From Helcococcus massiliensis (GTDB lineage: Bacteria > Bacillota > Clostridia > Tissierellales > Peptoniphilaceae): a stretch of DNA of 64,000 nucleotides. This document shows, piece by piece, positions 1 to 64,000 of this stretch. The notes beneath the pieces are model-generated. The model did not search any database, was not told the DNA's origin, and worked only from the letters and a program-made list of their open reading frames with translations. Position 1 is the first letter of the stretch; the number at the start of each line of letters is the position of its first letter. The stretch lies in NCBI RefSeq assembly GCF_900258485.1, contig NZ_OGVE01000003.1, positions 248,001 to 312,000 on the forward strand, written 5' to 3'. A program made the translations under genes and the position numbers.

Positions 1-107
1 TTGTGATTTGCTGGAGTTTGATTTGCAGCAAAAACTGTTGAACTAGCTGTTATTATCATAAGTAGTGATAATACTAGAGCATAAAGCCTATTTAATTTTA
101 TTTTCAT
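1..107 (-). CDS. Secreted or surface protein, N-terminus only (runs off left edge)
   Basis: Only the first 35 or so codons are in the window. Read leftward from an ATG at 107-105 they give a lysine-rich start (MKIKLNR), a hydrophobic run (LYALVLSLLMIITASS) and a plausible signal-peptidase site after TVFAA. A good Shine-Dalgarno (AAGGAG) sits about 7 bases upstream, inside the end of the preceding gene, and the two genes overlap by 20 bases, so translation is probably coupled. By position directly after a giant wall-anchored adhesin, a pilin or second anchored surface protein followed by a sortase would be expected, but nothing in the 35 residues proves it. Confidence 0.75.
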   Translation of the reverse strand, partial: MKIKLNRLYALVLSLLMIITASSTVFAANQTPANH

Positions 108-3100
108 AGATTTTTCTCCTTATTGAATCTTTTTTATTTATATATAAAGCAACAAATAGCATACTTGTTAAAGCTAATAGATAGCTTATAGTGTTGTGAG
201 TACCTGTGACTGGCATTATAGGACGATATACGTTTTTGAAGTTAATGTCTTCATTTAGACCACTTATTTCAGTAATTAATTTACCTTGGCCACCATCACT
301 TACCTTAACCTCAATTTCATATACCTTATCATCATATTTGATAGTATTTTCATTACCAGCTTTTTCTAGGACCCTATACTTGTGTGTTCCTATATCATCT
401 AATGTATATTGAATAGGTTCAAATACAATCTCACCCTTATCATTGTTTCTTGCAGTTTGGATTATTTTGTCATCTTCCATAATCATAAATTCAAACTCGT
501 AATCCTTTATATCCTTACCTACAAGAGTTTTATTAGCTTTTATTTCTAATTGGCCATTTGCAGAATAGATGTTAGTTAAAGAAATTACATTTTCTTTGTC
601 TGTAATCGTTTCTGTTGTCTTGGAATCTTGACTTAAAGTATATCCGGCTGATTCTTCTTCAACTACTTCTACAATTGCACCTTCAGGTAATTGTTTAATA
701 GTTATTGTTTCGCCAGCAGATATTTTAATACTTCCACCATCTTTTATGGTTCCTGATTTGGTGTCAGATGCCCAATGATAAGCACTTGTTAGAACTTGTC
801 TATCTTTATCAGATAGACTTACAACTAGTGTAAATTTATCAAGTCTTTCAGTTCCAACTACTTTCTTAGATACCTTTAGATCATATGAATCTATATTAGT
901 ATTATCTTCAGGTTCATATATGTTTGTAAATACAGGTCCATCATTATCGTATTCGACTTTAATGTCTAAACTTCCTGTTTTATTATCTGTAGCTGTAACT
1001 TTAACTATTTCTTCATGTGTATCATATTTTATATTTGGAAGATCAGCTTTTATTTCTCTAATATAGTAGGTGTATTCACCCGGCTCATCTAAAGAAATTG
1101 CATTAAAGTTAATCTCTCCAAATTGATCATTTCTAACTTTTTCTTTTAAGTTTTTATCCTTATCTAACAATTCAAATTCAAATTGCCCACTTTGAAGCTC
1201 AGCATTTTCTAAAATCTTCTTAGCCTTTAAGTTAAATGATCCACTTGTCTCATATGAATACTTGTTTGTAACAACAGATTTAACATCTGTTCCTTTTATA
1301 ACTCCAGATTCATTGCTTATATTTTCTAAAGTATAGTTATCAGTAAGATTGATTTCTTTGATTTCGTAGTTTGTACCATATTTTAGATTTTCAATGGTAT
1401 GACTTTCCCCATTCTTCAGCGTAATGGTTTCATCATATCCATTTGGAGATCCTTCCCCTCCATTAATACTTACCACTATAGTAAAGTCGATATCTTTAGC
1501 ATCTGTTCCTGTAACTTCTTTAGATATAGTTAAGTTATTTTTCTTAGTTGTATTGTTAAATACAGTTTCAGTTTGACCTTCTGGATAGATTACTTCTGAT
1601 TTTAGAGAATAACCATTCTCAGCTCTGCTTACTCTTATAACAACTTTTTCTTCATGAGTATCATAGTTAATTGAAGGATCCTGACCAACAACTTCTTGTA
1701 TATAGTAAGTTTCTTCATAGAATTCATTTTCTTGATAGTAATAATAATCGTCATCAAAAATACGATTAGCAAAACTAAAGGAACCATCTTCTAGAGAAAC
1801 GGCTGTATCAACTACTTCCCTATCTTCATTTAATAAATTGAATTTGAATCCTTTTGTACCCTGTCCATCCAGATATTTCTTACCTTTGATTTTAGCTTCT
1901 ATAGAATTAGGTCTAGATTCATTTACAAACTTAGCCATAGATTCTGTATTAGCCTTTATCTCTCCGCTAGTATTTTCTTCACTTACTAAAACCCAGCCAT
2001 CTTCTTTCTCTTCATAGACTTCATAAGTGATACCTGCTGGAAGATTTTCTATTGTTACCTTTTGTCCAGGGATTAGTTCTATTTCAAACTCACCATCTAC
2101 TATATCTATATTATTATTATCTGGTTCCCAGACAGCATAAAGGGTTCCTTCATGTCCTGTAGAAAATATATTTTTGTTATCAGAAATAATATCTCCATCA
2201 GGATATCTAGACCAACCTTTAAATTTATAGCCTAATCTAGTTGGAGTTGGTAATTTTACAGGTTCATCTTCTTTAGCGATTATATCTTTATAGGTCTGGA
2301 TACCTCCATTTGTATCAAAGCTAATTATATAATTAATAGCCTTCCACTGAGCATAAAAACTTACATCACTTAACTCAACATTATCTTGAAGATTTTGTAT
2401 GAATGTTTGTCCTGGTTGATATTGACCAAACATTCCATAATCATAATAACCTTCAAATATATATTTTATTCCATCTTCGGTAGTAAACTCTCTAACAAGA
2501 TCAGGCAATACAATTTCTTCACCTGGATTAGCAATTATAGGTTCGATTTCTTCACCACCGCCCAGATTTGTACTATAAAAGTTTATTTTATAATTCAACC
2601 TTTTCCATGTTGACTCTAAGTATACATGTGGATTATTTATACTTGAAAATCTAGATGTGTTAATCCTATCTCCTATATTGTAATCTCCGTAATAAGTTAT
2701 ACGGTTAGGCGTTGCCCCATCATAAGATAGTAATTTAAAGTTTACTAAACCTAGTGTAATACCATCATTTTTTACAGTATAATATTCTTTTCCATTTACT
2801 GTTGTTTTAGCTAAATGACTAGGTTTTGGTATAACAAAGTTATCACCCATTTCTAAGATTTTTTCTTCCTTGTTGTATATATTGCTATATGCATCCGGTA
2901 AATTAATTTCCGGTGAATAAGAAAATCTCTTATAAATCATCTTATATCTTAGTTTATATGGCTTACCTCCAAGCCTATATGTTCCAGTAGGATCGCCTGT
3001 TAGATTTTGAAGTTCAATAGCTGTATATCTTTGAGTCTCATCATTTATATTAATCCATTGATTAGCATCTGAGTTGTAATTATTTCTATTTTCTAATCCT

Positions 3101-6100
3101 GCTTCAGTCTTTAATTTTGTTTTTGGACCAAGAGTTATTTTCTTCAAACTGTGAAGATATGATAGCATTGAACTTTGACCGGTCATATTAGTCATATCAA
3201 ATCCTGATAAATCTAGCTCTTCTAAAGAATGCATATTATCAAATATGGCAGCAAAATTTTCCACTTTTGAAGTCTTGAAACTTGATAAGTTTAATGTTTT
3301 TAATGACTCTACTCTTTGGAACATTTCGTCCATTCTTTTCATATTGCTTGTATCAAGCGTCTCTAGACCAATTAATTCTACTAACTCTTTATTTCCTCTA
3401 AACATCTCCCTGAATATTTCAGTCTCTGATGTATCTAGATTAGTCACATCTATTCTTTTAGCGTGAGTTGGTTTATTTCCACGATTAGAATCACTGCTTG
3501 AATCATTCCCAAAACCTGGAATGCCTTCTTCTGTAAAAACTCCACCGATAGATCTTCCACCTTTAACATTTTTCTCTATAGATAAAGAATCATATTTTTC
3601 ATGTACCCACGGAACATTTTCGCTTACATGCCTATAAGCTAAAAATTCATACTCACCTATACTTATCACACCTGCATCACTGCCTGTAGGTCTGATAACC
3701 AGATGACCATTATCATATATCTCCCAAGTGATTCCATGACTTCCATTTTCATTGTCTATTGTTCCACTTTTTACAACACGATGATTTGTTGTAATATATC
3801 CCTTACTTAAGGCATATGGAGCATCTGATGCTGCAGCTTCTACAGTGCTTGGTGTAAATAGATTTATCACACTATCCAATACATTTCTAAAGATGTTATT
3901 AGATGACTCTTTATCATTACTAAAGTTAGATACGTTTGATTCTTGATCATTAACATATGATCTTTTTATATCAAGTTTTCCTTTAGGTAAAAGATCCTTA
4001 TCACCCTTTAGTCTTACCTTGAATTTAAAAATCTTGTTAGGATCACCATAACCTTTTATTTCTTTTTGAATACTTAGTGAACCATCTTTATATTTGTTTA
4101 CAAATATAGGTAGACTTGGATCATTTTTTATATCATCTGTTTTCAAATCTTTAGCATTGGATTCAAAGGATAAAGTTCCATCTTTATTGTCTATGACTCT
4201 AACTGTATATTTTATACTGCTATCGTCATAAATCATGTCTTGGTTGTCACCAGCTAATTCTTTAATAGTAAATGTTTTAGTTTTATTTATATCAGTCTCA
4301 TCAAATTTCAGTTTAAAACTAATCTTACCATTTTCATCATTTTTGCTTTGAGCTAGCTCTTTACCTTCTTCATCATATATAGCAAAAGTAAAGTCATCCT
4401 TTTTAATTTCAAAATTATTTTGAATGAACTTCCAAGCCTTTAATTCAAGCTCACCTTCTGCCTTATATTCATTGATAAAGTGAGGATTATCATCACTATA
4501 TTCTAATTTTTTATCTAAGTATCTTGGACTAGCTGATATGGTTCCATCGCCATTATCTACTAAATCCACAGTAAACTCATATTGACTCTCATCATATTTT
4601 GTTATACCTTTTGCTCCTAGATTTCTTTCAACTAAAATATAATTAAATTCTTTACCAATATCTTCATAGGTAAATTCTATTGCTGCAAAGTTTATCTTTC
4701 CATCACTAGAGTTTCTACCTGAAGATACAATATTACCAGTAGCTTTATCTTTTATATCAAATAGGAATTCACCAGGGATCAAGTCTCTTCCTTTAAGGGT
4801 TTTACTTGCATCCAGTCTCAATTCACCTTTTGAAGTATAGATATTTACAGCTTTAACACTTTTTTCTTCCCCAGCTTGAATAGTACCTTGAATATTTTCA
4901 GAGTTTCTATTATCAAACTTATATCCTTGAGGTATGTTTGTTTCTACTAGTTCATATTGGTAGTCAGAGTTAACTTTTTCAATCACTACTTTTTCATTAG
5001 AATTAAATTCAATAAGTCCACCATTAGAACTTACGGTTTCTTCACTTATCTCTTCTTCAGTTTCCTTGTTATATTTAACAAATTTAAATCTTGAGTTAAA
5101 TATTTCTCCATCCGGTTTTCTTAAGAAGAATTCAAAAGTAAAGTTTTGGTCTTTATTACTTTCTAACTTATTTGTGATTTCTTTACTTATATTTAAATTT
5201 CCATAAGGAGTATATTTATTTGTGATATTGAAATCTTTTATATCACTTACATATCCATTAACATACTTTTCTTTTATGGTATAAGTTATTTCTTCACCAT
5301 TTTCGTATTTGAAAAGATTATCAAACTTAAATTTCCATTGACCATTTGAGTCAGGCCTTACAGTTTTTGTAATATATCTAACTCCATTTTTATAAAGCAT
5401 AATTTCTATACTTTCAGGTCTAGTAATTTCGTTTCGGTCATCCCATTTCTTTTCACCTTCAATTACAACAAGTTCTGGATTATGTTTATTTTTAGTATTA
5501 TATTTAATACCATTTTTTATATCTTCGCCAGGACCTGGTATAAAGTTGTAACCTTCTACATAATCTTCTTTTAATGAATATATTATCTTATTTCCATCTT
5601 TGTCTTGGTATGGTAGGTTTTCAAAAACACCCTTCCATTCATTATCATTAGATAATACCAAGGATTTTTCTGTATATACTCCATTTGCTAAAAGACGAAT
5701 GGTTACTGAATCTGTTCTTTTACCATCTCTATCATTAAAGTCGTCCCACTCTTTAGTTACTTCTATATTGTGTGGTTTTAGACCAACTTTAACATAGTCT
5801 TGTCTGATAAGTTCAACTTTTTGAGAACTATCACCTTTGGAAGCTGTAGATGCTAACATGCTAATGTTGTTATAGGCATGAGCACCTCCATTTAAGCCCT
5901 CTTCAGTTTCATTTTCTTTAAGGTCAGTGTCATACCATTTAGATTCTTCACCGGCTTTTGCCAGGTCTTTAACCATAGGTGCACTCATATTTATAATTAA
6001 AGAAATCTCTTCAAGTTCATTTAAAACAAAGTCATTTCCTTCAGTATCTTTTCTAGCATCTACAGCTATTGCTGTGATTTTAGACTTATCACTTGGCTCT

Positions 6101-9100
6101 TGAATAGACCAAATATTGGTATTTGATAAATCCATATCTTGTCTGTTGTCTGTATCGTCCAGTGTTAAGTTTTCTTTAACTGAATAGTATACCTTTACGT
6201 CAACTCCCCTATTTCTAAGAGCTCTGACATCTATCGATCTAAATTGACCTATCCATGTTTGGTCATTATGATCTTCTTTATCACTTGTTGGCTTATAGTT
6301 TTCAAGATTATCATAAATCACAATATTTTTAGATTTTGTAGTCTGAGTTGTCCTATATCTAATATTGTAAGAATATTGACCACCTTCATAGACATTTTTA
6401 GGAAGTAGATTATCTAAACCATCCCCATAAGATTGCTCATTATTTACATCAACAAGTTTTTGCAAGGATGCTAGAGTATAAGTGTCGGCTTCTACACTAC
6501 TTTCATTTTTTGCATATACAAAAACTGGTTTATCATGATTATCGTTAAGGTTAACAAAAGCATCTTTTATTTCTTTGTCCTCATCAGAAAAAGCATCTTT
6601 TGTATATTTATTGTTTCCGGCATATGGGTTGTCAGGTTCACCCATTAAATCTTTGATTGAACCTAGTTTGTCAATACCTACCGCCTCATAAGCAATCTTA
6701 TTATCTAACTTTTCACCAAAATCTTTAAGTGACAACCAAGAATATCTAGCTTGAAAACTTATTTCTTGCTCATCATAATATCCTGGAGCCCCTATTATAG
6801 TGTCGGATGCTTTATTATTAAGTTTGTAATTTGGAGTTAAATCCGCTTCAACCTTTAATAATATTCTTCCAGTGTTTTTGTAGTTTTCAAATAACTCAAT
6901 ATTTGTAATTGTGTCATTTTCTCTTAACTTTATTGTTTTAGTATCAGGTATTACCCCCTCTGGAAGCAAATCATAAAATATTCCTTTTTTCTGCTCCTCA
7001 TATAGACCACTATCAATAGCATCTTGTAAAGCTTCTAATGAATTAACGTTGGTTTCTGTTCTAACCTTTGCGCTATAGTTAAGTAAAACTCTTCCATTTG
7101 ATTTATCATTAGAGTAACTTAGATGCTTATCCATCTTAGTTCCGCTTGAGAATCCCATCAATTGGTCCCTACCGATATCAACATTTATATGTTTTAGGTC
7201 TTTACTATTATTTACTAAGATATCCATCTTAATAGTATTTTCGGACCTTGTCATAGGTCTTAAGGAATTATCATAAAGATTTTGAACTTGTTCTTTTATT
7301 TGATTATTAGCCTTTAAAGTAACTGTAGGATACATATTCCATTCTAAATGAGATAATTTAGTTTTTGATGTTACCTTGTATTTAACGATATTTTCAGGGA
7401 ATATCACCTTATCTCTATCAGATTTGGCACCATTTACAGTTTCTATTACCATGCTTCCTGTTTTATGAGAAATAGTTGCAAATTTTGTATAGTCATTATT
7501 TCCATCTACCATACCAAATACTTCTATATCAGGAATCTGTTTTTTATCTTCAATTCTTTCATAACCATAGTATCCCTTAGGAATTATTCCCCAAGCAATA
7601 CCATTTTCACCTTCAAGGTATCCATATCTGGTTTCTTCAAATTTCTTATAGTCAGATATAATTGGTGTTTTGAATCTTAATGATTTAAATTCAAAAGATT
7701 TAGAATCTAGAGATTTTCCATAGTCAAAATTAACATCTGTATCCTCTACAACTAGAGTATAGTCCTTTTGGTTATATGATTTCTTATTAAACGAATCTAA
7801 ATCTTTTCCTTGTGAATCTTCACCTAAGGTCCATTTTTCACCAAATCCTACTACATCAACTTCAAATTCTATGTCAGTATTTTTCCCATTTGAAAGATCA
7901 TTTAAGGCTGTTGAGTAAATACCTTCTCTCTTTCCAGAAACCATAGTATTTTGTGGACCCATACCTCTTTTTCTTACAATAAAATGCCCAGTTGGCTTAT
8001 GGTATGCAACCGGTGAATATTTTATACTTGCATTTGCTGAAGTTTCTGATGTTTCACCATCATCAACAGCAGTCATTTTGAAGTTAATATTATTCTTTAA
8101 TTCATAAGTTTTACCATTTTCAAATTCAGACTTTGGATAGGCTGTATATATTGTTGAATTGAAGTTTTGTCCATCGTTATAATAGACATTTTTAGCTATA
8201 GTTTCTTTGAAAACAGAAGCTTCTCCTGTTTCATTTTTGTAAACTTTTCCTTGCTTAGAATCTTCAAACCCTAATACTTTAACACCTTTATTATATTCTT
8301 TAGTGTTATCTGCCTTATCTTCTACCTCTACATAAAAATATTGGCTTGCCTTAGTATTAGCACCAGCAGTCCATTTAACAAAAACATAGTCATCTGCATT
8401 TTCTTTTGGTTTCAATTCTTGTGGCCAATCACTTGGATAGCTTTCATGCACAAAAGTTTCATTTCTCTTGAATGCATCATAAATTCTAGCTTTTGTATCT
8501 ACTTGAACATCTATCTTATTAGATATCTTCGTGATTTGATTCCCTTTATTAGTAATGATACTAATATCGGCATAGAATGGATCTGTCACATAGCCTGATT
8601 TTAAGTCTTTTATCTCTGAAGGTTTCAATGAATTTATAGTCATTTCTATTGAACCTTGAGAAGCAGCTGATATTGTTTTAGTATTGACTAAAATATATGA
8701 ATCATCTGTTTCGACATAGTTAAATATACCATTATTGTCTGGAGCTTTTGGCACCGCTAAGGTCATATTTCCTATGGGTTCTCCATTTCTATCTTTGAAT
8801 ATATGCTTTGGAATCTTAATTTGAACTTTACCAGGTTCATAATCATATTGACCTGACATGGCAAAATTCAATTTCATTCTAACGGATTGATTGTAATTGT
8901 CAGTCCACACTAGGTTTAGTCTGGAATTATCTTGTTGGTCTTTATCTATCCAAGATACAGATATAGATTCAATCTTTGATCCATCCGCAGCATCATTGCT
9001 AGCATTTCTTGCATTAAATAAAGAAACATTTCTAGCATTCAAACTTGATCTACTCATGATTTTATTGTATTGATCAGTCGAAATCTTGTCTGCAGCTTTT

Positions 9101-9369
9101 AGACCTAATTCTTCATTTAATTCTATTGCATCATTTGAGTCTCGAGATATGTGTTCTTTGAGTTTATCTAGATTTTTAATATCTTCTTTAGATAATTCAT
9201 CTTTATCATCTTTAGACTCACTTTTATTTTCAGTTTGTGTATTATCAATTTCAATTATTTCTTGATCTCCGTTAAGGCTATTTGCAAGTGCAGTAGCCGG
9301 ATAAGAAATATTTGATAAAACCATAATAAAAGCTAAAAATAAAGATACAATCCTTGTTCTTCTTTTCAT
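88..9369 (-). CDS. Giant wall-anchored adhesin with Cna-B/isopeptide-type, BspA-like LRR and InlB-type repeats
   Basis: A 3093-residue surface protein. Visible parts: signal peptide (residues 1-29, ending ATALA); an N-terminal region of about 1170 residues without a domain I can name; two Cna-B type domains (about 1195-1395, both starting with a KxW-DD pattern); FctA/Spy0128-like pilin domains, recognisable by 'YD...Y.V.V.DN..G' and a final 'F.N.Y' (about 1510-1755 and 2490-3060); a BspA/DUF285 leucine-rich segment (about 1975-2085, 'MFRGNKELVELIGLETLDTS'); InlB/Listeria-Bacteroides repeats (about 2260-2420, with 'GYKFKGWSRYPDG'); and a C-terminal sorting signal MPVTG, hydrophobic stretch, and basic tail. 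Such proteins are linked to the wall by sortase and are typical pilus tip or adhesin subunits. The LRR/InlB block appears inserted in one Ig-like domain (see findings). The first ATG is the only usable start because an in-frame TAA lies 9 bases upstream. Confidence 0.9.
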   Translation of the reverse strand: MKRRTRIVSLFLAFIMVLSNISYPATALANSLNGDQEIIEIDNTQTENKSESKDDKDELSKEDIKNLDKLKEHISRDSNDAIELNEELGLKAADKISTDQYNKIMSRSSLNARNVSLFNARNASNDAADGSKIESISVSWIDKDQQDNSRLNLVWTDNYNQSVRMKLNFAMSGQYDYEPGKVQIKIPKHIFKDRNGEPIGNMTLAVPKAPDNNGIFNYVETDDSYILVNTKTISAASQGSIEMTINSLKPSEIKDLKSGYVTDPFYADISIITNKGNQITKISNKIDVQVDTKARIYDAFKRNETFVHESYPSDWPQELKPKENADDYVFVKWTAGANTKASQYFYVEVEDKADNTKEYNKGVKVLGFEDSKQGKVYKNETGEASVFKETIAKNVYYNDGQNFNSTIYTAYPKSEFENGKTYELKNNINFKMTAVDDGETSETSANASIKYSPVAYHKPTGHFIVRKRGMGPQNTMVSGKREGIYSTALNDLSNGKNTDIEFEVDVVGFGEKWTLGEDSQGKDLDSFNKKSYNQKDYTLVVEDTDVNFDYGKSLDSKSFEFKSLRFKTPIISDYKKFEETRYGYLEGENGIAWGIIPKGYYGYERIEDKKQIPDIEVFGMVDGNNDYTKFATISHKTGSMVIETVNGAKSDRDKVIFPENIVKYKVTSKTKLSHLEWNMYPTVTLKANNQIKEQVQNLYDNSLRPMTRSENTIKMDILVNNSKDLKHINVDIGRDQLMGFSSGTKMDKHLSYSNDKSNGRVLLNYSAKVRTETNVNSLEALQDAIDSGLYEEQKKGIFYDLLPEGVIPDTKTIKLRENDTITNIELFENYKNTGRILLKVEADLTPNYKLNNKASDTIIGAPGYYDEQEISFQARYSWLSLKDFGEKLDNKIAYEAVGIDKLGSIKDLMGEPDNPYAGNNKYTKDAFSDEDKEIKDAFVNLNDNHDKPVFVYAKNESSVEADTYTLASLQKLVDVNNEQSYGDGLDNLLPKNVYEGGQYSYNIRYRTTQTTKSKNIVIYDNLENYKPTSDKEDHNDQTWIGQFRSIDVRALRNRGVDVKVYYSVKENLTLDDTDNRQDMDLSNTNIWSIQEPSDKSKITAIAVDARKDTEGNDFVLNELEEISLIINMSAPMVKDLAKAGEESKWYDTDLKENETEEGLNGGAHAYNNISMLASTASKGDSSQKVELIRQDYVKVGLKPHNIEVTKEWDDFNDRDGKRTDSVTIRLLANGVYTEKSLVLSNDNEWKGVFENLPYQDKDGNKIIYSLKEDYVEGYNFIPGPGEDIKNGIKYNTKNKHNPELVVIEGEKKWDDRNEITRPESIEIMLYKNGVRYITKTVRPDSNGQWKFKFDNLFKYENGEEITYTIKEKYVNGYVSDIKDFNITNKYTPYGNLNISKEITNKLESNKDQNFTFEFFLRKPDGEIFNSRFKFVKYNKETEEEISEETVSSNGGLIEFNSNEKVVIEKVNSDYQYELVETNIPQGYKFDNRNSENIQGTIQAGEEKSVKAVNIYTSKGELRLDASKTLKGRDLIPGEFLFDIKDKATGNIVSSGRNSSDGKINFAAIEFTYEDIGKEFNYILVERNLGAKGITKYDESQYEFTVDLVDNGDGTISASPRYLDKKLEYSDDNPHFINEYKAEGELELKAWKFIQNNFEIKKDDFTFAIYDEEGKELAQSKNDENGKISFKLKFDETDINKTKTFTIKELAGDNQDMIYDDSSIKYTVRVIDNKDGTLSFESNAKDLKTDDIKNDPSLPIFVNKYKDGSLSIQKEIKGYGDPNKIFKFKVRLKGDKDLLPKGKLDIKRSYVNDQESNVSNFSNDKESSNNIFRNVLDSVINLFTPSTVEAAASDAPYALSKGYITTNHRVVKSGTIDNENGSHGITWEIYDNGHLVIRPTGSDAGVISIGEYEFLAYRHVSENVPWVHEKYDSLSIEKNVKGGRSIGGVFTEEGIPGFGNDSSSDSNRGNKPTHAKRIDVTNLDTSETEIFREMFRGNKELVELIGLETLDTSNMKRMDEMFQRVESLKTLNLSSFKTSKVENFAAIFDNMHSLEELDLSGFDMTNMTGQSSMLSYLHSLKKITLGPKTKLKTEAGLENRNNYNSDANQWININDETQRYTAIELQNLTGDPTGTYRLGGKPYKLRYKMIYKRFSYSPEINLPDAYSNIYNKEEKILEMGDNFVIPKPSHLAKTTVNGKEYYTVKNDGITLGLVNFKLLSYDGATPNRITYYGDYNIGDRINTSRFSSINNPHVYLESTWKRLNYKINFYSTNLGGGEEIEPIIANPGEEIVLPDLVREFTTEDGIKYIFEGYYDYGMFGQYQPGQTFIQNLQDNVELSDVSFYAQWKAINYIISFDTNGGIQTYKDIIAKEDEPVKLPTPTRLGYKFKGWSRYPDGDIISDNKNIFSTGHEGTLYAVWEPDNNNIDIVDGEFEIELIPGQKVTIENLPAGITYEVYEEKEDGWVLVSEENTSGEIKANTESMAKFVNESRPNSIEAKIKGKKYLDGQGTKGFKFNLLNEDREVVDTAVSLEDGSFSFANRIFDDDYYYYQENEFYEETYYIQEVVGQDPSINYDTHEEKVVIRVSRAENGYSLKSEVIYPEGQTETVFNNTTKKNNLTISKEVTGTDAKDIDFTIVVSINGGEGSPNGYDETITLKNGESHTIENLKYGTNYEIKEINLTDNYTLENISNESGVIKGTDVKSVVTNKYSYETSGSFNLKAKKILENAELQSGQFEFELLDKDKNLKEKVRNDQFGEINFNAISLDEPGEYTYYIREIKADLPNIKYDTHEEIVKVTATDNKTGSLDIKVEYDNDGPVFTNIYEPEDNTNIDSYDLKVSKKVVGTERLDKFTLVVSLSDKDRQVLTSAYHWASDTKSGTIKDGGSIKISAGETITIKQLPEGAIVEVVEEESAGYTLSQDSKTTETITDKENVISLTNIYSANGQLEIKANKTLVGKDIKDYEFEFMIMEDDKIIQTARNNDKGEIVFEPIQYTLDDIGTHKYRVLEKAGNENTIKYDDKVYEIEVKVSDGGQGKLITEISGLNEDINFKNVYRPIMPVTGTHNTISYLLALTSMLFVALYINKKDSIRRKIYENKIK

Positions 9370-9379
9370 ATAGTCTTAT

Positions 9380-9446
9380 GTATATTAAATATATACTCCT
9401 CCCTTCTTATGCAATATTTATACACATAATGTATACAGTAATTATA
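9380..9446 (-). promoter_or_regulatory. Promoter -10 and hairpin-spaced ribosome-binding site of the giant adhesin
   Basis: A TGGTATAAT extended -10 element lies at 9446-9441 (minus strand); the -35 is poor. The leader carries a strong Shine-Dalgarno AAGGGAGGA at 9405-9397, but the ATG at 9369 is about 27 bases further on. Between them GTATAT-ATTTA-ATATAC (9396-9380) can fold into a 6-bp hairpin that would shorten the effective spacing to about 10 bases. An in-frame TAA excludes a closer start. Confidence 0.55.
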
Positions 9447-9526
9447 CCATATTCCAATGTAAAATGCTGTAAAAAATGTATATATATATATATATGTATG
9501 CATATTAGGAGGTAGTTTTTTAAACA

Positions 9527-9561
9527 CAAAAAACCAAAACCCATCAGGATTTTGGTTTTTG
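9527..9561 (-). terminator. Rho-independent terminator after the amylopullulanase gene
   Basis: On the minus strand AAAAACCAAAATCC and GGGTTTTGGTTTTT form a 14-bp stem (one G-U pair) around a TGAT loop, followed by T-rich sequence. It lies just after the stop codon at 9595 and separates the pullulanase from the adhesin transcript. A short (TA)n run is at 9479-9495. Confidence 0.8.
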
Positions 9562-9594
9562 TATATTTTTGCTATTAATAAATATATTAACTCA

Positions 9595-12500
9595 TTATCT
9601 ATTTATATATTTACTATTTCCTAATCTTCTAATAGCTACAAGCACTAGCAAGGAAATAAATAGAATAATTGAAGTTATCAATACTCCACTATCCCCTGTC
9701 TTAGGACTTGTTTTGGTGTTTGAATCATCAGACTCACTCACTTTAATATTAGTATCTTTTGTATCTTTACCTCTTATATTTGAGTCAGCTTCTGTCGCAA
9801 ATATATATGGAGAGAATTTATCTGATTCAAAGGTAACTATATTGTCTTTCAAAGTATAGTCTAAGGCGTCAAATTTTCCATCATGAAGCCTATATACAAG
9901 TAATTTACTATTTTCTTTTAAGCCCAATTTAGATACGTCTACTTTAATCACTTGATTTTCTTCAAATTCATGTTTGAATTCTTTTGAAATCTTGTATCTG
10001 AAGTAAATATCTTTAACAAGAGCCTTATAGTTTTTACCTAGTTTATCAGTCAATTCCTTGTCTAAGTCAGAATTTAATTCTGCAACCTTTTTATCAAGGT
10101 CCTTTATAAACATTTCTAACTCTTCTTCCGCAGGTTCTAACGGAGTTAGTGGAATATCCTCTTTATCCTCATCTTCAATTGGTTCTGATGGTTCTAACGG
10201 TGTTAGAGGGATATCCTCTTTGTCTTCATCTTCAATTGGTTCGGATGGTTCTAACGGTGTTAGAGGGATATCCTCTTTGTCTTCATCTTCAATTGGTTCG
10301 GATGGTTCTAACGGTGTTAGAGGGATATCCTCTTTGTCTTCATCTTCAATTGGTTCGGATGGTTCTAACGGGATTAGTGGTATGTCTTCTTTCACATCTT
10401 CTACAAGAACTAGTGAAGATAAAGGATCAACTTCCAACTTACCATTTGTCACTTCTATAGTTTCTAAACCGTCAACTTTAGCTAACTGATCTTTTACAAG
10501 CACCTTGTATTTACCGTTAGCTACTTGGATTTCCTTGCTTTCGTCGGAAGCATTGTAGGCCAGGTATAGGTGTTGGTTTGTTTTTTGATCATCTTTTAAC
10601 TCGTATGCAATTAATTGGTCTTCTGCATTTAATTTATTGAAGATTCTATCAATTTCATCAAAGTCTTTTGTATCAAATATGTCATAAGCTTTTCTGATTT
10701 TAACTATTTCTCTGAAGTATTCTACATTTGTTCCAAATTCTTCAACCCTATCCCAATCAATCCTATTTACTTCATCACTTGACTTGTATGAGTTGTGGTC
10801 TCCACCCTTTGTCCTTGCAAACTCTTGACCTGCATGGATAAATGGAGTACCTTGTGAGAACATTACAAGAGTTGTTGCCAGCTTATGTCTCTTCAATAAT
10901 GTTTGGTCATCTTCATCTGGATTAGTAAATTTCAACTTATCCCATAGGGTTAGGTTGTCGTGAGCTTCTACATACTGAATTAGTTGGTTGGCTGACTTGT
11001 ATGTCTTAAGTCCCTTTCCACCTCTAATATTTTGAAGTAAAAATTCTTCCTTACCTAGGGCTCCATTTACAAATCCTGGATCTGTATCTCCAAATACGCT
11101 ACCCTTAGCTGCATCTCTTAAATCATCATTGAAGAATGCAACTCTATCAGATATCTTGCCAGCATTTACTTGAGTTGCTCTTTGGTCTTCTGGAATACCC
11201 ATATCCATATTCCAACCTTCACCTAGGATGAAGATATTAGGATTAATCTTGTCTAATTCTTCCCTAACTTCATTTATTGTCTTGTAATCATGGGTTCCCA
11301 TCAAGTCAAATCTAAATCCATCTAGGTTATATGTGCTTGCTAGATATTTAGTTGAATCAACGATGAATTTTCTCATCATTGCTCTCTCGGAAGCAGTTTC
11401 GTTTCCTACTCCTGTACCACCTAAGAAGTTCCCTTTGGCATCTTGTCTGAAGTAGTAGCCAGGAACTATCTTATCGAATGAATGTTGGTCTATACCTGCA
11501 ACGTGGTTGTATACAACGTCCATGATTACTCCAAGACCATTGTCATGTAACTTGTCAATCATCTTTTGGAACTCACTTATTCTGCTAAACGGGTCATAAG
11601 GATCTGTACTGTATGAACCCTCTATAGCATTGTAGTTTACAGGATCATAACCCCAGTTGAATTGAGGTTCATCTAATCTTGTTTCATCTACAGAATGCTT
11701 ACTGTAGTCATAAACAGGTATAAATTGAACATGGGTTACACCTAAGGACTTGATATAGTCTAAACCAGTAATTTGTCCACTTGGAGTCTTTGTTCCTTCT
11801 TCAACTACTCCTAAGAATTTTCCTTTATTTTTTATTCCACTATTTTCTTGTATAGACAAGTCTCTTACATGAAGTTCGTAGATAATTGGATTCTTAGCAT
11901 CTTTGTCAGAAATTTCTTTAGAGTCTGTCTTTTGAGGATTTACTACAACCCCTCTTTCACCATTTACAGTTACAGATTTTGCATAAGGGTCGATAGCTAA
12001 GGTCTTTGTACCATTTACGTCTACATTAAACATATAGGCCTTACCTATTTGGTCCCCATTTAATTTATATGACCATACTCCCTTTTCATTTCTTGTCATT
12101 GGATATGAAGTATATTTTTCTTCATTTACCAAGTCTTTATTTTCTGGGCTATTTGCAACAAATCTTCCTTCGTAAACTACTAGGTCAATATTTTTAGCTG
12201 TTGGTGCCCATACCTTGAATTCTGTAGAGCCAGGTGTATAGATGGCACCCAATTCTCCATCGTAGGCATATCTATCTTCGAAGTCTTTACTTGCAAAAAT
12301 CTTGTGTAATCTTGAAGTCTTATTTAATTCATATTCTACATCTTGGTCATTTTCATCCTTGTCAGATAGTTTTAATTGTATGTCGATATTTTCATCAAGA
12401 GGAAGGTCTTCTTTGAAAGTTATCACAAATGATTTAGAATTTTCTTTGTCATTTCCTGTACTTTCTATACTTGCAACCTTATCTTTGATATCTTTACCTG

Positions 12501-15500
12501 CAATTTCTAAGCTATAGTCTTCAAGGATATCATTTATATTAGCTTCTTTAGTTAATACTAAGTTAGCCTTTCTAAAGTCATCAACTGTGAAACTATCAAT
12601 TAAAGTCTTTGCTACGCCATCTGTAGTGAAATCTTCTTGACCAGATTTCAAATAAACATTTTGAGGATTTTTGGTAATTGTCACAAATCTATCCTTATCT
12701 ACATCTTTTCTCCAGTCATCTGCTGACTGGCTTCCCTTTACTATAAAGCCGATTTCTTCTGTACCTTTTTCAAGTGTAATTTCAGCTATCTTTGTATTAC
12801 CTTCTTTTCTAGTAAATGGATATCTTTCACCATTACCAGCCTTAGGCCATACATACATTTCCCATTCTCCATCTTGTGGATCTTCGAAATGGAAGATTAC
12901 TTTTTGAGCATCTGGATCTTCAGTTTCTAGGCTAGGATCTTTTTCTATCTTAAATACAGAAGTTCCACCCTTAGAATTGGCAGGTATGGTTATTTCAACC
13001 TTGCCATTTTCAGCTATATATTCTTTATTATCATTGTAAATATCTATTAATTTATTTCCTAGATTTTTATCAAGTTTGAATGTAACTTTTTGGTCTTGGT
13101 CAGAGATATTTAGTCCTACTAGTAGATTTTCTCCATCATGAGATCTCTTAAATACAGAAACATTAGTATCTGTGTGGAGACTTTCTCTATCTCCTCTTGA
13201 GAATACCTCTGCATTTTCACGTCTTATATTGGTAATCTTTCTATAGTGGTCTAATAGGTCGTTATTTTCTATCTTGGTCCAATCGAATGATTTCCTATTT
13301 TCACCCATTCTATTTACAGAAAAATCAGCATTTTGTCCTGACATTCCTATCTCTTCACCATAATAGATTACAGGCTGACCCTTGGCTGTCATTTGTAGGG
13401 AAGCTGCAACTTTTAATAAGTCCTTGTTTCCACCTATTCTTGTAGCTAAGAATCCATCCTCATCATGGGATGATAAGAATTGTCCTAATTGGCTTATATC
13501 AGTAATAGCTTGGTTTCTTTCTTGAAGTCTCTTTTCAACTTCAGCTATATTTCCTTTAACAAATTTTTCAGCTATGGACTTAAATTCAAAGTCTAGTACT
13601 GAATCCATCATTCCATTAGCTAGGTAACCACCGTTGTTACCAGCAGATGCACCATAGTATTCACCTATCATCTTAAAGTCAGGTTTAATATCTACTAAGG
13701 CATTTTTCAACTCTTTCCATGTGTCATGTTCAACATGTTTTACAGTGTCAATTCTGAAGTAGTCAATTGTGTTTCCCTTGTCTGTGGTTAGCGTCTTTAA
13801 CCAATCACTTTGCCACTTAACAAGTTTTGCACTTACTTCTGGATCTTCAGTTATGAAATCTGGCAACCCAGCTAATTCACTAGTTATATCATCTGAACCA
13901 GGATTTGTTCTGATCATATCTTTAAAGATTGGATCATTATTTGTTCCATAACCAGCATGGTTTAGTACCACGTCAACCATTAGTTTGATACCATTCTCAT
14001 GTAAGACATCAATTAATTCTTTTAATTTTTCTACATTACCTAGTCTAGCTTCTAAATTTGTAAAATCTTTTGCCCAATATCCATGATATCCATATTGTTT
14101 ATCATTGTATGCTGCTCGCATGTTTTCATCGATACTGTCAACTATAGGTGTAATCCATACAGTAGATACACCTAATTCTTTTAGATAAGCTATCTTATCA
14201 ATAATTCCTTGGAAGTCTCCGCCGTGGAAGGTTTCTAGGTGGTTTGGATCGTATGAGCCGTCATTGTTAGGATTGTTGTTTGACTTGTCTCCATCAAAGA
14301 ACCTGTCTGTCAACATGAAGTAAATTATTTCTTCATCCCAAGCAATGGTTTCTTTGGTGTCTGTAGAAGCTAAAGTATTTAATTTAACAATTGTCTTGTG
14401 TTCTTTTTCATAGCTATCAACTACTACAACTTCAATTTCCTTTTCGCCTGCTTCAAGATCAAGTGGTAAGGAAACATTGTGTTTTAATAAGTCTGTAGCA
14501 ACTAGTGATTTACCTTGTTTTAGATTTTTTAAGTCTAAATAAACTTCTTTTATTTCGTGGTTTTCTGGATTATCAATTTCTATATTTACTAGTACTGATT
14601 CTCCAGCCTTAGCTTCTTCCCTATTTAGAGAAGCCTTTACACCAATATGTGTATCTATTAATCTTACATAAGATTTATCATCTTTAATATTTGATACATC
14701 TTTTAGACCTTTTTCAGTCTGTCCATCTTTACTTACATCAAAGGTGTAGATATAGTCGAAGCCATATTCGGCATTTTCTAAGGTATATTCATATCTTTCA
14801 TTTTCTTTTGAATAGGTCATGTCGAAAGATCCTAAAGATTCTTCTGTACCATCTTCAAGATTTTTCTTAACTATATTTATTTTTGCCCCTTCAAGGGTGT
14901 CCATCTTATTTTCTTCATATAGGTCTAGGTCCCTATAGTAGAATGTAATATTTTGACCATTAATTTCTGGTCCCTTTAGATAAGGAACAGTTTTAAATTC
15001 ATCTTTGCCACTTTCAAGAACAACCTTGGTTGTCGATTCTAAGGCATTTGGATCAGTTTTTATCTCTCTATCTAAGTCTTTATTTGGATCTTTTTCTGCC
15101 CAATCATTTCCTTCAAGAGATTTTCTTACTATAAAACCTATATTTGTAGCTGTTTTTGATATAGGAAATACTGATATATTCCCATCAAAATCTTGTCTAT
15201 CATCAGATAAACCTGATGACCATATCCATAGGTTCCATCCGTCATAATTTTTATCTTCTCTTAAGTAGGTAACTTGTACTTGTCTTTGTTTTGGTTTTGG
15301 TGTGTTTTCATCCGGTTTTGATGTGTATACTGTATCATCACCTTGTAGAATCCAAAACTCACCGGAAGTTTCCCCTTCGGCTATATTTATTTTTCTATCA
15401 GCCTCTTGAGCATCCCAGTTTCCTGGTCTAGTTATAATAGTGATTTTGTCTAAAGGTAAACTAAATTTAGCTCTGGCATATCCATCATTTTCTTCAGTAA

Positions 15501-16185
15501 ATTTAACGGCACTACCATCTAAGCCATCACCGAATACCCACATATCCCAGTCCATTTGCTTACCATCATCTCTCTTATAGTTGATAGTATATTCAAACAT
15601 TTGATATAAGATATTTATAGTTTTTTCAGCCTTTTTACCTTCGAAAGTACTTACTAGGGTCACTTCTTTTACATCAGCATCTTCTCCAACAAGAAGTTTG
15701 TTTCCTTCTAGTTTTACTCCTTTGTAGGTTTCTTTAAGTTCATAAGTGGCAGCAACTTCTTTTTCACCACCATCTTTAGTGATATTTACAGTTTTTAAAT
15801 CTATACTACTTCCACTTTTTACGGAATCATCGGATACTATTTTGATACCTTCAACAACATACTCTAAGTTGTCACCTTCCATCCAATTTCCGTCAATTAT
15901 AAACTTGTATTGGTACTTACCTGCCGGTAAGTTTAAACTTTTACTGAATAGGTTGTTGTCCCCTTTTTCAAGCACAAGGCTTTCTGGATCCCACCCATTC
16001 ATCTCACCAGCCAGGTTTACTTTTTTAGTATCTTGGTTTCCCTGGTAGGCAAAAGTTGTGATACCATTTTCGGTTTTCGGTTCTAAAGACTGGGCACCTA
16101 CATCTTTAGCCCCTACAGGAAATATTCCTATAAGAATAGCGAATATTAAAAATATAGACATGAGTCTTCTGTTTTTAAACTGCAT
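9595..16185 (-). CDS. Wall-anchored bifunctional amylopullulanase with two GH13 catalytic domains
   Basis: A 2196-residue secreted glycan hydrolase that should cut alpha-1,4 and alpha-1,6 bonds of starch, glycogen or pullulan outside the cell. Order: signal peptide (1-31); a CBM48-like starch-binding segment (about 40-110); two CBM41-type modules (about 195-290 and 300-400); GH13 domain 1 (about 615-1080) with Asp813 in FRIDTVKHVE, Glu842 in MIGEYYG, Asp908 in SSHDEDGF; a third CBM41 (about 1090-1190); a pullulanase-type GH13 domain (about 1330-1950) with Asp1627 in GFRFDLMGTHD, Glu1656 in ILGEGWNM, Asp1743 in EAHDNLT; an acidic proline repeat stalk; and a C-terminal SPKTG sorting signal with hydrophobic segment and basic tail. 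Both catalytic triads are complete. Members of this two-domain class (for example ApuA of streptococci) are bifunctional. Strong promoter and SD (AAGGAGG) upstream support the start. Confidence 0.93.
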   Translation of the reverse strand: MQFKNRRLMSIFLIFAILIGIFPVGAKDVGAQSLEPKTENGITTFAYQGNQDTKKVNLAGEMNGWDPESLVLEKGDNNLFSKSLNLPAGKYQYKFIIDGNWMEGDNLEYVVEGIKIVSDDSVKSGSSIDLKTVNITKDGGEKEVAATYELKETYKGVKLEGNKLLVGEDADVKEVTLVSTFEGKKAEKTINILYQMFEYTINYKRDDGKQMDWDMWVFGDGLDGSAVKFTEENDGYARAKFSLPLDKITIITRPGNWDAQEADRKINIAEGETSGEFWILQGDDTVYTSKPDENTPKPKQRQVQVTYLREDKNYDGWNLWIWSSGLSDDRQDFDGNISVFPISKTATNIGFIVRKSLEGNDWAEKDPNKDLDREIKTDPNALESTTKVVLESGKDEFKTVPYLKGPEINGQNITFYYRDLDLYEENKMDTLEGAKINIVKKNLEDGTEESLGSFDMTYSKENERYEYTLENAEYGFDYIYTFDVSKDGQTEKGLKDVSNIKDDKSYVRLIDTHIGVKASLNREEAKAGESVLVNIEIDNPENHEIKEVYLDLKNLKQGKSLVATDLLKHNVSLPLDLEAGEKEIEVVVVDSYEKEHKTIVKLNTLASTDTKETIAWDEEIIYFMLTDRFFDGDKSNNNPNNDGSYDPNHLETFHGGDFQGIIDKIAYLKELGVSTVWITPIVDSIDENMRAAYNDKQYGYHGYWAKDFTNLEARLGNVEKLKELIDVLHENGIKLMVDVVLNHAGYGTNNDPIFKDMIRTNPGSDDITSELAGLPDFITEDPEVSAKLVKWQSDWLKTLTTDKGNTIDYFRIDTVKHVEHDTWKELKNALVDIKPDFKMIGEYYGASAGNNGGYLANGMMDSVLDFEFKSIAEKFVKGNIAEVEKRLQERNQAITDISQLGQFLSSHDEDGFLATRIGGNKDLLKVAASLQMTAKGQPVIYYGEEIGMSGQNADFSVNRMGENRKSFDWTKIENNDLLDHYRKITNIRRENAEVFSRGDRESLHTDTNVSVFKRSHDGENLLVGLNISDQDQKVTFKLDKNLGNKLIDIYNDNKEYIAENGKVEITIPANSKGGTSVFKIEKDPSLETEDPDAQKVIFHFEDPQDGEWEMYVWPKAGNGERYPFTRKEGNTKIAEITLEKGTEEIGFIVKGSQSADDWRKDVDKDRFVTITKNPQNVYLKSGQEDFTTDGVAKTLIDSFTVDDFRKANLVLTKEANINDILEDYSLEIAGKDIKDKVASIESTGNDKENSKSFVITFKEDLPLDENIDIQLKLSDKDENDQDVEYELNKTSRLHKIFASKDFEDRYAYDGELGAIYTPGSTEFKVWAPTAKNIDLVVYEGRFVANSPENKDLVNEEKYTSYPMTRNEKGVWSYKLNGDQIGKAYMFNVDVNGTKTLAIDPYAKSVTVNGERGVVVNPQKTDSKEISDKDAKNPIIYELHVRDLSIQENSGIKNKGKFLGVVEEGTKTPSGQITGLDYIKSLGVTHVQFIPVYDYSKHSVDETRLDEPQFNWGYDPVNYNAIEGSYSTDPYDPFSRISEFQKMIDKLHDNGLGVIMDVVYNHVAGIDQHSFDKIVPGYYFRQDAKGNFLGGTGVGNETASERAMMRKFIVDSTKYLASTYNLDGFRFDLMGTHDYKTINEVREELDKINPNIFILGEGWNMDMGIPEDQRATQVNAGKISDRVAFFNDDLRDAAKGSVFGDTDPGFVNGALGKEEFLLQNIRGGKGLKTYKSANQLIQYVEAHDNLTLWDKLKFTNPDEDDQTLLKRHKLATTLVMFSQGTPFIHAGQEFARTKGGDHNSYKSSDEVNRIDWDRVEEFGTNVEYFREIVKIRKAYDIFDTKDFDEIDRIFNKLNAEDQLIAYELKDDQKTNQHLYLAYNASDESKEIQVANGKYKVLVKDQLAKVDGLETIEVTNGKLEVDPLSSLVLVEDVKEDIPLIPLEPSEPIEDEDKEDIPLTPLEPSEPIEDEDKEDIPLTPLEPSEPIEDEDKEDIPLTPLEPSEPIEDEDKEDIPLTPLEPAEEELEMFIKDLDKKVAELNSDLDKELTDKLGKNYKALVKDIYFRYKISKEFKHEFEENQVIKVDVSKLGLKENSKLLVYRLHDGKFDALDYTLKDNIVTFESDKFSPYIFATEADSNIRGKDTKDTNIKVSESDDSNTKTSPKTGDSGVLITSIILFISLLVLVAIRRLGNSKYINR
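10133..10395 (-). repeat. 57-bp in-frame tandem repeat (about 4.6 copies) in the pullulanase stalk
   Basis: Units at 10133, 10190, 10247 and 10304, plus a partial one from 10361, each 57 bp and encoding a 19-residue acidic proline-rich unit beginning EDIPLTPLEPSEP. The middle three units are almost identical in DNA, so the copy number probably varies between strains. The likely role is a rigid spacer holding the enzyme away from the wall. Confidence 0.9.
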
Positions 16186-16214
16186 ACAATCCTCCTTAAT
16201 ATTTTCTTGACTTG

Positions 16215-16245
16215 ATTATAGTATGAAAAGCGTTTCTTGTAAACG
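16215..16245 (-). promoter_or_regulatory. Pullulanase promoter with overlapping LacI/CcpA-type operator-like palindromes
   Basis: TTTACA (16244-16239) and TATAAT (16220-16215) are 17 bases apart. On the plus strand the spacer contains AAAGCGTTT (16227-16235), the core of a catabolite-responsive element, and CGTTT-N5-AAACG (16231-16245) forms a second palindrome covering the -35. Full cre flanks are not matched. Repression by CcpA or a maltose-type LacI regulator is plausible for a starch enzyme. Confidence 0.6.
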
Positions 16246-16397
16246 ATGTCACATTTTGCTATTTTAGCTTTCATTTGGAATGAAATAACTAAATTCCAAC
16301 ACTTTATACAGGTATTTACTAAAGTATTTTTGTTAATTTTTTGTAACAAAGGAAAAGTATGTCAAAAATCAAGCAGTTTTTTACTAACTCTACAAAA

Positions 16398-16423
16398 AAA
16401 GAGAACTATTTCTAGTTCTCTTT
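16398..16423 (-). terminator. Rho-independent terminator after the bPH2 gene
   Basis: AAAGAGAACTA-GAAA-TAGTTCTCTTT hairpin (minus strand) followed by a run of T, 10 bases past the stop of the 16432 gene. The remaining bases up to the pullulanase promoter hold no gene I can support. Confidence 0.85.
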
Positions 16424-16431
16424 AAAATATT

Positions 16432-17091
16432 TTATTTATCATCAAATCTTGTATTGTAACCAGGGTTTTTATCTGGTCTGTAGGCATTTGGATATTGTTG
16501 GTCTGTTGTAACATCTAGAGAATTATTCTTAATTAACTTGAATAATTCATAAGGTTTTTCAACCCCTATCAACCTTATACCTCTAACAGTATAACTTCCA
16601 TCTCCATCTGAGTAGCTCCTATCTGGAGTAAGGGCTATGGTTCCTCTGTTAAACAACTTACCTAAGATTCCAACATTTACATTTAATTTATTTATTTCTC
16701 TATATTCTATATTTTGTATATCTCTTCCTATAATCCCGGACTCTATATATACTCTTAAGTCAGTAACATAGTAATTGACCTTGAAAGATTCTATAATCCT
16801 TTTAATTGGCATTAATATAAAGGCACCGGCTATTACTATAAATATTAAAAGTGGAATTATAGAAAACAAACTAAAGGATCTGCCAAACATTCCTTCTGCA
16901 GCCATGCCAGGCAAGTCTCTAAATTCTCTTGAGAATGTAAAAAAATTGCTTCCTATAGATATGAATACTGTTGCCCACACTATAAAAAATAGAAAGGCTA
17001 GTATACTAAAACCGTTAAACACATACATCAACTTGTGCGGCTTACCCTGCCAAAGTATCTTTTCATTATCATCTATAAAATAAGGTTTCAT
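16432..17091 (-). CDS. Membrane protein with bacterial PH (bPH2/DUF304-type) domain
   Basis: 219 residues. An N-terminal 'EKILWQGKP' motif, typical of bPH2 proteins, is followed by two membrane segments (about 25-50 and 78-100) and a soluble domain with 'YYVTDLRVYIESGIIGRDIQNIEYREI' character, the usual bPH2 signature (residues about 115-170). The C-terminus is short and polar. Function is unknown for most of the family; roles at the membrane or in stress are supposed. SD AAGGAG 6 bases before the ATG supports the start. It stands alone, with its own terminator. Confidence 0.8.
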   Translation of the reverse strand: MKPYFIDDNEKILWQGKPHKLMYVFNGFSILAFLFFIVWATVFISIGSNFFTFSREFRDLPGMAAEGMFGRSFSLFSIIPLLIFIVIAGAFILMPIKRIIESFKVNYYVTDLRVYIESGIIGRDIQNIEYREINKLNVNVGILGKLFNRGTIALTPDRSYSDGDGSYTVRGIRLIGVEKPYELFKLIKNNSLDVTTDQQYPNAYRPDKNPGYNTRFDDK

Positions 17092-17179
17092 ATTAACTCC
17101 TTAAAATTTCGATTATCTTAATTCTACTCTTTTATGATATTGTATATCACACCTTTATTATACCCAGTTTTTTATAATG

Positions 17180-18187
17180 TTACCTATTATTTCTTTTTAA
17201 TCTTTCCTTTTTAATTAACTTTTTTTCCTCAAATTTCTTAAATTTAAGTTCTTTATCCTTATTTATAAGGTATCTTTTATATAGTTCACTTGATAAGTCT
17301 CCATTTTCAATTGCTTTTTTTACAGCACAACCAGGCTCTGTTTCATGCTTACAATCATTAAATTTACACATTTTACTTAAATTATTAATTTCTTCAAATA
17401 AAATATCTTCATCAACCTCTCTACTAGTTGAAATCGTCTTAAATCCTGGAGTATCTATCAAGTAAGAATTTGTTTTCTGTAAGTAATATAAGGTGCTTGA
17501 TGTTGTAGTATGCTTACCTTTACCATCACTCCTTACACCTTGAGTAGCTACATCTTGTTTTGATAATAAATAATTTGTCAATGTAGACTTTCCGGCTCCA
17601 GATGAGCCCACTAAAATTGCAGTCTTATTTTCTTTAAATAATAATTTAATATTAATTAAGGAATTTTCGTTATATATAGAATATGGTCTAACCTTCACAT
17701 TAGGATATACTTCCTTAATCGTCCCAATGATCTTCTGACTATTATCATCAAAATCACTTTTAGATATTAAAACTACTATTTCCTCAGACATATTTCCAAA
17801 AGTCAATAAATATCTTTCAAATTTTGATAAAGTAAATCTTTGATCAGCTGCAATTAGTATAAAAATTTGATCTACATTTGAAGCAAGAATTTGTTCATTA
17901 TTATTATAGCTATAGTCTTTTTTTGTAGTATTTGCAGCCTTGCTCACAATTGACATTCTTTCATACGATTTTTTTATATAATTTTCATTATCAAATTGAA
18001 TCAATTCTACAAAATCGCCAACCACTAAAGAATCATTAATACTCGTTATATTTATATTCAAAATATTATTTTCGTCATTTGCTATTTTAAGATCTGTCCT
18101 ACTCTTATTTATAATTCTATACATATTTAAATCTTTAGACAGATTATTTACCTTGATATATTCCTTTATTCCATAATCAATGCTCAA
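17180..18187 (-). CDS. rsgA: RsgA-type ribosome small-subunit GTPase
   Basis: 335 residues with the circularly permuted GTPase layout: N-terminal OB-fold region, KSD-type G4 motif (about residue 142), P-loop GSSGAGKS (about 193), G3 'DTPGF' (about 243), then a C-terminal zinc-binding stretch C-x4-C-x-H-x5-C (CKFNDCKHETEPGC). RsgA helps mature or release 30S subunits in a GTP-dependent way. The start is a TTG with AGGAG 6 bases upstream; no closer ATG exists. Unlike the usual housekeeping copy beside prpC/prkC, this one is the last gene of an operon with an ABC exporter and a 50-residue membrane peptide, so it may be an extra paralogue with a role in that system. That link is inference. Confidence 0.88.
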   Translation of the reverse strand: MSIDYGIKEYIKVNNLSKDLNMYRIINKSRTDLKIANDENNILNINITSINDSLVVGDFVELIQFDNENYIKKSYERMSIVSKAANTTKKDYSYNNNEQILASNVDQIFILIAADQRFTLSKFERYLLTFGNMSEEIVVLISKSDFDDNSQKIIGTIKEVYPNVKVRPYSIYNENSLINIKLLFKENKTAILVGSSGAGKSTLTNYLLSKQDVATQGVRSDGKGKHTTTSSTLYYLQKTNSYLIDTPGFKTISTSREVDEDILFEEINNLSKMCKFNDCKHETEPGCAVKKAIENGDLSSELYKRYLINKDKELKFKKFEEKKLIKKERLKRNNR

Positions 18188-18196
18188 TACTTACTC

Positions 18197-19795
18197 CTAT
18201 AATGTTATAATATCATCTGTCATATTTTTTATTTCTCGCCTCAATAAGTGAGTAACCATAATCACTGTCAATTCTTTATTAGAAAATATCATCTTTTCAA
18301 TTTCTATTGCAGCATCATTATGAAGTGAGGAAGTAGCTTCGTCGATTAAAATAACATTTTTGTCTCTCAACAACCCTCTAGCTATAACAATCCTTTGTTT
18401 TTGACCACCTGAAATATTTTTACCATTCATACTTATTAGTGTGTCAATTCCATTTGGTAAACTATTAATCCAAGATTCCAAACCTACTTCTTTCATAACC
18501 TTATTTAATCTTTCCTCACTTATATCCTCAGATAAGAGTATGTTTTCTCTTATGCTTGCATTAAATATATGTGGATTTTGATTTAAATAGATTATTTTAC
18601 TTCTAATAGATTCTTTACTTATGTCCCTTATATTCTGACCATCCCACATTATATTTCCATCATATTTATTTAACTTACCAATAAGTATATTCAGTAATGT
18701 GGTTTTTCCTTTGCCTGATTCACCTAATATCACATACTTTTTATTTCTTTCAAAATTATAAGTGAAATTATCTAAAATGTTTGTCTTGTCATTATATGAA
18801 AAACTTAAATTATCTACTTTGATAGAATCTTGTAGCTTGTCAATTTTTAATAATTCTAAGTCTCTACTTTCTATAATTGAATCAAACTTCTCGAATATCG
18901 GATTTAATGCTTTCATTTCAAGCAAATTTGCCGAAAATCCTGTTAAACCTGAAAATATAAGTGCTGAAAAATAATGAATTCCACTTATAGCTCCTATTGG
19001 AATTACACTATTAAAAAATAAATATGCTGTCTGAGTAAAAAGTATTACTTGACTTACTAAACTTGTCCCATTTACAGTACTAGACATTTTCCCAGTTATA
19101 TCTGCATAAATATATTTTTGTCTAGCAAGTCGTCTAGAAGAGTAATCCACCCTATTAATCATATATTTTTCTAAATTAAGGAATTTTAAATCCTCATACC
19201 CATTAAAAATATCTGTTAAATCATTGGTTAATCTTTCATTTTCGACACTTACATTTTCCATCTCTGTTTGTACTTTTTTCTTAAAAAGTTTTGGTGCATT
19301 GATAACAAATACAGCTAAAACAAGCATAGTAAACAATATAGAGTAATTGAAATATATAGTCGCTATGGCACTAAATATGATCGAAACTACTTGTCCAATT
19401 ACATAATTTAATACATCAAATCCATAATCATTTATGATTGAAATGTCATTTGTTAACCATGAAATATAGGCTCCCGCTTCCTTCTTAGCGTACTCCTCAT
19501 AGCCAGTATTAATTAGCCTTTGAGTAACATCTTTTCTTATTTCTATATTAGATTCTTGAACCCATTTTTGATAATATATTTTCATAAAATAGATTTCAAA
19601 TATCCAAATAGTTATATCCACTATCATTAATATAAGCCATGTCTTAAATCCATCAATATCTTTATTGGATATATTGGTAATTAATTTGGCAGTTGAAAAC
19701 CCCCAAAAAACAACACAAAATTGTTCCAAAATGTTTAATAAAATTATAATTGAAGTTAATTTCCACTTTTTCTTTAAATAATATAAAAAATTCAT
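18197..19795 (-). CDS. ABC exporter, fused permease and ATPase
   Basis: 532 residues: an N-terminal six-helix export domain (about 1-310) and a C-terminal ATPase with Walker A GESGKGKT (about 360), signature ISGGQ (about 465), Walker B VILIDEATS (about 485) and the H-loop in 'VTHLL'. It lacks the N-terminal C39 peptidase found in the exporter at 53.6 kb and is shorter than the usual 570-600 residues. The substrate cannot be read from the sequence. A 50-residue membrane-protein gene lies 20 bases upstream and rsgA starts 9 bases downstream, forming one operon. Because the small partner resembles one in the double-glycine peptide island, a role in peptide export or self-protection is a reasonable guess. 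Confidence 0.88.
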   Translation of the reverse strand: MNFLYYLKKKWKLTSIIILLNILEQFCVVFWGFSTAKLITNISNKDIDGFKTWLILMIVDITIWIFEIYFMKIYYQKWVQESNIEIRKDVTQRLINTGYEEYAKKEAGAYISWLTNDISIINDYGFDVLNYVIGQVVSIIFSAIATIYFNYSILFTMLVLAVFVINAPKLFKKKVQTEMENVSVENERLTNDLTDIFNGYEDLKFLNLEKYMINRVDYSSRRLARQKYIYADITGKMSSTVNGTSLVSQVILFTQTAYLFFNSVIPIGAISGIHYFSALIFSGLTGFSANLLEMKALNPIFEKFDSIIESRDLELLKIDKLQDSIKVDNLSFSYNDKTNILDNFTYNFERNKKYVILGESGKGKTTLLNILIGKLNKYDGNIMWDGQNIRDISKESIRSKIIYLNQNPHIFNASIRENILLSEDISEERLNKVMKEVGLESWINSLPNGIDTLISMNGKNISGGQKQRIVIARGLLRDKNVILIDEATSSLHNDAAIEIEKMIFSNKELTVIMVTHLLRREIKNMTDDIITL

Positions 19796-19814
19796 CCTCT
19801 TCCTTTATTAGTCT

Positions 19815-19967
19815 TTATTCTTCAATTTTCCTCTTATTATTAAAATATTCAAATACTAATAAAAAGAAAATTATATATTCTACCCCTGTTAATTTTGATA
19901 TGCCTAACCTATAAATAATCAAGCCAGCAATAATTAACTTAATAATAATACCTAGGTATTTATGCAT
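19815..19967 (-). CDS. Small membrane protein (50 aa) related to the bacteriocin-partner protein at 52.0 kb
   Basis: ATG at 19967 with AAGGAGG 7 bases upstream and stop at 19815. The product has hydrophobic segments around residues 6-20 and 30-42 and the string IIYRLGISKLT followed by EY and FFL. The 53-residue protein encoded at 52028-52189 shares IIYRLGISKLT exactly and then EY-x2-FFL, so the two are homologues. This is the first gene of an operon with the ABC exporter and RsgA. The family is not one I can name; an immunity or export-accessory function is inferred only from context. Confidence 0.8.
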   Translation of the reverse strand: MHKYLGIIIKLIIAGLIIYRLGISKLTGVEYIIFFLLVFEYFNNKRKIEE

Positions 19968-20047
19968 AGTTTCCTCCTTATATTTGAATACCAAAACAAT
20001 TTATAGTGCAAAATTTATATATGTTTTAATACCATTATTATTCTTTA

Positions 20048-20076
20048 ATAATAATTTATTTATATCAATCGGTCAA
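20048..20076 (-). promoter_or_regulatory. Promoter of the 50-aa peptide / ABC exporter / rsgA operon
   Basis: TTGACC at 20076-20071 and TATTAT at 20053-20048, 17 bases apart on the minus strand. Just downstream a TTATTATT-AAAG-AATAATAA hairpin could form in the leader. The leader is about 75 bases before the ATG at 19967. Confidence 0.6.
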
Positions 20077-20112
20077 TATATTTATACATTTAGTCTTGAT
20101 TTGTATAACTTT

Positions 20113-22266
20113 TTAATAAAAAAGCAACTCGCTCAACAAGTCTCCCACACTCCTCTTCTCCCAGTATCTTTTTATATGGTATCCATAGGGTCTAAATTTT
20201 ATTTCAATATTTCCCTCTTGGTCGGTTCTGTAGATTTCAATATTATTATCCTTTAATCTAGATAGGACTTTTGGATTTGGGTGACCATATCTATTTTTAT
20301 AGCCAGCGGAAATCAAGGCTTTAGAAAATTTATTATTTTCCAAAAACTCTTTTGATGTGGAAAATTTTGATCCGTGATGGGATACTTTCAAGAAATCAAT
20401 TAAATCCTTGGTCTTTATATTATTTTCCTCTTCTCCTATGTCTCCAGTTAAAAGAAGCTTATATTTAAATACATTAGCAAGGATGACAGCTGAAGTCTCA
20501 TTGCTTTCTGGGTGGTCGGGATTTACATATAAGACTTCTAAGTTTAAAGGATAAGAGTTAAATTTATCATTGGATTTTATTGGATAAGTTTTAAAATCAT
20601 CTAAATTGTTGGAATAAATTTTTCCTATCTGCATCTTATTTACTAGGTAATATAGGTTGCCCATATGGTCTATATCAGGATGGGATATAAAAACATAGTC
20701 AAGCTTATAAACTCCATTTTTGATTAGGTACTGGTAGATATTGTCTCCAGATCTTTCCTTATTTAAATAGTCGCCACCTGTATCAAATAGGATATTGAGA
20801 TTACTATCCCTATAAAGAATGGCATCTCCCTGGCCTACATCAATAATATTTACCGTAGCTGATGGAATGATTATCTTAACTAGAAGAAACACACCTGACA
20901 AATATAGCAAAAATATTTTTTTCTTTCTTTTTAGATGGTAGATCAAAATCCTATAATTAAAAATTATGTATATAAAGATAAAATAGAAAACGGTTGCTTT
21001 TAGGGACAAAGACGGAAATGACATCCAGAGGTTTTTTCCCAGATGTTCCATAGTTTCCACTAGAAAGATTATTATGTCAAAGCTTGGATTTATGATATAG
21101 GATAAAAATCCAAAGTTAGAAATAACTAGTATAAATGATAAAAATAAAATCCTAGACATGATCGGTACGACCAATAAATTTGCTACAAAAGTAATCAGGT
21201 TAAACTTATTGAAATATAGGGATAAGAAAGGAAGTAGTCCCAGTTGAATAGCAAGGTTTCCCAAGATAAAATCTGGAGTCTTCCTGAAGATCCTACTCAA
21301 ATTTGGACTTATATAATAAATAGCAAATACAGAGGCATAAGACAAATAAAAGGCTGCCGAATAGATATAAAAAGGATTTATCAAAAGACATAAGGTCATG
21401 GCAACCAGCATATCATTTATCCTATCTTTTATATTTAAAGTATAAATAGTTAAAATGGATAAGCTATACATGATAATAGACCTAATAAAAGAAACAGGAA
21501 AATCTACTATATAACCATAAAAAACAAGGAGACTTATTATAAAAACAGAATAATATTTTTTGTTCAAATGCAGCCTTTTTCCTAGCTGGTCAAGAAGACT
21601 AATTAGGATGTTTAAGTGCAGTCCGGATATAGCTAAGATATGGGCTAGGCCTAAGTTGGTAAAAGAATCAGTGATTTGACCACTTTTATCACTTGCTAAA
21701 AGCATTGATTTCACTAAACTAGCTCCCTGCTTGGATAGGTTTTTATCTATTATTTCAGTCATATAGGATTTCACTCCATACTTCCACCTATCTTTATGCC
21801 CTACCATCTCTACCTTAGCCTTTTTGATTTCATAAAAAATCTTTTTAGACTTGTAATATTTACTTTTGTTAAAGTTTCTGAAATTGTTATAATACCTAAT
21901 TTTTTCTAGCCTTCCTCTGACTTTCACTACATCACCTTCTTTAAGGACCTGGTCATTATAAAATATATAAGTCCTTGTATCCGACTTTATAAAATAAAGC
22001 TTATAATCATCAGTTTCTTTTACTTTAACAATTTCCCCTCTAAGGTCAATCCAAGTTTTACTAATATATTGATAGTTAAAATTTGTAAGTGTATAGCCTA
22101 TAAGTAGGCACAAAATAAAAATAATGGTATTTTCCCTATATTTCGTATAAAATATAAATATGAGTGAAATAGATAAAAAGACAAATACAAGGTCTATTAA
22201 AATAAATTCATGAATTAGAATCCCTGTTATTAGAGCCACAAGGATTAATAAAATGGGTCTTTTCAT
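20113..22266 (-). CDS. comEC: ComEC/Rec2-type DNA uptake channel
   Basis: 717 residues. N-terminal membrane segments and an OB-like DUF4131 region (about 1-150), the ComEC channel core with 'LGLAHILAISGLHL' (about 208-222) and further helices to about 450, and a C-terminal metallo-beta-lactamase-like domain with 'NIIDVGQGDAIL' (about 477), SHPDIDHMG (about 530) and SHHGS (about 628). ComEC forms the membrane pore for single-stranded DNA during natural transformation, and the hydrolase-like domain may degrade the other strand. SD AGGAG supports the ATG. Only 20 bases separate its start from the divergent gene at 22287. Confidence 0.93.
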   Translation of the reverse strand: MKRPILLILVALITGILIHEFILIDLVFVFLSISLIFIFYTKYRENTIIFILCLLIGYTLTNFNYQYISKTWIDLRGEIVKVKETDDYKLYFIKSDTRTYIFYNDQVLKEGDVVKVRGRLEKIRYYNNFRNFNKSKYYKSKKIFYEIKKAKVEMVGHKDRWKYGVKSYMTEIIDKNLSKQGASLVKSMLLASDKSGQITDSFTNLGLAHILAISGLHLNILISLLDQLGKRLHLNKKYYSVFIISLLVFYGYIVDFPVSFIRSIIMYSLSILTIYTLNIKDRINDMLVAMTLCLLINPFYIYSAAFYLSYASVFAIYYISPNLSRIFRKTPDFILGNLAIQLGLLPFLSLYFNKFNLITFVANLLVVPIMSRILFLSFILVISNFGFLSYIINPSFDIIIFLVETMEHLGKNLWMSFPSLSLKATVFYFIFIYIIFNYRILIYHLKRKKKIFLLYLSGVFLLVKIIIPSATVNIIDVGQGDAILYRDSNLNILFDTGGDYLNKERSGDNIYQYLIKNGVYKLDYVFISHPDIDHMGNLYYLVNKMQIGKIYSNNLDDFKTYPIKSNDKFNSYPLNLEVLYVNPDHPESNETSAVILANVFKYKLLLTGDIGEEENNIKTKDLIDFLKVSHHGSKFSTSKEFLENNKFSKALISAGYKNRYGHPNPKVLSRLKDNNIEIYRTDQEGNIEIKFRPYGYHIKRYWEKRSVGDLLSELLFY

Positions 22267-22286
22267 AGAATCTCCTGGAGTTTAGT

Positions 22287-22901
22287 ATGAATGTTTACAT
22301 TAATGAATTAAATAGTAGAATAATTAAAAGAAAATATATAAATAACAAGACACACCTGGTTAGCAAGGAAAATATTCTTCTTGACTATAAGAAGTACAAT
22401 ATAGAGGAAGAAGAGGTCTTTATAAATAATTTTCCTGTTGAAGAGATTTATGAGTCAAGCCTAGGCTTCGCTATGGTGGCAGACTTCAAGGCAAGTAATG
22501 ATAAAATCAAAATTTATGTAGACTATGACAAGAGGATTAAGATCTTAGAATCTTTGACTTTAAGACTTCTCATTAAAAATTGTTTGGATAAATATTTTAA
22601 TCTTAAAACTTCAAATTTTTACACTAGCCCAGATGAGTCTTATTTTGAAATAGATGATATTTATTTTGATGAAGACGCAAATACTATCTGTGATATACTT
22701 ACAAAAAATATCAATACTTACCTATCTTACAATCTTGCTATAAGGTCAAATAAAAAGGAGAATAAAACAATGGTAAATGGATTAATAGATACCGAGTATT
22801 TTCCTTATCACTTAAGTAGCCTTAGTGAAATACCTAAATTTAATATAACAAGATATAAAATTATAAATAAGGCTTTGAGAATCTATTACTCTACAAGATA
22901 A
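22287..22901 (+). CDS. Hypothetical protein, 204 aa
   Basis: A soluble, charged protein of 204 residues without signal peptide, membrane segments or motifs that I recognise. It is rich in Asn, Lys, Ile and Tyr. The ATG has GGAG 6 bases upstream. It is divergent from comEC with only 20 bases between the start codons, so its promoter must lie inside the comEC coding region, or it has a very short leader. A structural role near DNA uptake cannot be inferred from position alone. Confidence 0.7.
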   Translation: MNVYINELNSRIIKRKYINNKTHLVSKENILLDYKKYNIEEEEVFINNFPVEEIYESSLGFAMVADFKASNDKIKIYVDYDKRIKILESLTLRLLIKNCLDKYFNLKTSNFYTSPDESYFEIDDIYFDEDANTICDILTKNINTYLSYNLAIRSNKKENKTMVNGLIDTEYFPYHLSSLSEIPKFNITRYKIINKALRIYYSTR

Positions 22902-22929
22902 TTATATACAAGGGGGACGACTAAAAACT

Positions 22930-22952
22930 GTCAAAATTATTACAATTTTGAC
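22930..22952. terminator. Hairpin between convergent genes, probable bidirectional terminator
   Basis: GTCAAAATT-ATTAC-AATTTTGAC, perfect 9-bp stem, between the stop codons at 22901 (plus) and 22972 (minus). The T-rich tail is imperfect on both strands. Confidence 0.5.
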
Positions 22953-22971
22953 TTACCTGTCTTCCTCCTTT

Positions 22972-23325
22972 TTATTTTATTATTTCCTTAATTTTAGCTA
23001 ATTCTTGAGATAACTTCCTATATATCTGTCTCATCTTCCTATAATAGGTTGAATGGGAGCAATATAATTCATTTGAAATTTCTTCCACATCCATTTCATA
23101 CTTATATCTCATATCTATCAAATTCTTTTCCTTGTCATTTAACCTATAATACAACAAGTCTCTAATTATAATCTCAGTCTGAGCATTTTTAAGTATTTCC
23201 GATTCTTTATTGTTTTCTAAATATTTCACATCCGACTCTTTTAAATCATTTCTATACATTTCTATATAATCTAAATTTTTGTTATAATTCCTAAAATAAT
23301 TTTTAACTTCTTTTACATTTACCAT
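22972..23325 (-). CDS. Small sigma-region-4/ArpU-like DNA-binding protein
   Basis: 117 residues. The C-terminal half reads like a sigma-70 region 4 helix-turn-helix: 'LNDKEKNLIDMRYKYEMDVEEI' then 'LYCSHSTYYRKMRQIYRKL'. Short proteins of this build include phage late-gene regulators (ArpU, DUF1492) and orphan transcription factors. No -10/-35 binding region 2 is present, so it is not a full sigma factor. The SD is unusual: the only G-rich stretch upstream lies in a GGGG-GAAGA-CCCC hairpin. No phage genes are nearby. Family assignment is moderately sure; target unknown. Confidence 0.65.
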   Translation of the reverse strand: MVNVKEVKNYFRNYNKNLDYIEMYRNDLKESDVKYLENNKESEILKNAQTEIIIRDLLYYRLNDKEKNLIDMRYKYEMDVEEISNELYCSHSTYYRKMRQIYRKLSQELAKIKEIIK

Positions 23326-23398
23326 GTATTGTATCCAGGGGTCTTCCCCCTTATATCAGAATTATTATACTCAAAAATTTATAATGAGAATTAAAAAA

Positions 23399-23424
23399 CC
23401 AGCCAAGGATTAATCCTTAGCTGG
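23399..23424 (-). terminator. Rho-independent terminator after the HAD-IB gene
   Basis: Minus strand CCAGC-T-AAGGATTAATCCTT-G-GCTGG stem with one internal mismatch, followed by TTTTTT. It lies 31 bases after the stop at 23455. Confidence 0.85.
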
Positions 23425-23454
23425 CTTACTAATTATTTTCTAATTGATATTTAC

Positions 23455-24186
23455 TTATTCACTAATTTTATAGATATTCACATCCGGGTTTAGTTCATAG
23501 ATAACATCTTTTCTTTCTACAACTATTTTTGCCCTAGATTTTAATTCTTCATCAGCATTGATTTTATCTAAAAATCTCTTTGACGGGTTTATAGCGGTTG
23601 CATTTTTCATGGTCTTTAGCATGGTATAATCACCATTTGTATCACCATAGGCATAGGACTTATCTACATCTATATTGTATTTTTCAACTAGTCTATTTAT
23701 TTCTTTTTGCTTGGACTTTGAATCCCACATTTGACTTATTTGTCCCGTAAATACTCCATACTGGTCAAAGAAATATTCAGTACCACTGGAATCTGATATA
23801 TCATATAAGTCGCCCAACATTTTTACTAAATAGGTTGGAGATCCTGAAACAAAAAACACCTTATGACCATTCTCCTTGTGGAATCTAATCCTATCTCTGG
23901 TGTAGGCATAAACCATTTCCCCACCTTCTTCAATAACTTGTTTGGCAGTTTCAAGGATAAGCGATTCATGAATGCCTGTTAATTTTTCTTTGTATATATC
24001 GCCCATTTTTGAAATAAAGTCATCATAGTCACCATATCTCTTTTCATAGGCCTCATACTTAGCCTTTAGGTTTTTTATATAGGCTTCTTGGTCTATAATT
24101 CCATATTTTACAAGCTTATTGAAATGTTTAAGCATGATGGATTCCCTTACTAGGGTACCATCTATATCAAAAAATGCTCCTATCAT
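23455..24186 (-). CDS. HAD-superfamily subclass IB hydrolase (SerB-like)
   Basis: 243 residues with the HAD motifs in order: FFDIDGTLVRE (residues 5-15, nucleophile Asp), VSGSPTYL (motif II, about 113), a Lys before motif IV, and YGDTNGDYTML (about 179). The helical C1 cap between motifs I and II is typical of the phosphoserine-phosphatase-like group. The natural substrate cannot be told from motifs; small phosphomonoesters or acyl-glycerol phosphates are known for relatives. SD AAGGAG supports the ATG. Confidence 0.85.
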   Translation of the reverse strand: MIGAFFDIDGTLVRESIMLKHFNKLVKYGIIDQEAYIKNLKAKYEAYEKRYGDYDDFISKMGDIYKEKLTGIHESLILETAKQVIEEGGEMVYAYTRDRIRFHKENGHKVFFVSGSPTYLVKMLGDLYDISDSSGTEYFFDQYGVFTGQISQMWDSKSKQKEINRLVEKYNIDVDKSYAYGDTNGDYTMLKTMKNATAINPSKRFLDKINADEELKSRAKIVVERKDVIYELNPDVNIYKISE

Positions 24187-24210
24187 TTAGTCTCCTTATA
24201 AGTACTTTAC

Positions 24211-24756
24211 TTACCTTCTAGTTTTCGCTCTTGTTTTTTTAATCTCTTTTGTTGAACCATTTGTTGTTTTTATTATTTTGGTTTCTTGGTCATCATTTTT
24301 TGTTTTAATAACTTTAGTTTCTTGGTCTGCATTAGCAGTTTTTATAAGCTTGGTTTCTTGGTTTTCGTCATCTATTTCTTGCTTTATTTGCTCATTTTTT
24401 ACTACGGCTGTTTTATCTTCTTTTTTTTTACCCTTAAAAAGGTTTGTGAAATTATAGCCTATAGAGTCAAATAAGGATAATATCATGTTTGATATTAGCG
24501 ATATTGAACCATAAACTGTTACTAAAACGCCTAAGCTTATTATTTTTAAGCCTGCTTTTAATAAAACATTTTTATATCCTATAAACATTATAACTAGTCC
24601 TGCTAAGGTCACAATCACTGACAATCCATAGGATAACTTTTTGTTTTTAAGTGTTGTATATATAATTACCGTAACTATAATAGCCACTACGGCTACTATA
24701 GGGACTAATGAGTTCGCACCCGAATAGTCTTTTATCAAATCTAATATTGACTTCAT
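24211..24756 (-). CDS. Hypothetical membrane protein with QETKxIKT repeats
   Basis: An upstream in-frame ATG at 24789 exists, but AGGAG lies 5 bases before the ATG at 24756, so I choose that start (181 residues, MKSILDLIKDY). Three membrane segments lie in residues 15-100. The soluble tail contains three copies of a (N/D)QETK(L/V/I)IKT unit followed by a basic end (KTRAKTRR). The repeat is likely cytosolic. No known family recognised. It follows the map gene closely, whose 3' end sits 13 bases upstream. Confidence 0.75.
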   Translation of the reverse strand: MKSILDLIKDYSGANSLVPIVAVVAIIVTVIIYTTLKNKKLSYGLSVIVTLAGLVIMFIGYKNVLLKAGLKIISLGVLVTVYGSISLISNMILSLFDSIGYNFTNLFKGKKKEDKTAVVKNEQIKQEIDDENQETKLIKTANADQETKVIKTKNDDQETKIIKTTNGSTKEIKKTRAKTRR

Positions 24757-24769
24757 CTTTTCTCCTATC

Positions 24770-25573
24770 TTAGAATTTGTAGTTTTCAATCCAAGCTAAT
24801 TCTTCATCATTTATTGAATAATCATCTTGGTTTGTTAATACATCTGCCTTATCTTTTTTAATTACTAGGGTATGCTCAAATTGGCAAGATTTTTCTCCAT
24901 CTCTAGTCCTTGCAACCCAGCCATTATCATCCAATTTCATCTTCCAAGTCCCTACATTTATCATAGGTTCTATAGTAATCACCATATTTTCTATAAGTCT
25001 TCTACCTCTGCCTTTGACTCCGTAGTGTGGTACTTGAGGATCTTCATGCATGTCCTTACCAATACCATGCCCTACAAAGTCTCTTACAACAGAGAAACCT
25101 TGGTCTTCAGCATAGGATTGGATGGCATGGCCAATATCTCCCAATCTATTACCATCTATGGCAACTTCTACAGCTCTATCAAGGCTTTCCTTGGTTACAT
25201 CCATAAGCTTTTGGTCTTGGTCTGAAAGCTCACCAATTGCATATGACCAGCAAGAATCTGATAAGTATCCCTTATATTCTACAACATTATCTATAGATAG
25301 GATATCCCCTTCTTTTAGAATGTCATCTTCTCTAGGAAATCCATGGCAAATAACATCATTTAAAGATGTACATAAGGCATATGGAAATCCTTGGTAGCCC
25401 TTTTGAGCTGGTCTTGCACCTTTAAATTCCATAAAGGCATCTGCAAAATCATTCACTTGCATGGTTGAAAGTCCCGGCTTCAAAATTTTTCTTATAGCCA
25501 AGTGGGTCTTACATAAGATTTCCCCAGCAGCCCTCATTCCTTCAATTTCTTCACTTGTTTTAAGCACTATCAT
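24770..25573 (-). CDS. map: Methionine aminopeptidase, type I
   Basis: 267 residues, the usual size plus a short C-terminal extension. Metal and active-site pattern is intact: 'SIDNVVEYKGYLSDSCWSY' carrying the two Asp ligands, VGHGIGKDMHEDP with the His ligand, 'ITIEPMINVG' with Glu, and a final 'EHTLVI' Glu. It removes initiator methionine from nascent proteins. No N-terminal zinc-finger is present. The ATG has GGAG upstream and follows the TPR gene stop by 2 bases, so the two are co-transcribed. Confidence 0.95.
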   Translation of the reverse strand: MIVLKTSEEIEGMRAAGEILCKTHLAIRKILKPGLSTMQVNDFADAFMEFKGARPAQKGYQGFPYALCTSLNDVICHGFPREDDILKEGDILSIDNVVEYKGYLSDSCWSYAIGELSDQDQKLMDVTKESLDRAVEVAIDGNRLGDIGHAIQSYAEDQGFSVVRDFVGHGIGKDMHEDPQVPHYGVKGRGRRLIENMVITIEPMINVGTWKMKLDDNGWVARTRDGEKSCQFEHTLVIKKDKADVLTNQDDYSINDEELAWIENYKF

Positions 25574-25575
25574 AA

Positions 25576-26490
25576 TTAATCTCCAATAATTTTTATAAAT
25601 TCTTCATCATTTTTAATTTCATCAAAGTCTGAATCATTCTTTGCATAATCAATGATATTTCTATTTAACTCCACCGATTTTTTTAAATCTTTTAAGGCTT
25701 TTTCTTTTTTATTTAACTTCATATATGAACATGCCCTATTGTAATAAAGGGATGATTTCGGTGGGGATACATTTTCTATGGCCTTATCAAGAATGGATAT
25801 AGATTTTTCATATTCCTTATTCTCTATAAATAAAGCTGATAAATTTAGATAAATAAAGCTATAGTCTTTTTTCCTGTGCATGGCTTGATTATAAAAATAT
25901 AAGGCTTCATCATATTTTTTTAGCCTACCATAAACTACTCCTTTATTGAAGTATGGCCTAAAATATGAAGGTTCAATCTCTATAGACTTATCCAAAACTT
26001 CTAGGGCCTTATCAAATTCATCAATATTTTCATAAATGGCTCCTAAATTGTTGTAGGCCATATAATCATCAGGTCTTAAGCTTATGCTTTTTTTATAATA
26101 CTTTATAGCTTCTTCATGCCTATTCTGAATATCCATTAAATTAGCTAAAAAGAAATATGCCCTATCATAGTCCGCTTTTATTTTTATACTTTCCTTGTAA
26201 AAGCGTTCAGCTAGGTCAAAGTTATCAAGCTTTTCATATTCCATAGCCATGCCATAAAGGGCCTCTGCTTCAGAGGAATCTATTTTGTGTATTTTTTCAA
26301 AATATCCTAAGGCTTCTTCACTGTTTTCTAACTCATCATATATGAAAGCTTTTTTATAATAAAGATTAATTAAGTCATCTTCACCTGCATATTTTTCTGC
26401 ATTTTTAAAAAGAGCTAAGGATTTTTCTAAGTCTCCAGCTTCATACAAATTTTCTGCCATAATATAAAAGTTTTTATACTTTAAATTCAT
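25576..26490 (-). CDS. Tetratricopeptide-repeat protein
   Basis: About eight TPR units with the usual W/A-G-Y-A-P spacing, e.g. 'AYFFLANLMDIQNRHEEAIK', 'AYNNLGAIYENIDEFDKAL', 'PYFNKGVVYGRLKKYDEAL'. No signal peptide or membrane anchor, so a cytosolic protein-interaction scaffold. An ATG at 26508 is possible, but it overlaps a TATAAT (26512-26507), whereas TGAGGT sits 4 bases before the ATG at 26490; I choose the latter (304 residues). Partner proteins are unknown. Confidence 0.85.
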   Translation of the reverse strand: MNLKYKNFYIMAENLYEAGDLEKSLALFKNAEKYAGEDDLINLYYKKAFIYDELENSEEALGYFEKIHKIDSSEAEALYGMAMEYEKLDNFDLAERFYKESIKIKADYDRAYFFLANLMDIQNRHEEAIKYYKKSISLRPDDYMAYNNLGAIYENIDEFDKALEVLDKSIEIEPSYFRPYFNKGVVYGRLKKYDEALYFYNQAMHRKKDYSFIYLNLSALFIENKEYEKSISILDKAIENVSPPKSSLYYNRACSYMKLNKKEKALKDLKKSVELNRNIIDYAKNDSDFDEIKNDEEFIKIIGD

Positions 26491-26506
26491 ATTTACCTCA
26501 TTATTC

Positions 26507-26512
26507 ATTATA
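26507..26512 (-). promoter_or_regulatory. Probable -10 element of the TPR-map operon
   Basis: TATAAT on the minus strand, about 20 bases before the chosen ATG at 26490. The -35 is weak (TTTAAT, 16 bases upstream). Its overlap with the upstream ATG decides the gene start. Confidence 0.45.
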
Positions 26513-26591
26513 TCAAAAAGTTGGTAAAATTAAACATGTTCATGCTTTTATTATATTTACTTATTTGGTAAGATATTTCTAAGGAGAATTT

Positions 26592-27422
26592 ATGAAAATA
26601 AAAAAAGATAAGATTTTTAATTATTTAATGATTTATGGGATTGCTTGCTTGCTTATAGCATCCTTATATGATTTAGATATCAACAAAACCCTATACAATA
26701 GAAATGGCATATATCCAAACTTTTTCAGGTTGACTGCCGAAATGCCTATGATAGTTGTTTTTTCCTCTGCTTGTTTTACCTATATAAGGTATGGATACCA
26801 TAGGACAAATAAAATACTCTTAGCCTTGCTTGCAGTAGCTGCCGTTGGATTTCCATTAGTTTCATCTTTCACAAGCTTATCATATTTTGAAATACATAAT
26901 GTATTTTTTAGCATGCTTATTTTCTTCTTTTATATGGCATGCAGCTTTTTAATAGCTAGGTCCATCAATGAAACTAGTAGGAATAGAGTATTGGCATACT
27001 CCTTATTTGTTATCATATCAATAATATTGATACTTTTAAGTTTTTCAATACTTAAGGGAATTTGGGGTAGAACAAGATTTTTCCCAATGCACCAAGAAAA
27101 AGACTACACCATGTTCACTCATTGGTGGCAACTACCGGGAAATAGCGGGAGCGATATATTTAAGTCCTTCCCTTCTGGACACACGGGAGCAGCAGCTAGT
27201 ACTTTTGTGCTTATATTACTTCCATCTATATTTTATAAGAATAATTTTATTAAAAAATATGAGAATTTCTTTTTATTTGGACCAATTGTATGGACCTTAT
27301 TAGTCCAATTTGCAAGGATCTTTGATGGAGCCCATTATCTAAGCGATACTGCAGCTTCCATTATAATAAGCTGCCTAGTGATAAGTCTTACTAAAAATAT
27401 ACTTAAAAAATTTATAAAATAA
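26592..27422 (+). CDS. PAP2-family phosphatase, membrane-bound
   Basis: 276 residues with six membrane segments. The conserved motifs are KGIWGRTRFF (first motif, with Phe where Pro is usual), FPSGHTGAAAS (second) and R-x5-H-x3-D in ARIFDGAHYLSDTAA (third). PAP2 enzymes remove phosphate from lipid phosphates such as phosphatidate or undecaprenyl diphosphate on the outer face of the membrane. SD AAGGAG supports the ATG. The gene is isolated and convergent with the Cof-type HAD gene. Confidence 0.87.
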   Translation: MKIKKDKIFNYLMIYGIACLLIASLYDLDINKTLYNRNGIYPNFFRLTAEMPMIVVFSSACFTYIRYGYHRTNKILLALLAVAAVGFPLVSSFTSLSYFEIHNVFFSMLIFFFYMACSFLIARSINETSRNRVLAYSLFVIISIILILLSFSILKGIWGRTRFFPMHQEKDYTMFTHWWQLPGNSGSDIFKSFPSGHTGAAASTFVLILLPSIFYKNNFIKKYENFFLFGPIVWTLLVQFARIFDGAHYLSDTAASIIISCLVISLTKNILKKFIK

Positions 27423-27471
27423 AGAGATAGGGACCCTGACTCATTTAGTAAGTCGAGGTCTCTACCTCTTT
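27421..27471. terminator. Bidirectional terminator between PAP2 and Cof-HAD genes
   Basis: AAAGAG..AGGGACC...GGTCTCT..CTCTTT: an interrupted long stem between converging genes, with T-rich sequence on the plus-strand side and A-rich on the other. Confidence 0.65.
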
Positions 27472-27485
27472 ATTTCTATATTTAA

Positions 27486-28307
27486 TTAAATTAAATCAAA
27501 GTGTTTTAAGGCATTGTAAATTCCATCATCTTCAACATTTGTTGTGATATAGTCTGAAACTTCTTTTACAGGATCTGATGCATTCCCCATGGCAACACCA
27601 ATATTTGCACTGTGAATCATATCATAGTCATTTAAACTATCACCAAAGGCAAAGGTATCTTCTTGGTTAGCCTTGCAGTATTTTAAAACTTCTTCAATGC
27701 CTGTATACTTGTTTACACCCTTAGCTATAATTTCACCATTTACACCGTAATTTATTAGGTCAAAATCTTTGTCTATATGTTTTTTCATTTCTATAAGTTG
27801 GTCTTTATTTTCAGCATAAACAGTTAGCTTGCTAATAGGTGTCCTATTTTCAAAATACTCTTCCAAACTCTTTGGGCCTGGTATACCGTAGTGGTAGGCA
27901 GCATGTTCATATTGACTTTCTAGCATTAGTTCTTCTGCAACTTTTAGCTTGTCTGAAAAGTCTTTTCTAAGTCCTGAGTTACTGTAGATTTCTTCTGTCC
28001 CCTCTAAGATAAAAGGAATGTTTAGGGTGCTTAAAAAATACATTAAATTATCTGCTGCTTCATCAGACATTACCTTGTTTAATATAACTTCATCTCCGAC
28101 TTCTACGTATCCACCTGCTGCTGCTATAATCCCATCAAATCCAAAATCTTTTAATCTTTCTGGTATTTCTGCATATGACCTACCTGTACAAATGTAGATT
28201 TTGTGTCCATTCTCTTTGGCTAGCTCCAAGGCTTTTATGGTTGATTGACTGATTCCTTCTTCATGACTTAACAGGGTACCATCTATATCAAAAAATAGAT
28301 ATTTCAT
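27486..28307 (-). CDS. Cof-type HAD-IIB sugar/nucleotide phosphatase
   Basis: 273 residues. FFDIDGTLLSHEEG (motif I, residues 5-18), 'ICTGRSYAE' (motif II, about 40), a C2b cap domain, then 'KGVNKYTGIEEVL' (motif III lysine, about 196) and 'AFGDSLNDYDMI' (motif IV, about 219). Enzymes of this group dephosphorylate sugar phosphates, FMN or similar; the substrate is not predictable. The ATG directly abuts the stop codon of the upstream gene (TAA-ATG), so expression is coupled to it. Confidence 0.9.
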   Translation of the reverse strand: MKYLFFDIDGTLLSHEEGISQSTIKALELAKENGHKIYICTGRSYAEIPERLKDFGFDGIIAAAGGYVEVGDEVILNKVMSDEAADNLMYFLSTLNIPFILEGTEEIYSNSGLRKDFSDKLKVAEELMLESQYEHAAYHYGIPGPKSLEEYFENRTPISKLTVYAENKDQLIEMKKHIDKDFDLINYGVNGEIIAKGVNKYTGIEEVLKYCKANQEDTFAFGDSLNDYDMIHSANIGVAMGNASDPVKEVSDYITTNVEDDGIYNALKHFDLI

Positions 28308-29138
28308 TTAACTCTCCTTATATAATTTTCTTAAAAATCCCAACGTTCTAACATCTTCTTCTTTAGGATATTCATAAGATAGTTTTTCAGCTATATATAA
28401 GGCTATTCTCCTATACAAGCTTGCCATTTTGAATATTCCTGTCCAAAAATCATTTCTTCTATCCAGGTTTACTACATATTCGAATTCATCGAAATAATCA
28501 TTTTCCAAGTAAGTCTTTAAATTTATCCCCATAGTATCTACAAAAACATTACCGTCATATTTTATGCTTATATAAACATTTATTAAGTCTAATAATTCAT
28601 CTAATAAGTCATCAAATTTTAGGTTAGACTTTATTAAATCTCCATCTTGCCTAGATAATACCGCCTCTGAAAGATCAATATAAAAATCTATAACTTTACT
28701 TTCAAATTCAAACTTATCAGGGATTAACCAATAATTTCTTTCATCTGAACTACTTTTTATAGATTTTATGAAAGAATCCTTGTCAAACAAAACTTCATAA
28801 GACCTATATTTTTCTAAAAATATTTCCAAGTCTTCTTGTTTAAGTAAAAATAGCTGTAAAAGCTTACCAGTACCAGTGACTATTTTACTATCAACATAGT
28901 GAATTTCCTTATATTGGTATTCTTGTATTTTAGATATAATTATATTTTCAGATGAAATTGTTGAATCTAAAACCTCTTTTAGACTTTCATATCCGTCCAG
29001 ACCTATTATAAGAGTATGAAGCTTTAATCCACCACTATAGGAAAATTTTAGCCCCTTATTAAAAATATATATAAGACTTCTAATATTTTCATTTTTTTCT
29101 AAGTCAATCCTCAATTGATCCATATAATTATTTTTCAT
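28308..29138 (-). CDS. Aminoglycoside 6-adenylyltransferase-like protein with degenerate catalytic motifs
   Basis: 276 residues. The middle and C-terminal parts follow the ANT(6)/AadE family pattern: 'LFDKDSFI', 'SSSDERNYWLIPDKFEFES', then a helical region ending 'WTGIFKMASLYRRIALYIAE' and 'YEYPKEEDVR'. In the family the N-terminus holds 'NGSR', a 'DxD' pair and a later 'RIDL'. Here the matching places read 'IFNKGLKF', 'GGLKLHTLIIGLD' and 'GTGKLLQLFLL', without the acidic pair. This suggests a relative that has lost nucleotidyl transfer, or a very diverged one. SD AGGAG supports the start; it forms an operon with the Cof phosphatase. Confidence 0.6.
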   Translation of the reverse strand: MKNNYMDQLRIDLEKNENIRSLIYIFNKGLKFSYSGGLKLHTLIIGLDGYESLKEVLDSTISSENIIISKIQEYQYKEIHYVDSKIVTGTGKLLQLFLLKQEDLEIFLEKYRSYEVLFDKDSFIKSIKSSSDERNYWLIPDKFEFESKVIDFYIDLSEAVLSRQDGDLIKSNLKFDDLLDELLDLINVYISIKYDGNVFVDTMGINLKTYLENDYFDEFEYVVNLDRRNDFWTGIFKMASLYRRIALYIAEKLSYEYPKEEDVRTLGFLRKLYKES

Positions 29139-29269
29139 TTCAACTCCTAAAATAGACTATATATTTATATTGTAGTATATGTGTTTTTTTTGTTCAATTA
29201 TTTATAAATTGATTAATTTACATTTATTATATATAATATTTATGGATAAAAAAGAAATAGGAGGTAAGT

Positions 29270-29656
29270 ATGTTAAAAGAATTTAAGAAATTTATTGCTC
29301 AAGGAAATGTTATAGACCTAGCTATAGGTATGATAATTGGTGCATCTTTTAAAGCTATTGTGGACTCATTTGTAAATGATATTGTTTCACCAATTTTAGG
29401 TATCTTCTTAGGTGGAATAGACTTTTCACAATTATCAATTACAGTTGGACAAGCTCAAATCATGTATGGTAACTTCATCAACTCAGTAATCAGTTTCTTA
29501 ATCATTGCTTTTGTATTATTTATGGTTGTTAAAGCTATAAATACAGCAAAAGAAAGAATGTCAAGAAACAAAGCTGTTGAAGAAGCTGCAGAAGAAGCTG
29601 CTCCAAGCAAGGAAGAAGTTTTATTAACAGAAATCAGAGACTTATTAAAAAAATAA
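29270..29656 (+). CDS. mscL: Large-conductance mechanosensitive channel MscL
   Basis: 128 residues, normal length. N-terminal 'FKKFIAQGNVIDLAIGMIIGASF' (TM1 with the conserved GNVIDLA), TM2 around 67-95, and a C-terminal amphipathic helix with 'EEVLLTEIRDLLKK'. It opens under membrane tension and lets out solutes on osmotic downshock. AGGAGG 5 bases before the ATG. Confidence 0.97.
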   Translation: MLKEFKKFIAQGNVIDLAIGMIIGASFKAIVDSFVNDIVSPILGIFLGGIDFSQLSITVGQAQIMYGNFINSVISFLIIAFVLFMVVKAINTAKERMSRNKAVEEAAEEAAPSKEEVLLTEIRDLLKK

Positions 29657-29665
29657 GCCTATAAG

Positions 29666-29707
29666 AAAACCAGTCTAGAGGTCAATTTTTAACCTTAGAC
29701 TGGTTTT
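29666..29707. terminator. Bidirectional terminator between mscL and the RNase H gene
   Basis: AAAACCAGTCTA(G)AGGT ... ACCTTAGACTGGTTTT: a long stem with a T-run on both strands, between convergent genes. Confidence 0.85.
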
Positions 29708-29717
29708 TATTTTTCTA

Positions 29718-30323
29718 TTAATTTATTCCTACTGCCTCTTTAGCAAGTTGGTCGGCCATATCATTGTATTTATCATTTGAATGCGCTTTCACCTTAACAA
29801 ATTCTATATCTATAAGTTCTTTCTTTTCATTTATAAACTTTTGATAATTTTGAGTTAAGTCTAAATTAGCCTTCCACTCTCCCAAGGCCCAAGCTTTGAT
29901 TCCCTTGTAATCAAAGTGGATAATTATTTTGGACATTCCCATGTCTATAGCCTTATTTATAGCTTCTCTTGCTCCATAGATTTCTCCAGCGACATTTCTT
30001 TGGTCGGAATAGGCCTCATTATCTATAGCCCCATTTAGTTTCATTTCGCCATCCTTGTGGATTAAAACTATACCATAACCAAATACTTTTGTATTAATAT
30101 TGTAGGATCCATCTACATAGGCAATTACAAGATCTTTATCAAGCTTGTCCAGGTCAAAAACTGAAAGTTCTTCACCTTTTACAAAGTTTTCGGCCTCTTC
30201 ATAGGTCTTAAAACTCTTGTATTCAGCTCCTTTGAAACCATTTACATAAGTCTTTACTTCGTCCCAATTATCAAAAACACCTATTTTTTTACCTTGCCTT
30301 ACAGCATAATATTTTTTACTCAT
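29718..30323 (-). CDS. rnhA: Ribonuclease H with N-terminal viroplasmin (caulimovirus VI-type) domain
   Basis: 201 residues. Residues 1-50 (KKYYAVRQGKKIGVFDNWDE...) are the viroplasmin/hybrid-binding domain found in several bacterial and eukaryotic RNases H1. The catalytic domain has Asp in 'VIAYVDGSYN' (about 70), Glu in 'VAGEIYGAREAI' (about 112), Asp in 'IIIHFDYKG' (about 136) and 'KVKAHSNDKYNDMADQLAKEA' with the last Asp (about 190). It degrades RNA in RNA-DNA hybrids. It overlaps the pgpA stop by 8 bases, with a poor SD, so translation is probably coupled. Confidence 0.92.
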   Translation of the reverse strand: MSKKYYAVRQGKKIGVFDNWDEVKTYVNGFKGAEYKSFKTYEEAENFVKGEELSVFDLDKLDKDLVIAYVDGSYNINTKVFGYGIVLIHKDGEMKLNGAIDNEAYSDQRNVAGEIYGAREAINKAIDMGMSKIIIHFDYKGIKAWALGEWKANLDLTQNYQKFINEKKELIDIEFVKVKAHSNDKYNDMADQLAKEAVGIN

Positions 30324-30855
30324 AATGATCTAAATTGTGTTCCCTAGATGAGTGAGCTATTCTAGAAGCTGCTGCTGCAGCTACAGCTGCTACCAAGTCA
30401 TCTAAGAAGGTGTTTACTGCTCCACCTTTTTCAAGGTCAAGGGTAGAAATTATTCCTAACTTCACCTTATCTAAGTAACCAAAGTTAGTTAAACCAATTG
30501 ACCCATATAGGTTTACTATTGATAAAGGCACGATTTCATCTATACCATAAAGCCCATCGTCAGCCTTTATAACAGATGCTATTGGTTCTGCTAACTTGCC
30601 TTCTTCAGCAAGTCTATCTAGTTCTATCCCTGTTAAAACTGCATATACAACTTCTCTTTTTTCAAATACCTTATTTACGTTATATATACAAAATTCCATA
30701 GAAAGATCTGGCAAGTAAGGTAATTGCAATTCATGAACAATTGCAGCTATGTCTTCTATGGTCACGCCTCTTTCTTCTAAAGCTTTTTTAGTTGTTTCTG
30801 TTAATTCCTCTATAGGGAATCTCTTTTTTGAATTTAAACTGTTTCTATCTTTCAT
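30316..30855 (-). CDS. pgpA: Phosphatidylglycerophosphatase A-like protein
   Basis: 179 residues. 'RGVTIEDIAAIVHELQLPYLPDL', 'YGIDEIVPLSIVNLYGSIGLTNFGYLDKVK' and 'VNTFLDDLVAAVAAAAASRIAH' are the conserved blocks of the PgpA/YutG family. The family dephosphorylates phosphatidylglycerol phosphate, although the Gram-positive members are soluble-looking and less studied. SD AGGAG supports the ATG. Gene order pgi-pgpA-rnhA is compact. Confidence 0.88.
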   Translation of the reverse strand: MKDRNSLNSKKRFPIEELTETTKKALEERGVTIEDIAAIVHELQLPYLPDLSMEFCIYNVNKVFEKREVVYAVLTGIELDRLAEEGKLAEPIASVIKADDGLYGIDEIVPLSIVNLYGSIGLTNFGYLDKVKLGIISTLDLEKGGAVNTFLDDLVAAVAAAAASRIAHSSREHNLDHYE

Positions 30856-30863
30856 TCTTTCTC

Positions 30864-32138
30864 CTAAAATCCTGGCTTTCCTAACATCTTGAACATGTTT
30901 GATTTGTATAATTCAACACCAGGTTGGTTGAATGGATTTACTCCTAGTACATAACCTGAAGCACCAATTGCATATTCAAAGAAGTAAATTAATTTACCTA
31001 GGTTGTATTCATCAAGTCTATCTATACTCAATACTATGTTTGGTACATCACCTTCTGTATGGGCATCAACTGTAGCTTCTAAGGCAACTTGGTTTACTTC
31101 ATGTACTGTTTTACCTACTAAGTAGTTTAAGTTATCTAAGTTTTCTGCGTCTTCTTTAATTTCCATGTCATATTTTGGAGTATCAATTTTAATTACTGTT
31201 TCAAAAAGATTTCTTTGACCTTCTTGGATTATTTGTCCTCTTGAATGTAGGTCTGTAGTAAATATTACTGATGATGGGTAAATACCCTTTCCGTCCTTAC
31301 CTTCTGATTCACCTGCTAATTGGATAAACCATTCAGTAAAGTAGTAAAGTTTTGGATCATAAGTAACAAGGATCTCTATGTCTTTTCCTTGTCTATATAG
31401 AGAATTTCTGCTTGCTACATATTGTAAAACAGCATTGTCAGCAAAGTCAGTGTTTAAAGTTTCTTCTCTCATATCTCTAGCACCTTGCATTAAATCATCG
31501 ATGTTTATGCCACAAGCTGCTAAAGGTAATAGGCCGCAAGCTGTTAAAACTGAATATCTACCACCAACATTGTCAGGGATTACAAAGCATTCATAACCTT
31601 CTTTGTCTGCTAAAGTTTTTAAAGCTCCCTTTTCCCTGTCTGTTGTTGCAAAGATTCTTTCCCTAGCTTCTTCTTTTGAATATTTTTCTTCTAAAATTTC
31701 TTTAAATAATCTAAAGGCTACTGCTGGTTCAGTTGTTGTTCCTGACTTAGAAATAACATTTATTGAAAAATCTTTATCTTTTAAGTATTCTTTTAATTCA
31801 TAAAATTCTGTTGATGATAGGTGGTTACCTGTAAAAATCAACTCTGTATCAGCTTTTTCAAAACTATTTTTCAAGGCTGAATAAACCGCTTGAGCTCCTA
31901 GGTATGACCCTCCTATACCGATAGCTACTAAAACATCAGAATTTTTTTGGATCTTTTTACCAGCTTTTTTGATTCTTTCGTATTCATCTTTGTCATAGTC
32001 AACAGGTAGGTCTACCCAACCTAAAAAGTCGCTTCCTTCGCCACTTCCGTCTTTTAATTTTTTGTCAGCTTGCAAAACTTCTTCCTTAATTTCTGATAAT
32101 GCTTCTTCTTTAATTAAGTCTGTTAATCTTATTTTCAT
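30864..32138 (-). CDS. pgi: Glucose-6-phosphate isomerase
   Basis: 424 residues, the short bacterial form. '[16 protein letters not shown]' (about 71), '[16 protein letters not shown]' (about 127), '[16 protein letters not shown]', and a C-terminal '[17 protein letters not shown]' are conserved. It interconverts glucose-6-phosphate and fructose-6-phosphate in glycolysis. The ATG (SD AAGGAG) lies 29 bases inside the 3' end of the PP2C phosphatase gene. Confidence 0.97.
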
Positions 32139-33255
32139 TTTTACTCCTTATATCACATAATAATATTGCTATATCGTCTTTTTGGCTTCCTTGCCTAAAC
32201 ATATTAAGTTCATCAACCAGCTTATCTACCAATTGGCTATCATGCTTGTTTTTCTTTAGCCAATTTAAGAGCTTCTGCTCATCAAAGAACTTGCCCTCGT
32301 GGTTTTTTGTTTCTGTTAAACCATCTGTATACATTAATATTTTATCACCTTCTATGAGTTTTAGCGTTTTAACTTCATATTTAGGATCTTTAAATAAATT
32401 AGAAATCAATTTTCCCTTGTTTTCCAAAACGGCTATTTGTCCACCATTAAACAAGATAGGGAATGTATTGTGGCCAGCATTTACATAGCTTATAGTTTTC
32501 TCTTTTGTATCAACTAACATGTATATAATTGAAAAGTACTGGCTAATATCTAATTCTAACTGAGAATACATTTTTTTTAAAGTCAGAATGGTCTCTTCTG
32601 GCCCAAAATCCTTATTTTCTTGCAATATTCTTCTCATACTTTGACGAATAAACATGGTCATGATAGAAGCAGAAACTCCATGCCCTACCACGTCTGCCAT
32701 ATATACTCCTATTTTATTTTCATCAATCACTACCACATCAAACACATCACCTGACAAGTCATCTGATGGTATGTGGGCAAATTGAAAATATATATTTCTA
32801 AATTTCTTACTCTTGGGAAGAATGCTTTTTTGGATAGTCTTAGCTAAGAGTATATCATTTTGAATTTTCATCCTGGCTTCAAGCAATTTGTTGTTTAACA
32901 ATTTCTCACCAGTTATATCTCTGTAAACCTCAATATAACCTTCCACCTTATTGTTTTCATCAAATATAGGTGAGGCCTTGGCTGCGTATATCCTTCCGTC
33001 AAGATTAATCTCACTTTTGATAGTTTCTTTAATAGTCTTGTCTGATGAATATAAATCAAAAAATAAGTCGGATGATTTTATATACTTGGTATGATTGATC
33101 AAATTATTTTTGACCACTTCTCTCATTGACGAGTTTTCATACATTATTTCGCCATTTTCGTCTCTTATCCTAACCAGGTCTTCCATGGCTTCTAAAAATC
33201 TAAAGCGTTTAATTTCACTTATCCTAGTGAAGTTTTCAAGTCTTATTCTATTCAT
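32110..33255 (-). CDS. PAS-containing SpoIIE/RsbU-type PP2C protein phosphatase
   Basis: 381 residues from the ATG at 33255 (GGAGGT 5 bases before it; an upstream TTG at 33267 is less likely). Residues about 25-125 form a PAS-like sensor ('[16 protein letters not shown]' to '[12 protein letters not shown]'), followed by a coiled linker and a PP2C_SIG domain with '[28 protein letters not shown]' (about 172-200), 'GHNTFPILF' and a final '[11 protein letters not shown]'. Such enzymes dephosphorylate anti-anti-sigma factors. No rsbV/rsbW partner is in this window. Confidence 0.88.
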
Positions 33256-33256
33256 C

Positions 33257-34402
33257 CTAACCTCCAAATAAGAGTGATGGATCTAATCCTGGGTATTGGT
33301 AGTAGTCAACTTCTATCCTACCATTAAATAATTTTCTTTTTTTAACAGCCCTGTGTCCAACTTTTCTTTCAAAGTCCTTGTCAGAGCTTATAAAATAAAA
33401 TGAAGCTGTAGTTAAAGTATTCATATGATTTTTTATAGACTTGTAGATATGGTCCATATCTTCGGCATCCCCCATTCTCTCACCATAAGGAGGGTTTGAT
33501 ATGATCACAGGGAAATTGTTTTTTAATCCAACCCTGCCTACATCTTTTACTACAAATTTTATTTGGTCATCTACACTGGCGTTTATAGCATTTTCTACGG
33601 CTATTTTTATTGCATTTCCATCTATATCAAAGCCCATGATATCTAAGTCTTCGTCATTTATAGCTTGATAGGCCTTTAGCTTTTCTTCTTTGTAATATTT
33701 TGAATCAAAAAACTTCCAGTGCTTAAAATCAAAGTCTCTAGATATACCGGGTGCAATGTTTTTACCAATCATAGCAGCTTCAATAACTATAGTACCAGAC
33801 CCTGCAAACAAGTCTACCAGGGGTGTTTCAGACTTCCAATTTGATAAAAGTATAAGGCCTGCAGCCATTGTCTCTTTTAATGGAGCTAAATTGTGCTTGG
33901 TTCTATAGCCTCTTTTATGTAAACCGGATCCTGAAGTATCTAAGGTCACACTAGCTACATCTTCAAATATGGATAAGGTAATTTTATATCTTTCCTTATC
34001 TTCGTTAAACCAATCAATACCATATTCTTTTCTCATCCTATCTATGATAGCTTTTTTTGTAATGGATTGGTTATCAGAAATAGAAAACATTTTTGACTTA
34101 TGACTCTTACCTAAGACTATGAATTGCCCATCTTTTGATAGGTAATTTTCCCAGTCAAAGTTATATACATTGTCATATATATCGTCATAGGATAAAGCCT
34201 TGAATTCAAATAGCTTTATAAAAACTCTTTCTGCAGTCCTTAGCCACAAGTTCGCTTTTACAATATCAGAAAAATTTCCTTTAAATTCAATTTTTCCATT
34301 TGAAACTTCTAGGTCTTCAAAACCTAAGTCTATGCATTCTTGCTTTAATACAGACTCAAGTCCAAATTCACTTGTAACTAATATATCAAAAATCTTTTCC
34401 AT
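33257..34402 (-). CDS. THUMP-domain class I RNA methyltransferase (RlmL N-half/YpsC-like)
   Basis: 381 residues. N-terminal 'ILVTSEFGLESVLKQEC' and a THUMP region (about 50-160), then UPF0020 with 'DLFAGSGTIVIEAA' (SAM-binding, about 196), 'DIDGNAIKIAVENA' and the catalytic 'VISNPPYGERMG' (about 301). Methylates guanine N2 in 23S rRNA in characterised relatives. Start at 34402 because GGAGG is 5 bases before that ATG; the upstream ATG at 34414 is inside a TATAAT-like promoter element. It overlaps the start region of the PP2C gene. Confidence 0.9.
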   Translation of the reverse strand: MEKIFDILVTSEFGLESVLKQECIDLGFEDLEVSNGKIEFKGNFSDIVKANLWLRTAERVFIKLFEFKALSYDDIYDNVYNFDWENYLSKDGQFIVLGKSHKSKMFSISDNQSITKKAIIDRMRKEYGIDWFNEDKERYKITLSIFEDVASVTLDTSGSGLHKRGYRTKHNLAPLKETMAAGLILLSNWKSETPLVDLFAGSGTIVIEAAMIGKNIAPGISRDFDFKHWKFFDSKYYKEEKLKAYQAINDEDLDIMGFDIDGNAIKIAVENAINASVDDQIKFVVKDVGRVGLKNNFPVIISNPPYGERMGDAEDMDHIYKSIKNHMNTLTTASFYFISSDKDFERKVGHRAVKKRKLFNGRIEVDYYQYPGLDPSLLFGG

Positions 34403-34699
34403 ATTTTCCTCCATTATAATTATAGCAAGAAAGTGTATTTTTGTATATTTAAGACTTAAAATAAAGAAAAGTATTGTAGCTTGTGTTGAGGTGAATATTT
34501 ATTGGCGTTTGCAATGTCTTTTGGCGAAGATTCATATTGCAGATAACTTCCAGTTTTCTGCCTCAGTCCTAATGTGATGAGGGTCATGATGTTTTTGGGG
34601 ATTCCATCATGAATTGTTTAATAAGAATGTCATGCGGGTTTTAACGTTTTTGCGGATTCCATCATGACTTTTCATGTCTAATTCACCTTTTTCTCACTC

Positions 34700-35175
34700 T
34701 GTCATGATTGCCTAACCCAGGATTTCATGTGTATTCGAGACTTTCTCCTCCCTGGTATGATTTCCAGGCTCAAGATTTCATGTGTATTCGAGACTTTCTC
34801 CTCCCTGGCATGATTTCCAGGCTCATGATTTCATGTGTATTCGAGTCTTTCTCCAATCTGTCATGATTTCCAGGCTCATGATTTCATGTGTATTGAGTCT
34901 TTCTACAACCTGTCATGATTTCCTAACCCAGGATTTCATGCGTGTCCGAGTCTTTCTCCTCCCTGTCATGATTCTCAAGCTCAGGATTTCATGTGTATTC
35001 GAGACTTTCTCCAATCTGTCATGATTTCCAGGCTCAGGATTTCATGTGTATTCGAGTCTTTCTACAACCTGTCATGATTTCTACGCTTAACTTTTCATGT
35101 TTATTTAGAGATTTCTTCTACCTGTCATGATTCCGAGCTCTAATTTGTCATTTGAATTTCGTGACTGCTCCATTG
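34700..35175. repeat. 53-bp imperfect tandem repeat, about nine copies, in a 940-bp gene-free stretch
   Basis: Units begin (TGTCATGATTT...) at 34700, 34753, 34806, 34859 (52 bp), 34911, 34964, 35017, 35070 and a decayed one at 35123. Consensus: TGTCATGATTTCCAGGCTCA, then GGATTTCATGTGTATTCGAG, then TCTTTCTCCTCCC, with endings CTCCTCCC, CTCCAATC or CTACAACC. CATGA and TCATG in each unit form an inverted pair. A unit of 53 bp is not a multiple of three, so it is not a protein repeat; there are no unique spacers, so it is not CRISPR. Two looser copies of a related 'ATTCCATCATGA' unit lie at 34590-34680. The rest of 34403-35285 shows no gene. Confidence 0.9.
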
Positions 35176-35285
35176 TTAAATCATCCTAACTTGCTTAAGC
35201 ATTTAAAATTTAGAAATGCCCCATTCTTCCACCGGCCAACAAGCTATTTTCTAGACCTACCCAAATAACAATTAGCCCACAAAAA

Positions 35286-35329
35286 AACTGACCCAGCTTA
35301 GCAGAAATAAATCCGCTCTTAGGTCAGTT
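35286..35329 (-). terminator. Rho-independent terminator after the L25 gene
   Basis: Minus strand AACTGACC ... GGTCAGTT outer stem with an inner AGCGG/CTGCT pairing, then TTTTTTT. 16 bases past the stop at 35345. Confidence 0.85.
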
Positions 35330-35344
35330 AAATAATCAATTATT

Positions 35345-35995
35345 TTATTCTTCGTCTTCTGATTCTTCTTCGTCAGATTCGCCAATTACTTCTACATCAG
35401 CAGCATCTACATCTTCAACTTCTTCGTCTAAGTTTTCTTCTACTGGTTCTGATAATGTAACAACAGCTTCTTCTAAGTCTGTAAGAACTTCAACTTTATC
35501 ATCGTTTACTACTTCTAAGTCTTTTACATAGAATGTATCATCGTATTCCATTGTTTGAACATCTAATTCAACTTGTGATGGAATATCCATTGGTAAAGCT
35601 TCAATTTCGATTTCTTCTAAGTGTTGCATCAATACTGATGGTTGTACGTAGATTTCATCTCTATTTAATAATACAACTGGTACTGAAACTCTTAGTTTTT
35701 CATCTAAGTTTACACCTAAGAAATCAACGTGTAAGTATTGGTTCTTGTATGGGTGTCTTTGGTAGTCTCTTATAAGCACCTTGTGGTCTTCACCATCTAT
35801 TACTAAACTGATAATTGTTGATGTACCAGCTTCTGCGATAATCTTGTCTAATTCTTTTGCAACTACTTGTAAGTTAACATTTTCTTTATCTCTTTGGTAT
35901 AGTTGTGCTGGCACAATATTTTCTCTTCTTAATTGTCTTGATGCACCAGATCCTTTAACATCTCTAAGTTGTGCATTTAATTTTAATTCGTTCAT
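35345..35995 (-). CDS. rplY: 50S ribosomal protein L25 / general stress protein Ctc
   Basis: 216 residues: N-terminal L25 domain (about 1-90, 'LRDVKGSGASRQLRRENIVPAQLY') that binds 5S rRNA, a TL5-type C-terminal beta domain (about 95-185) and a very acidic tail (EDVDAADVEVIGESDEEES). The two-domain form is normal for Firmicutes. SD AGGAGG before the ATG. Confidence 0.95.
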   Translation of the reverse strand: MNELKLNAQLRDVKGSGASRQLRRENIVPAQLYQRDKENVNLQVVAKELDKIIAEAGTSTIISLVIDGEDHKVLIRDYQRHPYKNQYLHVDFLGVNLDEKLRVSVPVVLLNRDEIYVQPSVLMQHLEEIEIEALPMDIPSQVELDVQTMEYDDTFYVKDLEVVNDDKVEVLTDLEEAVVTLSEPVEENLDEEVEDVDAADVEVIGESDEEESEDEE

Positions 35996-36015
35996 CTTTC
36001 CTCCTACAGATAATA

Positions 36016-36036
36016 TATCAATCGCTTGATATTATA
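36016..36036 (-). promoter_or_regulatory. L25 gene -10 element with adjacent palindrome
   Basis: TATAAT at 36036-36031 with a weak -35. Directly downstream, around the expected transcription start, TATCAA-GCGA-TTGATA (36031-36016) is a perfect 6-bp inverted repeat that could be an operator or a leader hairpin. Confidence 0.4.
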
Positions 36037-36066
36037 ACATATTTTTTTGATTTTACCTAATATTTA

Positions 36067-37218
36067 TTAAAATATGGATTTGAAAAAATCAGATATAGCT
36101 TTAAATATGTTTGAAATAAAGTTTCCTATTGATGAGAAGAATCCACTATCACTTGCATTGTTTATTGTATCTTCTGCACCTTTTATTACTTTATCTATAT
36201 TTTCTTGGCTAACTCCAGATTTGATTTTTTCTAAAATATTTTCAACTTCAGGTGAATCTAAGGCACTTTTAGCTGAATCTAAAATAGAATTTAAATTTTC
36301 TTTGCTAAATGTATTTGATAAGGAATTTACGAAGTTTTTACCTTCTTCAGTATTTAAGAAATCTTTAACTCTTTCTAATTCTTTTTCAGCTATTTTTGGC
36401 GCTTCCTTAGCTAAGGAATTTAATTGGTCTTTTATTAATCCTAAGTCTAAATTATCTATATTGATAAAGTTATTAAATACAACTTGTAAGTCTTTGATGT
36501 TAGCTTGGTTGATAACTTGGTTTAAGTTGTTGTTGTTAATAACATTTTGAATAACTTCAGCAACTTGGTTAGAACTGATATCTCCATCCTTTTCTTTTTT
36601 ATCAACTAAGTCTTGTTTAATCTCTAAAACAGCCTTGTTTAATGTTTCCTTATTAAATCCATCTTCGCCTTCATGCTCTTTAGCTATAGCATTTATAACT
36701 TGAATTTCTTCATTAGCAACTTCAGTTCTCTTTACATCAATATTTTGTCCTGCCAATTCAGCAAGCTTATATACACCTGTAAGGGCTGATGTACCTGTAA
36801 CCGGTCTAATTGCTGCAACGCTTATATCTAAAGATTTCAAACCTGCAGTGATAGCAGCATTTGAATATTGTAATGAAGTAACTTTTTGAATCATTAAAGG
36901 AGTTAAAACTTCAACTTTAATTGAATTTGTCTTATTTGATTTAGCGTAGATAGATGATATCATAGCTGAATCACTATTATCTTCGTTTATGTATTTCTTT
37001 GAATCTTCACCCTTTACTGCTACTGCTGTAGGGTTTCCTTTGATTCCTAGAAGTTTTTTAGTTTGTTCTATTTGTTCTTCATTTAAGCCTGCTCCATAAG
37101 CATAAGCTCCATCTTCTAATGAAACGCTTGTAGCGTGAATCAAGATTGAAGAAAATGCGCCTAATAGCATCAAACAAGCTAATGTAAGTGCTAAAAATCT
37201 AATTAATTTTTCTTTCAT
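36067..37218 (-). CDS. Secreted DUF1002 protein
   Basis: 383 residues with a signal peptide (1-30, ending SSILIHA). The region about 35-190 fits DUF1002 (YpuA-like): 'EEQIEQTKKLLGI', 'DSAMISSIYA', 'VEVLTPLMIQKVTSLQYSNAAITAG', 'VTGTSALTGVYKL'. The second half is helical and repetitive, low in aromatic residues (about 200-350), ending with a short hydrophobic 'FISNIFKAISDFFKSIF'. No catalytic motif. Role unknown; likely exported and perhaps membrane-attached through the C-terminus. SD AGGAG; it follows the YacL-like gene by 8 bases and is co-transcribed with it. Confidence 0.82.
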   Translation of the reverse strand: MKEKLIRFLALTLACLMLLGAFSSILIHATSVSLEDGAYAYGAGLNEEQIEQTKKLLGIKGNPTAVAVKGEDSKKYINEDNSDSAMISSIYAKSNKTNSIKVEVLTPLMIQKVTSLQYSNAAITAGLKSLDISVAAIRPVTGTSALTGVYKLAELAGQNIDVKRTEVANEEIQVINAIAKEHEGEDGFNKETLNKAVLEIKQDLVDKKEKDGDISSNQVAEVIQNVINNNNLNQVINQANIKDLQVVFNNFINIDNLDLGLIKDQLNSLAKEAPKIAEKELERVKDFLNTEEGKNFVNSLSNTFSKENLNSILDSAKSALDSPEVENILEKIKSGVSQENIDKVIKGAEDTINNASDSGFFSSIGNFISNIFKAISDFFKSIF

Positions 37219-37226
37219 ATTTTCTC

Positions 37227-38345
37227 CTATACATTTGTTAATTTTGTAAAAATCATTTTTCCGGCTGAAGTTTGTAAAACTTTATTTACCATTACTTCAA
37301 CATCTTGGCCAATTAAGTTTTTACCATCTTCAACAACAATCATTGTACCATCCTCTAGGTAAGCAAGTCCTTGGGCTCTTTCCTTACCTTCACTAATGAT
37401 GGTAACATGCATTCTTTCCCCAGGTATAACTATAGTTTTTACAGAATTTGACAATTCATTAATATTTAAAACCTTAATACCTTGGACATGAGCTAGTTTA
37501 TTCAAATTAAAATCATTTGTCAATATGGCATAGCCAGTTTCGTTGGCATATTTTAAAAGTTTTATATCAACTTCGTCTGTATCAGTGTAGTCTTTCTTTG
37601 AAATTTTCACAGATATCATCTTTGAATCTTTCAATTTATTTACTATATCAAGACCTCTCCTACCCCTTTCTCTTTTGAGATCATCGGCAGAATCCGCTAG
37701 AGTCTGTAATTCTTTAAGTACAAAATTTGGAATGATTATCTCACCTTCAAGAAAACCTGTTTCTGCTATATACTCTATTCTTCCATCTATTAAAACAGAT
37801 GTATCTAGTAGTTTATTACTTACTCCATAAAAGTTTTTATCTCCAACTGGAACTTCTAAATCACCTTTTGAAGAAGTTTTGTTTTTCTTTATATTTTTAT
37901 TAAAAAACTTAACAATTTCATCCGTGTTCTTAATAGCCATCCTATATCCTAAGGCTCCCAATACTATATATATCAAAATTGATAATATAGTTGATATGCT
38001 CTCTAATATAGTTGGCAACCTAAAGATTGTAAGTGGTAAGCTTAATAAAAATGCAATAATAATACCAAAAATAAATCCTGCTAAACCTACTAACATTTTT
38101 TCTTTAGGCTGTTTTAATAAAAACACTTCTAACCTATCTACCATTTTTTCTATCTTATTTATTATAAATGGCGCTATAATATACATCAATAACGCAAATA
38201 CAACCATAAGAACTACATGCGAAGCTATTGTCCAAACATTTGAATTAATTGGTAAAACATCATTTTCTACCAGTAAGTCAGCAATAGCGTAGCCAAGCAA
38301 TAGTCCCATGGTTGAAATAATAAATCTAATTATTTTTCTTAACAT
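37227..38345 (-). CDS. YacL-like membrane protein with PIN and TRAM domains
   Basis: 372 residues. Four to five N-terminal membrane segments (residues about 5-145), a PIN nuclease domain starting 'LLDTSVLIDGRI' (about 183) with 'ADDLKRERGRRGLDIV', 'DTDEVDIKLLKYA' and 'ILTNDFNLNKLA', and a C-terminal TRAM RNA-binding domain ('GLAYLEDGTMIVVEDGKNLIGQDVEVMVNKVLQT'). This matches B. subtilis YacL. The PIN acidic residues are present, so it could cleave RNA at the membrane. Gene order carD-yacL is conserved in Firmicutes, which fits here. Confidence 0.92.
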   Translation of the reverse strand: MLRKIIRFIISTMGLLLGYAIADLLVENDVLPINSNVWTIASHVVLMVVFALLMYIIAPFIINKIEKMVDRLEVFLLKQPKEKMLVGLAGFIFGIIIAFLLSLPLTIFRLPTILESISTILSILIYIVLGALGYRMAIKNTDEIVKFFNKNIKKNKTSSKGDLEVPVGDKNFYGVSNKLLDTSVLIDGRIEYIAETGFLEGEIIIPNFVLKELQTLADSADDLKRERGRRGLDIVNKLKDSKMISVKISKKDYTDTDEVDIKLLKYANETGYAILTNDFNLNKLAHVQGIKVLNINELSNSVKTIVIPGERMHVTIISEGKERAQGLAYLEDGTMIVVEDGKNLIGQDVEVMVNKVLQTSAGKMIFTKLTNV

Positions 38346-38367
38346 TAAACCTCCTAATAATTATTTA

Positions 38368-38832
38368 TTATTTTATCCATTTTTCAGCCTCTTCCTTGCT
38401 AATAGTTTCAGCTATGAGTAATTCGGATACCATTATTCTTTTAGCATTGTTTAACATCTTCTTTTCTGAAGCAGATAGGGCCTTTTCTTCATTTAACAAG
38501 GTCAGATTTCTAACAATTTCAGCAGTCTCAAATATATCACCCGTCTTTAATTGCTCTAAATTTTCCCTATATCTTTTGCCCCAATTATCCGACATGGCAG
38601 TCCTATCCTCTTTTAAAATTTTTAAGACTTCTTCGCCTTCTTCTTTAGAAATAACAGGTCTAATCTTACTTGTACCTAGCTCACTTTCGGGTATAGACAC
38701 TTGTATATCATTTATAGGCAATTTTAAAATAAAGTAGTTTTCTACATTTCCTAATATATCAATTTCCTGGATATCTACTATAGTTCCAGCTCCATGTATA
38801 GCGTAAACAATCTTATCACCTATTTTGTACAT
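38368..38832 (-). CDS. carD: CarD-family RNA-polymerase-binding regulator
   Basis: 154 residues, normal length. N-terminal Tudor-like RNAP-interaction domain ('KIGDKIVYAIHGAGTIVDIQEIDILG') and a helical C-terminal domain with 'WGKRYRENLEQLKTGDIFETAEIVRNL' that contacts DNA at the promoter bubble. It stabilises open complexes in bacteria where it has been studied. SD AGGAGGG; strong promoter directly upstream. Confidence 0.93.
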   Translation of the reverse strand: MYKIGDKIVYAIHGAGTIVDIQEIDILGNVENYFILKLPINDIQVSIPESELGTSKIRPVISKEEGEEVLKILKEDRTAMSDNWGKRYRENLEQLKTGDIFETAEIVRNLTLLNEEKALSASEKKMLNNAKRIMVSELLIAETISKEEAEKWIK

Positions 38833-38849
38833 GACACCCTCCTGTTACA

Positions 38850-38878
38850 ATTATATAACAAATGGGCGTCCTTGTAAA
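38850..38878 (-). promoter_or_regulatory. carD-yacL promoter
   Basis: TTTACA (38878-38873) and TATAAT (38855-38850) with a 17-base spacer, minus strand. Very short leader before the ATG at 38832. Confidence 0.7.
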
Positions 38879-39001
38879 AATATAATAGTATATAATAATG
38901 TGCAAATTATGTCAATATCTAAATATTTGCTAAGCTTTTCCAAAATATTTGTTAAGATAATTATTTTATTTCTAGCATTCATCGTTAATTAAATCTCATA
39001 T

Positions 39002-39030
39002 TTGCAATATTTTCTACTCTGGTGTATGCT
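39002..39030 (+). promoter_or_regulatory. Promoter of the thiT riboswitch transcript
   Basis: TTGCAA (39002-39007) and TATGCT (39025-39030), 17-base spacer. Transcription would start near 39037, right at the beginning of the TPP aptamer. Confidence 0.55.
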
Positions 39031-39033
39031 TAA

Positions 39034-39133
39034 TTTGTCGCTAGGGGCGCCTTTGGCTGAGAAGTACCCTTGACCTGATCTATATAATGATAGCGTAGGA
39101 AAGTTGGCAAGACGCTATATTAGCGTCTTTTTT
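39034..39133 (+). promoter_or_regulatory. TPP riboswitch (THI element) with transcription terminator
   Basis: The conserved THI-box parts are present in order: GGGGCGCC, GGCTGAGAA, TACCC, TTGACCTGATCTA, ATAATGATAGCGTAGGAAAG. The expression platform is readable: GACGCTA (39111-39117) and TAGCGTC (39121-39127) form a terminator stem followed by TTTTTTT, while ATAGCGT in the aptamer (39090-39096) can instead pair with ACGCTAT (39112-39118) as an antiterminator. Thiamine pyrophosphate should therefore stop transcription before thiT. Confidence 0.93.
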
Positions 39134-39168
39134 TATTAGTAAAGATTTTCTTTACTTATGGAGGTTAA

Positions 39169-39708
39169 ATGAAAAATAATAAATCAATGTTTTCAACACA
39201 AATGCTTGTTGAAGCAGGTATCATGGTAGCCCTATCTCAAGTATTAGGACTATTCCCTTTATATCAAATGCCACAAGGTGGTGACGTATCTTTATCAATG
39301 CTACCAATAATGGTTTTTGCTATTAGATGGGGATTAGCACCTGGTATACTTGTTGGTGTTGTGTATGGTGTAGTTAGTTATATTATCAAACCTTACTTCT
39401 ACCACCCAATACAGGTATTACTAGACTATCCACTACCAAGTGCAATGATTGGTATAGCTGGTTTATCTTTCTCAAAAGATAAAAACTCTTACTTAGGCTA
39501 TATTCCATCAATATTAATTGCTTACAGTTTGAAATTTTTAATGCACTTCTTATCTGGTCTAGTATTTTTCCCACCAGAAACAGGTAGTGCCGCTAAGTAT
39601 TCATTCATATATAACATTACTTATATTGGACCTGAAATTATTATATTTTTAGTAGTTTTCGCTTTATTGTGGAAACCAATGGGTAAATATTTAAGAAGAC
39701 AATATTAA
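39169..39708 (+). CDS. thiT: ThiT thiamine ECF-transporter substrate-binding component
   Basis: 179 residues with six membrane helices and the ThiT/YuaJ pattern: 'EAGIMVALSQVL', 'MPQGGDVSLSMLPIMVFAIRWGLAPGILVGVVYG', 'DYPLPSAMIGIAGL', 'KFLMHFLSGLVFF' and 'SFIYNITYIGPEII'. It captures thiamine at the membrane and needs the shared ECF energising module (EcfA/A'/T), not present in this window. The TPP riboswitch directly upstream confirms the substrate. Confidence 0.96.
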   Translation: MKNNKSMFSTQMLVEAGIMVALSQVLGLFPLYQMPQGGDVSLSMLPIMVFAIRWGLAPGILVGVVYGVVSYIIKPYFYHPIQVLLDYPLPSAMIGIAGLSFSKDKNSYLGYIPSILIAYSLKFLMHFLSGLVFFPPETGSAAKYSFIYNITYIGPEIIIFLVVFALLWKPMGKYLRRQY

Positions 39709-39731
39709 TTATCAAAAATATAGATCTAACT

Positions 39732-39763
39732 AGCTGTTATAGGTAACTATAGCAGCTTTTTTT
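39732..39763 (+). terminator. Rho-independent terminator after thiT
   Basis: AGCTGTTATAG-GTAA-CTATAGCAGCT (one G-U pair) followed by TTTTTTT, 24 bases after the stop. Confidence 0.9.
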
Positions 39764-39981
39764 GTTGGGAAATTTAGTAGGAATGTTTGGTTGCTTTATT
39801 TTTTGGAAACACATACATATAGTAAGTGTCTCAAAATTTTGAGGGAGTTATGAAACTAGAAAAAATCCGAAATGATTCAAATAAATTGAAGAGTTAAATT
39901 CTGAATGAAAAAATCTCAAAAATTTCATTCAAATAAAAACTTGTTTTCATTTTTGAATAAATCACCTATAAATAACAAAAA

Positions 39982-40007
39982 AGCAGAGACACAAAAACGC
40001 CTCTGCT
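39982..40007 (-). terminator. Terminator-like hairpin downstream of the cyclophilin gene
   Basis: Minus strand AGCAGAG-GC...GT-CTCTGCT stem followed by TTTTTTG, about 200 bases after the stop at 40207. If it is the first terminator, the mRNA would have a long 3' tail covering the element at 40035-40200. A second small hairpin GAATGAAA...TTTCATTC lies at 39902-39930; otherwise 39764-39980 shows nothing I can support. Confidence 0.55.
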
Positions 40008-40034
40008 CTTACTTGTTTCATTCAGATCAATTTA

Positions 40035-40200
40035 AGTAAATCCTTAAACTAAATCCCATTCACATCTCATTCTAAAAATGCTTCCACTACGGTCACATTT
40101 CTCTTCATTTGATGAGGAATAGCCAGACATCGACTCGTGCTTCCCTTCGCTCTTGCTTGTCGTGTCATGACGTAAAATTGTGCCCCGTCACAATCTTACT
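40035..40200 (-). other. Gene-free segment of higher GC with two overlapping short open frames
   Basis: This stretch stands out from the AT-rich surroundings. On the minus strand two frames remain open: one from an ATG near 40170 (MTRQARAKGSTSR... to VVEAFLE, about 33 codons, no SD), and one ending FRMRCEWDLV. Both cannot be ordinary genes. It looks like a piece of a dispersed repeat or decayed mobile sequence, but I see no second copy in the window. Confidence 0.4.
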
Positions 40201-40206
40201 CCCATT

Positions 40207-40929
40207 CTATTCTTCAATTTCAATCTTTTCAATTTTCACATCTTCAAGCGGCTTATCAGCTTGGTCTGTTTGAACTTTTGAAATTTTTTCAACAACTTCC
40301 ATACCTGAAACTACTTGGCCAAACACTGTGTGTTTACCATCTAAGTGGAAGGCTCCACCAACTTCTTTATAATGGTCAACTACTTTGTCAGGATATCCTT
40401 GGTCAGCTCCTAGTTCTCTCATTTGGCTTAAAATATTTGCTGGCACTTCCTTAGCAGTAACTATAAAGAATTGTGAACCATTAGTTTTTGGACCGGCATT
40501 TGCCATAGATAAGGCTCCGTAGAAATGTCTAAAATCTACTGAAAACTCATCTTCGAAAGGTGCTCCCCAGATAGATTCTCCACCTGCTCCTGTGGCTGTT
40601 GGATCTCCACCTTGGATCATGAAGTCTTCTATTACCCTATGGAAGGTAACATCATTGTAGTATCCATCTTTAGCATGTTTTACAAAATTTTCAACAGCCT
40701 TTGGGGCTACTTCTGGAAATAGAATAAGGTCTATTTCACCTAAACTTGTGGTCATTTTTACTTTAATATTTCCTTCTTGGTAGCCTTTAGCTTGATTTAA
40801 TGTCATATCGTCGTCCTTTCCCTTAGTCTCGTTAACAGTTTCCCTTATACTTTCATTTTCCTTAGCTTTGTCTTTTGAACAAGCTGTTAGAAAGACTAAG
40901 ACTGTAAGTATCAATAATATTTTCTTCAC
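40207..40929 (-). CDS. Cyclophilin-type peptidyl-prolyl isomerase lipoprotein
   Basis: 240 residues. Lipoprotein signal '[15 protein letters not shown]' with Cys17 as lipid site, a charged linker, then a cyclophilin domain (about 50-240) with '[19 protein letters not shown]' and '[12 protein letters not shown]'. It isomerises Xaa-Pro bonds of proteins at the outer membrane face. The start is a GTG with AGGAGG 8 bases upstream. Monocistronic. Confidence 0.93.
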
Positions 40930-40976
40930 TTAAACCTCCTAAGTAATAGAAATATTATATCATATATGAGTTAATA

Positions 40977-41888
40977 TTAAATTTCTATCTTCTTTTCATA
41001 CATGTAAGAACTGTAAATATATAGGATTCCAGACATTAGTAAAGTCGCTATTAATTGTATTACTGCTTTACCAGTAACAGTTATTAAATTATGTCCTTCT
41101 GGATAACTAATTTCCACACCAAAACCTGTACCTATTTCCACACCAAAACCTGTATCTAAGATGGTTCCTGAGAATGAATAGATATCTCCATTAAGAATGA
41201 GAGTAAATACGTAATTCCATACAAAATAGAATATTAAAGTTATTAGCACCCATAAGGCTGAATTATTTCTTTTGCTTCCGATTTTATTCGCTGAAACTAT
41301 AGCTGAATATATCACTAATATTACTAATAATGTGCTTGCAATACCTAAAACCGCATAAAATAACAAGTTTAAAATATTATCCCATCCTGCAAATGTCATT
41401 TTGCTTACAGCTTCCTTCAAATATCCAAAGTTTTTAGAAAACGCCTCTTTTTCTCCTCCATTAATCATGACTATTGATAGGTTTATGAAGAATAAAACCA
41501 GATTCCATATTCCTAATATAATTGGCATAAGAATAGCCCAAACAAAACCTACTATAGTCTTTGCACCTATTATTTGATAGCCATTGTATGGTATAGAAAA
41601 AGTAAAATAGGCTTGGTCATCGTAAATATCTCTTTGTAATATTGAACCTAGTTTAATATAGTAGGCAAATACAGTGATTATTATGATAATCGTAAAAACT
41701 ATACCAAGTGTATTTGTTAAAGCAAATGTAGTTGGTGTTGGTGATAAGTTATTATCACCCTTGATAAAATTACTTATAATACCTGTTAAAAAACCTTGAA
41801 TTAAAAAAGTAGCTCCCATTAAAATTAATATCAATTGTAAAAATTGACGGCGAGTATTTCTAAACTCGTATGATAACAATTTTCTCAT
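40977..41888 (-). CDS. ABC-2 type permease
   Basis: About 303 residues with six membrane segments, partner of the ATPase gene next to it. I take the second of two adjacent ATGs (41888), as AGGAGG is only one base from the first. A perfect 8-residue duplication TGFGVEIG/TGFGVEIS in an extracellular loop comes from a 24-bp tandem repeat at 41111-41158. Substrate unknown; the GntR-ABC layout resembles the ytr operon that responds to cell-wall stress in bacilli. Confidence 0.82.
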   Translation of the reverse strand: MRKLLSYEFRNTRRQFLQLILILMGATFLIQGFLTGIISNFIKGDNNLSPTPTTFALTNTLGIVFTIIIIITVFAYYIKLGSILQRDIYDDQAYFTFSIPYNGYQIIGAKTIVGFVWAILMPIILGIWNLVLFFINLSIVMINGGEKEAFSKNFGYLKEAVSKMTFAGWDNILNLLFYAVLGIASTLLVILVIYSAIVSANKIGSKRNNSALWVLITLIFYFVWNYVFTLILNGDIYSFSGTILDTGFGVEIGTGFGVEISYPEGHNLITVTGKAVIQLIATLLMSGILYIYSSYMYEKKIEI

Positions 41889-41896
41889 CATTCCTC

Positions 41897-42592
41897 CTAT
41901 GATAGATATCCATACATATCTTTATAAATTTCAGCAATGGACTTAGATTTTTCCATTCTTAACTCTTCCGCATTGGACTGTAAGATTATTTCACCCTTTG
42001 AAATAAAGATAACTTCATCAAATAAGGATTCCATTTCATCAATCAAATGAGTAGTAATGATTAAAAGCTTATCTTCGCTAATATTTGAAAATATAGCCTT
42101 CATAATCATATCCCTAGCAAGTAAGTCAACACCTGCTATAGGCTCATCTATGACAAAGATATCTGCATCTCTAGATAAGATAAGAGCCAAGTGAAACTTT
42201 TCACTCATACCCTTTGATAGGTCTGAAACCTTACTTTCAACATCTAATTGCATAAGTTTTATTAAATCATCAAATTTTTTAAGGTCAAAATCATCAAAAA
42301 ACTTTTTATACAAGTCCCTAGCTTCTTTTAATTTATAGTCAGTAGGAATGAATGGCTTGTCAGGCAAATAGGATATCCTAGCCTTTGTTTCACTTCCTAC
42401 TTCGTGGTCAAATACAGTGATTTTACCCTTACTTGGTTTTAGGTAGCCTTGGATTAATTTTAAGAAGGTTGTTTTACCTGAACCATTTGGTCCCAAAATT
42501 CCAACTACCTTACCACCAAATATCTGTGTATTGATATTATTCAAAGCTCTTACTTTTCCATAAGACTTGCTTACATTTTCAAATTTAATCAT
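41897..42592 (-). CDS. ABC transporter ATPase (YtrB-like)
   Basis: 231 residues: Walker A GPNGSGKT (about 35), Q-loop region, degenerate signature 'LSKGMSEKFHLALIL', Walker B 'IFVIDEPIAGVD' and H-loop 'ITTHLIDE'. The SKGM signature is typical of the YtrB/BcrA-type importers-exporters that pair with ABC-2 permeases. ATGA overlap with the GntR gene upstream and a 5-base gap to the permease show a three-gene operon. Confidence 0.92.
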   Translation of the reverse strand: MIKFENVSKSYGKVRALNNINTQIFGGKVVGILGPNGSGKTTFLKLIQGYLKPSKGKITVFDHEVGSETKARISYLPDKPFIPTDYKLKEARDLYKKFFDDFDLKKFDDLIKLMQLDVESKVSDLSKGMSEKFHLALILSRDADIFVIDEPIAGVDLLARDMIMKAIFSNISEDKLLIITTHLIDEMESLFDEVIFISKGEIILQSNAEELRMEKSKSIAEIYKDMYGYLS

Positions 42593-42939
42593 AAGCTCTC
42601 CTTGATTCTATTTATTATTTCTTCTTTTTCATATTTCATGCTGACTAATTTATCGACTAAGTTATTGATTTCCTTGTCTAAATAATCATATTTTAACTTA
42701 TTTATTGTGTCGGGATCTTCATTTACAAAATATCCAATTCCTCTTTTGGAATAGATATAGCCTTCTTGTTCAAGCTCTGCGTAGGCCTTTTGACCTGTAT
42801 TGGGATTTACCATCATATCTTTGGCATAGTCCCTTATAGAAGGTAGCCTATCTCCAGGCAGGTAGCTTTCATTGATAATTCCCGCTTTTATATCATCCAT
42901 GAGCTGGATATAGATAGGTTTATCATTTTCAAAATCCAT
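42589..42939 (-). CDS. GntR-family (YtrA-subfamily) repressor
   Basis: 116 residues: an N-terminal winged helix ('PIYIQLMDDIKAGIINESYLPGDRLPSIRDYAKDMMVNPNTGQKAYAELEQEGYIYSKRGIGYFV') and a short helical tail, the size of YtrA. This subfamily senses wall-acting agents or unknown ligands and represses a linked ABC transporter. Being the first gene of its operon with a palindrome over its own promoter, it is probably auto-regulated. SD AAGGAGGG. Confidence 0.92.
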   Translation of the reverse strand: MDFENDKPIYIQLMDDIKAGIINESYLPGDRLPSIRDYAKDMMVNPNTGQKAYAELEQEGYIYSKRGIGYFVNEDPDTINKLKYDYLDKEINNLVDKLVSMKYEKEEIINRIKESL

Positions 42940-42950
42940 AAGCCCTCCTT

Positions 42951-42998
42951 TGTATTAGTGTTCTACTTATATAATACACCAGTATAGTGAATTGTCAA
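42951..42998 (-). promoter_or_regulatory. Promoter and operator of the gntR-ABC operon
   Basis: TTGACA (42998-42993) and TATTAT (42976-42971), 16-base spacer. A perfect inverted repeat TGTATTA-N14-TAATACA spans 42951-42978, covering the -10 and the transcription start, as expected for the linked GntR repressor. Confidence 0.75.
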
Positions 42999-43017
42999 GT
43001 ATTTTTTTAAAAAATAA

Positions 43018-43055
43018 AAGATAGTATGAATGCATGAGCATCTCATACTATCTTT
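43018..43055 (-). terminator. Terminator of the ctsR-mcsA-clpC-radA operon
   Basis: AGATAGTATGA ... TCATACTATCT, 11-bp perfect stem, followed on the minus strand by TTTTATTTTTT; 10 bases after the radA stop. Confidence 0.88.
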
Positions 43056-43064
43056 TTTCACTCA

Positions 43065-44432
43065 TCAAGCAAAAACATCCCTAATAATTTCATTCAAATT
43101 ATCAAATTGTTTTACCTTTAGATTTTTTATTTTACTTAAATCAATATTAGTCTTAGCTATATAGGCTACTTCAAAGCCAAGCCTGTCTAATTCTAAGAGT
43201 CTTTTTTCTAAATCAGGTACCCTCTTCACTTCACCCGTCAAACCTATTTCTGCTATAAATACAGTGGAATTTCCTATAGGTTTTTTCTTTATCGATGAAA
43301 CTATAGACATGATGATAGCTAAGTTTACCGATTGCTCTGATAATTTCAAACCACCAGTAGTTTTTAATATTACATTTTTATCATAAAGGCTAAAATCTGC
43401 TCTCTGCTCTAGGATGGATATTAAAGTGTTTAGCTGGTCCTTCCTCAAGGAGTCCCCTATCCTTATTGGATATGGGGTGAATGATTGGGATACCAAGGAT
43501 TCAACTTCTACTGATAAGATCCTACTTCCTTCTTTGATCACAGCTATGGCAGCACCTTCAATAGGTTTGTCTCTTGTTGTAATAAAGTATTCTGAAGGGT
43601 TCTTTACTTCTTTTAATCCTTCTTCTTCCATATCAAAAAGACCAATTTCACCAGTATAACCAAACCTGTTTTTTGTAGTCCTCAAAACTCTCAACTGGGA
43701 ATCACTTTCTGCTTCTAAAATCAAAACTGTATCAACTAGGTGTTCTAGGGTCATGAGACCAGCCATTTCGCCTGATTTGGTCATATGACCAACCATGATG
43801 GCTGCCCTAGGTTTTTTAGCCGACTTACATTTGTCTACCAAAGCATTGGCACATTCTATAGTTTGGGTTGGAGTACCTGGCCTTTGGGCATATTCATCAA
43901 GAGCAAGTGTTTGAATGGAATCTAAAAATATAATATCTGGATCTATATTGTCAATTTCAAGCAAGGCTGCATCCATAGAATTGGTGGATATTATAAATAT
44001 ATCTTCAGGAATTTCCTTCATAATTCTTAAAGCTCTAGACTTTATCTGGGATGCTGACTCTTCTCCTGAAATATAAAGAATGGTCTTACCAGATTTGGCC
44101 AACTTGTTGGCAAGTTCCAATAGCAGGGTTGACTTACCTGCTCCTGGCTTGGCAGTAAGGATAGAAACCGAGTCCCTGACTAGGCCCCCACCTATGGTTC
44201 TGTCAAATTCTTCCACACCTGTTATGATTCTTTCAGAATAATCCACAAGAACCTTATTTAATCTTTCAGATTTTTTTCTTTCCGTTTTAACTTGGGCCTT
44301 ATTTTTACTATTTTTTTCTACTACTTCTTCTACAAGACTGTTCCATGCACCGCAGCTTGGACACTTACCTGCCCAAGCTATTGTGGATTCTCCACATTCG
44401 GTACATGTGTAGATAGTTTTTGTTTTCGCCAT
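43065..44432 (-). CDS. radA: DNA repair protein RadA/Sms
   Basis: 455 residues. N-terminal zinc finger CTECGESTIAWAGKCPSCGAW, RecA-like core with Walker A 'AKPGAGKSTLLLE' (about 95), the RadA-specific KNRFG motif (about 250), and a C-terminal Lon-protease-like domain. RadA extends recombination intermediates by branch migration and helps transformation, which fits with comEC in the window. It starts one base after the clpC stop with a poor SD, so translation is coupled. Confidence 0.96.
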   Translation of the reverse strand: MAKTKTIYTCTECGESTIAWAGKCPSCGAWNSLVEEVVEKNSKNKAQVKTERKKSERLNKVLVDYSERIITGVEEFDRTIGGGLVRDSVSILTAKPGAGKSTLLLELANKLAKSGKTILYISGEESASQIKSRALRIMKEIPEDIFIISTNSMDAALLEIDNIDPDIIFLDSIQTLALDEYAQRPGTPTQTIECANALVDKCKSAKKPRAAIMVGHMTKSGEMAGLMTLEHLVDTVLILEAESDSQLRVLRTTKNRFGYTGEIGLFDMEEEGLKEVKNPSEYFITTRDKPIEGAAIAVIKEGSRILSVEVESLVSQSFTPYPIRIGDSLRKDQLNTLISILEQRADFSLYDKNVILKTTGGLKLSEQSVNLAIIMSIVSSIKKKPIGNSTVFIAEIGLTGEVKRVPDLEKRLLELDRLGFEVAYIAKTNIDLSKIKNLKVKQFDNLNEIIRDVFA

Positions 44433-44433
44433 A

Positions 44434-46830
44434 TTAAGCCAACTCTAATTCATTGATAGCTATCTTGTCTGCTCTAGAAATAATTGAAATCATCTTATCC
44501 TTAGATAAGGTATTTTCCAATATTTTTTCAGCTATCAAATCTTCTATTTCGGTCTTTATAGCCCTATCAAGAGGTCTTGCACCATAGCTTTCATCAAAGC
44601 CTAGTTCAGCTATTTTTTCTGCAACCTTTTCGGTATATTTAGCAGAATAACCCATTTCCTCAAGCCTATCAATTAGCTTATCAAGTTTCAATTCTACTAT
44701 CTTCTTGATATCTTCTTTGTTTAATCTGTTGAATACGATTATGTCATCAATTCTATTTAAGAATTCTGGCTTAAAGAGGTTTTTCAATTCTTTATTTACT
44801 ATTTCTTTAGTTTTTTCATAATCTGTTTTCTCTGATTCTTCAGCTGATTCAAAACCTATAGAATTTTTCTTTGATAACATGCTTGCACCAGCATTTGAAG
44901 TCAAGATTACTATGGTGTTTGTAAAGTCAACTTCACGACCTTGGGCATCTGTCAACCTACCCTCATCCAATATTTGAAGCAAGATATTGAATACATCTGG
45001 GTGGGCCTTTTCAATTTCGTCAAATAGGATTACTGAATAAGGGTTTGATCTTACTTTTTCAGTTAATTGACCACCTTCATCATAGCCTACATATCCTGGA
45101 GGTGAACCTATTAGCTTGGCAACTGAGTGTTTTTCCATGTATTCTGACATGTCTATTCTGATTAGTGAATCTTCATCTTCAAATATTTCTTCAGCTATTT
45201 TCTTTGCCAAATATGTTTTACCTACCCCTGTAGGTCCTACGAAAATGAAGGTACCTATTGGACTGTTTGGATCTTTTAGACCAACTCTAGCTCTTTTAAT
45301 AGACTTAGATACTGTGTTTACAGCATCATCTTGACCTATTACTAGTCCCTTAAGATTTTTATCCAAGTCCCTATATCTTTCATTTTCTTCCTGACTTAAT
45401 TTTGTCACAGGCACCTTAGACCACTTAGAAATAATTTCTCTTACCTTATCCAAAGTAATTGTTTCTAGGTAATCAATTGTACCCTCTGCCTCAGAAGCTT
45501 CTTTGGCTTCATTGTATTCAAAGATTTTTCTTTCGATTTCTTGTAGCCTATCTCTTATATAGGCTGCTTTTTCATAATTTTGTGTATTTATAGCTTCTTC
45601 TTTTTCTGCATTTAATCTATCAGCTTCCTTATGCAATTTCACCAACTCTTCAGGCAATTCAAAAGAATCAACCTTTAGATTTGAAGAAGCCTCATCTATA
45701 ACGTCAATAGCCTTGTCAGGTAAAAACCTGTCCACTATATATCTATCTGCTAGTTTTACAGCCTCTTCTATAACTTGGTCTGATATTTTTATCCTGTGGA
45801 ATTTTTCATAAAAAGGTCTTATACCTTTGATAATATTTATGGTCTCTTCAACACTTGGTTCTTCAACCATGATAGGTTGCAATCTTCTTTCTAAGGCATT
45901 TTCCTTTTCAATTATTTGCCTATATTCTGAAATAGTTGTTGCACCAATTATTTTTATATCACCCTTTGTAAGATATGGTTTCATGATATTTGAAGCATCT
46001 AGTGAACCTTCAGAAGATCCAGCTCCTACAATGGTATGGATTTCGTCTATAAATAGGATAACATCATCCATTTCCGCAACTTCTTTTAGGGTATCAGAAA
46101 TCCTTTTTTCAAAGTCACCCCTATATTTGGTTCCCGCAACCATAGATGCCATATCCAAGGATATGATTTTCTTATCTTTTATAATATCTGGTACATCACC
46201 CTCAACTATTTTTTTAGCAAGACCTTCAACTATAGCTGTTTTACCAACACCAGCCTCACCAATTAAGATTGGATTGTTTTTTGTACGTCTAGTTAAAACT
46301 TGGATAATCCTTGAAATTTCTTCTTCCCTACCTATTACACCATCAATTTTTTTAATAGCTTTCCCAGTAAGGTCAATACCAAACTTGCTTAAGTTTGAAT
46401 CTGCATTGTCCCCAAGGCCACCACTTCTATTTTGAACATAGTAGTTTAAAATCATAAATACTTGTTGGGGGTCTACATTGGTATCAACTAAAATATCTTT
46501 CGCGTTAGATTCTGAAGTAAGTAAGTTTAATAAAAGAAGCTCTTCAAAAGTCATATTGTTGTAGTTTTTTCTTTTTAATAAAACAACATCATCAAGTATA
46601 GACTTTAGAAGTTGTGAAGTCCCTTCTATAGTCGAAGATTTATCTTGGTCTGGGGACATTTCAATAAATTCTTTTATAAGCTCATAGTCAGCTCCCGCTG
46701 TAGCTAGGGCCTTTGATTCCAAGCCACCAGTCTTAAGCAGGGCTAAAAGAGCATGCTCTGTATTTACTGTTTTGGCTCTTAAATCCCTAGCCTCATCAGT
46801 AATTTTTATCATCAGTTTTCTCATATTCAT
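44434..46830 (-). CDS. clpC: ClpC-type AAA+ unfoldase of the Clp protease
   Basis: 798 residues. Two N-terminal repeats (about 1-145), AAA-1 with 'GEAGVGKTAIVEGL' (about 192), a middle domain carrying a UVR-like motif ('YEKAAYIRDRLQEIERK', about 405), AAA-2 with 'GPTGVGKTYLAKKI' (about 530) and the ClpP-binding IGF loop ('KKNSIGFESA', about 650). It unfolds substrates for ClpP. In bacilli ClpC needs an adaptor such as MecA or McsB; none is seen here apart from McsA. ATGA overlap with mcsA. Confidence 0.96.
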   Translation of the reverse strand: MNMRKLMIKITDEARDLRAKTVNTEHALLALLKTGGLESKALATAGADYELIKEFIEMSPDQDKSSTIEGTSQLLKSILDDVVLLKRKNYNNMTFEELLLLNLLTSESNAKDILVDTNVDPQQVFMILNYYVQNRSGGLGDNADSNLSKFGIDLTGKAIKKIDGVIGREEEISRIIQVLTRRTKNNPILIGEAGVGKTAIVEGLAKKIVEGDVPDIIKDKKIISLDMASMVAGTKYRGDFEKRISDTLKEVAEMDDVILFIDEIHTIVGAGSSEGSLDASNIMKPYLTKGDIKIIGATTISEYRQIIEKENALERRLQPIMVEEPSVEETINIIKGIRPFYEKFHRIKISDQVIEEAVKLADRYIVDRFLPDKAIDVIDEASSNLKVDSFELPEELVKLHKEADRLNAEKEEAINTQNYEKAAYIRDRLQEIERKIFEYNEAKEASEAEGTIDYLETITLDKVREIISKWSKVPVTKLSQEENERYRDLDKNLKGLVIGQDDAVNTVSKSIKRARVGLKDPNSPIGTFIFVGPTGVGKTYLAKKIAEEIFEDEDSLIRIDMSEYMEKHSVAKLIGSPPGYVGYDEGGQLTEKVRSNPYSVILFDEIEKAHPDVFNILLQILDEGRLTDAQGREVDFTNTIVILTSNAGASMLSKKNSIGFESAEESEKTDYEKTKEIVNKELKNLFKPEFLNRIDDIIVFNRLNKEDIKKIVELKLDKLIDRLEEMGYSAKYTEKVAEKIAELGFDESYGARPLDRAIKTEIEDLIAEKILENTLSKDKMISIISRADKIAINELELA

Positions 46831-47471
46831 GAACTTTCACCTTCTTTTTCTAATTTACGTATAATCATTATTTTCTTATTCATGGCACGAAGCTCATCTC
46901 TAGCCCCTGCTGCCTTCATGTATTCTTCCTCTTCTATATGCTTGAACAATTCATTTCTCTTTTTATCAATTGATTTTTGAATCATCTTTACTTGTCTTTC
47001 CAAGCTACTTTCATTTGAAGAATAATATTCCCTATTTAAATCCTCAGTCTTTCCAAAAGTTTCAAATGGATTATATTTTGCATTATCTTTTTTAGCAAAG
47101 TCTGACCTTCTATCTTCTGCCATCTTGTTGAAAATATCTTCTATATTGGCATCTGAAAAATCAAAATTTTGCTTAGTAAAGTCCATTTGATTTGATTTGA
47201 ATTTATCCATATCTATTTCGCTCATATCAACATCTTCTAAAAATGTAGATAAGAAGGTATTAAATTCTTCCTTGTTGTTTTGCATAAAATCAAACATTTG
47301 CTTTTGAATTTTTTCTGGATCTATATTACCATCTTCATCTTGGATATTTTCCATCATGGCTTCAGTTTGTTCCCTATAGCAATCCATGCAGATGCTTAAT
47401 TTCTTCATTTCTCCATTAATCATCATATAGACTTCCATATCAGCATCTTGTCCACAATTAAAACATTGCAT
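46827..47471 (-). CDS. mcsA: McsA-like zinc/UVR-motif protein
   Basis: 214 residues. N-terminal CFNCG ... CMDCY zinc-binding pair (residues 3-30) and a C-terminal UVR motif ('KRNELFKHIEEEEYMKAAGARDELRAM'). In bacilli McsA activates the arginine kinase McsB and modulates CtsR. The middle region (about 55-150) is longer and more acidic than usual. It lies between ctsR (9-base gap) and clpC (ATGA overlap); mcsB, normally next, is absent. Confidence 0.88.
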   Translation of the reverse strand: MQCFNCGQDADMEVYMMINGEMKKLSICMDCYREQTEAMMENIQDEDGNIDPEKIQKQMFDFMQNNKEEFNTFLSTFLEDVDMSEIDMDKFKSNQMDFTKQNFDFSDANIEDIFNKMAEDRRSDFAKKDNAKYNPFETFGKTEDLNREYYSSNESSLERQVKMIQKSIDKKRNELFKHIEEEEYMKAAGARDELRAMNKKIMIIRKLEKEGESS

Positions 47472-47480
47472 AATTACCTC

Positions 47481-47939
47481 CTATCTTAGTAGGGCTAGCA
47501 AGATATTTTTGAAAATATCTGCCCTCAACTTATTTCTATCTTTCATATCTACATGAGCTAGGGCATTGTCATCTAAGCTATGGATAATGATAAAGGCTTC
47601 ACTTTCGCTTAAGACCTCATCATCCACCAAAGACCTAACTACATGTTTTACTTTATCTAGGGTAATGGTATCTTTTATAACTTCGTTAAGAATATTATTA
47701 ATTAACTCATTTTCACTTAATTCTAACTTTATTATCTTTATATACCCACCACCGCCTCTTCTACTCTCTACATAATATCCTTTATAAGGAGTAAATCTAG
47801 TAGTTAAAACATAATTTATTTGTGATGGGGCGCAATTAAACTTTTGGGCTAGCTCATTTCTACCTATCTCTATAAATTCTATATCTTCACTTGCTAGCAT
47901 TTCCAAGAGAAATTGCTCAATACGTGTTGTTAGTCCCAC
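47481..47939 (-). CDS. ctsR: CtsR heat-shock repressor
   Basis: 152 residues. Winged helix-turn-helix with 'NELAQKFNCAPSQINYVLTTRF' and the glycine-rich wing RRGGGGYIKI (residues about 59-68), whose tip arginine and glycines sense heat in bacilli, followed by a helical dimer domain. The start is GTG, with GAGG 5 bases upstream. It should repress its own operon through the boxes upstream. Confidence 0.95.
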   Translation of the reverse strand: MGLTTRIEQFLLEMLASEDIEFIEIGRNELAQKFNCAPSQINYVLTTRFTPYKGYYVESRRGGGGYIKIIKLELSENELINNILNEVIKDTITLDKVKHVVRSLVDDEVLSESEAFIIIHSLDDNALAHVDMKDRNKLRADIFKNILLALLR

Positions 47940-47954
47940 TTCTTCCTCTTTCTA

Positions 47955-48040
47955 TTTTACCTTCTTTGACTTTCTAAATAAAAAATAAGGTAGACCTAGT
48001 CTACTAAATAAATTTTACCATCTTTTACCTTTCTTGTAAA
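47955..48040 (-). promoter_or_regulatory. ctsR operon promoter with two CtsR-box-like sites
   Basis: TTTACA (48040-48035) and TAAAAT (48017-48012), 17-base spacer. The CtsR operator is a tandem heptad (A/G)GTCAAA-NAN-GGTCAAA. Here GGTAAAA-GAT-GGTAAAA lies at 48029-48013, covering the spacer and -10, and AGTCAAA-GAA-GGTAAAA at 47971-47955, just before the GTG. The spacing and NAN rule fit; three of four heptads have A in place of C. A perfect palindrome GTAGAC-CTA-GTCTAC lies between them (47990-48004). Confidence 0.7.
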
Positions 48041-48170
48041 GTCTGGAGCTGATATGTTGAAAAACATTGAACAAAAAGAAGAACTAATGCCTCCAAGCTA
48101 ATTATGTATAAGCTATAGGGGATCAGTTCACTTAAGCAGTTATTCTATAGTTTTGTATCTGTATTTCCAT

Positions 48171-49208
48171 TCATCGACTAATCTTATATAAGATTTCATT
48201 AAATATATAATCTTTATAAAATACAGGATAATCGTAATAATAGATGTATTTTTTTAAATCATTAATTTTCTCTCTACCTATTAGGTAATTTTGAAAATGA
48301 ATTAAGGAATTTTTAGTTTTTATTAAATCAATAATTGATTCATTTTCTAGATCTATTATCTCTTTTATCTCTTTTCTTGTGTAATCATAACTATAATCCA
48401 AGTATGATTCTTCATCATATTTTTTTCCTAAAATTCCTATTAAATAGTAAATATTTTTTACTTTTACATCTTCCATTAAAGTAATATTATTTTCTCTTAT
48501 TAAAACCCTTTTTATAATATCGTCAAGGTATTTTATATCAATTAATTTTACCTCTTCTACAATGGCGTTTTTATTAAGCGAAATTAATATATCAAGTAAA
48601 TATTCTTCATTAAGCTCCCTAGTTTTCAATAAATCACTGGCTATAAAATAATTATTTTCTTTAATGTAAAAAAAAGAAAGTAGTTTTTCTATAATTTCAT
48701 TTCTTCTATAAACTATAAATAGTGAATTATATTGAATATCTTCGTATATAAAACTTGGTAAAATCATCCCTGATATTAAAATTATTACTTCTTTTAATAT
48801 AAATATATCCATTCTATTTAATAAAAATATTAAAATAATAGCTGCTATAAATTTAGAAACATATTCAATATAAATTAATTCTAAAACTTTTTTATCTAAG
48901 TTGTTTTCTATATTAACAAATAAATTTCCTGAAAGTTTATTAAAATATAATTCACTTTTATATAGTAATTTAATAGGAGCAAACTTAATTTTCCCATCAT
49001 AAGAAAAGGGATATAATATTAAATAGTTAATCTTTTTATTGATGATTATATAAATAAAAATTTCTAGCAATGCTTGTGTATAGTATAAAAATAATAGCAT
49101 TAAAATAAGCAAACTAAATCCGAATCTCAAATTATACTTATTTAATAATGCTAGTGCTATATAGCAAAAAGTTATTGATAGAATAGATGCTTTTACTTTA
49201 CTTTTCAT
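48171..49208 (-). CDS. Multi-pass membrane protein paired with double-glycine peptide A
   Basis: 345 residues. About five to six membrane segments in residues 8-165, then a long charged cytosolic helical region (about 170-345) rich in Tyr, Ile, Glu. No HExxH or other catalytic motif. I do not recognise the family. The ATG shares one base with the stop of the peptide gene at 49208 (TAATG), so both are translated together, and the same arrangement is repeated for the other peptides in the island. A self-immunity role is inferred from that position. It is the last gene of the leftward cluster; no clear terminator follows. Confidence 0.75.
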   Translation of the reverse strand: MKSKVKASILSITFCYIALALLNKYNLRFGFSLLILMLLFLYYTQALLEIFIYIIINKKINYLILYPFSYDGKIKFAPIKLLYKSELYFNKLSGNLFVNIENNLDKKVLELIYIEYVSKFIAAIILIFLLNRMDIFILKEVIILISGMILPSFIYEDIQYNSLFIVYRRNEIIEKLLSFFYIKENNYFIASDLLKTRELNEEYLLDILISLNKNAIVEEVKLIDIKYLDDIIKRVLIRENNITLMEDVKVKNIYYLIGILGKKYDEESYLDYSYDYTRKEIKEIIDLENESIIDLIKTKNSLIHFQNYLIGREKINDLKKYIYYYDYPVFYKDYIFNEILYKISR

Positions 49209-49531
49209 TAGTAAAACAATCTTTTATTCCAAACTACCCACAGTCCAACCGTTGAAGCCATAACAGCCGCACCTATTACAATCGGATTTCCTGATAGTGC
49301 TGATATTTTCGCAGTAAGACTTGGAAAAAATATTGACGCTTGTTTCCATGTCATTTTAGCTAATTGTGCATTCGAAGGTATACCTGCCATCATTCTATTT
49401 GCATATGAAATTCCCATTTTTGTTAAAATTCCGTTTATGTTATTGGCGAAATTTTTTGCATCTCCACCTTCCAAATACACCATCTCTTCTTGTTCTATCT
49501 CTAAATAATTTTGTGGTAATACTAATTCCAT
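49208..49531 (-). CDS. Double-glycine leader peptide A (bacteriocin-like precursor)
   Basis: 107 residues. The leader (residues 1-23, MELVLPQNYLEI...YLEGG) ends in GG, the cut site of C39 peptidases such as the exporter at 53.6 kb. The 84-residue core has no cysteine, is rich in Ala/Gly/Ile and contains a hydrophobic helix near the end ('IVIGAAVMASTVGLWVVW'). This fits an unmodified class II-type bacteriocin, larger than most. SD AGGAGG 5 bases before the ATG is shared with the other three precursors. Confidence 0.82.
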   Translation of the reverse strand: MELVLPQNYLEIEQEEMVYLEGGDAKNFANNINGILTKMGISYANRMMAGIPSNAQLAKMTWKQASIFFPSLTAKISALSGNPIVIGAAVMASTVGLWVVWNKRLFY

Positions 49532-49583
49532 ATCTTCCTCCTTTTTAATTTAATAGTTTATAAATTTATATTTTTTAACTGTA

Positions 49584-49763
49584 CTATTTTTTCAATTCAA
49601 ATATGAGCAATGCAATCAGAAATAATAAAACTAATACTATATTCGCAATTAGCAGCATTTTTCTTATATTAACATCAAAACTTTTATAAAATAAAAATGT
49701 AAAAGATGAGATGCACATTATTAATATAAATGAATAGAATAATATTTTTTCAAACGCCTTCAT
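49584..49763 (-). CDS. Small membrane protein paired with peptide B
   Basis: 59 residues from ATG 49763 (a GTG at 49775 overlapping the stop of peptide B is the alternative). Two membrane helices (about 6-28 and 33-55) and a lysine end. No known family. By position a candidate immunity protein for peptide B. Confidence 0.7.
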   Translation of the reverse strand: MKAFEKILFYSFILIMCISSFTFLFYKSFDVNIRKMLLIANIVLVLLFLIALLIFELKK

Positions 49764-49768
49764 TTTAA

Positions 49769-50143
49769 TCACCAAAACCAGTTAAGTCTGTTATTATTCG
49801 GATTAAGATCATAGCTATCCCATAAATTAGCAACTACATCTCCTACACTCATCCAACCTGAAAATTTTAATAAATTTCCAACTATCGTTCCTGTTATATA
49901 ATTAGCAGCTCTTACTCCAAGCCATTTTTTAGTTACATTGAATATTTCGTTTTTTACAATAGTTTTTCCATTTCTAGCAATATATCCTCTGAGTAAACTT
50001 ATTGTTCCACCACCAAGTAAAGCATTAAAAGCCATATTTATAGGTGCACTTACAACCCATTTGTATAAACTTAATCCCCCTTCCAAATACACCATCTCTT
50101 CTTGTTCTATCTCTACATAATTTTGCGGCAATACCAATTCCAT
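49769..50143 (-). CDS. Double-glycine leader peptide B (bacteriocin-like precursor)
   Basis: 124 residues; leader MELVLPQNYVEI...YLEGG (1-23), differing from peptide A by one residue. The 101-residue core has no cysteine, a glycine-rich hydrophobic stretch near the start ('FNALLGGGTISLLRGYIA'), basic residues in the middle and an Asn/Trp-rich end (LNWFW). The core is unrelated to peptides A, C and D. Same SD and upstream sequence as the others. Confidence 0.82.
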   Translation of the reverse strand: MELVLPQNYVEIEQEEMVYLEGGLSLYKWVVSAPINMAFNALLGGGTISLLRGYIARNGKTIVKNEIFNVTKKWLGVRAANYITGTIVGNLLKFSGWMSVGDVVANLWDSYDLNPNNNRLNWFW

Positions 50144-50187
50144 ATTTTTCTCCTTTTTAATTTAATGCTTAATATTTGTTCTTGTTG

Positions 50188-51477
50188 CTACTTTGATTTA
50201 AATCTCAACTTTTCTAAAAAATAATCTAAGTAACTTTCTTTATCATATATAATCCTAGCTTCAACAGGCATAGAAATTAATAAAGAAATTTCATCTCCCC
50301 CTTTTTTTAACTTTTTGTCTTTAACTTCTATAGTAGCTTTATAAAAGCTACTATTTCCTTCTTGTGATTGTGTAGTAACTAATCCATTTTCTATTGATTT
50401 TATTTTTCCTTTTAATGTCCCATACTTATATTCATTAACTCCTATTAATGAAAGATCTACATCTTGTCCAATTTTCACTTTAGAAATATCAAATAAATTT
50501 ATTAAGGCCTCAATATGATAATTATTTTCTTTAAGTTCAGAAATTTCAGCTAGAGTTTGATTTATTTGTATATTAACTCCTTCTTTTATAGGATTTATAT
50601 AATGAATATATCCGGATTTGGGAGCTAGTATTTCATAATTTTGGTCTCTTTTTTCTAAAACTGATATATTCATTTTTATCTCGGCATCTATTTTTTCAAT
50701 ATTCTTAAGGTCATTTCCAATTTCATTAATAAACTGAAAATAGATTTGCTTGGATTGACTTGGGCTATTACTGTTTTGTCTTTCTAATTGAGCTATTTCT
50801 TCTTTTAAACTTTGTATTTCAGATTCTAAAGACTCTATATTTGTTTTATATTCTTGATATTGTGCTTCTAGATCTGACTCTTTATGAATATCATTGTTTC
50901 TAGCTAGTTTTTTTAATTTATTTGATAAATAATCTTTCTCGAAAGTCTTTTCATTAATCTTATTTTCTTTCTTTTTTATATCTTGAATGGTAAAAGCTTG
51001 ATTCTTCTTTTCAGTCTCCATAGCTTGCAAATAGTATTCTACTTTACCATAATATTCTTGCTCGGTGCCTAAATCTTTTAAGTGATTTTTATTTTCATCT
51101 AATGATTTTCTATATCTATCTAAAAGTTTTCTTTTTTCAATATTTTTATCTAAAACTTTTTCATATTCTTTTCTTTGAGTGTTTTCTTCTCCATTTGATA
51201 TGCCCAAAATGAGAGTCCCTTCTTTTACCCAGTCTCCCTCTTTTGCTATAATTTTTTTAACTGTCCCATTAATATTAGAGGAAACATAAGATATATCCTT
51301 ATCAGAAACTTGTCCATTTGCCCTTACTATATAGGTTTTTCTAACTTTGCTTGAAATAAATACAAATAATATTAATAAAAATAAAGCAAAGTAAATAAGA
51401 ATAGTCATAAACTTAGCTGGCTTTTTATCAAAAAATATTCTTGAATTTTTTAATTTTTCTTTATTGTATAATTTCAT
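50188..51477 (-). CDS. HlyD-family membrane-fusion/adaptor protein for peptide export
   Basis: 429 residues. One N-terminal membrane anchor (about 26-45), a biotinyl-lipoyl-like strand ('INGTVKKIIAKEGDWVKEGTLIL', about 70-92), a long coiled coil (about 100-265), the second lipoyl half ('ILAPKSGYIHYINPIKEGVNI') and a beta-barrel end. Partners of C39-peptidase exporters have this build. ATGA overlap with the 155-residue gene upstream. Confidence 0.9.
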   Translation of the reverse strand: MKLYNKEKLKNSRIFFDKKPAKFMTILIYFALFLLILFVFISSKVRKTYIVRANGQVSDKDISYVSSNINGTVKKIIAKEGDWVKEGTLILGISNGEENTQRKEYEKVLDKNIEKRKLLDRYRKSLDENKNHLKDLGTEQEYYGKVEYYLQAMETEKKNQAFTIQDIKKKENKINEKTFEKDYLSNKLKKLARNNDIHKESDLEAQYQEYKTNIESLESEIQSLKEEIAQLERQNSNSPSQSKQIYFQFINEIGNDLKNIEKIDAEIKMNISVLEKRDQNYEILAPKSGYIHYINPIKEGVNIQINQTLAEISELKENNYHIEALINLFDISKVKIGQDVDLSLIGVNEYKYGTLKGKIKSIENGLVTTQSQEGNSSFYKATIEVKDKKLKKGGDEISLLISMPVEARIIYDKESYLDYFLEKLRFKSK

Positions 51478-51941
51478 ATCATTTTTACCGGTTTAAATAT
51501 ATCCATAACAATATGATCTTCCGACTCCTCTATAGAAACCATATAAATATCACCTCTTGTTATGATGTCTTCTTCGTATTCATATATTTCTAGTTTATTA
51601 AAAGCTAATTGTAAATACTCTGGTTTACCTTCATATCTAATATATAAACAATACTCGACAACAACTTCATCTAATACATTAAATTGATTTTTATACTGTT
51701 TATAATCGTGAGCTTGAATATACAAATCATAATCTGATGTGATGTCTCCATTTTCAGAAATTTTTACACCTTTATTTCTTATGATTAAAGGCCCAAAGGT
51801 TTGAGCCTTCAAAATCTGAATATTGTTATAGAATTTATTAATTTCAATATCAAGATTTTCAAATGGAATTAAGTCCAAAGTCTTATTAATTACTTTCTTT
51901 AGTATTAATTTTTTATTTTGCTTTACCACTAATCTTGGCAT
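51474..51941 (-). CDS. Protein of unknown function (155 aa) with GyrI-like/effector-binding features
   Basis: 155 residues, soluble. Segments 'FGPLIIRNKGV', 'VEYCLYIRYEGKPEYLQLAFNKLEIYEYE' and a terminal 'EESEDHIVMDIFKPV' resemble the GyrI-like or DUF5085-type fold, but I cannot be certain. Such domains bind small molecules or proteins. It overlaps the HlyD gene start by 4 bases, so it is a fixed part of the export unit, perhaps a chaperone or accessory for the precursors. SD AGGAGG. Confidence 0.6.
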   Translation of the reverse strand: MPRLVVKQNKKLILKKVINKTLDLIPFENLDIEINKFYNNIQILKAQTFGPLIIRNKGVKISENGDITSDYDLYIQAHDYKQYKNQFNVLDEVVVEYCLYIRYEGKPEYLQLAFNKLEIYEYEEDIITRGDIYMVSIEESEDHIVMDIFKPVKMI

Positions 51942-51976
51942 TATTTTCCTCCTTCAAATCGGGGTTAAAGCTAAAG

Positions 51977-52012
51977 TTTGACGTCCTTAAAAGTATTATT
52001 AAGCACGTCAAA
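51977..52012 (-). other. Strong intercistronic stem-loop in the peptide-export operon
   Basis: TTTGACGT-x-CTTAA, 8-base loop, TTAAG-x-ACGTCAAA: 13 paired bases with one mismatch. It lies between the small partner gene of peptide C and the 155-residue gene. No T-run follows, so it is either a processing or stability element, a weak attenuator, or an operator. Confidence 0.6.
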
Positions 52013-52027
52013 ACAATTGCTTTAAAA

Positions 52028-52189
52028 TTAAGTTTTAATCCTATTTATCTGTAAAAAAATAAATATTTGTAAAACTATTAAAAAAAATAAAGTATATTCA
52101 AATAATGTTAATTTAGAAATTCCTAATCTATAAATGATTAATATTGCTATCAATATTATCGATAATATACTAAATATTTTTTTAATCAT
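52028..52189 (-). CDS. Small membrane protein (53 aa) paired with peptide C
   Basis: ATG at 52189, one base after the TAA of peptide C, stop at 52028. Hydrophobic almost throughout (residues 5-20 and 29-47), with IIYRLGISKLT in the middle and a basic end. Its homologue at 19815-19967 heads the ABC exporter/rsgA operon. By position a candidate immunity protein. Confidence 0.8.
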   Translation of the reverse strand: MIKKIFSILSIILIAILIIYRLGISKLTLFEYTLFFLIVLQIFIFLQINRIKT

Positions 52190-52190
52190 T

Positions 52191-52505
52191 TTAAAAAATA
52201 TCCCGTGTTCCTAGTGCAAAAATAACAGCAGCACCAAGACCTAATGTTCCTACTTTAGCCCATGAAGGCAATAATATAAAAGCAGCCTTGGCACTAGTTC
52301 CCGTTTTAGCAACCAATGACCAAAATCCTATACCAGGATTATTCTTTATAACATTTTTTATAAAATTTGCTGTGCCAGCCATACCTGCAACAGCAGCTAA
52401 TCCTGTAAGATTTTTTAATACCTGTTTAGTACTCCATCCCCCATCCAAATACATCATCTCTTCTTGTTCTATCTCTACATAATTTTGTGGTAATACTAAT
52501 TCCAT
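52191..52505 (-). CDS. Double-glycine leader peptide C (bacteriocin-like precursor)
   Basis: 104 residues; leader MELVLPQNYVEI...YLDGG, identical to peptide D. The 81-residue core starts WSTKQVLKN, has no cysteine, and contains two glycine/alanine helices ('LTGLAAVAGMAGTANF' and 'AKVGTLGLGAAVIFAL') with GxxxG-like spacing. SD AGGAGG. The sequence upstream is a copy of the 3' end of the exporter gene (see repeat at 52503-52592). Confidence 0.82.
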   Translation of the reverse strand: MELVLPQNYVEIEQEEMMYLDGGWSTKQVLKNLTGLAAVAGMAGTANFIKNVIKNNPGIGFWSLVAKTGTSAKAAFILLPSWAKVGTLGLGAAVIFALGTRDIF

Positions 52506-52592
52506 ATCTTCCTCCTTGGATAATATTATTTTTTATGATATTGATATTCTTATATGTAGATTATTATTTCAAAATCATTTACTTTTATTTTT
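52503..52592 (-). repeat. Duplicated exporter 3' end and leader region upstream of peptide C (matches 53565-53660)
   Basis: On the minus strand both places read AATGATT(T/C)TGAAATAATAA, then a stop TAAGAAT(A/G)TCA, ATATCATAAA(A/G)AATAAT and AGGAGGAAGATATGG. In the 53.6 kb copy this is the end of the C39 exporter (...NDSEIITYM-stop); in the 52.5 kb copy only the last dozen codons remain (...NDFEIIIYI-stop). It shows that the peptide C unit came by duplication of a segment beginning in the exporter gene. The rest of 52593-52739 holds no supported gene. Confidence 0.75.
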
Positions 52593-52739
52593 TTAATAGT
52601 GCTATTGATATTCTAAGATACATCTAACAATTGAATATCATCTATTTTCCCATTTACTTTTATCGCATAATTCTTTTTATTATAACGTCTCATTAAAACG
52701 CATATTAATTATTTTGTTAAATGATTCTATTAAAAAATA

Positions 52740-52970
52740 TCATTTATTAAATAAATCGAAAGTACTTATAAGTGTAGCTCCGAAAACAGAGCCAAAAATT
52801 ACTTGCATTATTTCATTAAGATCTATTAGTAAAGAAATAATAATTAATAAAATAATAACGGACACGTTAATAATAATTTTATTTTTCTTAAATAGTTTTA
52901 ATACAGTATAACTAATTATTAAAGATATTAAGCCAATAATTAAGTTAGAATATCTTAACCCATCCATCAT
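52740..52970 (-). CDS. Small membrane protein, paralogue of the one at 58215
   Basis: About 76 residues from the ATG at 52970 (52967 also possible; SD AAAGGG). Three membrane helices, with 'YSNLIIGLISLIISYTVLK', 'FKKNKIIIN' and 'MQVIFGSVFGA'. The protein at 58215-58454 is clearly related (YSNLLIGLITLLISYTVLK, FKKNKIIIN, MQIIFGSIFGA). The gene overlaps the end of a broken double-glycine-type core, so it is probably the orphaned partner of that lost peptide. Confidence 0.75.
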   Translation of the reverse strand: MMDGLRYSNLIIGLISLIISYTVLKLFKKNKIIINVSVIILLIIISLLIDLNEIMQVIFGSVFGATLISTFDLFNK

Positions 52971-53076
52971 GTTTACCATCCCTTTTATCTAATTTTGTTG
53001 CTATATTACTTGCCAGTCCCGAAACTCCACCACTTACAATAGTTTTTAACCAAGTAGCAGCTAGTGTGTTTCCAAT
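52945..53076 (-). pseudogene. Remnant of a fifth bacteriocin-like peptide gene (core only, no leader or start)
   Basis: An open frame of about 43 codons without ATG or SD reads IGNTLAATWLKTIVSGGVSG, ASNIATKLDKRDGK..., ending WVKIF and stop. The Ala/Gly-rich composition, GGxxG motif and basic-aromatic end match the cores of the intact precursors. Its 5' end stops where the 59-residue gene at 53080 ends, and its 3' end overlaps the start of the 76-residue membrane protein, as in the intact pairs. Confidence 0.55.
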
Positions 53077-53079
53077 TTT

Positions 53080-53259
53080 TTATTCGTTCTTGTTATTTAA
53101 TAACACAAATGTTATAGCATATAAAATATTTAGTGTTGAAATTAAAATTAAAAAAATTATTATTTTAGGTATTCCATCAACAAAAAAATATAGAGCGGTC
53201 AGCAATATATTTACTATAAATAGTACACCTAGTCTATTTTTTATAGTTTCTCTTTTCAT
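53080..53259 (-). CDS. Small membrane protein (59 aa) paired with peptide D
   Basis: ATG at 53259, one base after the stop of peptide D (TAG-T-ATG), stop at 53080. Two membrane helices ('LGVLFIVNILLTALYFFV' and 'IIIFLILISTLNILYAITFVLL') and a charged NNKNE end. The SD is weak, so its translation depends on peptide D. Candidate immunity protein by position. Confidence 0.75.
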   Translation of the reverse strand: MKRETIKNRLGVLFIVNILLTALYFFVDGIPKIIIFLILISTLNILYAITFVLLNNKNE

Positions 53260-53260
53260 A

Positions 53261-53563
53261 CTACCAAGACCTAAATATATCTATCGCTTTATAGACTGAA
53301 TAATAAGATAGCCCAGTGTTTGTGGCAATGAATCCTGCAACTTTTGCTGCACCTAACTTTGCTACGAACTTACCAAAAGTCATCCCCATTATTTTTGCAC
53401 CTAGCCAAAATTGTCCTGTTGTTAAAGCTGCTGTCAAAGCTGCTCCCGAAATAGCTATAGCTCCTAATAATAAAACTTTATCAGAATTCGACATCCCTCC
53501 ATCCAAATACATCATCTCTTCTTGTTCTATCTCTACATAATTTTGTGGTAATACTAATTCCAT
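53261..53563 (-). CDS. Double-glycine leader peptide D (bacteriocin-like precursor)
   Basis: 100 residues from the ATG at 53563 (GGGAGG 5 bases upstream; an ATG at 53584 lacks an SD and would spoil the shared leader). Leader as in peptide C. The 77-residue core starts MSNSDKVLLLGAIAISGAAL, has no cysteine, two hydrophobic Ala/Gly helices and ends IDIFRSW. First peptide gene after the exporter. Confidence 0.82.
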   Translation of the reverse strand: MELVLPQNYVEIEQEEMMYLDGGMSNSDKVLLLGAIAISGAALTAALTTGQFWLGAKIMGMTFGKFVAKLGAAKVAGFIATNTGLSYYSVYKAIDIFRSW

Positions 53564-53622
53564 ATCTTCCTCCCTGATTAGCATTATTCTTTATGATATA
53601 AATCATAAAATTAGTGACATTC

Positions 53623-55848
53623 TTACATATATGTTATTATTTCAGAATCATTTTCAATTATAATTTCTTTATAAGTTTCATCGAATTTATAATTCTGAAT
53701 TTTAACCATATTAAAATAATCTTTTTGTGCACTTATTAATTCTTCATGGCTTCCTAACTCTTTTATATCTCCATTTTTTATCAAGCAAATCTTATCGCAA
53801 TTTACTATTGTTGAGATCCTATGAGCTATTATAATTACTGTCTTGTTTTGAATTTTGTTAAATATTAAATCTTGTATAATCTTTTCGCTAAAGGAGTCGA
53901 GATTTGATGTTGCCTCATCAAAAATATAGATGTCCGAATCAGATAATAAGGCTCTTGCTATTGCCAATCTTTGCTTTTCTCCACCCGATAAATTTCCACC
54001 TTTTTCTTCAATAAATGACATATACTTATTTTGAAGTCTATCAATGGTATCGTGAATGCCAACCATCTTACATACAGAAACAATTTCTTCGTATGTAGCA
54101 TTTTGATTACCTATTTTAAGATTATCTATTATAGTTCCTGAGAAAAGTTCAATTTCTTGAGGAATATATGATATTTTATTTCTTAAAAAGTAAGCATCAA
54201 TATCAGATAAGTCATTTTCTCCAATCGATATTTTTCCTTCTTTTACATGAATGAACCTTAATAAAAGTTTTACAATGGTTGATTTACCAGCCCCACTATC
54301 ACCAACGAAGGCAAACTTTTCTCCTTGTTTTATCTTAAGGTTGAATTCATTTAATAAATTTGGCCTTGCTCCATAAGCAAAAGTTACATTCTTAAATTTA
54401 ATGTCTTTTTTTAGATCAACATCTTTTATTGAATATTCCATATCTTCATCTTCTCTAGTCAAATCCATCAGTTCATTTAATCTAGATATAGCAATAGATG
54501 ATTCTTGAAAGGTTAATTGAAGACTTACCAAATTTTGTACTGGTTCTGTAAAATATTGACTAATGGATTGAAAAACAATCAAATCTCCTATAGTCATTTT
54601 TCCATCAATAATAAACAAAGCACCTATTCCCATAAAAATAAGTCCACCCAAAGTATTAACTAAAGACGAAATTGAGCCTTGTATATTAGATAGGACTCCC
54701 TCTTCATAATCTATTTTTAAGGTGGAGACAAATTTGTTTTCCAAGTTTTCTAACTGATTACTCTCATCATTTAAAGCTTTGACTGTATTAATATTTTGTA
54801 TGGATTCAATTAATTGTGAATTAAGAATTGAACCCGCTTCCATTTGTTTCCTATTTATTTCTTTATATGGCTTTTTAAATATATAAATCAATATTATATT
54901 TATCAAAACCATAGAAAATAAAATTAAAAATAATTTAGCATTTATTTTAAGCAACACTATAGTGCTTATTAGAGATAAAATCAGATCTAATATTAAAGAA
55001 ATTGATACCGTTGTAAATATATCTTTTACAGTCATAGCATCTTGAAATCTTGTAATTATATCACCTGTTTTTCTCGTTGAAAAAAATGTATAAGGTAAGT
55101 GTATGATGTGATTGTAATAACCCATAAGCACTGGAATATCAATTTTCCTTGATAAAAATAAAAGTATATGCTGTCTAAATGCAGATAAAAAAGTCTGTAA
55201 AATTGAAACTAGTCCAAAAACTATCAAAAATATATACAAAGTATTTTTTAATTTGTAAGGAATAATTTCATCCATTAATATTTTAGAAAAGATGCTTGAG
55301 AATATCCCTAACATACTTAGTAAAGCTGATGCTAATATAACGGTAATAAATATATTCTTTTGAGGAAATATCAATTGCTTAAATATATTAAACATCGATC
55401 CAGATCTATACTTTTTCACCTCGAAATCTGACCTTGGAACCATAAAAATAGCTGTTTCTAAAAATATATCTTCTAGTTCTTTGAATGATATTTTCTTTAT
55501 CCCGACTGCCGGATCATCTATTATAAATCTATTATTTCTAAGTACTTTATGAAGAACAATAAAATGATTTTCTCCACTTTCAGTTTTAACTTGAAGTATT
55601 GCAGGTAAAGTTATTTTATTGTTAAAATCTTTTAAGCAAACTCTAACAGCTTTTACATCAAAATTTTCTTTTTCTAGACCATAAACAATTCCCTTAACGG
55701 TTATACCATACATGTCTGTTCCAATTATTTCTCTAATCTTCATAATGCTATATTCTTTTTTATAACTTTTAAGAACTGTTGATACAACCGCTGCTGCACA
55801 ATCAGATTGATCATGTTGCAAGGTTGATGGAAATTTTCTAAACATCAT
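53623..55848 (-). CDS. C39 peptidase-containing ABC exporter (PCAT)
   Basis: 741 residues. N-terminal C39 peptidase: Cys17 in QHDQSDCAAA, His95 in 'GENHFIVLHK', Asp in 'FIIDDPAVG' (about 111); six-helix export domain (about 160-460); ATPase with GDSGAGKST (about 520), LSGGEKQRLAIARALL (about 625) and 'IYIFDEATSNLDS'. It should cut precursors after GG and export the cores. Together with HlyD and four GG precursors it makes a complete export system. It follows the 51-residue candidate pheromone gene by about 40 bases. SD AGAGG before a double ATG. Confidence 0.95.
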   Translation of the reverse strand: MMFRKFPSTLQHDQSDCAAAVVSTVLKSYKKEYSIMKIREIIGTDMYGITVKGIVYGLEKENFDVKAVRVCLKDFNNKITLPAILQVKTESGENHFIVLHKVLRNNRFIIDDPAVGIKKISFKELEDIFLETAIFMVPRSDFEVKKYRSGSMFNIFKQLIFPQKNIFITVILASALLSMLGIFSSIFSKILMDEIIPYKLKNTLYIFLIVFGLVSILQTFLSAFRQHILLFLSRKIDIPVLMGYYNHIIHLPYTFFSTRKTGDIITRFQDAMTVKDIFTTVSISLILDLILSLISTIVLLKINAKLFLILFSMVLINIILIYIFKKPYKEINRKQMEAGSILNSQLIESIQNINTVKALNDESNQLENLENKFVSTLKIDYEEGVLSNIQGSISSLVNTLGGLIFMGIGALFIIDGKMTIGDLIVFQSISQYFTEPVQNLVSLQLTFQESSIAISRLNELMDLTREDEDMEYSIKDVDLKKDIKFKNVTFAYGARPNLLNEFNLKIKQGEKFAFVGDSGAGKSTIVKLLLRFIHVKEGKISIGENDLSDIDAYFLRNKISYIPQEIELFSGTIIDNLKIGNQNATYEEIVSVCKMVGIHDTIDRLQNKYMSFIEEKGGNLSGGEKQRLAIARALLSDSDIYIFDEATSNLDSFSEKIIQDLIFNKIQNKTVIIIAHRISTIVNCDKICLIKNGDIKELGSHEELISAQKDYFNMVKIQNYKFDETYKEIIIENDSEIITYM

Positions 55849-55889
55849 TATTCTTCGCCTCTTTAATGTTATTTATTTCAAATTTTTCA

Positions 55890-56045
55890 TTATAAGTACG
55901 CTTCTATTATGTCCTCTACATTATTAGGTTTAATGTACTCACCATCAATATCATCTTGATAAACGATCATTTCAGTAAGATTATCCTGTAAGCAATAATT
56001 TGTAACCCCATATAGCATTAATAAAAATAGTAATAATTTTCTCAT
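55890..56045 (-). CDS. 51-aa secreted peptide, candidate signalling pheromone
   Basis: ATG at 56045 with AGGAGG 5 bases upstream. N-terminus MRKLLLFLLMLYGV looks like a short signal peptide; the rest is acidic (YQDDIDGEYIKPNNVEDIIE) and ends AYL. It has no GG leader. It is encoded back to back with an XRE+helical-repeat regulator, as in PlcR-PapR, NprR-NprX and Rgg-Shp systems, where a short exported pro-peptide of about 25-50 residues is processed and re-imported to act on the regulator. The role here is inferred from size, signal and position only. Confidence 0.6.
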   Translation of the reverse strand: MRKLLLFLLMLYGVTNYCLQDNLTEMIVYQDDIDGEYIKPNNVEDIIEAYL

Positions 56046-56072
56046 ATCTTCCTCCTATAAATTGTTATATGA

Positions 56073-56120
56073 TATAATTATAATGAAATTTATATTTATT
56101 ACTGTGCATAGTTTTGCACA
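56073..56120. promoter_or_regulatory. Divergent promoters with a perfect TGTGCA-N6-TGCACA operator
   Basis: Overlapping TATAAT elements point both ways: leftward 56082-56077, rightward 56079-56084. TGTGCATAGTTTTGCACA at 56103-56120 is a perfect 6-6-6 palindrome. Its centre (56111.5) is at about -41.5 of the leftward start, the place of a class II activator site in a promoter lacking a good -35, and downstream of the rightward start, where it would repress the regulator gene. Confidence 0.65.
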
Positions 56121-56137
56121 TTGGGAGCTTTATTTAT

Positions 56138-57019
56138 ATGTTAAACAAAAATTTTGGCTTAGTCTTAAGGAATTTAAGAACTAAAATGAATCTTACACAA
56201 GTAGATCTCAGCGAGATGGCTTACATAAGCAGAAGAAAATTAGTAAATCTAGAAAAAGGGAAAACAAGTCCAAATATTGAAGATCTTTTTTCCCTATCAA
56301 AAGTATTAAAAAAAGATTTGTCCCTTTTGTTCGTGGAATACCAAAAATTTCAAGATAATAATTTAAAAAATTTAATTTATCAAATAGAATCTATTCTATC
56401 CGATATGAATTATAATTTACTAAAAGAACCTCTTCATACTTTAAGAAATTATAAAGATTTAAGTTCACATATAAGGCAATATTACTATAGTTTTTCAGGA
56501 TTTTATTATATGAAATCAGATGAATTAGACATTGACTTAGCTATAAAATATCTAAATAAATCTTTAAATGTAAACATAGGTGATTTTAACATAGATAATT
56601 TTTTAAGTTATACTTATTCAGATCTTGAACTAAGAAGCTTGATAGCCCTGGCTGATTGCTTACGATATAAAGGCAATTCCAAACAATATCTTGATATATG
56701 CGAATTTTCATTTAAAAATTTATCTGATATTGATATAAGCTATTTTATAGTTACGATAAATTATGCGACTATATTGTCAATGAACAAGGATTATGATTCT
56801 AGTATTGATATAATTAATAAATGTATTGAAAATAGCTGTGAATCAAATATTCATACATATCTTCCATTTTTGTATTATTTGCTCTATATAAACTACAAGA
56901 AATTAAATGATGATAATAAAACTAAAGACTACTTAAATAAATCTCTTTTTTTATGTGATTGTTTCAACAAAAAAAACCTTAAAAAATTAATTATTAAAAA
57001 GCTTGACTATAATAAATGA
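56138..57019 (+). CDS. XRE-family regulator with TPR-like C-terminus (Rgg/PlcR/RNPP-type)
   Basis: 293 residues from ATG 56138 (GGGAG 10 bases before; the ATG at 56114 would start inside the palindrome). HTH of Cro/CI type in residues 1-60 ('VLRNLRTKMNLTQVDLSEMAYISRRKLVNLEKGKTSPNIEDL'), followed by about 230 residues of helical pairs resembling degenerate TPR units, the build of peptide-binding RNPP regulators. Likely controls the divergent export island and itself. Confidence 0.82.
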   Translation: MLNKNFGLVLRNLRTKMNLTQVDLSEMAYISRRKLVNLEKGKTSPNIEDLFSLSKVLKKDLSLLFVEYQKFQDNNLKNLIYQIESILSDMNYNLLKEPLHTLRNYKDLSSHIRQYYYSFSGFYYMKSDELDIDLAIKYLNKSLNVNIGDFNIDNFLSYTYSDLELRSLIALADCLRYKGNSKQYLDICEFSFKNLSDIDISYFIVTINYATILSMNKDYDSSIDIINKCIENSCESNIHTYLPFLYYLLYINYKKLNDDNKTKDYLNKSLFLCDCFNKKNLKKLIIKKLDYNK

Positions 57020-57139
57020 TAAAATAAATATTTATATAAAATATAAATGTTATCACACTATGTTTTAACAAAAAAAATTGTTACGAGAAAATTCGTTATA
57101 ATCCTTTTTATCCTTCATTATTTGTGGCCACCTGGGGCT

Positions 57140-57345
57140 AAATAAGTTTTAAAAATGAAAAGTGATTTTTATACTTACATTTTTCGGAGTTTTGTAAGTA
57201 CAGATTTTAAAAAGTGATTTTAAAACTTATTTTCATCTGCTCAAATAAGTACAAAAGTCGAAAAATGATTTTTACACTTACAATTTTTGAATTTTCGTAA
57301 GTATAGAATACAAAATGCGATTTTAAAACTTATTTTCAAAATTAT
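57140..57345. repeat. Two tandem copies of a 103-bp element with nested inverted repeats
   Basis: Copy 1 starts at 57140, copy 2 at 57243. In copy 1 the ends AAATAAGTTTTAAAA (57140-57154) and TTTTAAAACTTATTT (57218-57232) are a perfect 15-bp inverted repeat, and inside it TACTTACA/TGTAAGTA form a second one. Copy 2 keeps the inner repeat and the right arm, with a changed left arm. No open frame. The rest of 57020-57454 holds nothing else that I can support. Confidence 0.8.
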
Positions 57346-57454
57346 TCAATCTTCACTCATCCCAACCTGCAGATTATACAAAAACTCAACAAACAAATTT
57401 GAATCTCCTCCATAATCAAGACCAAGTAATTGTGGTAAAATCACAAAAAAAAGA

Positions 57455-57485
57455 AGTGGTATTACGAAATTTTTCGCAATACCAC
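57455..57485 (-). terminator. Terminator after the AIM24-like gene
   Basis: Minus strand GTGGTATT-G-CGAAAAATTTCG-T-AATACCAC followed by TTCTTTTTTTTG, 16 bases after the stop. Confidence 0.88.
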
Positions 57486-57500
57486 CTTTAAGATCATATT

Positions 57501-58187
57501 CTAGTTTGTAGGAATAAATCTACTAATCTTGTCAGCGAAACTGTGTAGGGTTCTAGTTTGTATAAATACTTTACCACTACCTGTAAATTCGTTAACAAGT
57601 CCTTCACCAGTTTTGAAACCAAATGTTCCAGATGCAATTCTAATATCATAATTTAATGATGAATCCCAGGCAACCACATGCTCATTATCAATTATGACTG
57701 GCTTGTCTGGAGTCACTTCAAGTTCAATTATGTCTCCAAAGGCTGATACTAGCAAATCGCCTGTTCCCTCTGTTTCCATTACGAAGAAACCACCTGTTCC
57801 CCCAAAAAATGCTGCTGATACCTTTTGTTTTTTCATTACATAGTCAACACTTAAGTCACAAGCTAAAAATGCATCAGTATTTAACCTATATTGATTTGCA
57901 CCTCCTACTTGTATGGCAACTACCCTACCAGGAGTGCTTGGAGCAATGCCAAGGACCGCTTCATTAGATTTACCTGTAGCTTCTGTGATAAACATAGACT
58001 CACCACTGGTCAAGCTTCTTCCTATGGCACTCAATAGGCCTCCGCCTGCACCTGAGTTCATCTTTCCTTTTATATCTACATCTTGCATGTAGGCCATAGC
58101 CCCTCTTTCAATCTTGATGGTTTCATTACTTGCAAGATCAATTTCTACTAGTGGAAAATCACTGTCACCTTTTATTCTGTATTTCAT
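57501..58187 (-). CDS. AIM24/TIGR00266-family protein
   Basis: 228 residues. The beta-rich AIM24 pattern is clear: 'IERGAMAYMQDVDIKGKMNSGAGGGLLSAIGRSLTSGESMFITEATG', 'VDYVMKKQKVSAAFFGGTGGFFVMETEGTGDLLVSAFGDI', 'GTFGFKTGEGLVNEFTGSGKVFIQTRT'. No membrane segments or signal. Function in bacteria is unknown. SD GAGGAC. Possibly co-transcribed with the small membrane-protein gene 27 bases upstream. Confidence 0.9.
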   Translation of the reverse strand: MKYRIKGDSDFPLVEIDLASNETIKIERGAMAYMQDVDIKGKMNSGAGGGLLSAIGRSLTSGESMFITEATGKSNEAVLGIAPSTPGRVVAIQVGGANQYRLNTDAFLACDLSVDYVMKKQKVSAAFFGGTGGFFVMETEGTGDLLVSAFGDIIELEVTPDKPVIIDNEHVVAWDSSLNYDIRIASGTFGFKTGEGLVNEFTGSGKVFIQTRTLHSFADKISRFIPTN

Positions 58188-58214
58188 ATCTTTGTCCTCG
58201 TCACATATTATGTT

Positions 58215-58454
58215 CTATCTCTTTTTTTGATCATAAAAATAATCAATGATATTTATTAAAACAGCACCAAAAATAGATCCAAATATTATCTGCATAGTTT
58301 CATTAGACTTTAATAAAACTGCACCAAGAACTAACAAAACAATTAAAGATAGATTAATAATAATTTTATTTTTCTTAAATATTTTTAGCACAGTATAACT
58401 TATTAATAAAGTTATTAATCCGATTAATAAGTTAGAATAATTTATTCCATCCAT
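58215..58454 (-). CDS. Small membrane protein, paralogue of the one at 52740
   Basis: 79 residues starting MDGINYSNLLIGLITLL, three helices, ending YDQKKR. Over 60 percent of positions agree with the bacteriocin-island protein at 52740-52970, and the bases before both starts (GATAAAAxGGAT) are alike. It stands outside the island, between the deacetylase and AIM24 genes, without any neighbouring GG-leader gene, so it may be a spare immunity gene or have another role. Confidence 0.8.
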   Translation of the reverse strand: MDGINYSNLLIGLITLLISYTVLKIFKKNKIIINLSLIVLLVLGAVLLKSNETMQIIFGSIFGAVLINIIDYFYDQKKR

Positions 58455-58486
58455 AAGTTTTATAATCCTTTTTATCTATCCTAAAA

Positions 58487-59311
58487 CTACAATATATCCG
58501 ATACTGTTACAAATTCATAACCTTGGGATTTCAAGTATTCAATTACACTTGGTACAGCATCTACAGATGTTTCATGGATGTCATGCATCAATATGATAGC
58601 CCCTGGATGAACTTGTTGTTTTACAAATTTCATTATTGAAGCAGTATTTCTATGCTTCCAGTCTAGAGTATCCACTGACCAGTTTACCATTGTTTGTCCA
58701 TTGTTTTTGATGGCCTTCTTTACATTATCATTGAAACTTCCATAAGGAGGTCTTACAAATTTTGGTTTTTGTACACCACTATTGATTATAGCTTGGTCTG
58801 TAGATGTAAGTTCCTTCATAACATTATCATATGATAACTTTGCAAGATTTGGATGGTTGTAAGAATGGTTTGCCACTTCATGACCCTTGCTTGCCACTTC
58901 CTTAACTAAGGCTGGATATGCATTTGCATTTTTACCTATCATAAAGAATGTAGCTTTTACATTGTACTTGTCCAAAATATTTAGTAGTTTTTTTGTCCTA
59001 GTTGGGTGTGGGCCATCATCAAAGGTAAGGGCCACATATTTTTTGCTAGGATCTTTTGCTTCTTTTTCTGTTTCCTTTTCTGTCTCTTTAACTGTTTCTT
59101 TTTCAGTTTCCTTAACCGTTTCTTTCTCTGTCTCTTTCTCTGTTTCCTTTCGTGTTTCCTTTTGTGTTTCTTTTTCTGTCTCTTTAATAGTTTCTTTCTG
59201 TGTTTCTTTTTGGCTTTCTGTTCCAGTTTCTGTGTTTACTTTATTTGAACCTGAACATCCTACTAAAAAAGCAGAAATAAGTAGTAATAATAAAAATACT
59301 CTCTTTTTCAT
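58487..59311 (-). CDS. Polysaccharide (peptidoglycan-type) deacetylase lipoprotein
   Basis: 274 residues. Lipoprotein signal with Cys19 in FLVGCSGS, then a Lys-Glu-Thr repeat stalk (KETEKETEKETV pattern, residues about 30-87) and a NodB domain with all five motifs: TFDDGPHP (about 96), HSYNHP (about 147), RPPYGSF (about 189), 'VNWSVDTLDW' and 'ILMHDIH'. It should remove acetyl groups from GlcNAc or MurNAc in the wall, often giving lysozyme resistance. The stalk is low-complexity DNA and may vary in length. SD GGAGG. Confidence 0.93.
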   Translation of the reverse strand: MKKRVFLLLLLISAFLVGCSGSNKVNTETGTESQKETQKETIKETEKETQKETRKETEKETEKETVKETEKETVKETEKETEKEAKDPSKKYVALTFDDGPHPTRTKKLLNILDKYNVKATFFMIGKNANAYPALVKEVASKGHEVANHSYNHPNLAKLSYDNVMKELTSTDQAIINSGVQKPKFVRPPYGSFNDNVKKAIKNNGQTMVNWSVDTLDWKHRNTASIMKFVKQQVHPGAIILMHDIHETSVDAVPSVIEYLKSQGYEFVTVSDIL

Positions 59312-59349
59312 CTCAGCCTCCGCTTTAAATTATTTGTTTTATCGTCTCA

Positions 59350-59378
59350 ATTATATATCTTTAACTTTTAAAATACAA
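59350..59378 (-). promoter_or_regulatory. Promoter of the deacetylase gene
   Basis: TTGTAT (59378-59373) and TATAAT (59355-59350), 17-base spacer on the minus strand. Confidence 0.6.
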
Positions 59379-59471
59379 TTACAAAAAAATTACATTATTA
59401 TTTTCTATTTGTCTACTTTTAATATATAATGATGGTGTAAGTAGTTAAAAACATACAATTTATATAGCTTA

Positions 59472-59514
59472 TGTGATTTAAATCACGTATTTTTTTAGGA
59501 TAGTATGTTAAAAT
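59472..59514 (+). promoter_or_regulatory. pfl promoter with Crp/Fnr-type operator
   Basis: A perfect 14-bp palindrome GTGATTTAAATCAC (TGTGA-N6-TCACG, 59472-59487) matches the Crp/Fnr site type. The -10 is TGTTAAAAT (TAAAAT at 59509-59514, extended -10) and there is no good -35. The palindrome centre lies at about -41.5, the classical class II activator position. Confidence 0.75.
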
Positions 59515-59546
59515 AAAAACAAAAGAACATAAGGAGGGATACTTTA

Positions 59547-61703
59547 ATGACAATATGGGATAAGTTCTCTGGTAAAAAGTGGAGAGAAGAGATCGACGTA
59601 AGAGACTTCATCTTAAACAACTATACAGAATATAGAGGTGATGATACATTCTTAGCAGGACCTACTCAAGATACTTTAGACCTATGGGAACAAGTAATGG
59701 AGTTGACAAAGCAAGAAAGAGAAAATGGTGGTGTACTTGATATGGATACATCAATTGTATCAACTATCACATCACACGGAGCAGGTTACCTAAATAAAGA
59801 TAAAGAAAAAATCGTAGGTTTCCAAACAGACAAACCATTCAAAAGATCATTCCAACCATTTGGTGGTATAAGAGTAGCTGAAGGTGCAGCTGAATCTTAT
59901 GGATATGAACCAGATGCAGAAGTACATAAAATATTTACAGATTACAGAAAGACACATAACCAAGGTGTATTTGACGTTTATACACCTGAAATGAGATTGA
60001 TTAGAAAATCAGGAGTTGTTACAGGATTACCTGATGCTTACGGTAGAGGTAGAATCATTGGTGACTACAGAAGAGTTGCCCTATACGGTGTTGACTTACT
60101 AATCGAAGACAAACACAAACAAGTAGCTGACCTACCAAAATTGATGACAGAAGATAACATCAGATTAAGAGAAGAATTAGCTGATCAAATAAGATCCTTA
60201 CACCAATTAAAAGAATTAGGTGAAATTTACGGTTATGATATATCAAAACCAGCACAAAATGCTAAAGAAGCTATCCAATGGCTATACTTTGGTTACCTAG
60301 CAGCTGTAAAAGAACAAAATGGTGCAGCTATGTCACTAGGTAGAACATCTACATTCTTAGATATCTATATTGACCATGACCTAAAAGAAGGACTAATCAC
60401 AGAAGAAGAAGCTCAAGAAATGATTGACCACTTCATCATGAAATTAAGATTAGTTAAATTTGCTAGAACACCAGAATATAACGCACTATTCTCAGGTGAC
60501 CCAACATGGGTAACAGAATCTCTAGCAGGTATGGCTTTAGATGGTAGATCATTAGTAACAAAGACATCATTCAGATACCTACACACATTAGTAAACTTAG
60601 GTACAGCACCAGAACCAAATATGACTGTCCTATGGTCAAGACAATTACCAGAAGAATTCAAGAAGTTCTGTGCTAAGATTTCAATTGATACTTCATCAAT
60701 CCAATACGAAAATGATGATATCATGAGACAAACTCACGGTGATGACTACGGTATTGCTTGCTGTGTATCAGCTATGAGAATTGGTAAAGAAATGCAATTC
60801 TTTGGCGCTAGAGCAAACTTAGCTAAGGCTTTACTATATGCTATCAACGGTGGTGTAGATGAAAAAATGAAGAAACAAATCGGTCCAAAATTCAGACCTA
60901 TCACTTCAGAATACTTAGACTATGATGAAGTACTTGAAAGATATGAAGATATGACCGAATGGTTAGCTGAAATCTATGTAAATACCTTAAATGTCATTCA
61001 TTATATGCATGATAAATATGCTTATGAAAATATAGAAATGGCCCTACATGACAGAGATGTTAAGAGATACTTTGCTACAGGTATAGCAGGATTCTCAGTA
61101 GTTGCTGACTCACTTTCAGCTATAAAATATGCTAAAGTAAAAACAATTAGAGATGAAGATGGTTTAGTAGTAGACTACGAAGTAGAAGGCGACTATCCAA
61201 AATTCGGTAACAACGATGATAGAGTTGATGAAATAGCTGCTCATATAGTTTCCGACTTTATGACCAAGGTAAGAAGAAACCATACTTATAGAAATGGTGT
61301 ACCAACAACATCAATCCTAACAATCACATCAAACGTTGTTTATGGTAAGAAGACCGGTAACACACCAGACGGTAGAAGAGCTGGAGAACCATTCGCACCA
61401 GGTGCAAACCCAATGCATGGTAGAGATGAAAACGGAGCTTTAGCTTCCCTATCATCAGTAGCAAAGATACCTTACAAAGATGCTCAAGATGGTATTTCAA
61501 ACACATTCTCAATCGTACCTGGAGCTTTAGGTAAAGACAACAAGGTATTTGCTGGTGACCTAGACAATATCGAAATTGAATTAGACATGGAAGACTTAGA
61601 AGGAATGGACTTAGATTCATTCGTACTAGAAAGAGCAACTGACAACTGCGTAGGAAATGCCTGCGAACAACCAACAGAATCAATTGCTGATCCAGACCAA
61701 TAA
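59547..61703 (+). CDS. pflB: Pyruvate formate-lyase body, lacking the C-terminal glycyl-radical domain
   Basis: 718 residues. Strong PFL sequence from the start; the catalytic pair Cys405-Cys406 is in '[11 protein letters not shown]'. Motifs '[38 protein letters not shown]' and '[14 protein letters not shown]' are normal. After GALGKD an ordinary PFL continues into the 'DGYF...RVSGYAVRF' radical domain; here a tail of about 50 acidic residues follows, with CVGNAC near the end, then a stop. The radical domain is a separate gene 48 bases downstream. The two together should convert pyruvate and CoA to formate and acetyl-CoA. SD AAGGAGG. Confidence 0.93.
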
Positions 61704-61751
61704 AATATAAAATAAAAAAGAAAAATAAAAAAAAATAAAAAGGAGAGAAAA

Positions 61752-61991
61752 ATGGCAGACGTAAAACAAGTAGAAAACTTAGTATCAATGTTAGATGGTT
61801 ATGTAGAAAAAGGTGGACACCACTTAAACGTTAACGTATTTAATAGAGACACTCTATTAGATGCACAAAAACACCCAGAAAAATATCCACAATTAACAGT
61901 TAGAGTTTCTGGTTATGCTGTAAACTTTGTTAAATTAACAAAAGAACAACAAGACGACGTAATTTCACGTACCTTCCATAGAGGATTATAA
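61752..61991 (+). CDS. Separate glycyl-radical domain subunit of pyruvate formate-lyase
   Basis: 79 residues that match the C-terminal domain of PflB/GrcA: '[20 protein letters not shown]', '[36 protein letters not shown]'. Gly54 in RVSGYAV is the radical site. Own SD (AAGGAG, 7 bases before ATG) after an A-rich 48-base gap with stop codons, so this is not a simple frameshift. Unlike the E. coli spare part YfiD/GrcA, it replaces a domain missing from the main enzyme. Stop overlaps the pflA start (TAATG). Confidence 0.92.
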
Positions 61992-62761
61992 TGAGTCTAG
62001 ATACCGTTGGCCTAGTCCACTCAAGAGAAACCTTTGGTACAGTGGACGGGCCTGGTGTCAGATATGTATTATTCTTACAAGGCTGTCCAATGAGATGCCT
62101 ATATTGTCATAATCCAGATACTTGGGCTTCATTTGGTGGTACAGAAACCACTGTAAGAGAAGTTTTAGAAGATTATGAAAAATATAGACCTTTCCTAAAG
62201 GATGGAGGTATTACCCTATCCGGTGGTGAAGCAACAGTGCAAATGGATTTTGTTTTAGCTTTATTTGAAGCTTGTCAAGAAAGAGGTATACATACATGTC
62301 TTGACACCTGCGGGGTTTTATTCAATGAAGATAATCCAAAAACCTTGGCCCAATATGAAAAATTAATGGAAGTTACTGACCTAGTAATGCTTGATATAAA
62401 ACACATAAACCCAAGACAACACAAGGTCTTAACCGGACATTCAAACGAAAACATTCTAAAGTTTTTGAAATTTATGGATGACCATGGCATGGAAATTTGG
62501 ATCAGACACGTTATACTGCCAAGGATTACCTACAATAAAGATTTCTTGTATCAAACAGGACAACTTTTAGGTAACTATGACCATATAACTGCAATTGACG
62601 TCCTACCCTACCATACAATGGGTGTAGATAAATATAAGGAGTTGGGCTTCAAGTATCCTCTAGAGGGTGTAGAAGCTATGACCAATGAACAAGCTATGAT
62701 AGCTAAAAATATTATCTTGCTTGGTAGAAAAGATACACGTGAAAAACTTGGTAAAATTTAA
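61991..62761 (+). CDS. pflA: Pyruvate formate-lyase activating enzyme (radical SAM)
   Basis: 256 residues. Radical-SAM cluster motif CPMRCLYC (C-x3-C-x2-C, about residues 30-38), 'GGITLSGGEATVQMDF' and 'DTCGV', 'DLVMLDIKHINPRQHKVLTG', 'IWIRHVILPRIT', 'DVLPYHTMG'. It makes the glycyl radical on Gly54 of the small subunit, using SAM. Start codon shares a base with the stop of the small subunit, so all three pfl genes are one operon. Confidence 0.96.
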   Translation: MSLDTVGLVHSRETFGTVDGPGVRYVLFLQGCPMRCLYCHNPDTWASFGGTETTVREVLEDYEKYRPFLKDGGITLSGGEATVQMDFVLALFEACQERGIHTCLDTCGVLFNEDNPKTLAQYEKLMEVTDLVMLDIKHINPRQHKVLTGHSNENILKFLKFMDDHGMEIWIRHVILPRITYNKDFLYQTGQLLGNYDHITAIDVLPYHTMGVDKYKELGFKYPLEGVEAMTNEQAMIAKNIILLGRKDTREKLGKI

Positions 62762-62794
62762 CCTTTAATGTTAATATATAACTGAGAGGTTATA

Positions 62795-63493
62795 ATGGAT
62801 AAATATCAAGACAATAAAAAATTTGATTATAAAGATATTCCTCTTTTGTCTCTACTGTCAGAAGAGGAATATTTTTCTATAAAAAATAATATATTTATAC
62901 AAGAGTATTCAAAGGGTGAAGTTATCTTTAGAACCCATGATCCAGCCAGCAAAATGTTTGTTGTCCTTGCTGGTGAAATTAAGATATCAAAGATAATGTC
63001 CGATGGAAAGGAACAAATCCTTTACATATATGAACCTGGAAACTTTGTTGGTGCCCACAATATCCTATCTGGCGATATGTATGAATACACCGCCTACGCC
63101 TTGAAGAAGACTATTGTACTAACCATATCTTCTAGCGATGTTGATAGGGTGTTAAAGCACAACCAACAATTCTTGCTAATGGTAGCCCAGCAATCATTTG
63201 AGAGAATCAGAAAGGCTGAAGAGTTAATCGATAGACTTTCAGTTATCTCAACAGATGTAAAATTGGCTAAGCTACTTAAAAACCTTATGTCCCTTTATGG
63301 TAAGGTAAGCGAGGATGGCATAATGATTGAATTTAACATAACCCAAGAAGAATTGGGATCCTTGTCTGGTATATCAAGAGAAACCGTGTCAAGAAAGTTA
63401 AACCAATTTGAAGAAGAAGGTATAATTAAAATAGTTTCTAGGGGTAAGATACTTATCTTAAATGAAGCTGAATTGGATAATATATTGTTATAA
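62795..63493 (+). CDS. Crp/Fnr-family regulator without cysteines
   Basis: 232 residues. N-terminal cyclic-nucleotide-type beta barrel (about 25-135), dimer helix, and a C-terminal HTH with recognition segment 'LSGISRETVSRKLNQFEEEG'. The RETVSR string combines CRP-type Arg-Glu and FNR-type Ser-Arg contacts, fitting a TGTGA-N6-TCAC site. No cysteine is present, so it cannot bind an Fe-S cluster as FNR does. Located 33 bases after pflA with its own SD; probably activates the pfl promoter. Confidence 0.88.
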   Translation: MDKYQDNKKFDYKDIPLLSLLSEEEYFSIKNNIFIQEYSKGEVIFRTHDPASKMFVVLAGEIKISKIMSDGKEQILYIYEPGNFVGAHNILSGDMYEYTAYALKKTIVLTISSSDVDRVLKHNQQFLLMVAQQSFERIRKAEELIDRLSVISTDVKLAKLLKNLMSLYGKVSEDGIMIEFNITQEELGSLSGISRETVSRKLNQFEEEGIIKIVSRGKILILNEAELDNILL

Positions 63494-63510
63494 ACAAGAT
63501 AGAAGGAAAT

Positions 63511-64000
63511 ATGAAAAATAATAAAAGAAAGAAATTTTTAATTGCTATATCTATAATTCTAATAATACTTTTTAGTGTATTTTTCCTATTTAAGAATAGG
63601 ATATTTCAGTCTAGAATTTTTAGAGCTTTAAATGATAGGACCGACTTTATCCTAAATACAAAAGATGTAAAAGTACCAGAAGATGCCCTTTCTTTTTCAG
63701 TCTATGATATAGATGAAGAAAAATATTTATTTAATGAAGGTGGCAAGCAAGGACCATCTGTAGCAAGTTTAGCTAAACTTTTTGCAATTGATTATGCACT
63801 TACAAAAGTAAACTTAGATGATATGATGGAAGTAAATGATGAGACGTTAAAGCTTGTCCCTGCAGGCTCTTCTTTGGCCCACTTAAAAACTGGTCAATAT
63901 ACAGCTAAGCAACTGATGCAGGCCATGCTTGTTCCGTCTGGCAATGATGCAGCCTTTGCCCTTGCTTATAATATCGGAAAGAAATACCTAGGAGATGGTC
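63511..64000 (+). CDS. D-Ala-D-Ala carboxypeptidase / serine-type PBP, N-terminal part (runs off right edge)
   Basis: 163 codons in the window. N-terminal membrane anchor (residues 9-28), then a penicillin-binding fold with the SxxK motif SLAK (Ser86-Lys89) and SGN (Ser143-Asn145, in 'MLVPSGNDAA'). Such enzymes trim the peptidoglycan stem peptide. AAGGA precedes the ATG, 17 bases after the regulator stop. The third motif KTG is beyond the window. Confidence 0.85.
   Translation, partial: MKNNKRKKFLIAISIILIILFSVFFLFKNRIFQSRIFRALNDRTDFILNTKDVKVPEDALSFSVYDIDEEKYLFNEGGKQGPSVASLAKLFAIDYALTKVNLDDMMEVNDETLKLVPAGSSLAHLKTGQYTAKQLMQAMLVPSGNDAAFALAYNIGKKYLGDG

Follow-up and report, generated by a model that had tools for sequence, protein, structure and literature searches.

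The window, i.e., the whole stretch of 64,000 nucleotides that was analysed, contains a regulator gene that stands back to back with a small open reading frame (ORF) for 51 residues; the latter opens a long run of genes on the minus strand (Table 1). The pairing of a signal-peptide-like gene with an XRE+TPR-like regulator, to which an earlier note on this DNA had drawn attention, is borne out: the small ORF has a strong AGGAGG ribosome site, and its product starts with a hydrophobic N-terminus. All genes leftward from the operator-like inverted repeat lie on the minus strand, with the 51-aa peptide gene as the first; the gaps between them are mostly shorter than 100 bp, the largest being 234 bp, and between 47.9 and 57.4 kb the hairpin at the operon end is the sole terminator-like site that is listed for the minus strand. 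Since the genes share a strand, the gaps are short and the sole listed terminator lies past the last gene, one promoter could serve the whole cluster.

Table 1. Features of the regulator-bacteriocin locus (positions in the window)
Feature	Position	Strand	Remarks
Terminator-like hairpin (intrinsic type) GTAGACTAGGTCTAC with T-rich tail	47990..48004	-	operon end
345-aa protein	48171..49208	-	last gene of the operon; overlaps precursor 4; no family match
Bacteriocin-like precursor 4	49208..49531	-	shared double-glycine leader
Small hydrophobic protein, likely immunity	49584..49760	-	judged by position and hydrophobicity
Bacteriocin-like precursor 3	49769..50143	-	shared double-glycine leader
HlyD-type accessory (membrane fusion) protein	50188..51477	-	HlyD_3 6.1e-14; TIGR01843 4e-34, below cut-off
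155-aa conserved island protein	51474..51941	-	74% identical in the G002 island; no family match
53-aa hydrophobic protein, likely immunity for precursor 2	52028..52189	-	1-bp gap to precursor 2
Bacteriocin-like precursor 2	52191..52505	-	shared leader; 83% identical to the G002 orthologue
79-aa membrane protein, likely immunity	52740..52979	-	91% identical to the G002 island copy
Small hydrophobic protein, likely immunity for precursor 1	53080..53259	-	1 bp after precursor 1
Bacteriocin-like precursor 1	53261..53566	-	double-glycine leader MELVLPQNYVEIEQEEMMYLDGG
Peptide cleavage/export ABC transporter, C39 peptidase domain	53623..55848	-	TIGR01193 9e-161, above curated cut-off; Peptidase_C39 1.2e-27
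Candidate pheromone precursor, 51 aa, MRKLLLFLLMLYGVTNYCLQDNLTEMIVYQDDIDGEYIKPNNVEDIIEAYL	55890..56045	-	N-terminus resembling a signal peptide; AGGAGG ribosome site; back to back with the receptor gene
-10 element TATAAT, leftward promoter	56077..56082	-	perfect; no -35
Operator-like inverted repeat TGTGCA-N6-TGCACA	56103..56120	.	unique in the genome at ≤2 mismatches; equally good repeat in just 61/5000 dinucleotide shuffles of the 92-bp intergenic region
Regulator, 293 aa	56138..57019	+	N-terminal XRE helix-turn-helix (residues 10-63), TPR-like C-terminal domain

The earlier note spoke of an export island. Export genes are indeed present, namely those for the C39 transporter and HlyD, but the region is more exactly described as a double-glycine bacteriocin cluster. 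The four precursors have the leader MELVLPQNYxEIEQEEMxYLxGG in common, and small hydrophobic proteins directly follow three of them. By its gene content, namely a C39-peptidase ABC transporter, an HlyD protein and several precursors with a common GG leader, the cluster is of the class II type, with antibacterial activity predicted. A search of the genome contigs for the transporter retrieved distant transporters alone. A remnant of a fifth bacteriocin precursor is seen at 52948-53079 on the minus strand: the ~44 residues at its end (KIGNTLAATWLKTIVSGGVSGLASNIATKLDKRDGKHDGWVKIF) correspond to a complete precursor of the orthologous island in a sister species, and the leader is missing.

Proposed operator, receptor and candidate signal

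The 92-bp gap between the 51-aa ORF and the regulator contains the inverted repeat TGTGCATAGTTTTGCACA, i.e., TGTGCA-TAGTTT-TGCACA. The designation "perfect palindrome", used earlier, has to be amended: two exact 6-bp arms flank an asymmetric 6-bp spacer. The placement of this site held up on inspection, both as regards its position at about -41.5 of the leftward promoter (counted from the centre of the repeat, the perfect TATAAT on the minus strand has its first base 29 bp away) and as regards the lack of a -35 element, the best candidate for which matches at 2 of 6 positions. On the other side, 17 bp separate the end of the repeat from the regulator ATG, so that the site adjoins the ribosome site of the regulator; it is plausible that the operator lies just after the presumed rightward transcription start. 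The same abutment of operator and regulator ribosome site is found at two other loci, L062 and L107.

This promoter plan recurs. In five promoters, the distance between the operator centre and a perfect TATAAT is 29, 30, 31, 32 and 32 bp, with 29–31 bp in the window and at both sites of the sister species and 32 bp in two divergent gene pairs of another genus; TATAAT matches are easy to get in AT-rich promoters, and none of the five has a consensus -35. This independent recurrence of the geometry is the best argument for the repeat as the site of the regulator and for activation from about -41 to -44, and the lack of an own -35 in the promoter favours an activator over a repressor.

A genome scan for the palindrome before other genes, as proposed in the earlier note, brought to light no regulon: the exact site is present in a single copy in the 1.36-Mb genome, and no further copies are found in it at ≤2 mismatches to the full site. 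The next-best full-site matches have 3 mismatches, one of them in a coding region (L002) and another upstream of a rex-type gene (L003). With a relaxed spacer, the search stayed at the background level (14 hits vs 12 in the reversed control).

As for the regulator itself, the ATG at 56138 is a better start than the longer TTG at 56114, since the latter falls within the inverted repeat. The top PDB match of the protein is PlcR (2qfc), aligned over residues 5-289 with E=4.6e-4; a profile built from 11 relatives reaches PlcR at 2.1e-14 over the entire PlcR length, behind matches to designed TPR repeats, and matches ComR more weakly than PlcR. The Pfam HTH_3 domain is recognised at 5.5e-11, above the gathering score, and identifies the DNA-binding domain as an XRE-type helix-turn-helix, while RNPP_C stays below the cut-off (0.0017; 18.3 vs 26.5 bits) in the regulator and is found in 6 of the 11 family members, at best with 7.9e-9. 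The PlcR alignment and the family profile together mark the C-terminal part as a TPR-type peptide-binding domain. Asn208 of the regulator aligns with Asn201 of PlcR, which we take to be the conserved asparagine that contacts the peptide backbone, and 49 of the 55 family members have Asn at this position. A single-sequence structure model (pLDDT 43) was too poor to use, and a pattern search for receptor relatives in genome and virus contig collections found none. By homology, the regulator is a PlcR-type RRNPP receptor, with peptide binding predicted. In the family tree, it forms one clade (support 100/100) with L036 and L037, two regulators of the sister species G002, and all three adjoin bacteriocin clusters.

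The 51-aa ORF lies 92 bp from the receptor gene, in divergent orientation, and its product is predicted to be secreted; no clear AxA or lipobox cleavage site could be read by eye in its signal sequence. The C-terminus is NVEDIIEAYL, and the signal likely resides within ...EDIIEAYL. The idea that the peptide is a cargo of the C39 transporter was rejected, as it has no double-glycine leader. Across 130 family genomes, no homologues of the peptide were found, the matches being at chance level alone.

Precursors beside related receptors and the island of a sister species

The environment of related regulators was compared in a set of 55 from the family and order, with 120 other genes of the same loci as controls. 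A small ORF of signal-like type, equipped with a ribosome site, is found within 150 bp of 26 of the 55 regulators vs 2 of the 120 control genes (Fisher p=1e-13, a value that is too small because the rows are related and the pair of the window is itself counted). Regulators with such a neighbour are spread over many separate clades, and at least six of the adjacent pairs are divergent, as in the window. Within the regulator's own clade, the pairing of receptor and peptide is seen once: beside its two closest relatives, L036 and L037, no peptide gene is recognisable.

The precursors themselves show a limited resemblance. Near their C-termini, 12 of them have the core pattern [ILT]I[DEN]x[YFHC], in the window precursor as IIEAY and in the 11 others in forms such as LIDQF, IIDIY, IIEWF, TIEWY and IIEWH; one core-bearing precursor, L042, is ~2.8 kb from the nearest receptor and hence not strictly adjacent. 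As this pattern was chosen after the alignment had been viewed, and a match of the window peptide is expected in 4% of shuffles, the core counts as a hint. Several precursors have a repeated motif (IEPISIY); two copies of the likely signal (IEPISIY / EPISIY) occur in receptor-adjacent precursors of another genus of the family (L096 2711-2923, L097 4131-4343 and L103 2920-3096). A direct kinship of the "EPISIY" and "IEW" groups of precursors with the window's signal was weighed and, save for the short core, discarded. Judging from these comparisons, the pheromone role of the 51-aa peptide is backed by adjacency and by the short core that it shares with other precursors, whereas its sequence as such is not conserved.

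An orthologous island (L125) is present in G002, which is another species of the genus. The transporters of the two islands are 82% and the HlyD proteins 53% identical, the values for one immunity protein, one precursor and the 155-aa protein being those of Table 1; in contrast to these 53–91% for the machinery, the regulators are 36% identical. The G002 island contains no peptide gene and has a different operator, GGACAAATTTGTCC, of which the G002 genome harbors two copies alone at ≤1 mismatch, both before a transporter start. The island of G002 adjoins a rex-type gene; because a rex-type gene is on another contig in the window's genome, the island seems to have been transferred together with its regulator. 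A third genome of the genus lacks both the regulator and this transporter.

The difference between the islands can be envisaged as "pherotype" switching, that is, orthologous islands of one genus would carry exchanged or fast-diverging modules of pheromone, receptor and operator, and a new family of signals would be recognised by an order-wide core, (I/T)-I-(D/E)-x-aromatic. The grounds for this reading are the machinery at 53–91% vs the receptor at 36%, the change of operator from TGTGCA-N6-TGCACA to GGACAAATTTGTCC, and the precursor in one species alone; we put it forward tentatively, as possible rather than probable.

Two further observations pertain to G002. At 3121-3525 and 4629-6935 of L125, the operator and the transporter start are duplicated, and an internal deletion has removed the greater part of the transporter from the first copy. 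Besides, L124 (8137-17075) harbors another double-glycine bacteriocin cluster, unlike the first, whose own regulator (L036) belongs to the same clade and has no precursor beside it; among the inverted repeats listed for this cluster, all AT-rich background, no operator was found.

Proposed circuit and competing explanations

Taken together, the gene layout, the homology, the unbroken operon as read from the sequence, the unique operator and its conserved distance to the -10 element make it rather probable, in our judgment, that an RRNPP (PlcR-type) pheromone-receptor pair heads and activates the bacteriocin operon, with export, processing, import, binding, activation and autorepression inferred. 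After export, the 51-aa precursor would be cut down to a short peptide from its C-terminus, near EDIIEAYL, which would re-enter the cell via an oligopeptide permease and bind to the TPR domain of the divergently encoded receptor; import is possible since the genome encodes two oligopeptide-binding proteins (SBP_bac_5). The peptide-bound receptor, sitting on TGTGCA-N6-TGCACA ~41.5 bp upstream of the start, would substitute for the missing -35 contact and switch on the single leftward promoter, thereby raising the output of the peptide (a positive feedback) along with that of the C39 transporter, HlyD, the four double-glycine bacteriocins and the likely immunity proteins. That the liganded receptor activates the operon in this way is most likely by analogy with PlcR and ComR/ScuR, from which both the activation and the positive feedback are borrowed. 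Occupancy of a site just upstream of the receptor's ribosome site may, in addition, limit receptor synthesis; autorepression is suggested by this abutment.

The PlcR-PapR-like logic proposed in the earlier note is thus well supported: homology and the family-wide gene adjacency speak for it, and so does the orthologous promoter, which is built in the same way. The alternatives differ in what they leave of it. A PlcR-type receptor could control the bacteriocin operon in response to a signal other than the 51-aa peptide, as an orphan or eavesdropping receptor of the kind seen in G002, the small ORF then encoding some other small secreted or membrane peptide, for instance, an immunity peptide. 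The two closest relatives, which reside in bacteriocin clusters without an adjacent precursor, the lack of any homologue of the 51-aa peptide, and the commonness of receptors without neighbouring precursors in this protein family (PMC9765709) all speak for such an arrangement; we nevertheless hold it to be unlikely, given the adjacency in the wider family (26/55 vs 2/120), the position of the 51-aa ORF as the first gene under the operator, and the similarity of its mature region to other precursors in charge and core.

It is still less probable that the regulator represses the operon until the peptide relieves it, after the manner of PrgX or QsrB, with the operator near -41.5 blocking the polymerase. 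The overlap of the operator with the -35 region would fit, and an apparent peptide-relieved repressor is known in Clostridium acetobutylicum (PMC7376267); however, the promoter, whose best -35 matches at 2/6 positions, favours an activator, PlcR, the nearest solved relative, is an activator, and ComR/ScuR promoters of the same plan are activated (PMC6703854). Finally, an ordinary XRE repressor without peptide signalling, beside which the small ORF and the inverted repeat would be incidental, seems very improbable: the N-terminal domain is matched strongly by short XRE families as well, but the full-length PlcR match with the peptide-contact Asn, the precursor adjacency across the family and the promoter plan kept in G002 all speak against it.

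Relation to known systems

The proposed PlcR-type pair is best compared to PlcR-PapR of Bacillus cereus. Common to both are a receptor with an XRE helix-turn-helix and TPR repeats, matched over the full length with the Asn aligned to N201; a short precursor with an acidic signal beside the receptor, predicted to be secreted here; and a palindromic operator upstream of the -10 element, from which the receptor is thought to activate. The differences are no less clear. The receptor of the window is distant in sequence, and its precursor is divergent from the receptor gene. The operator TGTGCA-N6-TGCACA is not that of PlcR proper, TATGnAnnnnTnCATA: the half-site TGTGCA corresponds to TATGnA with one mismatch, and the spacer has 6 bp as compared to 4 in PlcR (consensus in PMC2464732). 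The target seen is one adjacent bacteriocin operon, unlike the dispersed virulence regulon of PlcR. The precursor ends in ...EDIIEAYL and is not of the PapR type (ADLPFEF and variants). The acidity emphasized in the earlier note is not odd, PapR7 being ADLPFEF (PMC6568020) and most of the related propeptides found being acidic.

Other RRNPP systems share parts of the plan. ComR, ScuR and SarF of Streptococcus salivarius are RRNPP receptors that turn on bacteriocin genes, the ComR/ScuR promoters that drive bacteriocins being built of a dyad, a spacer and a -10 box (PMC6703854), but the receptor of the window is nearer to PlcR than to ComR by sequence, its precursor has a Sec-like signal, and the operator differs. 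TprA-PhrA of Streptococcus pneumoniae likewise joins a PlcR-subfamily receptor and its peptide to a neighbouring cluster for an antimicrobial peptide (PMC5436883, PMC10075063); that cluster, however, is of the lantibiotic type, whereas the precursors in the window have double-glycine leaders, are accompanied by a C39 transporter and show no sign of being modified. The Qsr/QssR systems of solvent clostridia combine clostridial RRNPP receptors with adjacent precursors of 39-50 aa (PMC7376267), but their targets are solvent formation and sporulation, and the C-terminal Leu/Pro/Trp pattern of their precursors is absent in the window.

The concept of a biosynthetic cluster beside an RRNPP system is not new either: the survey of Bernard et al. 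2023 lists 196 such clusters, one of them in Peptoniphilaceae (PMC10075063). The kind of system described here is hence already known, and the "new circuit" of the earlier note shrinks to what is new in it, namely the subgroup of receptors, the operator and the candidate signal, together with the way in which the two islands differ. If the proposed scheme is true, it would name an operator, a receptor and a candidate signal through which cell density controls bacteriocins, in a lineage for which the papers found describe no worked-out case. Synthetic C-terminal peptides would then be a simple switch for a possibly silent bacteriocin cluster, and the two sister islands would offer a clean test of a change in pheromone specificity with the cargo unchanged.

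Some features of the window lie outside the operon. Two 96-bp direct repeats with internal inverted repeats, 80% identical and 103 bp apart, occupy 57140-57338 between the regulator and the next gene. A 79-aa membrane protein encoded at 58215-58454 on the minus strand, alone outside the operon, is 66% identical to the likely immunity protein at 52740-52979 and is possibly the product of an orphan immunity gene. It is followed in position by a polysaccharide-deacetylase-like lipoprotein gene (58487-59311, minus strand), the product of which has a long KETEKETE-type repeat after the lipobox.
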